Shown here: one piece after another, positions 1 to 46,449 of the stretch | How the letters are laid out: each line of letters starts with the position of its first letter | How positions within the stretch are numbered: the first letter of the stretch is position 1 | Source: Pseudomonadota bacterium | GTDB lineage: Bacteria; Pseudomonadota; Gammaproteobacteria; Burkholderiales; SG8-39 | Direction of reading: 5' to 3' | Assembly (NCBI GenBank): GCA_026399375.1 | Contig: JAPLRD010000044.1 | Coordinates: 1 to 46,449, forward strand | DNA: 46,449 nt | Position numbers and translations under genes: made by a program | Notes under the pieces: model-generated | What the model was told of the DNA's origin: nothing | Databases searched by the model: none | What the model saw: the letters and a program-made list of their open reading frames with translations, nothing else

Positions 1-141
1 CGCCTCAATCTTCCCAATTTCTCCATGGTGATCATCCCCTTTGTTCCTGCCTATAAATTAGGCAGGATAGGCTGAACACCCTGGTCAATTTTGAACGCGC
101 AGTACCTCGTTCAAATGGTCAATTTACGTCGCGCGCCAACA
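1..141 (-). mobile_element. Probable end of an insertion sequence (IS21-like organisation suspected), continuing off the left edge
   Basis: TGGTCAATTT is repeated at 82-91 and 116-125. A TG-starting tip (minus strand TGTTGGCGCGCGACG) lies at about 141, exactly where HEPN similarity of the neighbouring ORF stops. A minus-strand ATG with purine-rich RBS (AAAGGGG) opens a reading frame at about position 35 or 26 that runs off the window. Confidence 0.4.
46..66. repeat. Perfect inverted repeat / hairpin in the putative IS leader
   Basis: CCTGCCTA-TAAAT-TAGGCAGG, 8-bp arms, between the IS tip and the putative transposase start. Confidence 0.6.
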
Positions 142-392
142 TGCGTGAGGCTCTGAAAGACGAGATAGCGATTTTCGGAACGATAGCCATGCCAGCGCAA
201 GGCGGCAAGCGCCAGAGCGTGCGCCGCGTTATACGCCAGATCGAAGCGGCTTTCGAAACTGACGCTGCTATTGCCTGCATCGCTCAAACGGACCTTGCCC
301 GAGCGAAGAAGACCAGCGAACTCGGATTGCGCGGGCGGCTCGGTCTTGAGTTGACCGATGCGTACGAGGTTATCGAGCGGTTGCAGAGACAT
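111..392 (-). pseudogene. Truncated HEPN-domain protein (partner of the MNT nucleotidyltransferase)
   Basis: MSLQPLDNLVRIGQLKTEPP...FDLAYNAAHALALAALRWHGYRSENRYLVFQSLTH resembles HEPN partners of HTH-MNT proteins; the C-terminus is replaced by VGARRKLTI-stop at the presumed IS boundary. The start overlaps the MNT gene by 23 bp. Confidence 0.6.
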
Positions 393-1029
393 CGGCTTCT
401 TTACCGATCAACGGCAGAAACTTGCCTGCCAGTACTTTGGTGAGGAAGGGATTGCCGTCCCTGCGTCGCTGAATGAACTCGGCAGGCGTATAGAGTGTCG
501 GGTTCACCCGCCGTGCAAGCTGCTCTTCTGCCGTGGCAAGCGCCGTATAGACTTCCTCGAGGGTTAGATTGTCAGCGACAATCAGTACATCGATATCGCT
601 CGTTGCGGTCTCGCTTTTCTTGGCGATCGAACCGTACACAAGGGCAAGGTGGACGCGCTCCCCCAGTGCCGACAGCGCGGCACGCAGCGGATCGACGAGA
701 CCGACTGTCTTTACGACGAGGCCGTGCAATTCCTTGAACACGGACGCGTCACGGTTGGCCTGATAGTGTTTTTGGTTGCCTATTCGCGACACGACCACAA
801 GGCCGCTTTCGGCCAAACGCCCCAGTTCCCGCTGTACGGCGCCGGAACCCGCCCCCACCAAGCGAATCAGTTCGCTTGCAAAAAAACTGCGTTCTGGCTG
901 GCCGAACAAGAGACCTAACACCCGCTGCTGGGTTCCGGAGAAGAGCGCATCTGCGAGGCCTGTGCGCATTGGCTGCGCTCCGTGGCCAGGCTGGCGCGTT
1001 GTCCGCGGTTTGGCCTTCTTTGTACCCAT
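370..1029 (-). CDS. HTH (ArsR-like winged helix) fused to MNT-type nucleotidyltransferase domain
   Basis: N-terminal wHTH (LLFGQPERSFFASELIRLVGAGSGAVQRELGRLAESGLV) and nucleotidyltransferase motif GSIAKKSETATSDIDVLIV. An alternative start is the Met at position 969 (MRTGLADALF). Confidence 0.8.
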   Translation of the reverse strand: MGTKKAKPRTTRQPGHGAQPMRTGLADALFSGTQQRVLGLLFGQPERSFFASELIRLVGAGSGAVQRELGRLAESGLVVVSRIGNQKHYQANRDASVFKELHGLVVKTVGLVDPLRAALSALGERVHLALVYGSIAKKSETATSDIDVLIVADNLTLEEVYTALATAEEQLARRVNPTLYTPAEFIQRRRDGNPFLTKVLAGKFLPLIGKEADVSATAR

Positions 1030-1037
1030 TTTGGGTA
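1023..1037. promoter_or_regulatory. Operator-like palindrome O1 overlapping the MNT start codon
   Basis: TACCC-ATTTT-GGGTA, perfect 5-bp arms; the minus-strand ATG (1027-1029) lies inside it. Confidence 0.65.
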
Positions 1038-1066
1038 TTATATTACCCTTTTTGAGTATATTGCAA
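1037..1066 (-). promoter_or_regulatory. Sigma70-like promoter of the MNT gene
   Basis: Minus strand TTGCAA (1061-1066), 18-nt spacer, TATAAT (1037-1042), then 7 nt to the ATG. Confidence 0.65.
1044..1058. promoter_or_regulatory. Second operator-like imperfect palindrome O2 in the promoter spacer
   Basis: TACCC-TTTTT-GAGTA, one mismatch from O1 arms, exactly 21 bp from O1. Confidence 0.6.
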
Positions 1067-1139
1067 TGATCAATTCTTTAGCGGGTGGGAGGCGGATCAT
1101 GGAACTTGTTCCCGCACCTTGTTATCCCCGACGAGCCCG

Positions 1140-2159
1140 CTATCCAATTGCGCGCGCCGGTTCCCGAGAAAACCACCGCCACGCAGTTTCAACAATTTCC
1201 GCGAGATCATTGAACTCAGGTGACCAACCTAGTTCCGCGCGAGCGCGCGCCGCGCTCGCTACCAGCCGCGCCGGATCTCCGGCCCGCCGTCCGCTCACCC
1301 GGTAGCGAATATCCTGCCCGGTAATGCGCCGGCAGGTTTCGATAACCTCCTTCACCGAATAGCCTTTTTCGGTCCCCAGATTGAACGCATTGAAGCCGGA
1401 AACCCGGCCGCCGATCAAGCACTCCATCGCCAGCAGGTGCGCCGCGCACAGATCTGCGATGTGTACATAGTCACGAATGCAGGTGCCGTCCGGCGTGTCG
1501 AAGTCGTCGCCGAAAACCTGCAACTGGGTGTCCTCCGGCTTGCCGCCGGCGCGCAGGCGCAGCGCCTCCCGGAGCACCAGCGGAATCAGGTGCGTCTCCG
1601 GATCATGACGTTCGCCCAAGGCGCCCTCCGGATCGCACCCGGCGGCGTTGAAGTAACGCAACGCTACGGTGTCTAACCCGTACGCGCGCCCATAGTCCGC
1701 CATCGCGCGCTCGGCGGTGAGTTTCGTCATGCCGTAAGGATTGACGGGGTGCTGCGGATGGTCTTCACTCATGGGTAACGACACCGGATCGCCGTAGGTG
1801 CTGCAGGTCGAGGAGAACACCAAGCGCTTCACCTGCACTGCGCGCATTGCTTCCAGAAGATTCAGCGTTCCGATTACATTATTCGTGTAGTACTTCGCGG
1901 GGTCCTGCACCGATTCGCCGACGTAACAACTGGCGGCGAAGTGCATCACCACATCGAATTGGCAACCGCTAAACGCCCGCGCGGCGTCGGTCGCTTGCCG
2001 TAGATCCCCTTTGACGAAATCCGCTCCCTGCACGGCGTCGCGTTGGCCGGTGGAAAGATTGTCGAAAACGGTGACCCGATGTCCCTGGCGCAGCAGCAGC
2101 TTCACCATGTGCGAGCCGATGTAGCCGGCGCCGCCTGTGACGAGAACGGAGGACGTCAT
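1140..2159 (-). CDS. galE: UDP-glucose 4-epimerase
   Basis: [17 protein letters not shown] Rossmann motif and YGMTK catalytic motif. The start at 2159 is preferred over the ORF-track start; ATGA overlap with the upstream gene. Confidence 0.9.
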   Translation of the reverse strand: MTSSVLVTGGAGYIGSHMVKLLLRQGHRVTVFDNLSTGQRDAVQGADFVKGDLRQATDAARAFSGCQFDVVMHFAASCYVGESVQDPAKYYTNNVIGTLNLLEAMRAVQVKRLVFSSTCSTYGDPVSLPMSEDHPQHPVNPYGMTKLTAERAMADYGRAYGLDTVALRYFNAAGCDPEGALGERHDPETHLIPLVLREALRLRAGGKPEDTQLQVFGDDFDTPDGTCIRDYVHIADLCAAHLLAMECLIGGRVSGFNAFNLGTEKGYSVKEVIETCRRITGQDIRYRVSGRRAGDPARLVASAARARAELGWSPEFNDLAEIVETAWRWFSREPARAIG

Positions 2160-3028
2160 CGGCCCAACCTCCGTCGGATGTCGTGCTTCTTCGCTTCCAC
2201 CATGCCTTGGTACAGCGCCTTCATCATGCAGAATACCAAGCCGTCCTTGCCGTCGAGGAAGCCGTGCCGCCAAACGTAGCTGTACAAGAAGTAAGCCAAT
2301 GGCCGCGCTGGCAACATCGCGGCCAATCGCTTCATGGATTTTCGACGCAGCAGTGGATCACCACTAATTACGTCGCCTAGTCCGAAAGGCTGGCTTTCGA
2401 TGGTCAACTCGAACTCCGCATCCTTGCTTGAATACCGGTTCTGCCGCTCGAACCACTCGTCGATGCCTTTGAGGTTTTCATCGATCAAGTCGTTGTTCAG
2501 ATCGCGCACCTCGCCAATGACATCCTGGGTTTCTGCATGCCCGCGATTGACATATCGAATCCGGCCCTTACGCACCAGTCTTACCACCCAACTCGGATAG
2601 AGGCTGCTATAGCGGAGCCATCGTCCCCACATATGGAAGCGGCGCTTTAGCCGGAACGCGCCTACCGACTCCGGCGCGTTTGACACGGCGAGGGCCAACT
2701 CCGCTGCCAAGTCGCCCGGCACTCGCTCGTCCGTATCAAGAATCAGCACCCACTCATACTTTGGCGCCGTACTCTCCAGCGCCCAATTGCGTTGATCGCC
2801 AAATCCAGAAAATGCGTGCTGAAAGAACCGGACTCCCGAGTCTCGGCAAATCTCTTCCGTCCGGTCATGGCTGAAGGAATCCACGACAATCACATCATTG
2901 CACCAGGCGAGACTCTCGAGACACTTCGGGAGATGCAATTCCTCATCAAGAGTGAATATCATCGCAGTGACGGGTATCAACGATGATGGTATATCAGTGG
3001 GAACCATATTTGCTCGTTGGCCTCTCAA
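2156..3028 (-). CDS. Glycosyltransferase family 2 (WaaE/KdtX-like)
   Basis: IPVTAMIFTLDEELHLPKCLESLAWCNDVIVVDSFSHDRT...DTDERV typical of LPS-core GT2 enzymes. Confidence 0.8.
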   Translation of the reverse strand: MRGQRANMVPTDIPSSLIPVTAMIFTLDEELHLPKCLESLAWCNDVIVVDSFSHDRTEEICRDSGVRFFQHAFSGFGDQRNWALESTAPKYEWVLILDTDERVPGDLAAELALAVSNAPESVGAFRLKRRFHMWGRWLRYSSLYPSWVVRLVRKGRIRYVNRGHAETQDVIGEVRDLNNDLIDENLKGIDEWFERQNRYSSKDAEFELTIESQPFGLGDVISGDPLLRRKSMKRLAAMLPARPLAYFLYSYVWRHGFLDGKDGLVFCMMKALYQGMVEAKKHDIRRRLGR

Positions 3029-3040
3029 ACGGAGCGGAGA

Positions 3041-3691
3041 TCACTCGGGTCGACGGGCAAGTCTGGCTGCGCAGATCATGTTTTTCCAGAGCCACGGCAG
3101 CCGCCCATAAAAAGTAAAACGTATGTCCCCAAAGCCATGCCGGGATACGAGTTCCCGCAGTGTTCGCACACTAAAAAACTTGATGTGCCCTCCGTCCCAG
3201 TCCACGCCATGGTGCGCGTCCCATTTGTCGAGAACACCAATTGCGAGGTTCTTCAAATACCCGTGATAGGGTGTGCCGACCAACAGTACGCCCCCCGGCT
3301 TGAGCAGCAAAACCGCTGTTTCAATCAACGAGGAAGGTCGGTACAAGTGTTCGATAACGTCACAGGAGACAACAACATCGAACGACCCAGGCTTCAGGAG
3401 ACCATTTACTATTGCGGGTGCGATTTCGTTGCAGATGAACGTGACACTATCCGCCGCATAATGTTGCCTAGCAATTGCAATGCCGCTCTTTGATGCGTCA
3501 ATGCCGGTGACGCGATAGCCGTGGCGGGAGAGTTGTTCGACGAGATGACCGCTACCGCAACCAAGATCGCAGACCGATTCGACGCCCTGAATCTGCCGAA
3601 CCAAGGCTACGAAAAGCGGCGCTAATGCCCGCGCTGTGTTCCCCTGACCGGGCTCATTGGATGTGAAACCATAATCTCTATACTCACTCAT
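3041..3691 (-). CDS. Class I SAM-dependent methyltransferase
   Basis: VCDLGCGSGHLVEQLSRHGYRVTGIDAS motif I; VVSCDVIEHL. Start MSEYRDYG at 3691 preferred. Confidence 0.8.
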   Translation of the reverse strand: MSEYRDYGFTSNEPGQGNTARALAPLFVALVRQIQGVESVCDLGCGSGHLVEQLSRHGYRVTGIDASKSGIAIARQHYAADSVTFICNEIAPAIVNGLLKPGSFDVVVSCDVIEHLYRPSSLIETAVLLLKPGGVLLVGTPYHGYLKNLAIGVLDKWDAHHGVDWDGGHIKFFSVRTLRELVSRHGFGDIRFTFYGRLPWLWKNMICAARLARRPE

Positions 3692-4889
3692 GGGCTTCTG
3701 GGCGCGCCTTCTGGTCTGCATCCACGTGCTCTTCGAGCGCCATCTGGTAGACGGTTTCCATGCGGCGAGCGATGGCTTCCCAAGTGTAGTTGGCAGCCAC
3801 GGCGTCGCGACCGCGCTGCCCCATCGTCCTGCTTCGCTCCGAGTCTGCGATCAGATCTGCGATCCCCCTTCCCAACTTCTCGGGACTTCCATCCAGTACG
3901 ACTCCGGCCCCGGTTTCCAGCACTAGAACGGCGGCGCCGACTTCCGGAGTCACGACGACGGGGCAACCCGCCGCCATGCTTTCCAAGACCACGTTGCCAA
4001 AATTTTCCGAATAGGAAGGCAGTATCAGCGCCGCTGCGTGCGCAAGAATTGTCCTTTTGTCCGATCCGTAGATCGGGCCAATAAAGGAAATGCGCTCGCG
4101 CACGCCTTTTTGTCTCGCTAACGCTACAAGCGTCGGCTGATATTGTTCCTCATCGTTGCCCATGATGACCAAATGACAATCAGCCACGAAGGGTAAGGCG
4201 CAAATCAGGCGATCGAGGCCCTTTTTCCAGTTTATTCGGCCGATGAACAACAGATAACGTTGATGCTGAAGCGGAAACCCGGGGGGCAGATCGCGTTTGT
4301 CCGACTCATCGCAGATCTCCTCTTCCTCAATTCCGTTTGGCACGACACAAGTGGCATTGAAATTCAAGCCAAGCTTTGTCGCCTCGTCCTTCTCCAACTG
4401 GCTAGTAAAGTGGACAACTGCGGCTTTCGCGAGATTGCGCCTTTCGAAAAGTTCAATCCACGCGCTCTTGAACCAACGGCTCTTACGTCGGAGTAGCTCC
4501 GCGACCAGCATGCCCCGAGGTGCCAGGACATAGGGAACAGAATATGCCCGCGCGACCCGCGCCGCGGCCCACGTCGGCCAAAGAAAAACGGAGTGCGTAT
4601 GGATGACATCCAAACTGTCCACGCGCCTTCGCAAAGCGGCAGCCATCTTTGGGCACCAATAGAGTCTTCGAAGCATTGGTACCGGGAAATACCAAACCTT
4701 GACGCCATCCAATTCCACCGGAATCCCAAGCGGAACGTCGGAATCGCCTGGGCCGTCGACGTTGGTTGTAAACACTTCGACTTCGTGACCGCGTGCAACC
4801 AGTGCCTTGCACAGCCCATGCACGGACGCTATAGGCCCGCCATAACGAACGGCGGGAAGGTATGAGGGTACGACATGAAGGATTTTCAC
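3684..4889 (-). CDS. Glycosyltransferase family 4
   Basis: MKILHVVPSYLPAVRYGGP start; LFIGRINWKKGLDRLICA and PSYSENFGNVVLESMAAGCPVV (E-x7-E type) motifs. Confidence 0.88.
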   Translation of the reverse strand: MKILHVVPSYLPAVRYGGPIASVHGLCKALVARGHEVEVFTTNVDGPGDSDVPLGIPVELDGVKVWYFPVPMLRRLYWCPKMAAALRRRVDSLDVIHTHSVFLWPTWAAARVARAYSVPYVLAPRGMLVAELLRRKSRWFKSAWIELFERRNLAKAAVVHFTSQLEKDEATKLGLNFNATCVVPNGIEEEEICDESDKRDLPPGFPLQHQRYLLFIGRINWKKGLDRLICALPFVADCHLVIMGNDEEQYQPTLVALARQKGVRERISFIGPIYGSDKRTILAHAAALILPSYSENFGNVVLESMAAGCPVVVTPEVGAAVLVLETGAGVVLDGSPEKLGRGIADLIADSERSRTMGQRGRDAVAANYTWEAIARRMETVYQMALEEHVDADQKARPEAHE

Positions 4890-5032
4890 CAGCCTATACC
4901 GTAGTCGTGAAAAACTATTTATGCAGCAATGCCAGTGACTTTCGTCGCATACGCTAGATTCGTACCGGCGCCCCAGACTTAACCGAATCCACGTGAGTCA
5001 AGACCGCCCCCTTTGGCGAATGGATGGTCCGG

Positions 5033-6142
5033 CTAGAGAGGGCGGGTTATCAGCTGGGAAACTAGCTTACGGAAAACGCCACGCCCAAAATATTGCAAAC
5101 AGGTAGTTCGCAAAACGACCGGCTCAAACCAAAAGGCGCTCCCTTCCCGTCTAAGCAACGCAATCAATCCATGGGAAATCGATTCCACGCTAGTAGGATC
5201 AACTAGTCGACCAAGCGCCCCATCGGCCAAAGCCTCGACAGAACCATCCCGATTTCCACCTAACACCGGAATCCCGCAGGCCATGGCCTCCAGAAAAACA
5301 ATCCCGAACCCCTCCCCAAGGCTAGGTAGCGCAAAGACATCCGCCAAGCGGTAGTGGGCAGGGAGTTCTCCGTCCGGTACAAAGCCACACAAGGTTACGC
5401 AATCGGATAGGCCCAGATCTGCCACTAACCCTTGAACTCGCGCCGTATCATTGCCCTTTCCCACGATGAGAAAACGCACCTTTCCTATCGCGCCACGCAC
5501 CTGTGGCAGGGCGCGCAATACGTTGTCGTACCCCTTATAGCTTTCTTCGGCATCAAGGCGCGCGACTGTCAAGATTACCTTTTCGTCTGGCGCTATGGCG
5601 TAGCGCTGTCGCAATGCCGAATCGGGCGGCGCAATAGTGAATACTTCCTGGGAAACCGTGTTCGGCAAGATATGGATGCGCGCTGCGACAACGCCGACGT
5701 CGAGCAATCGATCTCGCGTCCAGCGTGACACAGCCCATACGGCGTTCGCCGAGCGCAATGCGGAAAGCCTCGAACGGGATAAGTTGGCATGCACATCAAT
5801 GCCGTGTGCTACTAGCACGTACGGAATCCCCAACAGGCCGCGGATGAAATTGGCTATCGGCCCGAAATTTAAGTGAGTAGAAATAATAACTGAGGGCCTA
5901 TCTTGCCACGCTGATTCAATCGCTTGAAAAGAAAACCCAAGTGTGCGCAGTCGAAACGGCCAGGCTCTTGCACCTTTTAGCGGCAGACCGTGCCAATCTG
6001 AGGTTGCATCCAGCTTGCCGAACAGACACACTTGCTTGTGATTGGCGTGCAGCGCTTCGGCCAACGCCCTGCTAAAAGCCGTGATGCCGCCACCAAAGCC
6101 AAGAAACTGCGGCGCCCAGATGTGCACAAACAATTTGTTCAT
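5033..6142 (-). CDS. Glycosyltransferase family 4
   Basis: ILTVARLDAEESYKGYDNVLRALP and PSLGEGFGIVFLEAMACGIPVLGG motifs. Start at MNKLFVHIWAP (6142) likely; the track start is 6178. Confidence 0.85.
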   Translation of the reverse strand: MNKLFVHIWAPQFLGFGGGITAFSRALAEALHANHKQVCLFGKLDATSDWHGLPLKGARAWPFRLRTLGFSFQAIESAWQDRPSVIISTHLNFGPIANFIRGLLGIPYVLVAHGIDVHANLSRSRLSALRSANAVWAVSRWTRDRLLDVGVVAARIHILPNTVSQEVFTIAPPDSALRQRYAIAPDEKVILTVARLDAEESYKGYDNVLRALPQVRGAIGKVRFLIVGKGNDTARVQGLVADLGLSDCVTLCGFVPDGELPAHYRLADVFALPSLGEGFGIVFLEAMACGIPVLGGNRDGSVEALADGALGRLVDPTSVESISHGLIALLRREGSAFWFEPVVLRTTCLQYFGRGVFRKLVSQLITRPL

Positions 6143-6152
6143 TGCATTGGCG

Positions 6153-6917
6153 TTAGGGCCGTTTAACGCTTCGAACATAGACGCTATCGGCTAGCCACAC
6201 CAATGGTCGAAATATCAAACTCAAATATCGAACTAACTCCGACATTGCAACTATGACTTGCAACCAAATAGGCATGAGTTTGATATCAGAATATTGCAAG
6301 CCGATTCCAAAATAGCAATCAACCGAAAAGGCTGTCAAACCAATCTTTGAGGAAAATAATCGTTTTAAATCGGGTATAGACCAATAGCGGACGTCAAAGC
6401 CAATGCCATCCCGAAAACCACGCTTGATCTGATGCTGAAGACACCTTATGCCATATTGTGTAGGCATTTGTATCACGCTGATACCGTCAGGTTTTAGAAC
6501 CCGGCCGACTTCACCTACAGCGAGCGCTGCATCACTTCTACTGAAGTGTTGTATGACACTATAAGAGAAAACATCATCAAACAAATTTGACAAAAAGGGT
6601 AAGAATCTTGCGTCACCAACAACGACATCTACGTCGACTCCGAGTTGATGTGCAACGCGCCTAGCAGCCATGACTGCGCCCAACGATGGATCGATGCCGA
6701 TAACCCTATACCCTTTTTGCGCGGCCGCAATTGACCATCGACCCCAGCTACAACCAACATCGAGCAGTAAGCCCCCGTTCGACTTGGGCAACCGAATTGT
6801 CGGAATTGGATAAGCCTCCAAGCAGCCCCTTAGCCGCTTATAGGCAATTCCGTTGGTTGCGCCAATCAGATACGAAACAACGGGATCAACGCCACTTTGC
6901 TCTTTTGCAACTGCCAA
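6153..6917 (-). pseudogene. Methyltransferase half of a frameshifted Trm112-like/SAM-methyltransferase fusion
   Basis: LLLDVGCSWGRWSIAAAQKGYRVIGIDPS motif I. The frame stays coding-like upstream of the TTG start (SYIDSLGVTAQERNEIALAVAKEQSGVDPVVSYLIG) and overlaps the Trm112-like ORF. Confidence 0.6.
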
Positions 6918-7159
6918 TGCGATTTCATTCCGCTCTTGTGCGGTAACTCCGAGCGAGTCGATGTACGAAGGGAGCTTGCGATGAGATCGATAGTCTTGGG
7001 TTGATCCTCAAGCAACATTATCGGAACGCCGTCAACTATAGGAAAATGACAACCTTCAGAACAGTCAAGACCATGGCGAGTTAGTTGTAATCTATGTCGA
7101 TGGCGGGGACAAGCAAGCCGCTGGATTAACGAATCTGTCATAGCCGTTAGCCCCGTCAA
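6866..7159 (-). pseudogene. Trm112-like zinc-ribbon N-terminal half of the same fusion gene
   Basis: RLACPRHRHRLQLTRHGLDCSEGCHFPIVDGVPIMLLEDQP; then shifts into a short out-of-frame tail that ends at 6866. Confidence 0.6.
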
Positions 7160-7165
7160 AATGCG

Positions 7166-8314
7166 CTAATGCGGAATGCGAGTCGCGAGATTCTGATACA
7201 TACTTTCTGCATAGCGCAGACCGTAGGCGGCCCAGCTAAGAGTTTGACGATCCTCGTCGCATAGGCGGGTGAACGGAGGGCCATGACGCAAGCGTTCAGC
7301 CAAATGGGCCATTCCTTGTGCGAGCGATTCGACGTTGCCGCTCGGAATGACATGTACACGATCTCTAAGCGCGGGCGTATGGCAAAGATCCCGCCCTCCG
7401 GTTTCTGATGTGCAAACAACCGGCAGCCCGGATGCCAAGGCTTGGCCTAGTACCATGCCCAACCCTTCTTGTCGCGAAGCAAGCACAAACGCATCCACCC
7501 CGCGATAGATCTCCGATAGATCAGCCTGATCAATCTTTCGGACATGTTGAATCTTCTGATTTCCAATAGGAAACGGGCAATCGCCCAAAGCACCCACATG
7601 AATGAGTCGAATATGATCGACCTGTTGCACCGCGGCAGCCAAAAGGTTACACCCTTTCTGGTACGACCATACACCTGCGTATACAAAAACGACTTCATCT
7701 TTGGGGGCGCTCCGTGGCCAAAGCGGGAACTGGTTCAGATCTACCCCATAAGGATTCACGACGCACTTCGCTTGCGCGGACGGCTCCCGAGAAAAACTTT
7801 CCAAAACGTGTTGCGCCGGAATCGCGATCATGTCTGCCAATCGATACCCCGCCAGCTCGCGCGCAATCGCCAAGCGGCTCGGCCGCTCGGCGCCCGGCAA
7901 AGAAGCAAGGATTTCATCTTGGGCAAGAATGTGCTTGCTGCCTCGATGGAGCTCGATGATGGCGCCGTAGCGCTTCTTTGCATATTCGGCTGCTTCCAGG
8001 TACATCCCCGACATGCAAATAAACACATCGCATGGCTGCAACCGAGCCATCACCGCCCGATTCATGGCTGCCCACAGAAGCCGTTCGCGCAGCTTGGGCA
8101 GAATCCCCGGGGCCTTGACCTGCCACGCCAACAAAGGCAACAGCCTCGAAACGAGGCTAACGTGGCACTCGGCTGGCAAGCCAAAGGCCATCGCTCGACG
8201 CCGCGGTACGTAGGAGTAGAAACGCACCTCATAACCGAGGGCATGCAACTCCCTGGCAAGATCGAGAACATGGAAGCGCCCGGCCGAAGCGATGGCGATC
8301 CTCGGTTTCTTCAT
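7166..8314 (-). CDS. Glycosyltransferase family 4
   Basis: FVYAGVWSYQKGCNLLAAAV and VLASRQEGLGMVLGQALASGLPVVCT motifs. Confidence 0.85.
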   Translation of the reverse strand: MKKPRIAIASAGRFHVLDLARELHALGYEVRFYSYVPRRRAMAFGLPAECHVSLVSRLLPLLAWQVKAPGILPKLRERLLWAAMNRAVMARLQPCDVFICMSGMYLEAAEYAKKRYGAIIELHRGSKHILAQDEILASLPGAERPSRLAIARELAGYRLADMIAIPAQHVLESFSREPSAQAKCVVNPYGVDLNQFPLWPRSAPKDEVVFVYAGVWSYQKGCNLLAAAVQQVDHIRLIHVGALGDCPFPIGNQKIQHVRKIDQADLSEIYRGVDAFVLASRQEGLGMVLGQALASGLPVVCTSETGGRDLCHTPALRDRVHVIPSGNVESLAQGMAHLAERLRHGPPFTRLCDEDRQTLSWAAYGLRYAESMYQNLATRIPH

Positions 8315-9654
8315 CGTCGTACACGTCCTGGCGCAGGATCATTCAATAGGTCGCGCGATGGAGACATGCTTTGGAGAATATGGAACCTTTCGAGCCCGGC
8401 CGCGACAGCTCGCGCCGCGACCATGGCGCCCACGACCGCTACCAGTATCTCCAGGAGATTTCCACCAGGTTGCAGCAGGGCCAGACCGGGTAGGCCCGTA
8501 TTTAGCAATCGATTGAGATCGCCCTGCCTGAAGGCCAGATCCAAAGCCATGTCCAGGCGCGCAAGCACGTAACCGAGCAGCAGAAAGCCGCCGACAATAC
8601 CTGCCCAACCGAAATTGATATAAAACTCGAGCGGTTGGCCGGCTCCGACGCTTGTGTCCTCGCCAAAGGTCATCCCGGTGAATTCGGATACAACGCTCCC
8701 TCCGCCGCCGACAGCAGGCTTATCCGGCCAGATCACTCGCGGGATCAATGCCCACCACGGCACGGTGCCCCCCAAAGCCAACTCGGAGTCGCCGGCCTCG
8801 TGGCGATAAATCGCAGTACCGACAAGCACGTTCTGATTGAGTCGATCATTAAGGGATTTCACGTGATCCGGATTGTCGAGATTGAGAAGTTCGAAACTCG
8901 AGACCATGGCGACCACACGCTCAATGCGTGCTCCCAGATCCGCCCGCTCATTCCACACTGCCTCGCGCAACTCATTCCGGCCACCAAAATAGGCCACCGC
9001 GAAGGAGAGGCCCAACAACACGATCAGTGGCGCGAGGAGCACCCAAATTCTCTTTTGCGACGACTTCACATAAACCAGCGCCAACACCGCGATAACCCAA
9101 TAAACGCCATATCCGATGAAGCCGCCTGTGATCATGGTGGATAACGGCAGCAACGGCAGCAACGCAATGCCGAGCACCATCTTTCGGTTATCGTGCGACT
9201 CCATGGCGCCATAAAAGAAACACCAGAAACCGAAGGGAAGCAAGGAACCGACGGCGCTCAGTAAGGCCGTGATGGAGGATATAAAACTGACCACCGGCAT
9301 TACGATGAAATACATGACGGCGCCCAGCGCCACCATTACGTAGCCAAGGTTCGAAAAGGCGAAGCTTGGTCCATTAGGAGGGGGCGCTCGCCCGAATTGC
9401 GTGCGAAGAGCGGCCAGCGCCCCCGCGAGCAGCGCCGCCATGCCGATAAGCGTCGCCTTGAAACCAAGGTGGGTTTCAGGCTCCTCAAAGAGACCGGGCG
9501 CGCTACCCAAATAAATCAGTGCGCCGGGCACATGGATTATCGACAGTCCAATAAAATAAGCCAGCAGTAGAATGCCGCCGCTGTAGCCTCTGCTGATCAG
9601 CAACCAAAGCAGAGCAAGAAGAAGCGCGCCCCAGATCCAGACCAGGAAACTCAT
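8311..9654 (-). CDS. Multi-pass membrane protein, probable O-antigen/oligosaccharide polymerase-like
   Basis: Many hydrophobic segments; IPRVIWPDKPAVGGGG...GAGQPLEFYINFGWAGIVGGFLLLG resembles polymerase-type integral membrane proteins. ATGA overlaps with both neighbours. Confidence 0.6.
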   Translation of the reverse strand: MSFLVWIWGALLLALLWLLISRGYSGGILLLAYFIGLSIIHVPGALIYLGSAPGLFEEPETHLGFKATLIGMAALLAGALAALRTQFGRAPPPNGPSFAFSNLGYVMVALGAVMYFIVMPVVSFISSITALLSAVGSLLPFGFWCFFYGAMESHDNRKMVLGIALLPLLPLSTMITGGFIGYGVYWVIAVLALVYVKSSQKRIWVLLAPLIVLLGLSFAVAYFGGRNELREAVWNERADLGARIERVVAMVSSFELLNLDNPDHVKSLNDRLNQNVLVGTAIYRHEAGDSELALGGTVPWWALIPRVIWPDKPAVGGGGSVVSEFTGMTFGEDTSVGAGQPLEFYINFGWAGIVGGFLLLGYVLARLDMALDLAFRQGDLNRLLNTGLPGLALLQPGGNLLEILVAVVGAMVAARAVAAGLERFHILQSMSPSRDLLNDPAPGRVRR

Positions 9655-10682
9655 ATAAGAGGAGAATGTCCCGTCAAACGTAAAATTTCACTACCCGCCG
9701 CCATCATCATACGCAGCCGGTCGGTATAGGTATTCGCCCCGCCCACGATGCGTGAGCGCACGGCTTGCCCCAACCGAAAGCGCTCTCTGGGGTCAGCTAA
9801 CAGCTGCCGGATTTTGTTTGCTGCCTCATCCGGCGAACTGAAATAGAGGACACATTCGCCCTCCGCTCCGAAAATATCCCGGTGTTCAGCCGTGTCTTCG
9901 ACCACCATGCAGCCGCCGAGTGCGGCTATCTCGAAACTACGCATCACATGTCCGTCACGATTGGCGCGACGAACTAGGCAGAGATTCACTTTGGCCGCTT
10001 GGGTCAGCGCCCCCAGTTCTTCTGGTGTCATATAACCAAGTGCATGGCGCCGCACCGAAGGATACTGCTCCCAGTACCCGCCCACCAATGAAATCGGAAT
10101 CTGCCGCGCCAATAGCGTTTCGATGAAGTCGACCCGGTCGCGATCAGCGCCACCGGCAAAAAGTACTTGGGCATCAACTCTTGCAGAATCACCATTTCCC
10201 GACCCAAAAATGAACTCGTCGTACGCAAACGGAAGATAACGCACCTCTTTGCAGCCTAGTGTCAGGAAATCGTCAATGTTGCTCTGTCGCGTGCTAAAAA
10301 TGATGTTGTACTCTGGCAAAGATCGCAAAAACCAGTTAGCCCGCTGTGTCGGATTCCAGGGGTCGTCCGTGGAATAATGCATGCAAACTAAGCCCTGGGA
10401 TCGCAGCGCGCGAATGACTCTTCCAGATACTGGATTCAAACCGGTTGTAATTAGAGCTTTCGCACGATCATTCGTCGCACGCTCAAGCAAACGTTGGCCA
10501 AAGAGCCGCATTTTGGCCGGCCGTTTGTCGCCAAAGCGCCATAGCAGCGCGTTGACTATCCGGAAGGGCGATCGCCCGCCTCGTGCGTCAAAAAGAGACA
10601 CGCCAATGCCAAGCATTATTGCGCTGCGCACAAGACTTTCACCGACATTCGTACCCCCGCGATTGCCGACGATCAAAAGCAT
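9651..10682 (-). CDS. CgeB-like glycosyltransferase (glycosyl transferases group 1)
   Basis: ALITTGLNPVSGRVIRALRSQGLVCMHYSTDDPWN...YNIIFSTRQSNIDDFLTLGCKEVRYLPFAYD and RSFEIAALGGCMVVEDTAEH. Confidence 0.7.
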   Translation of the reverse strand: MLLIVGNRGGTNVGESLVRSAIMLGIGVSLFDARGGRSPFRIVNALLWRFGDKRPAKMRLFGQRLLERATNDRAKALITTGLNPVSGRVIRALRSQGLVCMHYSTDDPWNPTQRANWFLRSLPEYNIIFSTRQSNIDDFLTLGCKEVRYLPFAYDEFIFGSGNGDSARVDAQVLFAGGADRDRVDFIETLLARQIPISLVGGYWEQYPSVRRHALGYMTPEELGALTQAAKVNLCLVRRANRDGHVMRSFEIAALGGCMVVEDTAEHRDIFGAEGECVLYFSSPDEAANKIRQLLADPRERFRLGQAVRSRIVGGANTYTDRLRMMMAAGSEILRLTGHSPLI

Positions 10683-10715
10683 GACCTTAATGGTCCAGCG
10701 AAAATCAACGATTCC

Positions 10716-11780
10716 TCAAGCTCGCTTGGCCAGCGCGTATAGCATCGGCCTAAATTTATCGAAAAGGCGAATTGGCGTAGCAAATCCGATTAATCCGAGC
10801 AGCAGATAAATAGTCCAGCTAACTAGGTAACCGCACAACGGAATTCGAATATTGCGTGTTGTAACACTCGGGCGAAGGGAGAAATAGACACCCAACGCAT
10901 AGTTGAATGACTGAACGCGACGATACTCGAAGATCCAAAAAGGGTAAGTAAAAAGATAAAGCTGAAGGGCTACGCGGGAAACGGCCCTATTTCGCTCCGG
11001 TCTGGGTTTGGCCGAGTCGATTCCATAGGCCACGGTCTCGAGAATGCGGCCCATAGGCAAGGGCCGGTCAATAATTTGATTAGGAAATAATCTAGCCTTC
11101 GCTCGATAGCTGTCCACATCCTGGCCGGGAATTTGGATATCTTTGTTGACGCAGATTCTTTCTATGGCTAAAAACCGACCTCCAGCTGCAACTAGCCGGG
11201 CACCAAGATACATTTGATACATTTCGCTGCCATCACAATAACTTGTTGCGGCAGCTCTGGCGGACTCGCCATCGAGAATGATGCCGCTTATAAATGAAAA
11301 ATGACGAAATGTTGACGCTACAGCATCTGGCCCCTCGCCAATCACTCCGGTCATTCGCATCCTATTGAAGTCGACGCCGGTGGACAGTTCGTGATAATTT
11401 GGTATTGCAACTGAAACAGGCGAATTGCTTTCGAGAACGTCTTTCAGATAAGCCAAGACGCCGGCGTCTGACAAAGAATCATCGTTGCCCATTAATAAGA
11501 CATAACGTCCTCTAGACAAGGAAATACTCTTGCGAAGATTTTCATCATATTGGAGATTTCGATCGGATTCCGCCAGGGCATACCGAAGACCGGACCTCCG
11601 CAAAAAACTGTGTAACCTAGGGAGTCCACCATCGGTCGATGCGCCATCGCTAATGCAAATTTCAAAATCTTGAAAATGTTGACATAAGAAGCTTTGAAGA
11701 GAAACAAGCAGAAAATCGGTTCGATTAAATTGCGGTATGCATATGGAGAAATACACAAGATATCCCGGAGTGGTTTGCAT
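10716..11780 (-). CDS. Glycosyltransferase family 2
   Basis: YFSICIPQFNRTDFLLVSLQSFLCQHFQDFEICISDGASTDGG; LLMGNDDSLSD. Confidence 0.82.
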   Translation of the reverse strand: MQTTPGYLVYFSICIPQFNRTDFLLVSLQSFLCQHFQDFEICISDGASTDGGLPRLHSFLRRSGLRYALAESDRNLQYDENLRKSISLSRGRYVLLMGNDDSLSDAGVLAYLKDVLESNSPVSVAIPNYHELSTGVDFNRMRMTGVIGEGPDAVASTFRHFSFISGIILDGESARAAATSYCDGSEMYQMYLGARLVAAGGRFLAIERICVNKDIQIPGQDVDSYRAKARLFPNQIIDRPLPMGRILETVAYGIDSAKPRPERNRAVSRVALQLYLFTYPFWIFEYRRVQSFNYALGVYFSLRPSVTTRNIRIPLCGYLVSWTIYLLLGLIGFATPIRLFDKFRPMLYALAKRA

Positions 11781-11783
11781 ACT

Positions 11784-12929
11784 TCACAACGCAAACGTCT
11801 TGATAACGCTACCAAAATAGTTTTCGTAACACCACTTGTTTTTAATGGCATCTCGACATTGCTTTGCCATATGCTCACGCATCCGCAGATCTTCTAAGTA
11901 CGCTTTCAAGGCATCCTCAATACTCGGAACCGAATTCGGATTACAAGCAAGTCCAAACCCCTGATCAACGTACGTCGCACGCCATTCCGGAATATCGGAA
12001 ACAAGCAATGGAAGGCCGGCGGCCATGTAGTCAAAGGGCTTATTTGATGCGCCAACCATGTATCGCATATTTACGTCAGCGGATTCCATCGGCATCAAGG
12101 CGAGTCCGACGTGGCTTTGAGCAGCTTGTTTAAGCAGGTCATCTTGGTAGGTAATCGGACCAAGATAGCGAATGAGTTCAAGACCATTTCTATTAAAGCG
12201 ATCCACCAGATTCTGAATGTAGCGTTTGGCTCCCGGTGCTTCATACCCGGCAACGTCAAGTCGAATTGCACCATTAAAGCGCGATACAGCCTCCACAACA
12301 GTTTCAGGAAGGCGATCTGGGGTAATACTGCCGTGGAAATAGAGAATCAATGGTGAGTCCGGCTTGTTCGGCATATCCGGTATTACCGCTCGCCTAGGAA
12401 CATTCCACACGATCTTCAATTTGTCGGGATTAAATCCGATAGATTGTTGGGCGAGCCGACCGCGTTCCGCATTGGGAAGAACAACAAGGGAAGCGGCCGT
12501 CGCCGCGAAGCGGCGCGCCCAACGCACAACCGAGTGCAGTTCACTCTCGGCTGTCGGGCTGTCATGTTCGTGATAAACCAGCCGCCCACCGCTGAACTTG
12601 GCGGCCAGGAGACCCGGCAGCGCCCCGATTGGGTCTGAAGCATAGACGACGCGGGGCTTCAATCTGCGGGCGAGGATTACCGCCTGCCTGCAATAGTTCC
12701 AATAATCAGCCTTTGTTAGCACGTGAGAAGGCCGTTCGGGCATGTCGATCACCGTGATTGCCGGCGACGGGTTTACCTGCAGCCGCATGCCGGCGAACGG
12801 CGCGGCCAGAAACGTTACTTCCCATCCCGCCTCTGCCATTAGATGCGCCGCGTTGATTAGAGGCGGATAAGCGCCGGGTTCGGTAGCCTGAATGAACAAA
12901 ACACGCGGCTTTTCAACCGAGAGATTCAT
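11784..12929 (-). CDS. Glycosyltransferase family 4
   Basis: PRVLFIQATEPGAYPPLINAAHLMAEAGWEV; HEHDSPTAES; NKPFDYMAAGLPLLVSDIPEW. Confidence 0.8.
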   Translation of the reverse strand: MNLSVEKPRVLFIQATEPGAYPPLINAAHLMAEAGWEVTFLAAPFAGMRLQVNPSPAITVIDMPERPSHVLTKADYWNYCRQAVILARRLKPRVVYASDPIGALPGLLAAKFSGGRLVYHEHDSPTAESELHSVVRWARRFAATAASLVVLPNAERGRLAQQSIGFNPDKLKIVWNVPRRAVIPDMPNKPDSPLILYFHGSITPDRLPETVVEAVSRFNGAIRLDVAGYEAPGAKRYIQNLVDRFNRNGLELIRYLGPITYQDDLLKQAAQSHVGLALMPMESADVNMRYMVGASNKPFDYMAAGLPLLVSDIPEWRATYVDQGFGLACNPNSVPSIEDALKAYLEDLRMREHMAKQCRDAIKNKWCYENYFGSVIKTFAL

Positions 12930-14289
12930 AAAGTTCCGACATTTCTCTTGCCACTTGCTTCATGGTTCGTGGCGGCTTGATACCCGCGACTAACCTCTTA
13001 AGCGCTCGGCGGTCAGCTTCGAGGCCTTGGATAGCGTTCGCCCAGGCATTTTCATTTTTTGCCTCCACCAGCAAGCCATCGACTCCATCGGTCACCAGTT
13101 CTGCAATACCGCCAAGTCGCGAGCCGAGGACGGGCTTGCCAGCGGCGAAAGCCTCGAGAATCACCAGCGGCCCGGTCTCCAGCGATTGCGATGGAACTAC
13201 GACCAGATCACCGGCGCGCATGGCAGCGACCACTGCAGATGAGGGCAACGAGCGCCGCAGGGCAACACGTTTGTCTTGCTCAATCATTCCCCGCAAACGT
13301 TGCCGGTACTCATCCTCCGCACCCTGAATGATGGCGAATATCTCCAAGGAAACGTTGGCAGTAGGTATTGTTGCAAGGGCGCTCAACAGTACATCGAGGC
13401 CCTTATTCCGCTCAAGCCGGCCGAAATAGCGGAGTAAAAGGGGAGGTCGTATGCTCGCATCAGCGCCCTTCGCTGCGCTCCCAATATTGCCGTTTTCCAT
13501 CGACTCGATTTGCGCGTACGGCAAACCTTGCCGTGATATTACGAGTTGAGGTTCAGTAATGCTGTTACGCCTTAGTACGTTTGCCACCCAGTCGCAGACA
13601 GCGACAACGCGATCCGCCCTCCTCATCAAATCGTGAAAGCGCCGCTGCCCACTTGTGACCAACCCACGCATGCGTAGTGCGGTCCACACTCCACCGTGCA
13701 GTCCGAGCTGTGCCAACAATCTTCCGAGCCAATCAGGAGTCCTTGAAAAAATACTTGCCAATCCATTCTTTAGGCCATGCTTTTGCAGCAAGCATGCCGT
13801 GCACCGGGTAACCTCTAGTACGCCATCACATGGCGTGCGCCCCATATACATCATCGTCCCGCGCGCGCAACTTACCGTCGGTGTGTGATAGGTGAACAGC
13901 ACTCGTGCCCCAGCCCGTTCAGCTTCATCAACCAGAACTTCCGACACCGCAGCAGTGTGCGCGTGCAGATGCACCGCATCCGGACGCCAGTTCTGCAATA
14001 CCAATCGAAAATTGGCTGCCGCGACCCAATCAGGCCTTCCGTAGGCTTGTTCAAATCCGGACGACGGATCCTGACCGAATTCAAAAACCGTGATTCCGTC
14101 GATAAGTTTTTCTGCGACGCCTTGCCGCGAAGCCGGCGTGGCTATCGCACAGTGAATGCCGAGCACAACCAAATGCCGGCAGAGAGTTTCAACGTAAATC
14201 TCCGTGCCGCCGAGTTGGCCAGGTACAAATTGGAAGGGAATGTGTAAGACTTTCATTGGCCGTGAAAGCGCCATACGAAATGCGCCCAT
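12913..14289 (-). CDS. Glycosyltransferase family 4
   Basis: QLGGTEIYVETLCRHLVVLGIHCAIATP; YFGRLERNKGLDVLLSAL; ETGPLVILEAFAAGKPVLGSRLGGIAELV. Confidence 0.87.
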   Translation of the reverse strand: MGAFRMALSRPMKVLHIPFQFVPGQLGGTEIYVETLCRHLVVLGIHCAIATPASRQGVAEKLIDGITVFEFGQDPSSGFEQAYGRPDWVAAANFRLVLQNWRPDAVHLHAHTAAVSEVLVDEAERAGARVLFTYHTPTVSCARGTMMYMGRTPCDGVLEVTRCTACLLQKHGLKNGLASIFSRTPDWLGRLLAQLGLHGGVWTALRMRGLVTSGQRRFHDLMRRADRVVAVCDWVANVLRRNSITEPQLVISRQGLPYAQIESMENGNIGSAAKGADASIRPPLLLRYFGRLERNKGLDVLLSALATIPTANVSLEIFAIIQGAEDEYRQRLRGMIEQDKRVALRRSLPSSAVVAAMRAGDLVVVPSQSLETGPLVILEAFAAGKPVLGSRLGGIAELVTDGVDGLLVEAKNENAWANAIQGLEADRRALKRLVAGIKPPRTMKQVAREMSELYESLG

Positions 14290-14377
14290 ATTTCCGTGAA
14301 CGGTAACCCTTTTTGAGACAGCGATAGGCCGAGGCTAAGCACTCCGCGCTGGGGCATTCCAATTGCGGAGACTCCGA

Positions 14378-15364
14378 TTATTTCTTTAGAGTACCTCGGT
14401 ATAGGTGTTTAAGCCACGTGTAGTGTCGTCCTCCCAAAAAGGTGCCAAGCAGTCGCCATAAGATCTTCTTTCTGAAATGCTGGCGCGGTTTCAGGCTGAA
14501 AGCCCGAAGATAACAACGTCGGGCTTGCAGGGGCATCTGTGCACCGAAATACCTGTTACCCCACTCGGCTGCATGATGCGCATAGATTTCCGATTTGAAT
14601 TCAATCAACTCGCTGGCCCGTATTGAATTCTGGGTAAAGTAATCAAGGACGCGCCAAGTCGTATGCTCGCCAGTGCCATCGACTACCATGGTGCTATGCA
14701 TGTTAAGGGGGTGAATGCGATAGTCGGCAAGAGTGTCATCAATAATGCACAGTTCGCTTACTTCCGCCATCATGAGCGTCATATACCAATCGCAGAAATT
14801 CATTCCGGATGGAATTGGTATGGCGCGCTTCCAAATTTGTGTACGCGCTAAGAGGGTGGGGGCCGTCACAAAGTAGTGGCGCATCAAATTTAGGAAGTGA
14901 TCGCCACAACCTGCCTCATAGCCCTGTTGCACTGGGGAAGATATTCCACAGGGTTTGCCATCCCCGTCTATCATTTGCACGCTGCCGCAGACTAGGCCTG
15001 CCTTGGGATTCCTCTGCAATGCTTCAATGGCACGCAGCAGAAAGTGCGGCCTATAACGGTCGTCGTAGTCAATGCGTGCTGTGAACGTGCCTCGGACGAG
15101 GCTGAAGGCCGTGTTCACCGCCTCTGCGGCGCCTTTGTTGTGGTGGTGCTGGACAAATTGAATTCGGTCATCATGGTAACGAGCAAGCACGGAGGCGGTG
15201 TCGTCCTGCGAGGCGTCATCCATCACGATAATCTGCAGGGGAAATCGCCCATCAATTGCTAAAATGCTGTCGAGGCATTCAGGCAAGTAGCGCGCGCCGT
15301 TGTAGGTGTTAACGACAATGCTGATCAGCGGCAAGTCGCGTCTTTCGGCATCTTCTCCGTGCAT
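14378..15364 (-). CDS. Glycosyltransferase family 2
   Basis: LISIVVNTYNGARYLPECLDSILA...VMDDASQDDT; ARIDYDDRYRPHFL. Confidence 0.85.
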   Translation of the reverse strand: MHGEDAERRDLPLISIVVNTYNGARYLPECLDSILAIDGRFPLQIIVMDDASQDDTASVLARYHDDRIQFVQHHHNKGAAEAVNTAFSLVRGTFTARIDYDDRYRPHFLLRAIEALQRNPKAGLVCGSVQMIDGDGKPCGISSPVQQGYEAGCGDHFLNLMRHYFVTAPTLLARTQIWKRAIPIPSGMNFCDWYMTLMMAEVSELCIIDDTLADYRIHPLNMHSTMVVDGTGEHTTWRVLDYFTQNSIRASELIEFKSEIYAHHAAEWGNRYFGAQMPLQARRCYLRAFSLKPRQHFRKKILWRLLGTFLGGRHYTWLKHLYRGTLKK

Positions 15365-15398
15365 GCCGAACTACACTTCGCAGGTCATCAGAATGACC

Positions 15399-16547
15399 TC
15401 AATTCCGATAGCTTCGGGATGAATGGTATTTCCATTTTTCTCTGCCCCACCGGGTGACTGGAGTTTCAAAGTATCGATGTGAGGCATACGCTAGCGGAAA
15501 GAGTATCGCCAATGCGATCAATGTGATCCAGTTCGGTTTTTCGCTCACAAGGGCCTGCTCTGACATTCCAGCTAGTGCCATGCAACCGCCAAGCACGGGT
15601 ATGTGCAGCAAATAGAGACCATAGGAAATTGCCCCTAGCCAGCGCAATATCTGGTTGCGAAATAGGCGCATTATAAACGTCCCTGGTCGCTCCGTTACGA
15701 CGAGAGCCAACAGCGCAGCGTATGTCAAAATGACAGGAAGAAAGAGTTGTACGCCGAACAGGTTGTCGTGGGCAAGGACCGCCATGCCGGTCAATCCAAC
15801 TGCAATTGCCGCAACAGCCCAGCCCGTTGCTCGGTTATAGGCAAGCCAGCCTCGGTGCATCGCATATGCTAGCAGGCCACCCGCCGCAAAGGCGTCCATC
15901 CTGGTGAAAGGCAGCAATGCAGCCATGATTTGAGCTTGCGCCGGGTATCCGCGTTCGATTGCCGCACGCAGGACGATCGCTGCAAACGCGCTTCCTACTA
16001 GTGCGACCGCTATTGCCCGATCATTCTGGCGGAGTGCAAAAACCATAAGAGACAAGATTACGTACATTTGTTCCTCGATCGCCAGCGACCAAGTCGGACT
16101 GAAGAAATTGATTTGCAGAGTCCCCTGCCAGGGCACGAAAAAGTTTTGTAAAAACAGTGCACTCCACTGCCAGCCCTGAACATCGCCGAACAAGCGCGGC
16201 ATATCGATCCAGCCCAAGCCGTTTGTCACCACGCCCGCAGCGAAAATGAGCCCCGTCAGTATATATAGCGGCAGAATTCGGCAGGCGCGCCTGGCAAAAA
16301 AAACACTGAAATAGCGTTCGTCATCTCTTTCCCGTATGAGTATGCCGACGATCAGAAAACCAGAAAGAATGAAGAACAGGTCAACTCCGCTCCACATCAA
16401 CCGTATGGGCACGAGCGCGTAGGCGAACAGACTCCCCGGCACGGGAGTGAAAAAGCCCCAGCCGTAATGAAAACCCAGAACCAGCAGAATCGCCAACCCA
16501 CGCAGGCCATCCAGTTCCGGCCAGTTTCGGCTGGCGCCATTGCTCAC
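15399..16547 (-). CDS. Acyltransferase family 3 (OafA/YrhL-like)
   Basis: WPELDGLRGLAILLVLGFHYGW and GVDLFFILSGFLIVGIL motifs; multi-pass membrane. Confidence 0.88.
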   Translation of the reverse strand: MSNGASRNWPELDGLRGLAILLVLGFHYGWGFFTPVPGSLFAYALVPIRLMWSGVDLFFILSGFLIVGILIRERDDERYFSVFFARRACRILPLYILTGLIFAAGVVTNGLGWIDMPRLFGDVQGWQWSALFLQNFFVPWQGTLQINFFSPTWSLAIEEQMYVILSLMVFALRQNDRAIAVALVGSAFAAIVLRAAIERGYPAQAQIMAALLPFTRMDAFAAGGLLAYAMHRGWLAYNRATGWAVAAIAVGLTGMAVLAHDNLFGVQLFLPVILTYAALLALVVTERPGTFIMRLFRNQILRWLGAISYGLYLLHIPVLGGCMALAGMSEQALVSEKPNWITLIALAILFPLAYASHRYFETPVTRWGREKWKYHSSRSYRN

Positions 16548-16602
16548 GCCCGACCTCTCCTTTCTATCGCTACATTTCGTGCAGCGCCCGAACGAAAGAG
16601 GT

Positions 16603-16839
16603 TCATCTTTCCGTAGACCATCGCCAGCCGTTCGGTACGCTCCAGCCCAAGCACGCGTGCGGCCTAGTGTTAGTGATTTGGCTGCCCGCTATAGGAAATT
16701 GGCCCGAAGTGTTCTGCCAGCTTGAACTCCTCTCTTGTGCCTTCCGAGGTCGGCCACGTTTGTCGACTCGTTCGATGACTGGCGGCAGCGGTTCGATCAG
16801 ATTCCATTGTTCATCTGTCAGGTCTTCGGCTCGGCTCAT
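16603..16839 (-). pseudogene. Remnant of an IS5-family-like transposase (N-terminus only)
   Basis: MSRAEDLTDEQWNLIEPLPPVIERVDKRGRPRK is a typical transposase N-terminus; the sequence then becomes unrelated and stops. Confidence 0.7.
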
Positions 16840-16954
16840 GTTCTCCTGTCACCTTTTGGGGAAAAGGCCCTCAAGAGCAAACAGAAGTCATTGCAAGCTA
16901 ACAGACCCTTTCTTGAGATGAGTTCTAGTTACGCAGATAGTTCATCATGCGGGA

Positions 16955-17629
16955 TTAGCGTTTGCTTACCGCAGGCACACCAGCCACCATCGCGCCCGCC
17001 TCGACCGAGCAGGTCACGCATGCCCCCGCCGCAATAACGGCATCGTCGCCGATTACGAGCCTCTCGTTTTCCGAGCCATTGATAATGACTGCTCCGATTC
17101 CAATAAAAGCACGCCGACCTACGCTGACATGTCCGGCAATATGAACACCGGGCGAGAGCGTTGCGAACTCCGCCACTTCAGCATCATGGCTAATCGTACA
17201 GCCAATATTGATATGAACATGCCTGCCGATGTGGATATTGGTGGTAAGAATTGTGCCCGCACAGATGACTGAACCCTGGCCAATGTTAACCGATGGCGAC
17301 AATTCGATTCCTGGGTGTATTAGTGATACAGGGGTGAGCCCAGCCCGCTCGCACAGGATTACGCTGCGCTCACGAGCCAACGCATCACCTAGCGCCACAA
17401 CGTAGCCGGCTTCCTCGCCCAGTGCAATTGCGTCATCTAGCAGGCATACCGCCAAGCCATTGACGTGCTTCACCCGGTATGCGGGTTTGTCGACTACAAA
17501 ACACAGATCCGATCTCTTCCAGCCCACCAGTTCGGCGAGCCATGCAAGTTCACGTCCATGGCCGCCTGCCCCAAAAATTGCAAGCCTCCGCCGTGTCGAC
17601 CGTAGTCTGTTCTGCATTGCCTTTGTCAT
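16955..17629 (-). CDS. NeuD/PglD-family sugar O- or N-acetyltransferase
   Basis: LAIFGAGGHGRELAWLAELVGW; left-handed beta-helix hexapeptide repeats (GQGSVICAGTILTTNIHIGRHVHINIGCTISHDAEVAEFATLSPGVHIAGHVSVG). Confidence 0.85.
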   Translation of the reverse strand: MTKAMQNRLRSTRRRLAIFGAGGHGRELAWLAELVGWKRSDLCFVVDKPAYRVKHVNGLAVCLLDDAIALGEEAGYVVALGDALARERSVILCERAGLTPVSLIHPGIELSPSVNIGQGSVICAGTILTTNIHIGRHVHINIGCTISHDAEVAEFATLSPGVHIAGHVSVGRRAFIGIGAVIINGSENERLVIGDDAVIAAGACVTCSVEAGAMVAGVPAVSKR

Positions 17630-17630
17630 G

Positions 17631-18800
17631 TCAATACGTACTCAGAATGCGCAAAACAGAAGCGATAGTTTCGATAGCCTCCGCTGGTAGGGTCGTGCCT
17701 GTGGGTAACACTACAACGCGGCTGGCAACTAATTCCGTATTTGGCAGCATCAAGTAGGCATGCGGGAACAAATCGCGGTATGGCCTCATTCGATGGCATC
17801 CGGGCCAGAAATACTTTCGAGCCAGGACATTTTCTGCATGCAGCGCCTTCACTACATCATCCCTGCTCACCGGGAATTGCTCACCGATTTCTAAAACGAT
17901 GTACTGGTAATTGTTCCTCTCGGTTTCGTCATAGGCTATCAGGCTGAGGCCCGAAATAGCTGCCATGGTTTCTTTGTAGGTGTGGTAGTTGCGGCGATTG
18001 GTCTCCACGGTACTGTCGATGGCATCGAGGTTCGTAAGGCCCATGGCGGCAGATATTTCTGTCATCTTGCCGTTGGTACCTGGATGGATGACGTTGTCGA
18101 AACCGGCAAAGCCGAAATTGCGCATCAGACGCAATTTCTCGGCCAGCGCATCATTGTTGGTGACCACGGCACCACCTTCGAAAGTGTTGAAGAACTTGGT
18201 AGCGTGGAAGCTAAATACCTCAAATTCGCCAAGACTCCCAATCATGATGCCCTCGCGGCTGCAGTCAAAGGCATGGGAGGCATCGTACATAAGCTTGAGG
18301 CCATGTTGATCGGCGATGGCTTTCAGCTCGACATGGGGTGCAGGTCGGCCCCACAAATGCACGCCAATGATGCCGCTCGTACGCGGGGTGATCATGCGCC
18401 GGACAGCGGCGGGATCCAGATTATGAGTCGCCGGATCGATATCGGCAAAAACAGGTGTGATCTCCTGCCAATGAAGCGCATGTGCAGTTGCAATGAAAGT
18501 GTAGGATGGGACAATTACTTCGCCTGTGAGTTCCAACGCACGAATCGCAATTTCCAGTGCTATGGTCCCGTTACATACGGCGACACAGTTTCTGACGCCA
18601 AGTCGGCCGGCAATTCTAGATTCTAGTTCCTGGACCACGGGCCCGTTATTGGTCAGCCAATGGCTGTCAAAGATGGCCCCTACCCGCTGCATGAAGTTAT
18701 CGCGACTGCCCATGTTCGGTCTGCCAACATGTAGTTGTTCAGCAAAAGCTGGCGGTGCGCCGTTGATGGCCAAGTCGCTTCTTGTTCGGATAGTCTTCAT
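17631..18800 (-). CDS. DegT/DnrJ/EryC1/StrS sugar aminotransferase
   Basis: NGTIALEIAIRALELTGEVIVPSYTFIATAHAL; DASHAFDC; SFHATKFFNTFEGGAVV (PLP lysine). Confidence 0.9.
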   Translation of the reverse strand: MKTIRTRSDLAINGAPPAFAEQLHVGRPNMGSRDNFMQRVGAIFDSHWLTNNGPVVQELESRIAGRLGVRNCVAVCNGTIALEIAIRALELTGEVIVPSYTFIATAHALHWQEITPVFADIDPATHNLDPAAVRRMITPRTSGIIGVHLWGRPAPHVELKAIADQHGLKLMYDASHAFDCSREGIMIGSLGEFEVFSFHATKFFNTFEGGAVVTNNDALAEKLRLMRNFGFAGFDNVIHPGTNGKMTEISAAMGLTNLDAIDSTVETNRRNYHTYKETMAAISGLSLIAYDETERNNYQYIVLEIGEQFPVSRDDVVKALHAENVLARKYFWPGCHRMRPYRDLFPHAYLMLPNTELVASRVVVLPTGTTLPAEAIETIASVLRILSTY

Positions 18801-19001
18801 TGAGATTCCGGTTTGCTGCTTACTTATTCATACGCCAGCCGATCTCCCAAAATCGAAACTAAATAGTATTACCGGCATGTTTAAACTATATTGAAATTAC
18901 GACATCGCCAGTATCGCCAACCTACACAAGCCGCTGAGTAACAACTAACTCCGGACGCCGCCATTGCAAAGACTTGCTGCTGATTTCCTGCAGGACAGAT
19001 T

Positions 19002-19928
19002 TCACTTAGTGTAGTGCGCGGTCAACTTTCTGTATGCCGCCGCCAGTCGTTCCGCGCGTGCGAACCCAAGTAGACGAGCGGCCCAGCGGTAATGATTGGG
19101 CTGGCTACTGTAGGATGGTGGCCCGAGGCGAACCGCCAATGCGAACCCAGCTCTTGCGCCGTCGATATCTCCCAGTTGGTATAGATTGCGCGAAAATCTT
19201 AACAGAGCGTCGCCAATATAGCTGCGGTAGGAAGGCGTAAGGGATTTTGCAAGCCGTTCGAGGACGCGCACACTGTCGCGATACACCTCAATGCGCCTGG
19301 TGCTCCTGCTGTCCGGGCGCAGGCGAAGTTCGGCCAGCGGCCTCGTGAGCAATTCGTATTGTGGCGCCGCGAGCGACAGCCTGATGTGAAAGTCGTAATC
19401 CTCCGACTGGTGCACGCTTTCGTCGTAGCCACCCAGATCGAGAACGAACGCTCTGCGGTAGGTTCCGGCTATTGTCAGCATTACGCCTTCGATGCAGAAA
19501 CGGGTCAGATCGCCATGTTCAGCCAGTTCAGACAGACCCATGACCCGGGAGCTATGTGCGACCCCGTCTTGCGTGGATATGAGTTCAGTGAAAACGGCGT
19601 CAGGTTGATGCTGGTCCAGCACCCTGCGTACTTCCGCCTGCCACTCTGGTAGGAAAAGATCGTCGGAGTCATGAAAATGGATATACTGCGCCCTACTCTC
19701 CCGCAGCAGAATGTTCCTGCCGCACGACGGCCCAAGGTTGTGTTCCCCTCGGATGACTCGAACCGGAATGTTCTCCGGCAGATAATTCTGCGCGGAGTAG
19801 GACGATGCGTCGTCGTAAACCAGTATTTCCAAATCGGATGTACCTTGGCACGCCAGCGATACGATCGCCTGCGTCAGCATTGCCTGTTCGTTAAAGTAGG
19901 TAAATCCAACGCATAGTATGGGATTCAT
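19002..19928 (-). CDS. Glycosyltransferase family 2
   Basis: ILCVGFTYFNEQAMLTQAIVSLACQGTSDLEILVYDDASSYSAQ; HFHDSDDLFLPEW. Confidence 0.82.
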   Translation of the reverse strand: MNPILCVGFTYFNEQAMLTQAIVSLACQGTSDLEILVYDDASSYSAQNYLPENIPVRVIRGEHNLGPSCGRNILLRESRAQYIHFHDSDDLFLPEWQAEVRRVLDQHQPDAVFTELISTQDGVAHSSRVMGLSELAEHGDLTRFCIEGVMLTIAGTYRRAFVLDLGGYDESVHQSEDYDFHIRLSLAAPQYELLTRPLAELRLRPDSRSTRRIEVYRDSVRVLERLAKSLTPSYRSYIGDALLRFSRNLYQLGDIDGARAGFALAVRLGPPSYSSQPNHYRWAARLLGFARAERLAAAYRKLTAHYTK

Positions 19929-19937
19929 GCGCGCGAT

Positions 19938-20795
19938 TCAGGGCATAACGGGCTGCGCTGCGCTGCGGAATGCTAGATAGTTTTCGCGGCTTTCAATCCA
20001 TCCATGTGTGCGGGGCAGGTGCTGGATGCGGTAGCCGTTACTACCAAGGATCGATTCGATTTCGGGCTCAAGCAAGCCCCCGTGCTGATCGCACCTTCCT
20101 TCGAACACGATAAGACGAGGGGGGGACTGCGACAGCAGGTTCCCCGCTCCCATGAAGACGCCGGACTCCCAGCCTTCAACATCCACTTTCATTACATCGG
20201 GAGGCAGCATGCCAAGCTGGACAAATGCATCTAAGCTGATCATGTCAATCCGGAAGACCGCAGTCGGGCGTCCTTGCGCGCCGATCCCGCTTATACCGGA
20301 ATTGGCCACATGCGTGCGCGTAAACCACTCCGTGCCCTCAACCCGACCCACCCCGCTTTGTACCGCGGTCCAAGTTTCCTGCGCACCCGCATTAATCTCG
20401 AGATTGTGGCAAAGTATTCCGCAAGAAATCGGGTCCGGTTCGAACGCAAATACCCTGGCACCTCGCGATAAGGCGATTAGCGAATGGTAGCCAACATTGG
20501 CGCCCACGTCGTAGAAGATGTCGCCCTTCTGCAAATTGACCAGCAAGAACTCGGTCAGTTCCGGCTCATAGCTGCCGGAAGTCAGAATCTCCCGCTGCAG
20601 CAGATCGGCCCTGTCCAACGCCATCCGCATTTCAAAGGAGGTCGTGGCGAGGATTCTCTTTTCGCCGAAGATTGTTTCCATGACGGACACGAGGCGCAGC
20701 CGCCCCGGAAATTCGCCGCATCTACACAAGCCACACAGAAATGAATTCAATGCGCGATTGTGACGCTCAAGCGACAATGGGACCCTGCGTTGCAT
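19938..20795 (-). CDS. FkbM-family methyltransferase
   Basis: GDIFYDVGANVGYHSLIALSRGARVFAFEPDP; VMKVDVEGWESGVFMGA. Confidence 0.85.
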   Translation of the reverse strand: MQRRVPLSLERHNRALNSFLCGLCRCGEFPGRLRLVSVMETIFGEKRILATTSFEMRMALDRADLLQREILTSGSYEPELTEFLLVNLQKGDIFYDVGANVGYHSLIALSRGARVFAFEPDPISCGILCHNLEINAGAQETWTAVQSGVGRVEGTEWFTRTHVANSGISGIGAQGRPTAVFRIDMISLDAFVQLGMLPPDVMKVDVEGWESGVFMGAGNLLSQSPPRLIVFEGRCDQHGGLLEPEIESILGSNGYRIQHLPRTHGWIESRENYLAFRSAAQPVMP

Positions 20796-20805
20796 CGTTT
20801 ATACG

Positions 20806-21891
20806 TCAATTGATAGGCGGAAGCTCTTCCGTAGGCGCGCTCGTTCTGGACAACAATTTCCTTCTTAGCGCTCCCCAGAAAAAGCGCTTGGTGAGCACTT
20901 TTGGTCGGCTGAGCAGCAACCGAAAAAGATCGGTCACCACACTACTACGCGTAAGCTGCCACCGAGTGATTTCCAGTTGCGACTGCATCATTGCCAGCCA
21001 TCTGACAGCTTGCCCTCTGATACATAAATCGGAAAAGTGGTAGCCGCGAACGAAATCCATGGCCTCGATCGCAAACTTGTCACTATCGCAAGTTGTTTTG
21101 GAAGCGCTTTGCATACGGAAGGAGGCGATGCACTCTGACCCTTCCAAGAAGCAATCGCCGTAGGCGTCAGCCAACCTCAGATATAGAGTCCAGTCCATCA
21201 CATAGTGATAGCGATCGTCTAGCACAAGGTCCGGCTTTCGTATGAAGGTAGAAGGCTGAGGCGTGACCTGCACTGGCTGCGCGCCGAGAAAGCTTGCGGC
21301 AGATTCTGGCTTTCGTGGTCGCCAGGTTTCAAGAATACGGATTCCGGCTTCGTCCACGATGTTGCAAGCGAACACGAGTGCCTGAATCCTACTGTTCGCT
21401 AGTGCTGCGAGCCTTCCTACTGCGCCGAGTGCGCTAGGGTTCAGTCGGTCGTCGCTGTTGATCCAGTTCGCCCAGTCACCAGAAACTTTCGCCAGACCCT
21501 TATTGATCGCGTCGGTCTGGCCTCGATCGGTTTCGCTGACCCAGTAGGCAAGCCAGGGCGAATACTTTTTGATGACATCGATGCTGGCATCTGCGCTGCC
21601 GCCATCGACCACCGCATATTGGAGATTAGGATAGCCCTGAAGCAATACCGAGCGAATGGTTTCCTCGATGAAGCGACCCTGGTTATAGCTGGGCGTTACC
21701 AAGCATATGGTTGGCCACTCGCGCCCATCCAGCATCCTGTCGGACAACTGCGCAGACCCCTCGGTCCACGGCCAGCCAGTCTTGCCTGGTTGTGGGGGCG
21801 GGAGTTCGGCCAATGTCGGACAGCGAATTGACCGCATCAGGCATCCTTCGAAATCCATGTTGTGCCTAAGCAGCGAGCACCCAAATGTCAT
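20806..21891 (-). CDS. Glycosyltransferase family 2
   Basis: ICLVTPSYNQGRFIEETIRSVLLQGYPNLQYAVVDGGSADAS; WINSDDRLNPSAL. Confidence 0.85.
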   Translation of the reverse strand: MTFGCSLLRHNMDFEGCLMRSIRCPTLAELPPPQPGKTGWPWTEGSAQLSDRMLDGREWPTICLVTPSYNQGRFIEETIRSVLLQGYPNLQYAVVDGGSADASIDVIKKYSPWLAYWVSETDRGQTDAINKGLAKVSGDWANWINSDDRLNPSALGAVGRLAALANSRIQALVFACNIVDEAGIRILETWRPRKPESAASFLGAQPVQVTPQPSTFIRKPDLVLDDRYHYVMDWTLYLRLADAYGDCFLEGSECIASFRMQSASKTTCDSDKFAIEAMDFVRGYHFSDLCIRGQAVRWLAMMQSQLEITRWQLTRSSVVTDLFRLLLSRPKVLTKRFFWGALRRKLLSRTSAPTEELPPIN

Positions 21892-22658
21892 TGTGATGTC
21901 GCGAACGCTGCAGGATCGTAGTGCCGCAGGTCACTCAAGCTGCCTAGTTCATTAGTTAGGACTGAATCACCGACGAAGAGGACGCAACCCCGTTTCGCGC
22001 CCGTTTCTTCACTAGAATGCGCGGCCGGGAAGAACACTTCCAAACCAAATTGCTCTATTGCGACCCTAGCATAACCCAAAGTCAACGCATTGCCCGCGCC
22101 GTAACAATCGAAACCATAACCAGGGTCATCAGGCACCTGAAAATCGTCAATCAATACGACTGCGTGTGGCCAGTACGTAAAGACTAGCTGTAGTTCCTCA
22201 GCTAGGGGGAGGTCGGTATCCCAGTGGGAATCGAGATAGAAAAACACCCGACATCCAGAAAGGCGTGGTTCCTTAGTTAGTGATCTAAGGGCAGATCTAC
22301 TATCGCCGTGAAGTATCGTCACATTGCGGCGCAACAGCAAACGCATTGTCGAATAACCATAATAGCGCTTGCTAATTTCGATGGTAAACACATGGCCAGT
22401 ACATAGGTCAGCGAAATACTCCGTACTGGTGGCCCGATATGTGCCGGTTTCAACAACGGCATTGAATCGAAGTTTAGAGATGAGCGAAGCCACCATTTCC
22501 TGACGGCGCTCTTGCCCATTTAGTGGGCCACCCCAACTTTTTCGGGTTTCGCGAAAACGCAGATACTCTAGTCCACCGAGTACTTTCTCACCCAACATTT
22601 CTTTCAATAGATGCTTCAGAATAGCCATCGGTAAAGTGGCCCGGAAAGTGCAACGCAA
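21888..22658 (-). CDS. Methyltransferase-like protein (class I SAM fold suspected)
   Basis: FNAVVETGTYRATSTEYFADLCTGHVFTIEISKRYYGYS...HGDSRSALRSL...RVFFYLDSHWDTDLPLAEEL...AVVLIDDFQVPDDPGYGFD. Confidence 0.6.
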   Translation of the reverse strand: MRCTFRATLPMAILKHLLKEMLGEKVLGGLEYLRFRETRKSWGGPLNGQERRQEMVASLISKLRFNAVVETGTYRATSTEYFADLCTGHVFTIEISKRYYGYSTMRLLLRRNVTILHGDSRSALRSLTKEPRLSGCRVFFYLDSHWDTDLPLAEELQLVFTYWPHAVVLIDDFQVPDDPGYGFDCYGAGNALTLGYARVAIEQFGLEVFFPAAHSSEETGAKRGCVLFVGDSVLTNELGSLSDLRHYDPAAFATSQ

Positions 22659-23068
22659 TCAAGTGATTGCACATACACCCTGTGAGAGGTTCCCCGTTCA
22701 GAGGTGGTTTTGAGCCGGAGACTCAATCTGCCCATGATTAATACAAGCCGTCCATCGCCTAGGGCATTGAAGGGCCTAATCCAATATGCCGCATTATTGA
22801 TATCTAAGAACCGGTTTCAAAATGAAAGATGAGGCTCGAGCGCAGAACGAACACAGTCCCAGTCAAGGCCGCGCGGTCCGTTATGCCGGATAATCGGCCA
22901 GGATTCTTCTTGTACCATCGTTTGGCCCGAGCAGCATCGCCTCGATAACGTTCCGCAATTGGCCGTCGATCAGTTGCTTGGACAATGCTCTTCTCAATAA
23001 AAAACAATGCCCAAGTTAGCAGATTTCCGCTCAAGTTAACAGCCCCTAGTATCATTTTGAGACCCGCT

Positions 23069-24346
23069 CTAAATCTCCCATTTAGCGTCCATCGCGATTT
23101 GGTATCGCTGTGAATTGGGCGCCATGCCGGAGTTATAAACGTCTGAATTGTGTACGGTAAAGACTCCCGCTTCAAAACTACGAGACAACCACTCCCTATT
23201 TGGTATGGCTAATCCAGCGCCTATAAGATATTGACCCGCTGACAAAGGGAAGCGAGAGACCCTACAGTCGACGACATTCTCTCCTTTACGAAATGGAATA
23301 GAAAATTGCTGATCAGGTTGGGTCGAAAGCAATGCCAAAGTGGAGCCGGTTAAAGATGTTATTTTCAAAACCACTGATCCTGATTCGATAGGGTGTGGAG
23401 AATTGAAGTAAATGCGAAAGACCGCATCATCCCAGGTTTTAACGGCTAGAGGTTTGGTTTTCGCTGCATTCAATATTTCAATTCTCTTAACGCTGAATTG
23501 ATCGCTTGGAACATCCTCGATGTCAATGATACTGGATGATTCAGCATGTCGATATTGCGCAACGTAATTCTCAACAATACTTTCAATGTCGTCAACGTCA
23601 TTCAGCCTGCCTTGCTCAAGAAAAATGCCCTTCAAGCATAGTTTTCTTATGCTGTCTAAGTTGTGACTAACGAACAAGACGGTTCTGCCAGAACTGCTTA
23701 CGGACTCCATCTTTCCCAAGCATTTATCCTGAAACCGCATATCCCCAACCGCCAGCACTTCATCCACAAGCAGGACCTCAGATTCCAGGTGTGCCGCTAC
23801 AGCAAAGGCTAGGCGCACATACATACCGGAAGAGTAGCGTTTGACTGGGGTATCTAGGAAGTCGTCGACCTCGGCAAAGGCCACGATCTCATCGAACTTA
23901 CGCTGAATTTCACGACGAGACATACCGAGGATGGCGCCGTTCAGGAAAATATTTTCGCGGCCACTCAATTCAGGATGAAATCCGGTTCCGACCTCCAGCA
24001 GGCTGGCGACGCGCCCGCTGATCTGGATGCGTCCCTTGGTGGGTTCGGTAACTCGACTGAGGAGTTTTAGCAGCGTGGACTTGCCCGCGCCGTTGCGCCC
24101 GATGATGCCGACGCGGTCCCCTTGCTTGACCTCAAACGAGACCTCCTTCAGCGCCCAAAATTCCTCCACCTCGTCACCCTGCACGATTGCGCGGCCATGA
24201 AACATGTCTCGGGTCTTGCGGGCCACGTTTCGGATATTGCGGGCAAGGACGTCGCGCAGGGTTGTATAGCGTTGCGCCTGGCTGGCGTTATGGCCAATCA
24301 GATAGGACTTGCTGAGATTTTCGACGGAGATGGAGATATCAGTCAT
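23069..24346 (-). CDS. wzt: Polysaccharide ABC transporter ATP-binding protein with C-terminal Wzt-like carbohydrate-binding domain
   Basis: Walker A GRNGAGKSTLLKLLSRV; LLEVGTGFHPELSGRENIFLNGAILGM; Walker B VLLVDEVLAVGD; about 150-residue C-terminal extension. Confidence 0.9.
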   Translation of the reverse strand: MTDISISVENLSKSYLIGHNASQAQRYTTLRDVLARNIRNVARKTRDMFHGRAIVQGDEVEEFWALKEVSFEVKQGDRVGIIGRNGAGKSTLLKLLSRVTEPTKGRIQISGRVASLLEVGTGFHPELSGRENIFLNGAILGMSRREIQRKFDEIVAFAEVDDFLDTPVKRYSSGMYVRLAFAVAAHLESEVLLVDEVLAVGDMRFQDKCLGKMESVSSSGRTVLFVSHNLDSIRKLCLKGIFLEQGRLNDVDDIESIVENYVAQYRHAESSSIIDIEDVPSDQFSVKRIEILNAAKTKPLAVKTWDDAVFRIYFNSPHPIESGSVVLKITSLTGSTLALLSTQPDQQFSIPFRKGENVVDCRVSRFPLSAGQYLIGAGLAIPNREWLSRSFEAGVFTVHNSDVYNSGMAPNSQRYQIAMDAKWEI

Positions 24347-24349
24347 GCG

Positions 24350-25180
24350 TCAGATCAAGTCGGCGAAGCTTTTTTCCATCCTCCGGAACTTGCGGATGCC
24401 AATCCACAGGAAGAAGGCGATACCGCCCCAACTGAGCAAGAAGCCCGGCAAGTACAGGCTGGATTCTCCGCCGAGGATTGCCCAGCGAAAGCCGTCGATG
24501 ACCCCAACCACCGGGTTGAGTGAGTACAGGAGCCGCCATTCAACTGGCACGACTGACGAACTGAAGCCGACTGGCGAGAGATATAGCCCGAACTGCACGA
24601 TGAAGGGAATGACGTAGCGGAAGTCGCGGTACTTGACGTTAAGCGCAGTGATCCAGAGCCCCGGCCCGAGGCTGGCGAGGAAAGCCATGAGCACGAACAG
24701 CGGGAGTGTAAGTATCTGCCAGTTGGGTAGGAACCGGTACCACAGCATCAGACCAATGAGGATAACAAAGCTAATGAGGAAATCGATGAACGATACGACC
24801 ACCGCGGCGGCTGGAACGATTAACCTCGGGAAATACACTTTGCTGATAAGGCTGGCGTTGCCGATGAGACTGCCCGAAGCGCCGGTGAGCGAGTTGGAGA
24901 AAAGTTGCCAGGGCAAGAGTCCTGCATAGACCAGCAGCGCATAAGGTGCGGCGCCTTCGGTGGGTAGCTTGGCCACCTTGCCGAAGATGAGGGTGAAGAC
25001 AATCATGGTCATCAAAGGCTGGATCAGTGCCCAAGCCAGACCAATTACAGTTTGCTTATACCGAACGGACACGTCGCGCCATGCCAGTACGAAGAAAAGT
25101 TCGCGGTAGTGCCAGAGGTCGCGCCAGTAGTGACGTTCGGCGAGGCCGGGTTCAATGATCAGGGTGTGCGGTTTGCTCAT
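24350..25180 (-). CDS. wzm: Polysaccharide ABC transporter permease
   Basis: LFFVLAWRDVSVRYKQTVIGLAWALIQPLMTMIVFTLIFGKVAKLPTEGAAPYALLVYAGLLPWQLFSNSL is typical of ABC-2 Wzm permeases. Confidence 0.92.
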   Translation of the reverse strand: MSKPHTLIIEPGLAERHYWRDLWHYRELFFVLAWRDVSVRYKQTVIGLAWALIQPLMTMIVFTLIFGKVAKLPTEGAAPYALLVYAGLLPWQLFSNSLTGASGSLIGNASLISKVYFPRLIVPAAAVVVSFIDFLISFVILIGLMLWYRFLPNWQILTLPLFVLMAFLASLGPGLWITALNVKYRDFRYVIPFIVQFGLYLSPVGFSSSVVPVEWRLLYSLNPVVGVIDGFRWAILGGESSLYLPGFLLSWGGIAFFLWIGIRKFRRMEKSFADLI

Positions 25181-25297
25181 GTGTTGTGGAACTTTGATGC
25201 TACTTCTATCGGCTAAAATCCCATCATGTTTTGGGACGAGAGTAAGAATGGAAATGTTGGCAACAAGTCAAGAGTAGAAAACACTCCGGTATGCAAA

Positions 25298-26185
25298 TCA
25301 GTCACCTGAAGACAATATTTCAAACTTATTTGCTAGCAGGAGTCGCAGTTCGTCGACGGGAACGGCTGTGAAAAGCCAATTCCAAAATGGTGGTACATAC
25401 TTATAATCTGCGAAATCAGTCCGGATTAGTTGAAAATCTCGAATATAGTATGAGTCCCATCCGGTTTCGTTTGAAATTGTTTCAGGCAGTCTGGCTTCAG
25501 CCTCAGGTCCAATGATTTCATAGATAATCCAACGAGCCCTTTTCCATTCGCAGCCCAGACCTTCCCAGACTTGGCAGCCCGCCCCCTCAACATCGATCTT
25601 AATTAACGCCTCCTGGATATTGTGTTCAACCAGGATTTCTGCCAAGGGAATTCCCTTGACTTCCACAGGCAAGACTCTGTGCGTCTGTGAGAAATGGTGC
25701 GTAATTGATCCAGAGGAGTCGTCATCAATATTGCTATAGAACACCAAGTTGCCAGACTCTTTTGTTATTGCACCGCTTATTACGCTGCAGTTTGCTAACC
25801 TGCTGCGTGAAATATTGTCAGCGAGCAATCTTGAAAGATTTGGATCTGCCTCGACAGCTATGATCGGAAGCTTATTGTTTGAAGCGGTAGATACCGCAGC
25901 GCTGAAAATTCCATAGTTGGCCCCAACATCAACAAAGGACCTCGATGATTTCGCCAACGTTGTTGCTAGCGCAATTGTGGAGCGCTCTGATAAATTGTCT
26001 GCGGGACCTCCGAACGCAAGATCAGGTCGCGAAGTCGGAACTCGGAATTCGAGCGCATTGGAAATTCCCAAATTGGATGTGACGTATTCCGGATTCGAGC
26101 CGACTAAGCGTCTGCCTATGCGTGTCCACAAAGCGCCTTTAAGGCCTACCGGCGCTTTGGACCAGATACCAGACAATGTTGTCAT
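25298..26185 (-). CDS. FkbM-family methyltransferase
   Basis: SRSFVDVGANYGIFSAAVSTASNNKLPIIAVEADPNLSRLLADNI; ALIKIDVEGAGCQVWEGL. Confidence 0.8.
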   Translation of the reverse strand: MTTLSGIWSKAPVGLKGALWTRIGRRLVGSNPEYVTSNLGISNALEFRVPTSRPDLAFGGPADNLSERSTIALATTLAKSSRSFVDVGANYGIFSAAVSTASNNKLPIIAVEADPNLSRLLADNISRSRLANCSVISGAITKESGNLVFYSNIDDDSSGSITHHFSQTHRVLPVEVKGIPLAEILVEHNIQEALIKIDVEGAGCQVWEGLGCEWKRARWIIYEIIGPEAEARLPETISNETGWDSYYIRDFQLIRTDFADYKYVPPFWNWLFTAVPVDELRLLLANKFEILSSGD

Positions 26186-26239
26186 GTGCTTTATCTATGC
26201 TTAACGGTACTTGGATTGAGCGTAACGTCTCGTCCGGGG

Positions 26240-28093
<1,854 letters not shown>

Positions 28094-28097
28094 TGTG

Positions 28098-29060
28098 TTA
28101 TTGGGTTGCGCCGTTGGAATCGCGAAAGTACGCGATAGCTTTCTTCAACCCGTCTTCCAGCGCAACGCCCGGCGTCCAATCCAGCACGCGCTTCGCCAGT
28201 TCGATGTCCGGTTTGCGCTGTGTCGGGTCATCAGCCGGAAGTGGGCGATACACCAACTGGGATTTCGAACCGGTCATGGCAATGATCTTCTGCGCAAGTT
28301 CCAGAATGGTGAACTCCCCCGGATTCCCCAGATTCACCGGCCCCGTGAAATCATCCGCCGAGTCCATCAGCCGCACCAGCCCGTCCACCAGGTCATCCAC
28401 GTAGCAGAACGATCGCGTCTGCTTCCCTTCGCCGTAGATGGTGATCGGCTCGCCCTTCAACGCCTGCACGATGAAATTCGACACCACGCGCCCGTCGTTA
28501 GGGTGCATGCGCGGGCCGTAGGTATTGAAAATGCGCGCCACCTTGATCCTGAGCTTGTACTGGCGGTGGTAGTCGAAGAACAGGGTCTCGGCGCAGCGCT
28601 TGCCTTCGTCGTAGCAGGAGCGTATGCCGATGGGGTTCACGTTGCCCCAGTAGTCCTCGGTCTGCGGATGCACCTGCGGGTCGCCGTAGACTTCGCTCGT
28701 GGAAGCCTGCAGGATCTTTGCCTTCACCCGTTTGGCCAGGCCCAGCATGTTGATCGCGCCGTGGACCGACGTCTTGGTCGTCTGCACCGGGTCGAACTGG
28801 TAGTGGATGGGCGAGGCGGGGCAGGCGAGGTTGTAGATCTCGTCCACTTCGACGTAGAGCGGGAAGGTCACGTCGTGGCGCACCAGTTCGAAATGCGTGT
28901 CGCCGATCAGATGGGCGATGTTGTCCTTGGTGCCGGTGAAGAAGTTGTCGACACACAAGACATCGTCGCCGTCCGCCAGCAGCCGTTCGCACAGGTGCGA
29001 ACCGAGGAAGCCGGCGCCGCCGGTTACTAGGACGCGTTTGCGCGTGCTGTAGTTTCGCAT
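28098..29060 (-). CDS. UDP-glucuronate decarboxylase (UDP-xylose synthase-type SDR)
   Basis: [24 protein letters not shown]-type motif replaced by [55 protein letters not shown]. Confidence 0.88.
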
Positions 29061-29086
29061 TTAGTAACTCTCGAGAATGAATGAAT

Positions 29087-29108
29087 TCGCGAGCGAGCTC
29101 GCTCCTAC
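29087..29108. repeat. REP-like palindromic sequence, copy 1
   Basis: TCGCGAGCGAGCTCGCTCCTAC, identical to copy 2 at 31088-31109; core GAGCGAGCTCGCTC is a perfect palindrome. Confidence 0.7.
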
Positions 29109-29269
29109 AAGGTCAAAGGCGACACCAGCTTCGGACACGCTACCGCCCTGCAATACACTCGCGTGTTTCGCATAAGTTTGAAGCCGCTGCGTCCGCTATC
29201 TGTGCGAAGCGCAGTCGCCGCCGCCGGCAACACACCACGCCTGCGGGCGCCACTACCGTCGCCCGGGCG

Positions 29270-29590
29270 CTAGCCCCAGGCTTGGGTCAGCAATTCGTCC
29301 AGGGCGTCCATGATCCGATTGGCTTCGTGGCCCAGCGACTCCACGAACTCACCCAGCTCCTCGTTGGGAACCGAGACGATTTCCAGCGGATGCAGCACGA
29401 CCGGTACATTCTTGATGTTGAACGCCGGATTGAAACGCGGGTTGGCAATTTTTCCGAGCGTAGACTTTCGCACCAGGGGGACCACCACGCGCCGCCGGTA
29501 GCCGTCGTACAAGGACGACTGGACGAGCACGACATAGGGAATGGCATCCCGGTGCTTTCCGGTATTGCGGTGGACGTCGAATTGAGCCAT
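29270..29590 (-). CDS. ccdB: CcdB-family toxin
   Basis: MAQFDVHRNTGKHRDAIPYVVLVQSSLYDGYRRRVVVPLV...NPRFNPAFNIKNVPVVLHPLEIVSVPNEELGE. Confidence 0.85.
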   Translation of the reverse strand: MAQFDVHRNTGKHRDAIPYVVLVQSSLYDGYRRRVVVPLVRKSTLGKIANPRFNPAFNIKNVPVVLHPLEIVSVPNEELGEFVESLGHEANRIMDALDELLTQAWG

Positions 29591-29599
29591 GGCCGGGGA

Positions 29600-29851
29600 T
29601 CAAAGGGGCGAATACTCGTCGGCGAAGGAACCGTGCTTGGCGTTGAAGTCATTCCATGTGGCCATTGTCACTTCGATGGTTTTCGCCTTGGCGATGCGCT
29701 GCTGGCGTTCGTGCTCGACGTAGCCGGCCAGGAGCGACTCGACCACCCCGGAGAGGTTGTTCGTCAAACCGCGCGCCTGAACGACCAGGTCCTCGTTCAA
29801 AGTCAGATTCACCGGGCGTTTCCGGGCGTCCAGATTGTATTTGGCTTTCAT
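29600..29851 (-). CDS. ccdA: CcdA-family antitoxin
   Basis: KRPVNLTLNEDLVVQARGLTNNLSGVVESLLAGYVEHERQQRIAKA...FNAKHGSFADEYSPL; directly upstream of ccdB; RBS GGAGG. Confidence 0.85.
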   Translation of the reverse strand: MKAKYNLDARKRPVNLTLNEDLVVQARGLTNNLSGVVESLLAGYVEHERQQRIAKAKTIEVTMATWNDFNAKHGSFADEYSPL

Positions 29852-29863
29852 TCGGCGCCTCCA

Positions 29864-29882
29864 ATGCGCATTATATGCGCAT
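29864..29882. promoter_or_regulatory. ccdAB operator/promoter palindrome
   Basis: ATGCGCAT-TAT-ATGCGCAT; minus-strand TATAAT (29870-29875) sits at its centre, upstream of the ccdA RBS. Confidence 0.6.
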
Positions 29883-29925
29883 GGTAAGGTGATTTCGGCA
29901 AGATGTCCAAAATGGCGGCTTGCCC

Positions 29926-31149
29926 CTAGCGACCTGCCTTCCCAAGAATTCTTCTCGCTTCCTGATGCCCTCGATCCGCGGCCCGCTGGTAATAGCTGAA
30001 CGCCGCGTTGACGTCGCGCTCGACGCCGCGCGCTTCCTCGTACATGAGGCCGACGTTGAACAGGGCAGTGGGCTCGTCCAGTTCGGCCGCTTTGCGATAC
30101 CAGGCAAAAGCCTGCTTGGCGTCGCGCGCCGCGCCCAGGCCTTGCTCGTACAGATAACCGACGTTGTTCATCGCGGTGGCGTTGCCTTGCTCGGCGGACT
30201 TCTGATACCAGTCGAGCGCGGCCCGATAGTCTTGCGCAACGCTCACACCCTGCTGGTACAGCCAGCCGAGGAATAGTTGTCCGTTCGGGTCGCCGCCTGC
30301 GGCGGCTTTTTCATAGTGTCGGCGCGCCGTGTCGGGATTGCGCGCTACGCCGTAGCCTTGTTGGTACAGCTGACCGAGCAGCGCGTCGGCGCCGGCATCG
30401 CCTTGCTGCGCCGCCTTTTCGTACCAGTCCTTGGCCTGTGCGTAGTCGCGCGTGACGCCTTGGCCGGTCTGATAATGCCAGCCGATGGCGCGCATCGCGG
30501 CTGCATAGCCGTGCCCCGCCGCTCTGCGGTATAGCTCGAGGGCCCGCGCTGGTTCGCGCGAGGTCCCGGAACCTTCGGCGTAGGTGTAGCCCAGGTTGTA
30601 GAGCGCCGCGGGGAATTCCTTCGCTGCGGCGCGCTCGAACCACTCCCTCGCGAGCACCGCGCTCTTTCCGCTGCCATAGCCTTTGAGGTAGAGCCAGCCC
30701 AGATTGCTGGCCGCTGCGGCATCGCCTTGTTCCGCCGCCTGCTTGTACCAGAGGCGGGCCTGAGCGTAATCCCTGGGCACGCCCAGGCCTTCCTGGTGCA
30801 GGTGGCCAATCAGGTTCATTGCCTGGGTTTGATTCCTTTTGGCCGCTTTGCGAAACCACTCCATCGCGAGCGCGAAATCGCGCTGCACGACCTGTCCCTC
30901 GTAATAAAGCGAGCCGACGCGCACCTGCGCATCGGCGTCGCCTGCGCGCGCGAGGTCGAGCAGTTTGACGATCGCGGCGGGCTCGGCCTTGGCGGCGCTC
31001 TTGGCGAGGGCGTCGATTTCTTCGGGTGACGAGGCGAAGGCGGTTCCGCAGGCAAGGGTAGTGAGCAGCGTCAGTACGGCAATAAAATCGCGAGCGAGCT
31101 CGCTCCTACGCCGTGGGCGCGGAGGTTCGCATATGGTGAAGCCCGTCAT
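29926..31149 (-). CDS. Sel1-repeat protein with N-terminal signal-like segment
   Basis: About nine tandem repeats of the form A-x-YNLGYxYxxGxGVxRDYxxAxxWYxKAAxQG; FIAVLTLLTTLACGTAFA hydrophobic segment. Start 31149 (or 31167). Confidence 0.85.
   Translation of the reverse strand: MTGFTICEPPRPRRRSELARDFIAVLTLLTTLACGTAFASSPEEIDALAKSAAKAEPAAIVKLLDLARAGDADAQVRVGSLYYEGQVVQRDFALAMEWFRKAAKRNQTQAMNLIGHLHQEGLGVPRDYAQARLWYKQAAEQGDAAAASNLGWLYLKGYGSGKSAVLAREWFERAAAKEFPAALYNLGYTYAEGSGTSREPARALELYRRAAGHGYAAAMRAIGWHYQTGQGVTRDYAQAKDWYEKAAQQGDAGADALLGQLYQQGYGVARNPDTARRHYEKAAAGGDPNGQLFLGWLYQQGVSVAQDYRAALDWYQKSAEQGNATAMNNVGYLYEQGLGAARDAKQAFAWYRKAAELDEPTALFNVGLMYEEARGVERDVNAAFSYYQRAADRGHQEARRILGKAGR
31088..31109. 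repeat. REP-like palindromic sequence, copy 2, inside the Sel1-repeat CDS
   Basis: TCGCGAGCGAGCTCGCTCCTAC identical to 29087-29108; encodes RRSELARD on the minus strand. Confidence 0.7.
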
Positions 31150-31150
31150 T

Positions 31151-32254
31151 TCAATTCGGCGGAACACGCGGTTTCTTTCCGGCCTGGCCGTCCTTGACAG
31201 GCTTCTCGCGCTTTGGCGGCTCCCGGTAATTTTCCAGATTGATCCGGAACGACTCCATCTTCTCGACCGGGAGCACGATTTGCGAGCGGGAGCTCTTGGA
31301 GATCAGGTTCAGGTTGTTCCCAGGGTTGAGCGCGAGGAACTCTTCCAGCGCCACGTCCGCGAGCTTGGCCGCAATGTCTACGTCGATATAGCGGTCGCTG
31401 GCGATGGTGGCGAAATAGGGCTTGTTTGGCACCGGTTCGATTTCGATCTTGAAAGCGCCGGGATCGGCGATGATGTTCTTCAGCGCCTGCAGCTTGGGAA
31501 TGTAATTTCGCGTTTCCTGCGGCATGGAGAGCGTCTTGTATTCCGTAGGCAATCCTTTGGCCTTGTTGCGCGCGATGGCTTTTCCCACCGAACCCTCGCC
31601 CCAGTTGTAAGCGGCGAGTGCGAGCTGCCAGTCGCCGAAGCGTTCGTGCAGGGACTGCAGGTAGTCCAGCGCCGCCGCGGTCGAGGCGATGACGTCGCGA
31701 CGGCCGTCGCGCAGCAGTCCTTGCTCCAGCTTGTATTCCTTCCCGGTCGAGGGAATGAACTGCCACAGGCCGGACGCTTTCGCTGAAGACAGCGCCATCG
31801 GGTTGTAACCGCTTTCAACCATGGGCAGGAACACGATTTCGGTCGGCATGCCGCGCTTTTCGAGCTCTTCCACCACGTGGAACACGTAGCGTCGGCTGCG
31901 CTCGAGCAGGACTTTCAGCAATTGCGGGCGATTGACATACCAGGTCTGCCAGTTCGATACCAAGGCGCCTTCGAGGGCAGGCAGGGCGAAACCGGCACGG
32001 ACGCGATCCCATACGTCGTGCTGTGGCCTGTCCGGGGTCGGATTGCTCACGCCTATGGCAGGCATCGCCATCGGCGCCGGCGGCGGCAGATATTCGTCGA
32101 GCGAGCGCGGCAGTTTCGGGTTCGCAGCGGCTTTCGAGATGGGATATGAAAATTGATCGGCGCGGTAGGCGAGGTCGAGCGGGCCGCCGTAGACGCTGCT
32201 CGCCAGGAGCAGGGTTGCCGCGGTCGCGGCATTAGCAAGTACCCGGATTCGCAT
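31151..32254 (-). CDS. Membrane-bound lytic transglycosylase (MltD-like, SLT domain)
   Basis: EIVFLPMVESGYNPMALSSAKASGLWQFIPSTGKEYKL; ALAAYNWGEGSVGKAI; degenerate LysM-like C-terminal region. Start MRIRVLANAATAATLLLASSVYG at 32254. Confidence 0.87.
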   Translation of the reverse strand: MRIRVLANAATAATLLLASSVYGGPLDLAYRADQFSYPISKAAANPKLPRSLDEYLPPPAPMAMPAIGVSNPTPDRPQHDVWDRVRAGFALPALEGALVSNWQTWYVNRPQLLKVLLERSRRYVFHVVEELEKRGMPTEIVFLPMVESGYNPMALSSAKASGLWQFIPSTGKEYKLEQGLLRDGRRDVIASTAAALDYLQSLHERFGDWQLALAAYNWGEGSVGKAIARNKAKGLPTEYKTLSMPQETRNYIPKLQALKNIIADPGAFKIEIEPVPNKPYFATIASDRYIDVDIAAKLADVALEEFLALNPGNNLNLISKSSRSQIVLPVEKMESFRINLENYREPPKREKPVKDGQAGKKPRVPPN

Positions 32255-32278
32255 ATCGACGACTGGTGATCGATCCAT

Positions 32279-32368
32279 GTCATCCTGAACGCAGCGAAGG
32301 GTCTGCTTTTTCGATGCATCGACCGCCCGGAAAAGCAGATTCTTCGTCGCTGCGCTCCTCAGAATGAC
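32279..32368. repeat. Long imperfect palindromic intergenic element, copy A
   Basis: GTCATCCTGAACGCAGCGAAGGGTCTGCTTTT ... AAAAGCAGATTCTTCGTCGCTGCGCTCCTCAGAATGAC arms. Confidence 0.7.
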
Positions 32369-32425
32369 ATTGATGCTGCTTGTGCTGATCTGAACCGCGG
32401 TGTCAGGTCCAACAGCGCTCCGGCG

Positions 32426-33046
32426 TTAGAAGAAGCTTTCACCCACGGTAACGATGTCGCCAGGTTGCACCGGTGCATTGAGGTCCACCCTGATCGGGGT
32501 GTTGGTGGCGTCCCCGTCGCGCACGATGAAAATCTTGCTCATGGAGGCGCGTTCCTTGAAACCGCCGGCGATGGATACGGCCTTGCGTATCGTCAGTCCT
32601 GGCTGGTAGGGAAAGCTGCCGTTGTTGCTGACCTGCCCGTTGATGAAGTAGGGTCGGTATTCGTCTATGGTCACGGAAACCCGCGGGTTGACGAGGTAGC
32701 TGCCACGCAAGCCGTCGGTGAGCAGTTTTTCCAGTTCGCCCACGGTTTTGCCACGCACCTGTATTTCGCCCAGCACCGGATAGGAGACGGTGCCGGCGTC
32801 GGTGAGGCGTATTTTTTCGCGCTTCAGATCGTCTTCGCCGAAGACCGTGATGCTGATCACGTCGCCCGTCGACAGTAAATACTTGGAGAGCGTGTCGGTC
32901 CTTGCGCCCGTATCGGCCTTGGGAGTCGCATCGCTCTTGGCTGCCGCGTTGCCCTTCGGTGCCGTGTCTGCACCCGACTGGGCCCACGAACCGGCGCAAG
33001 CCAGACAAAAGCAGATGAAGGCGATGAGGCGTTTAGGATGAAACAT
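32426..33046 (-). CDS. Polysaccharide export protein (Wza/EpsE-like, Poly_export + SLBB)
   Basis: YLLSTGDVISITVFGEDDLKREKIRLTDAGTVSYPVLGEIQVRGKTVGELEKLLTDGLRGSYLVNPRVSVTIDEYRPYFINGQVSNNGSFPYQPGLTIRKAVSIAGGF. Confidence 0.9.
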   Translation of the reverse strand: MFHPKRLIAFICFCLACAGSWAQSGADTAPKGNAAAKSDATPKADTGARTDTLSKYLLSTGDVISITVFGEDDLKREKIRLTDAGTVSYPVLGEIQVRGKTVGELEKLLTDGLRGSYLVNPRVSVTIDEYRPYFINGQVSNNGSFPYQPGLTIRKAVSIAGGFKERASMSKIFIVRDGDATNTPIRVDLNAPVQPGDIVTVGESFF

Positions 33047-33105
33047 AGGACACTTTACTCCGCACGGGCGGGCCGGCATGGGGTTTCGCCGGTCCGGAGA
33101 TTTTA

Positions 33106-34392
33106 TCAGAGGGTCGCATAGACGAACAGCATGAAGACGTTGCTCTTGTAATTGAAATTGTTGTCGTCGGAATCGCGCGCGGTGTGGGTGTAGTCGGCAC
33201 CGAAATTCAGCCAGCGTCGCATCTTGTAAGTCGCCTTGGCTCCGAATTTCTGCGTATTGTCGGTCCGCGCGACGCCCTGGTATTTGTCTGTCGAATAGGA
33301 AGCCAGGGCTTCGGACGTCAGACGGCTCGACCAGTCGTGGGTCCAGCGCGCCGTGGTGGAGGTCCGGTCGATGAAATTGCCGATGCCGCCGGTGGTTTCA
33401 GCCGGCGCGCGGTTGAGCATCAGGTTCACGTGCGAGTAGGTGAGGGGGCTCCAGCGTACATCCCCGGTCCAGCTGACGGCGGTGGAATCGCCGCGCGTGG
33501 CGTCCTCGAAATTCTTCTTTACAACGCCGAATTTGAATGTACCCGAGGTTTTTGCCGTTGCCTCCCAGGCCGCGCCCACTTGGAATAGATTTTCCACGCT
33601 GCCGAAAGTCGAACTCGGCAGCGAGTAGCCGATCACGCTGTGCTTGCCCTGGAAAATGAGCGAGGTCTTGGGGCCGACGCGCCAGTAGAACGTGGCGCCG
33701 AGGTCGTCCGCGCCGCGATCGTTGGCTGCGGTGGTCGCACGGTTGTTGAGGTAGTTGCGCTGCATTTTGCCGAGCTCGAAGTCGATCCGGCCCTGTGCCC
33801 CCTGGGCGCCGTAGGAAACGATGGCCTGCCCGTAAGTTTGGCGATAGTGGTCGGGCGTGTCCGAAAGCGGATTGTTGGTCGAACCGCGCGGATCTACGCC
33901 GTCGAGATGATCGAGTTTCAACGCGGCGCGCAGGCGTGTCCCCAGGTTGAAATCGGCGAGGGCGTTGGCGTTGTAGTTGGTGTAATTTTCCGACGTGTGT
34001 TTCTGATACTGGCCTATGGTCGGGCTCAGGCGCAGGCTGAAGGTGTTTCCGGACTGCCTCGTCTCCAGTCGCACCGCCGGGGTGAGCACCAGTATCTGGT
34101 CGCTGGTGGTGTTGCGCGGCGTGCTGTAGATGTTGTCGTTGTTCTGGATGTCGAGCTTCAGCGAGGGATAGACCGTGACTATCGTGTCCATCAGCCGCAG
34201 CGTAATGCCGCCGGTCTGGGACGCGACGCTTTGCGAGGCCGCCTGGCCGCTGGGAGAGTACTGAATCGCCGGCTCCGGCATCCCGGCGGACGAAGGCGGA
34301 CCCGGTTGCTGCGCGTACGCGGTCGCCGTCAGCGCCGCCATGCCGGCCGAGGCGAGCAGTGGCAGCGAAGTCATGTGCCTGCGTTTGCGCAT
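33106..34392 (-). CDS. EpsL-like outer-membrane beta-barrel protein of exopolysaccharide systems
   Basis: Signal peptide MTSLPLLASAGMAALTATAYAQ; alternating aromatic/polar beta-barrel pattern; position next to the EpsE-like gene. Confidence 0.65.
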   Translation of the reverse strand: MRKRRHMTSLPLLASAGMAALTATAYAQQPGPPSSAGMPEPAIQYSPSGQAASQSVASQTGGITLRLMDTIVTVYPSLKLDIQNNDNIYSTPRNTTSDQILVLTPAVRLETRQSGNTFSLRLSPTIGQYQKHTSENYTNYNANALADFNLGTRLRAALKLDHLDGVDPRGSTNNPLSDTPDHYRQTYGQAIVSYGAQGAQGRIDFELGKMQRNYLNNRATTAANDRGADDLGATFYWRVGPKTSLIFQGKHSVIGYSLPSSTFGSVENLFQVGAAWEATAKTSGTFKFGVVKKNFEDATRGDSTAVSWTGDVRWSPLTYSHVNLMLNRAPAETTGGIGNFIDRTSTTARWTHDWSSRLTSEALASYSTDKYQGVARTDNTQKFGAKATYKMRRWLNFGADYTHTARDSDDNNFNYKSNVFMLFVYATL

Positions 34393-34512
34393 TGCCCTCA
34401 GATCTTGCCTTATTCTTAAACCTGCAATTTTAGGCTGCCGCCGGAACGCTACGTTCGGGGCGTGGAGCAAACAATTGTCAAATGTTGTGAATTCCAGAGG
34501 CGAGGTACGGCC

Positions 34513-35571
34513 TCAGGTAGAAAGCCGGTTCGACGCCACGCGCCGCAATCCATACTGCACCAGGACAATGTAGAGCGCAAATACGGCCATCGCGGTATAG
34601 AACATGACGTGCTCTTTCACGTTCAGCGCCCAGCCGGCGACCCCGGCGGCGGCGAGCACAAACGCGATCAGATGAATCAGCGCGACCGCGCCGCCGACCG
34701 GCACGCCCAGATCGATCAGGATATGGTGCAAATGCGTGCGATCGGCGCGAAACGGATTGTGCCCCTTGAGGAGTCGCCTGGTCATGCAGACGATGGTGTC
34801 GCTGATGGGTATTGCCACCAGCCAGATCGCGGTGACGGGCGCGAACAACTGCGGGCGCGAATGGGCGGCGTCTACCGTGAGCCACGCCAGCACGAATCCC
34901 AGCGACAGGCTGCCGGCATCGCCCAGGAATATCGCCGCCCTGCGGCGCCAGGGGGTGCGCAGGTTGAACGCGAGAAACGCAGCGATGCAACCCAGCAGGC
35001 CGAACGCCAACCCCACTTGCGCGCTATTGCCGGAAGCGACGCAGATCACAGCGATCCAGAACACCGCGATGAATACCAGACCGGCACCCAGCCCGTCGGC
35101 GCCGTCGCAGAGGTTGATCGCATTGACTACTCCGATCACGCCGAACATGGTGAGCGCCAGGGAGAAGCGGCCCAGCGTCAAGGGTTTGTCGCTCACCAGA
35201 TTGCCCAACGTTTCCAGGCTCAGCCCTCCCCAGTAGCACATCAGCAGCGCTGCCGCGATCTGCGCCGCGAATTTGACGTAGGGATTGAGTTCGAACAGAT
35301 CGTCCAGCGCGCCGGTGATCAGAATCATGAACAGCCCGATCCAGAACGCCGGGTGTATCTGGTTCGCGAACTGCGTGATCAGCGCAGCGAGCGACAATCC
35401 GGCCACGATCGCCAATCCGCCCACCAGCGGCGTATGGCCTTCGTGATCCTTGCGTTCGCCGCCGGGGATGTCGAGCAGTCCGAAGGTTTGCGCCAGCGGT
35501 GTAAGAAGACGAATGAATCCCAGCGTCAATACGAAGCACAGCAGCGCGGCGAGGGGCGCGGGCAGATTCAC
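34513..35571 (-). CDS. Undecaprenyl-phosphate glycosyl-1-phosphate transferase (WecA/MraY family)
   Basis: [45 protein letters not shown] start at 35571 giving a 4-bp overlap with plsY. Confidence 0.9.
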
Positions 35572-36185
35572 GCCGGGTCCCGCTTCTTCGCGCCGATGCG
35601 GCTTTCGTTGCCGGCCATCAGGCGTCCGATGTTTTCCCTGTGCCTGTAGACCAGGAGCGCTGCGACGGCCGCGACGCCGGGAAGCAGCGGGCTTGCGGTG
35701 CCGAACAGCCACGCGGTGTAGAACGCGGCGAACAGCGCGGCGATGATGGAGGCGAGCGAAACCATGCGGAAAATCGACACGATGACCAGCCAGCTCGCCA
35801 GCGTCGCCAGTCCGAGCCAGATGTCGATGGCGCAGAGGATGCCGAGCGCGGTCGCCACGCCCTTGCCCCCCTTGAAGCGAAAAAACACCGGGTATAGATG
35901 GCCGAGGAACACTGCGAGCGCGACGAGCGCAATGCCCGTCATGTCCACGCCGTAGTCCGCGGCGAAATAACGCGCCAGGAGCACGGCGACCACGCCCTTG
36001 CCGCAGTCCCCGAGCAGTGTCAGTGCCGCCGCTGATTTCTTGCCCGTGCGCAGCACGTTGGTCGCGCCCGGATTGCCCGAGCCGTAGCTGTGCGGGTCGG
36101 GCAGCGCGAACGCTTTGCTCACGATTACGGCGAAAGACAGCGAGCCGATGAGATATGCCGCGATTGCGAAGACCAGGGTCGCCAT
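35568..36185 (-). CDS. plsY: Glycerol-3-phosphate acyltransferase PlsY
   Basis: [56 protein letters not shown]. Confidence 0.93.
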
Positions 36186-36273
36186 CTAATTGCTTTAGGG
36201 CCTGTTAGAATGTACCGCATATTTTACGCGTGAACAGCCTTTCGCCCTAGAGCCCGATTCCGACCTTGATCCA

Positions 36274-36624
36274 ATGGACATCATATTTCTTCGCGAAATC
36301 AGGCTGGACGCGCGCATCGGCATCTACAAGCGCGAGAAAGCGATTACCCAGACGGTGGAGCTCGACCTCGAGTTGGCGCTTCCGGACGATCGCGTGTTCA
36401 AGAGCGGCAAGGTCACCGACACCATTGATTACGCGGTGGTGATAGAGCGCATTCGCGCCACCCTGATCGAGCAGCACTACGGCCTGGTGGAAAATCTGGC
36501 CGAGCATGTGGCGCAGATCATCCTGAAGGAATTCCACTCACCCTGGGTGCGCGTCAGCATCGCCAAGATAGGCGCGCAACCGAACGCGCGCCGCGTCGGC
36601 GTGGTGATCGAGAGAAGCAAGTAA
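36274..36624 (+). CDS. folB: Dihydroneopterin aldolase
   Basis: MDIIFLREIRLDARIGIYKREKAITQTVELDLEL; DTIDYAVV; LVENLAEHVAQIIL. Confidence 0.9.
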   Translation: MDIIFLREIRLDARIGIYKREKAITQTVELDLELALPDDRVFKSGKVTDTIDYAVVIERIRATLIEQHYGLVENLAEHVAQIILKEFHSPWVRVSIAKIGAQPNARRVGVVIERSK

Positions 36625-36661
36625 GGCACCGCCGGGAGGCGAGGTTTTGCCAACCACCCCC

Positions 36662-36740
36662 TGTCATTCCGAGGCCTCTGAGAGGAATCTGCTTTTTTCC
36701 ATGCTTGAAGAGCAGATTCCTCGCGTTGCTCGGAATGACA
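36662..36740. repeat. Long palindromic intergenic element, copy B
   Basis: TGTCATTCCGAG ... GAGGAATCTGCTTTT ... GAGCAGATTCCTC ... CTCGGAATGACA; same family as 32279-32368. Confidence 0.75.
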
Positions 36741-36759
36741 GCTGCGGGGGGCAAGTCTT

Positions 36760-37245
36760 TCAGTCCGCCAGCGCCGCCTCGACGGTCTTGGCGTCCAGCA
36801 GTCGTACGAGTTCAGCAGGATCCATCCCGACCAGATAGCCGCGCCGGCCGCCGTTGATGTAGATCTTCTGCAGCTCGAGCACGCCCTTTTCAGCGTAGAC
36901 GGGCATTTTCTTTCGCGTGCCGAAGGGCGAGGTGCCGCCGACCAGATACCCGGAATGGCGGTTGGCGGTTGCTGGCGTGCAGGGTTCCGCCTTCTTGACG
37001 CCGATCTGCCGCGCCAGGTTCTTGGTCGAAACTTTGCGATCGCCGTGCATCAGGACGAGGAAGGGTCGCTTCGTCTCGTCCTCCATGACCAGGGTCTTGA
37101 CCACCTCGTGTTCGGGCACGCCGAGCTCCCGCGCGGATACCGCCGTGCCGCCGTGTTCTTCGTAGGCATAAATGTGCTCGGTGTAGGCGACACCGTGCTT
37201 TTTCAGGAATGCGGTCGCGGGCGTTTCCGAAACGTGTTTGCTCAT
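36760..37245 (-). CDS. ybaK: Cys-tRNA(Pro) deacylase (YbaK/EbsC)
   Basis: TPATAFLKKHGVAYTEHIYAYEEHGGTAVSARELGVPEHEVVKTLVME; GGTSPFGTRKKMPVY. Confidence 0.9.
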   Translation of the reverse strand: MSKHVSETPATAFLKKHGVAYTEHIYAYEEHGGTAVSARELGVPEHEVVKTLVMEDETKRPFLVLMHGDRKVSTKNLARQIGVKKAEPCTPATANRHSGYLVGGTSPFGTRKKMPVYAEKGVLELQKIYINGGRRGYLVGMDPAELVRLLDAKTVEAALAD

Positions 37246-37269
37246 GATGATTTCGCCGGTAGGTGTGAT

Positions 37270-38178
37270 CTATCCTCGCGGATGGTGTTTCTGATGCAGC
37301 AATTTCAGGCGTTCGCGCGCGACATGGGTGTAGATCTGCGTGGTCGAAATGTCGGCGTGGCCGAGCAGCATCTGCACCACGCGCAAGTCGGCGCCATGGT
37401 TCAGGAGATGGGTCGCGAAGGCGTGGCGCAGGGTGTGGGGCGACATGGACTTGCCTGGCACCGCCGTTTGAGCGTGCTTCTTGATCAGGTACCAGAACGC
37501 CTGGCGCGTCATCGCCGCTCCGCGCGTGGTGACGAAGGCCGCGTCCGACTGCGCCTGAGCGCGACCGAGCAGCGCAGGTCTTGCCTCCTTCAGATAGCGC
37601 GTGAGCCAGGCTGACGCCTCCTCGCCCATGGGCACCATGCGCTCCTTGCCGCCCTTGCCGAACACGCGCACCACGCCCATGTCCTGGTTGATTTCGATCA
37701 GCTTCAGCGCCACCAGTTCGGACACGCGCAGCCCGGTGGCGTAGAGCATCTCCAGCATGGCGCGGTCGCGCAGACCCAGATTTGTCTCCGTCTCCGGTGC
37801 GCCGAGCAGCGCTTCCACGTCGGCTTCGGTGAGCGTCTTGGGGAATCGCTGCGGCTTTTTCGGCGTGTCCAGCTTCAGCGTCGGATCGGCGGCGAGCCGG
37901 TTCTCGCGCACGGCGAACTGGAAAAAGCGCTTCAGGCTTGAATGTAACCTTGCCTGCGAACTCGCGCGCAGTCTGGCCTGGGTGTGGCGATGCGCGAAAT
38001 ATGCCGCGAGATCGGCCTCGTTCGTATCCAGCAGAGACCGTTTGTGCGCCTGCGCCAGCCAGTCGCCGAACAGCGTGAGGTCCCGCCGGTACGCTTCGAG
38101 CGTGTTCTTGGCCAGGCCGTCTTCCAGCCACAGATGGTCGCAGAATTCGTCCAGCAGGGCGGAATCGCTCTCTGTCAT
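37270..38178 (-). CDS. xerD: Site-specific tyrosine recombinase XerD
   Basis: LYATGLRVSELVALK; MSPHTLRHAFATHLLNHGADLRVVQMLLGHADISTTQIYTHV. Confidence 0.93.
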   Translation of the reverse strand: MTESDSALLDEFCDHLWLEDGLAKNTLEAYRRDLTLFGDWLAQAHKRSLLDTNEADLAAYFAHRHTQARLRASSQARLHSSLKRFFQFAVRENRLAADPTLKLDTPKKPQRFPKTLTEADVEALLGAPETETNLGLRDRAMLEMLYATGLRVSELVALKLIEINQDMGVVRVFGKGGKERMVPMGEEASAWLTRYLKEARPALLGRAQAQSDAAFVTTRGAAMTRQAFWYLIKKHAQTAVPGKSMSPHTLRHAFATHLLNHGADLRVVQMLLGHADISTTQIYTHVARERLKLLHQKHHPRG

Positions 38179-38196
38179 CGCGCTTCCGGAATGCGG

Positions 38197-38784
38197 CTAG
38201 GCACGCAGCGGAATGAGCATTTGTCGTTCGAGCGTCTCGTGCGCCAGCAGCCAGCGCTTGATCTCGATCAGGTAGCCGTTGCTGTGGTGGGCGAATCCGC
38301 CGAGGCCATTGGCGGCGACAACCCGATGGCAGGGAATCACAAGCGGGAAATGGTTCGTGCCGCAGGCCTGGCCCACGGGCCGCGGCCCGCTTTGCAGGGT
38401 GCGCGCCATTTCTCCGTAGGTCATGGTCTTGCCGCGGGGAATAGCGGCAATCAGGTCCCATACGCGGCGCTGGAACGCCGTACCGACGCCTTGTTTCAGC
38501 GGCAGATTGAAGCGAAAGCCCGGATCGGCGACATATTTTTCGATTTGCACGCCAACCCGTTCGGCCAGGGCGTTTGAAGAGGCTTGGGTGCCGGCGCTGC
38601 GCGGCAAATAGACGACCTCGGCCAGCACATCTCCTTCTGTTCGCACGCCCACGAGTCCGAACGGGGTGTCGAATTTCGCCTGATATGCGCTCAAGGCGGT
38701 CCTGCTGCCCGAACCGGGACGAGACGCTGGCGAAAGTGGAGTTCCCGCTTTTTTCACGATTCCGGGAGCAGCTTGGATCGGCAT
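38197..38784 (-). CDS. ogt: Methylated-DNA--[protein]-cysteine S-methyltransferase
   Basis: FQRRVWDLIAAIPRGKTMTYGEMAR; active-site PCHRVV; GYLIEIKRWLLAHE. Confidence 0.9.
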   Translation of the reverse strand: MPIQAAPGIVKKAGTPLSPASRPGSGSRTALSAYQAKFDTPFGLVGVRTEGDVLAEVVYLPRSAGTQASSNALAERVGVQIEKYVADPGFRFNLPLKQGVGTAFQRRVWDLIAAIPRGKTMTYGEMARTLQSGPRPVGQACGTNHFPLVIPCHRVVAANGLGGFAHHSNGYLIEIKRWLLAHETLERQMLIPLRA

Positions 38785-39067
38785 CGGTAACCAGATGATT
38801 ATTAAAAAATAAACTCAAAAACCCTGAAGCTGTGCAGCAAACGGATTATACAAGCAAGCCGGAAAACTCGGCCAATTCGCTGGAATCATGCTAACATCTT
38901 GAATTTTCTCGCCTTCCGAAGCCACTTTTGGGCACGCCCAATTCAGCTCTGGTCAAGGTTCCTCAGCCAGGGTTCGAGCAATATCCGGCAGTGCCAAGCG
39001 CTTATTTGACGCTTTTTGTTCTGCCGGCCCGCGATACGACCTGAAAATCCTTTTAGACTGATTCCCC

Positions 39068-40924
<1,857 letters not shown>

Positions 40925-40945
40925 TCACTTTCCGCCGTTATGGAA

Positions 40946-40960
40946 GGCCCGCTCCGGGCC
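40946..40960. terminator. Possible bidirectional hairpin between convergent typA and TRAP permease genes
   Basis: GGCCCG-CTC-CGGGCC; no clear T-tract on either side. Confidence 0.3.
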
Positions 40961-40973
40961 GACCTGTCTCCGC

Positions 40974-43013
40974 TCAGGCAGGTGCGACCGGCAGCTTGCC
41001 GCGCCGCATGAACTGTAGCGCGAGCGCGGCGATCACCAGGCCGAATCCGATCAGATCGGCGATGCGCGTCGGATAGACGAGCGCGAATCCCGCGACGATC
41101 AGCATCCAGCGCTCGAGCAGGTTGGTCTTGATCAGCGCCCAACCCTGGAAGCCTCCAGCCAGCGCCGCGATGCCGACGGCCGCGGTCAGCGTGACCTCGG
41201 CGATCGACCACCAGTTGGCCGTGGCCAGCGCCTTGGTGGAACCCATCAGCAGCAATCCCTGCCCGCTGGGGTCGAGTACGAACATGAACGGCACCAGGAA
41301 TGCGGGGACGGTGTACTTCCAGCATTGCAGCGTGGTCTTGTACGGGTCGCCGCCGGTGATCGCCGCGGCCGCGAACGGAGACAGCGCCGTGGGCGGGGAG
41401 ACTTCCGACAGCACGGCGTAATAGAAGATGAACATGTGCGCGGCGAAGTCGGGCACGCCGAGCTTGATCAGCGCCGGCGCCGCAATCACGGCGCAGATGA
41501 TGTAGGAGGCGGTCACCGGCACCGCCAGTCCGACGATCCACACCACCAGCGAGGTGTAGATCGCGGTCAGCAGGAGCGAGCCGCCGGCATAATCGATCAC
41601 GATGGAACTGAACTTGAGCCCGAGTCCGGTGAGCGTCACCACGCCGACGATGATGCCGGCGCCGGCGCAGGTGGCGGCGACGTTGAGCACGCCGATGGAT
41701 CCGCCCTCCATCGCCTTGACGAACGGCGACTTGAAGATCAGCTCGGCGATGCGGCCTTTGCCGCGGAACAGGTCGTAGGAGAACAGGGACGTGTCGCTGC
41801 GCAGGAAACTGGTCAGGAGCGACACCACGGTCGCCCAGAACACCGACAGCACCGGCGAGAAGCCCCACATCATGAAGGCGACGATGGAAATCAGCGAGAG
41901 GAAGTGATACCAGTAATGCCGCGTGAGGTTCCACACGGTATCGACCTTCTCGATCAAGAGCTCGCCCATGTGGTACTTGCGCGCATCGATCTCGACCATC
42001 AGGAACAGCGCGAGGTAGAACAGGATGGTCGGGATGCAGGCGATCAGCAGCACGTCGGGATAGGAGATCTTCAGGAACTCGACAATCAGGAAGGCCGCGG
42101 CGCCCAGCACCGGCGGCGAAATAATCGCGCCCAGCCCACCGGCGGAGAGCAAGCCGCCGGCGGCGTTCTTCTCGTAGCCGGCCTTGGCCAGCATAGGATA
42201 AGCGACCGCGCCCAGCGTCACCGTGGTCGCGACGCCGGAACCCGAGGGCCCGCCGAGCAGAAACGAGGCGAGGACTACCGAGCGTCCCGCGCCGGTAGGC
42301 TTGCCGCCCATCGCCGAAAAGGAGAAATCGATATAGAACTTGCCGGCGCCGGAATACTGCAGGAACGCGCCGAAAATGGTGAACAGGATGATGAGCGAGG
42401 AGGACACGTCCACGGCCACTCCGTAGATCCCCTCCAGCGTCATGTACATATGCCCGACCAGCCGGCCGACTTCGTAGCCCTTGTGCGTCCAGGGGTGGGG
42501 CAGGTAGGAGCCGAACAGGGCGTAGAGTATGAACGCGCTGGTGATCGCGGGCATGATCCAGCCGTTGGTTCGGCGCATGATCTCCATCACCATCAGCATC
42601 AGGGCGACGCCGAAAAAGATGTCCCAGTTCTCGGGCGAGGTGTTGCGGTCGGTAAAGTCGTCGCCGCCCTGGATCAGGTAAGCCGCCACGGCGACCGACA
42701 GCAGCGCGAGCACCCAGTCCCACCACATGATGCGGTGGCGATAGCGTTGCGCCACTGGAAACACCAGAAACGAAAGAAACAGCACCATGGCCACGTGTAC
42801 CGGACGCAGCGTCTGCGTGGCGAGGATACCGTAGGCGGTATAAAGGTGGAACGCGGACATCGCCACTGCGCTGAAGGTGATGAACGCTGCGAGCCGGCCG
42901 CTCAGCTTGTTGGCTGCGCCCTCTTCCTCCTCGATGAACTCTTCGGCTTTTTTCAGCGCTTCGTCGCTGATGACGGTCTCGTCGTTTTGCTGCGGTCTGG
43001 TTTGCTCACTCAT
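40974..43013 (-). CDS. TRAP transporter fused permease subunit (TAXI-type, 4TM/12TM)
   Basis: Large polytopic protein; GGPSGSGVATTVTLGAVAYPMLAKAGYEKNAAGGLLSAGGLGAIISPPVLGAAAFLI. Confidence 0.93.
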   Translation of the reverse strand: MSEQTRPQQNDETVISDEALKKAEEFIEEEEGAANKLSGRLAAFITFSAVAMSAFHLYTAYGILATQTLRPVHVAMVLFLSFLVFPVAQRYRHRIMWWDWVLALLSVAVAAYLIQGGDDFTDRNTSPENWDIFFGVALMLMVMEIMRRTNGWIMPAITSAFILYALFGSYLPHPWTHKGYEVGRLVGHMYMTLEGIYGVAVDVSSSLIILFTIFGAFLQYSGAGKFYIDFSFSAMGGKPTGAGRSVVLASFLLGGPSGSGVATTVTLGAVAYPMLAKAGYEKNAAGGLLSAGGLGAIISPPVLGAAAFLIVEFLKISYPDVLLIACIPTILFYLALFLMVEIDARKYHMGELLIEKVDTVWNLTRHYWYHFLSLISIVAFMMWGFSPVLSVFWATVVSLLTSFLRSDTSLFSYDLFRGKGRIAELIFKSPFVKAMEGGSIGVLNVAATCAGAGIIVGVVTLTGLGLKFSSIVIDYAGGSLLLTAIYTSLVVWIVGLAVPVTASYIICAVIAAPALIKLGVPDFAAHMFIFYYAVLSEVSPPTALSPFAAAAITGGDPYKTTLQCWKYTVPAFLVPFMFVLDPSGQGLLLMGSTKALATANWWSIAEVTLTAAVGIAALAGGFQGWALIKTNLLERWMLIVAGFALVYPTRIADLIGFGLVIAALALQFMRRGKLPVAPA

Positions 43014-43079
43014 GGCTCGAGCCCCCTTTATTGTGCGGCGGCGTTGCGCCTTGGATCCCGGCCTGCCCCGAGGCGGGCT

Positions 43080-43111
43080 AAAACGAAAAGACCCCGCCGG
43101 CTGGCAGGGTC
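43080..43111 (-). terminator. Rho-independent terminator downstream of the TAXI receptor gene, upstream of the permease
   Basis: Minus strand GACCCTGCC-AGCC-GGCGGGGTC (9-bp stem, one G-T pair) followed by TTTTCGTTTT. Confidence 0.75.
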
Positions 43112-43139
43112 GTGGCGGAGAAAGTGCCCAAACGGAGTC

Positions 43140-44105
43140 TCAGTTGAGCTTGATACCCTTCTCTGCGAAGTACTTTGCCGCGCCCGGGTGGAACGGGATC
43201 GGCGAGGCCGAGGCCTTCTGGTTCTCGAGCTTGAAGTTCTCCGCTTCCTTGTGCACGTTGATCAGGTCCTGGCGCTTGTCGAAAATCGTCTTCACGATGT
43301 TGTAGGCGGTCATGTCGTCCATGTTGGCGTTGGCGACGAGAACGTTCATCACCGAGGACTGATTGTTGTCGGCGTCCATGCCGCGATAGGTCGCCTTCGG
43401 GATGACGTCCTCGATGTACAGGTTGCCGTACTTCTTGTTCATCGCCGGCACCAGGTCGGCGTGGTCGATCATCTTGATCTTCGTGCCCGGCGTGTTGGCG
43501 ATGTCGGTCACCGCGGCGGTCGGCAGCCCGCCGACCCAGAAGAAGGCGTCGATCTTGCCGTCCTTCATCGCGTTCACCGACTCGGCTACGCCCAGGCGCT
43601 CGCGCTTCATGTCCTTGTCCTTGTCCAGGCCGGCGGCCTCGATCACGCGAAAGGCCATCACTTCGGTGGCGCTCCCGGGCGAGCCCGTCGATACGTGCTT
43701 GCCTTTGAGGTCGGCGATTTTGTTGACGCCCCGGCCTTCGACCGACACCACATGCATGCGGTTCGGATACAGGATCATCAGCGTGCGCACCGCTACTTTG
43801 TTGCCCTTGAACTTGTCCTCGCCCTTGAACGCGTCCAGGGTCGCGTCGGCCATCGTCAGCGCGATGTAGGGTTTGCCGCTGCCGATCAGCTTGAGATTGT
43901 CGACCGAGCCGCCGGTGACTTCGGCGGTGGCATCCATGCCGGGGATGAACTTGGAAAACACGGCCGCCATGCCGCCGCCCAGCGGGTAATACACGCCGCC
44001 GGTGCCGCCGGTGGCGATTGAAATGTTGATCTTGTTCTGGGCCGCGACCGGCGCGGCAAGTGCGATCAGGGTGGCAGCGCCTAGTGCTTGGAACAGCTTG
44101 TTCAT
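43140..44105 (-). CDS. TAXI family TRAP transporter solute-binding protein
   Basis: Signal peptide MNKLFQALGAATLIALAAPVAAQ; ISIATGGTGGVYYPLGGGMAAVF; VSTGSPGSATEVMAFRVIEAAGL. Confidence 0.92.
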   Translation of the reverse strand: MNKLFQALGAATLIALAAPVAAQNKINISIATGGTGGVYYPLGGGMAAVFSKFIPGMDATAEVTGGSVDNLKLIGSGKPYIALTMADATLDAFKGEDKFKGNKVAVRTLMILYPNRMHVVSVEGRGVNKIADLKGKHVSTGSPGSATEVMAFRVIEAAGLDKDKDMKRERLGVAESVNAMKDGKIDAFFWVGGLPTAAVTDIANTPGTKIKMIDHADLVPAMNKKYGNLYIEDVIPKATYRGMDADNNQSSVMNVLVANANMDDMTAYNIVKTIFDKRQDLINVHKEAENFKLENQKASASPIPFHPGAAKYFAEKGIKLN

Positions 44106-44271
44106 GGCAATCTCCTCGTGGTGGTTCGACGATGTTCCTTGCGGCATTTGGTTTGAATGCGATTGCCGCTTCGGTTCGAAGTATATATCAATTGCCGCGG
44201 GCCCCGGCTTGGTTCGCCTATGAAAGTAGCGGCTATACTTGCCCTTCCTCGCCTTCTTTGTTGGGGTCATC

Positions 44272-44970
44272 ATGAGCGTCATGAAATGGCTGTTGTTTGC
44301 GGCGTCGCTGTCGCTCGCCGGCAATGCGGCCGCGGCCGAGCCGGCGCCGCGCTACAGCGTCGTCGAACTGCAGGCCGAAGCGCAGCGCGAAGTGGCGAAC
44401 GACACGCTGAACGCCAGCCTCTACGTGGAAATGAACGATGCCAATCCGGCAACGCTCGCCAGCGCCATCAACAGGAGCGTCAACGAGGCGCTGCGGATGG
44501 CGAAAGACCACAAGGGCGTGCGCGTGCGCTCCGGGGGCAATCAGACCTATCCCGTGTACGCCAAGGGCAACGCGCTGCAGGGCTGGCGCGGACGCGCCGA
44601 GATCCGCATCGAAAGCAGGGATTTTCAGGAAGCATCGGGCCTGATCGGCAAGCTGCAAGCCGGGATGCAGTTGGGCAGCCTGGGCTTTTCCGTTTCGCCC
44701 GAAGCGCGACGACTGGCCGAGAACGAGCTGATCGTAGAAGCCGTTGCGGCATTCAAGGCGCGCGCGGAAATTGTGAAAGGCGCGCTTTCCGGCCGGGGAT
44801 ACAAGATTCAGCGGCTGAACGTGAACAGCGGCAGCAGCGCGCCGCCGCCGCGTTTCGCCATGGCGCGCGCGCTGTCCGCGGGCGCGCCCGAGGTGGCCGC
44901 GCCCGATCTTGCGGGCGGCGTGAGCATGGTCACGGTGAACGTCGGCGGTGCGATTGAAGTTCTCGATTAG
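44272..44970 (+). CDS. SIMPL (DUF541)-domain periplasmic protein
   Basis: Signal peptide MSVMKWLLFAASLSLAGNAAAAE; VELQAEAQREVANDTLNASLYVEMNDANPATLASAIN...VRVRSGGNQTYPVY..GWRGRAEIRIES. Confidence 0.82.
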   Translation: MSVMKWLLFAASLSLAGNAAAAEPAPRYSVVELQAEAQREVANDTLNASLYVEMNDANPATLASAINRSVNEALRMAKDHKGVRVRSGGNQTYPVYAKGNALQGWRGRAEIRIESRDFQEASGLIGKLQAGMQLGSLGFSVSPEARRLAENELIVEAVAAFKARAEIVKGALSGRGYKIQRLNVNSGSSAPPPRFAMARALSAGAPEVAAPDLAGGVSMVTVNVGGAIEVLD

Positions 44971-44997
44971 CGCCGCGTCGCCGGTTTCTCGCCGCAG

Positions 44998-46170
44998 ATG
45001 AAAGGGGTCGCCCTTCCGCTCGCGATCACGCTCGCGGTGCAAGCCTTGACGTCCATGGCGATGATTGCGCCCGCGGTCATGGCGCCGGTGGTGGCGCTCG
45101 AGCTCGGTGTCGCGCCGCAGGCAATAGGCTGGTTCGTGGCGCTCGAGTACCTGTTCGCGATGTCCTCGGGGCTGGCTTGCGGCGCACTCATCTGGCGCTT
45201 CGGGCCCATACGCGTGTGCCAGATATCCGTTGTCCTTGCGGCGGCGGGCCTCGCCGCCGGTACCACCGCTTTATTGCCGCTGGTGTTTGCCGCCGCCGGG
45301 TTGATCGGCTCGGGTTATGGCCTGGTCAATCCGGTGAGTTCCCACATACTTGCGCGTGCGGCGCCGCCGCGCATGATGTCGCTCATCTTTTCGATCAAGC
45401 AGACCGGCGTGCCCCTGGGCGGCGCGCTCGCCGGCGCCCTGGTGCCGCCCCTGGTCCTCTACCTGAGCTGGCGCTGGAGCGCGGCGGTGGTGGCGCTGCT
45501 CTGCCTCGCCCTTGCAATGCTGACACAGCCCGTGCGCGCCGCGGAACAGAGAGGCGCCGGGACCGCTGCCACGGCGGGTTTTCTTGCGCCGCTGCGCCTG
45601 GTGTTCGCGAATCCGCCGGTGCTGGAACTTGCAATCGTTTCGCTGATCTTCGGCACGGCGCAGCTCGCGCTGTTCACCTATTTCGTTTCCTATCTGAATC
45701 TGGAACTGGGTTACAGCCTGGTCGCGGCCGGCCTGATTTATTCCTCGGCCCATGCGGCCGGCATCGTCGGGCGCATGGTCTGGGGCGTGGTCGCCGATCG
45801 CTGGCTCTCGCCGCGCGTGACGCTGGGAATGCTGGGCGTGATGATGGCGGCATCCGGCGTGGCGGTGGCGAGCTTCAGCGTCAACTGGCCGCTGCCGACG
45901 GTGATTCTGGCGAGCGCGCTGTTCGGCGCGTCCGCAGTCGGCTGGAACGGCGTTTATCTCGCCGAGGTCGCACGGCTTGCGCCTCCGGGCCAGGTCGGCG
46001 CGATCACCGGAGGCACGCAGGTTCTGACCTTCATCGGCGCGTTGACGGCACCGCCCTTGTTCGGCCTCGTCGTCGGGCTGGCCGGGGGCTACGGCAATGC
46101 CTACCTCGTGTTCTGCGTGCTGCCCGGCCTCGCGGGCGCATACCTGCTTGCGCGCGCGCGACGGGGATGA
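44998..46170 (+). CDS. MFS transporter
   Basis: 12-TM-like hydrophobic profile; AGLIGSGYGLVNPVSSHILARAAPPRMMSLIFSIKQTGVPLGGALAGAL. Confidence 0.88.
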   Translation: MKGVALPLAITLAVQALTSMAMIAPAVMAPVVALELGVAPQAIGWFVALEYLFAMSSGLACGALIWRFGPIRVCQISVVLAAAGLAAGTTALLPLVFAAAGLIGSGYGLVNPVSSHILARAAPPRMMSLIFSIKQTGVPLGGALAGALVPPLVLYLSWRWSAAVVALLCLALAMLTQPVRAAEQRGAGTAATAGFLAPLRLVFANPPVLELAIVSLIFGTAQLALFTYFVSYLNLELGYSLVAAGLIYSSAHAAGIVGRMVWGVVADRWLSPRVTLGMLGVMMAASGVAVASFSVNWPLPTVILASALFGASAVGWNGVYLAEVARLAPPGQVGAITGGTQVLTFIGALTAPPLFGLVVGLAGGYGNAYLVFCVLPGLAGAYLLARARRG

Positions 46171-46449
46171 ACATTCAGGCACCCACCAGGGAACATCCGC
46201 CGGGCGAGGCCGTGCTGCTCGCGCACGGTCTGTGGATGGGCGGCTGGGCGATGCAGGGGCTTCGCCTGCTGTTGTCGCGCGGCGGCTACGCCGCCCACAC
46301 CTTCGACTATCGTTCCAGGGCGCAGGGTCTGGATGAGCATGCGCGCCTGCTCGCCGCGCGCATCGCCGCATTGCGACAGCCGCAGGTCCATCTGGTCGGC
46401 CACAGCCTGGGCGGTCTGGTGATACTGCGCTATTTGAAAAAACACGGCG
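46167..46449 (+). CDS. Alpha/beta hydrolase, partial at the right window edge
   Basis: ATGA overlap with the MFS gene; MNIQAPTREHPPGEAVLLAHGLWMGGWAM...VHLVGHSLGGLVILRYL (GHSLGG nucleophile elbow). Open at the window end, so absent from the ORF track. Confidence 0.8.
   Translation, partial: MNIQAPTREHPPGEAVLLAHGLWMGGWAMQGLRLLLSRGGYAAHTFDYRSRAQGLDEHARLLAARIAALRQPQVHLVGHSLGGLVILRYLKKHG

Follow-up and report, generated by a model that had tools for sequence, protein, structure and literature searches.

The sequence preceding the winged-helix and minimal nucleotidyltransferase (HTH-MNT) antitoxin-like gene at one end of the window, the 46,449-nucleotide stretch of DNA analysed here, is best explained as an autorepressor operator-promoter that includes a leaderless start, a reading to which we assign a probability of roughly 0.87. 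Dimers of the winged helix would bind two dyads on one face of the DNA, with a spacing of 21 bp. The dyad of the upstream operator (op1) occupies the -35/-10 spacer, and that of the downstream operator (op2) spans the last base of the -10, the predicted transcription start, and the sequence up to codon 3. Bound protein would shut out RNA polymerase and so set the level of the HTH-MNT/HEPN operon, and we infer repression rather than activation. In the clade to which the window belongs, RNA polymerase would start at the ATG or within 0–3 nt of it, giving a leaderless mRNA without a Shine-Dalgarno (SD) sequence, such that the operator doubles as the first codons of the HTH-MNT gene. Leaderless, self-repressing antitoxin-type regulators are already known; the novelty here lies in a cassette of fixed two-turn spacing that overlaps the start codon and diverges in step with the recognition helix.

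The minus strand of the window reads, in order, a -35 box TTGCAA (1066–1061), 18 nt of spacer, a -10 box TATAAT (1042–1037), the seven bases ACCCAAA, and the start codon ATG (1029–1027) followed by GGT ACA, in agreement with the promoter proposed in the first-pass annotation (TTGCAA-18-TATAAT-7-ATG). Op1 (TACTCAAAAAGGGTA, 1044–1058, minus strand) lies inside the -35/-10 spacer, whereas op2 (TACCCAAAATGGGTA, 1023–1037, minus strand) begins on the last base of the -10 and runs through the start codon and codon 2 into the first base of codon 3. That annotation had placed the dyads so as to flank or overlap the -10 at a spacing of 21 bp, or two helical turns, and both points are borne out. It had also described two TACCC-N5-GGGTA palindromes, which is correct for op2, a perfect dyad, but it overlooked one arm mismatch in op1; the 1044–1058 dyad is TACCCTTTTTGAGTA, or TACCC-N5-GAGTA, with 4/5 arm pairs matching. 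A generic scan finds twin dyads with a 21-bp pitch at just one place in the 46 kb, against a mean of 0 under a Markov null (40 resampled windows) and 0.0005 per 300 bp under a locally matched null. One copy of the strict single palindrome is present in the window, where 0 would be expected. Genome-wide there are six places with the loose dyad pattern and four with a control pattern read backwards, and these are paired only at the HTH-MNT promoter.

Both dyads are present throughout a sample of 81 loci, composed of the window and 80 HTH-MNT homologues (about 52–78% identity) mostly from Beta- and Gammaproteobacteria. Two dyads of the TRCCC-N5-GGGYA type with a pitch of exactly 21 bp are found in 81/81 loci, a count that takes in two loci with long N-termini, and the start codon sits at the same operator position (position 30) in every one, as ATG in 78, TTG in two, and GTG in one. 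Codon 2 encodes glycine in 81/81 (GGT 65, GGC 15, GGA 1), so that neither the palindromes nor the Met-Gly N-terminus, whose absence from homologues had been set beforehand as grounds for refutation, is missing from any locus. The gene and its operator together span the Beta-, Gamma- and Alphaproteobacteria, on both chromosomes and plasmids.

The per-position information profile of these loci resolves into blocks corresponding to the -35 TTG (-7 to -4 relative to op1), op1 (1–15), the -10 (TAAnAT/TATAAT; 17–22), and op2 (22–36). Information is near zero upstream of -8, the -35 TTG being the only conserved element before op1 in the 81 loci, and is low beyond +37, which argues against recent common descent of the whole stretch as the source of the conservation. 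The edge of constraint falls inside codon 3, the first base of which is A in 80/81 loci, and this edge together with the restricted third base of codon 2 points to selection on DNA. The downstream dyad had been described as encoding Met-Gly-Thr; the Met-Gly overlap holds family-wide and Thr3 is not conserved, residue 3 being variously I, T, M, N, K, S or H. Because this residue varies, the constraint acts on the DNA, and selection on an MGT peptide is ruled out. In five Alloalcanivorax loci (L034–L036, L045 and L047) there are extra half or full sites resembling CCCA-N3-TGGG in the 60 bp or so before op1, which suggests that three or more operators may be present in these promoters.

The proposed leaderless start follows from the promoter geometry. 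At sigma-70 promoters transcription is expected to start at the A of an ATG placed 8 nt after the -10, or 1–3 nt before it, and RNA polymerase should therefore begin there or 1–3 nt upstream at the window promoter. A leader of 1–3 nt is possible and would weaken leaderless initiation. The alternative that survives best, which we nonetheless consider unlikely, is that the operator is as described but that a different promoter gives the transcript an ordinary leader, or that translation begins at Met21 (position 969, codon 21), in which case the gene would not be leaderless. In its favour, Met21 of the window is preceded by an SD-like GGAG, from which a shorter form of the HTH-MNT protein could be made, and distant relatives start downstream of the same operator. 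However, there is no second conserved promoter element upstream, the start codon never shifts relative to op2 among the 81 loci, and in 31/78 loci the start codon in op2 is the only ATG, GTG or TTG before the HTH. An alternative start preceded by an SD is absent from 77/78 loci, with Met21 of the window as the sole exception. Codons 4–15 are rich in A+C (0.67 versus 0.48 further downstream) in 76/78 loci, although this can also stem from the composition of the N-terminal tail. The leaderless transcript raised as a possibility in the first-pass annotation is thus supported as a prediction by the -10/ATG geometry, by the loci with a single available start, and by a spacing too short to accommodate an SD; it is likely for the clade of the window and is not universal in the family. 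In Burkholderia cenocepacia, transcription regulators are over-represented among leaderless transcripts (PMC4603805).

In many distant relatives the start codon lies about 20 nt downstream of op2 (about position 48–58), in some cases with SD-like sequences, and the positions of the -10 and the operator are unchanged. Leaderlessness is therefore not needed for the operator to work. In L108, L149, L151, L152, L162 and L199, among others, the twin operator is retained and the start codon follows it by 13–20 nt, and these loci offer a natural comparison of leadered and leaderless genes within one family. The two arrangements cluster strongly on a tree of 110 rows, with 12 changes versus 25.8 expected for shuffled labels and 0/500 shuffles as low, although 12 is probably too many since a few loci (L139, L145 and L198) are out of register in the generic dyad scan, making the labels somewhat noisy. 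Clustering with several changes indicates that operator geometry is constant, and that fusion with the start codon is mainly a trait of the larger clade that includes the window.

The identity of the bound protein is addressed by where the site occurs and by how its sequence changes. Palindromes such as these could suit any winged-helix or TetR-type regulator, and a host regulator other than the HTH-MNT protein might in principle bind them. When 300 genomes of the order were scanned blind to the protein, with a strict twin pattern and any gap from 1 to 26, ten twin places emerged (control pattern, 0); a pattern this strict would overlook imperfect sites, that of the window itself among them. 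All six of those with a 21-bp pitch are at an HTH-MNT gene (about 39–70% identity by tblastn), whereas none of the four with other pitches is. A regulon beyond the gene itself was considered and rejected, as there is no second paired site in its own genome and, with the strict pattern, none in the 300 genomes except at homologues.

A further 89 loci from genomes and plasmids, mostly more distant, were searched in a sequence-agnostic manner, scoring arm complementarity and dyad similarity at pitches of 16–30. The best pitch is 21 in 66/89 of these, and in 43/46 of those scoring 16 or more, while in shuffled sequences the best pitches are spread over 16–30; the 21-bp pitch is thus kept while the arm sequence changes. 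At least four classes of arm can be recognised by the helix that accompanies them: TRCCC/GGGYA with GAVQREL, TTCAT/ATGAA with VATIKREL, TCCCC/GGGGA or GACCC/GGGTC with GRGT(V/I)(S/R)REL, and TAGCN/NGCTA with GTLH(K/R)EL. Across 142 loci, recognition-helix distance predicts operator distance when the rest of the protein is allowed for (partial r 0.44, 0/500 permutations), with the provisos that homologous loci are related, so that counts are not independent, and that the test controls kinship only roughly. In the same 142 loci the 12-residue window that best tracks operator divergence, out of the whole protein, is GSGAVQRELGRL (residues 61–72; 814–849, minus strand), which is the recognition helix region. 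This covariation leads us to infer that the protein and the operator are partners. On a Rhizobium leguminosarum plasmid (L120, about 1430–1530), several TCCA/TGGA dyads, with at least two pairs at a 21-bp pitch, sit upstream of an HTH-MNT homologue of 33% identity.

Binding by another host regulator accordingly appears quite improbable, because the site travels with the HTH-MNT gene across three proteobacterial classes and between chromosomes and plasmids, is found only at that gene, and follows its recognition helix in sequence. Conservation, exclusive location, and tracking of the helix together strongly support autoregulation by the gene's own winged helix, as had been suggested from the window. 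A last possibility, that RNA structure or translation-initiation signals rather than protein-DNA binding account for the conservation, could draw on the overlap of op2 with the start codon and codon 2, but is barely credible given that op1 and the left half of op2 are upstream of the predicted start, that in distant relatives both dyads persist although their sequences differ and the start codon has a different place, and that the conserved edge is inside codon 3. For the first two of these reasons control by an RNA hairpin is rejected. The earlier suggestion that mRNA and DNA control could be coupled is likewise unlikely by the hairpin route, since the only part of the operator present in a leaderless RNA would be its right half.

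The HTH-MNT gene (370–1029, minus strand) encodes a 219-residue protein with a disordered N-terminal tail, a winged helix (residues about 25–95), and a minimal nucleotidyltransferase domain (GSx10DxD at 133–147), the last matching Pfam Polbeta/NTP_transf_2. In the motif G133, S134 and D147 are invariant and D145 is at least 90% conserved. The predicted structure (pLDDT 85.6) has MNT and winged-helix folds and resembles MNT antitoxins and ArsR/MarR-type winged helices; a sequence search of the PDB gave weak ArsR-type and MNT matches only. The protein matches PADLOC PDC-M05A (E 3e-79) and an intact homologous partner matches PDC-M05B (2e-67), with the M05B of the window itself being incomplete; these matches place the gene in PDC-M05, a candidate phage-defence pair of HEPN/MNT-like type.

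The partner HEPN gene is truncated in the window (111–392, minus strand), encoding 93 residues versus about 140, with homology ending at about 144 as judged from an alignment of 27 intact partners. No Pfam family was found for the partner, nor any match in a sequence search of the PDB. The model of an intact partner (pLDDT 94) is closest to the HEPN protein 2hsb (TM 0.66–0.74, Foldseek E 2.5e-3) and also resembles MntA-HepT structures. R96-x5-H102 is near-invariant in the region of the last helix, and the RN motif (R105-N106) has Y110 after it where a His would be expected; one partner (L010:3635–4066), for example, has RNLAEY at the usual RN motif. The sequence that cuts off the gene (1–144) is the end of a repeated element that the genome contains in four near-identical copies, each of them at a contig end, the segment from about 144 recurring at the three others with 99–100% identity. 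The truncation probably reflects insertion of a mobile element, with the loss of roughly 50 residues from the C-terminal end, a misjoin at the repeat being less likely. It is doubtful that the window copy still acts as a pair, although its operator and HTH-MNT gene are intact.

PDC-M05 consists of a nucleotidyltransferase and a HEPN protein and its antiviral role is unconfirmed (PMC12988326); expression of PDC-M05A has been reported to rise when B. cenocepacia is infected by phage (PMC12584637). The HTH-MNT protein and an intact homologous partner match the two components and the two-gene arrangement is the same, the difference being the truncated M05B. No description of an operator or of regulation for PDC-M05 or a winged-helix MNT protein was found in the literature searched, and a search of phage records for HTH-MNT homologues found none. 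The HEPN/MNT type VII toxin-antitoxin systems (MntA-HepT of Shewanella and the Legionella HEPN-MNT) share the MNT fold with GSx10DxD and an adjacent partner of HEPN fold. In contrast, the window protein has an additional N-terminal winged helix and scores 25.1 bits with the NCBIfam MntA model NF047752, below the cut-off of 60, and the partner in its family does not have a clear RN-x3-H-x-Y arrangement.

In the type IV AbiE systems, the winged-helix antitoxin (AbiEi, Rv2827c) autorepresses its operon via repeated operator sites over the promoter (PMC7319586). The HTH-MNT protein would resemble it as a winged-helix antitoxin with repeated sites over its own promoter, repression being predicted from sequence in this case. 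However, the AbiEi sites are 23-bp inverted repeats 3 bp apart, rather than two 15-bp dyads at a 21-bp pitch, and the HTH-MNT arrangement differs further in that one dyad contains the start codon and a nucleotidyltransferase is fused to the regulator. Established leaderless repressor genes include acuR, lambda cI and Tn1721 tetR (PMC3017554), and the regulator gene cvkR is also leaderless, although its authors could not test CvkR autoregulation (PMC9938897); all four have a regulator gene on a leaderless mRNA, as predicted for HTH-MNT. AcuR represses its own gene, and the inverted-repeat operator that overlies the acuR promoter is conserved among relatives (PMC3017554), but there is a single inverted repeat there rather than two in-phase dyads, one reaching into the coding sequence.

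We suggest, tentatively, that candidate defence antitoxins throughout an entire family possess an autoregulatory two-dyad cassette with a 21-bp pitch, in which sequence is rewritten along with the recognition helix while geometry stays fixed, and that in one large clade this cassette has merged with the start codon, making repressor occupancy, promoter and leaderless start a single element. If true, the merged cassette would link expression to circumstances in which leaderless translation is favoured (stress, for example, or a phage taking over translation), and perhaps to the modification state of the MNT/HEPN pair as well. The finding gives a widespread candidate defence system an operator that is precisely defined and open to test, and the pairing of arm classes with types of recognition helix at a constant pitch amounts to a natural operator code. 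It also suggests that annotated start codons upstream of operator position 30 in the HTH-MNT family are misplaced. The interchange of leadered and leaderless starts under one unchanged operator may be useful in asking why small regulators are so often leaderless.
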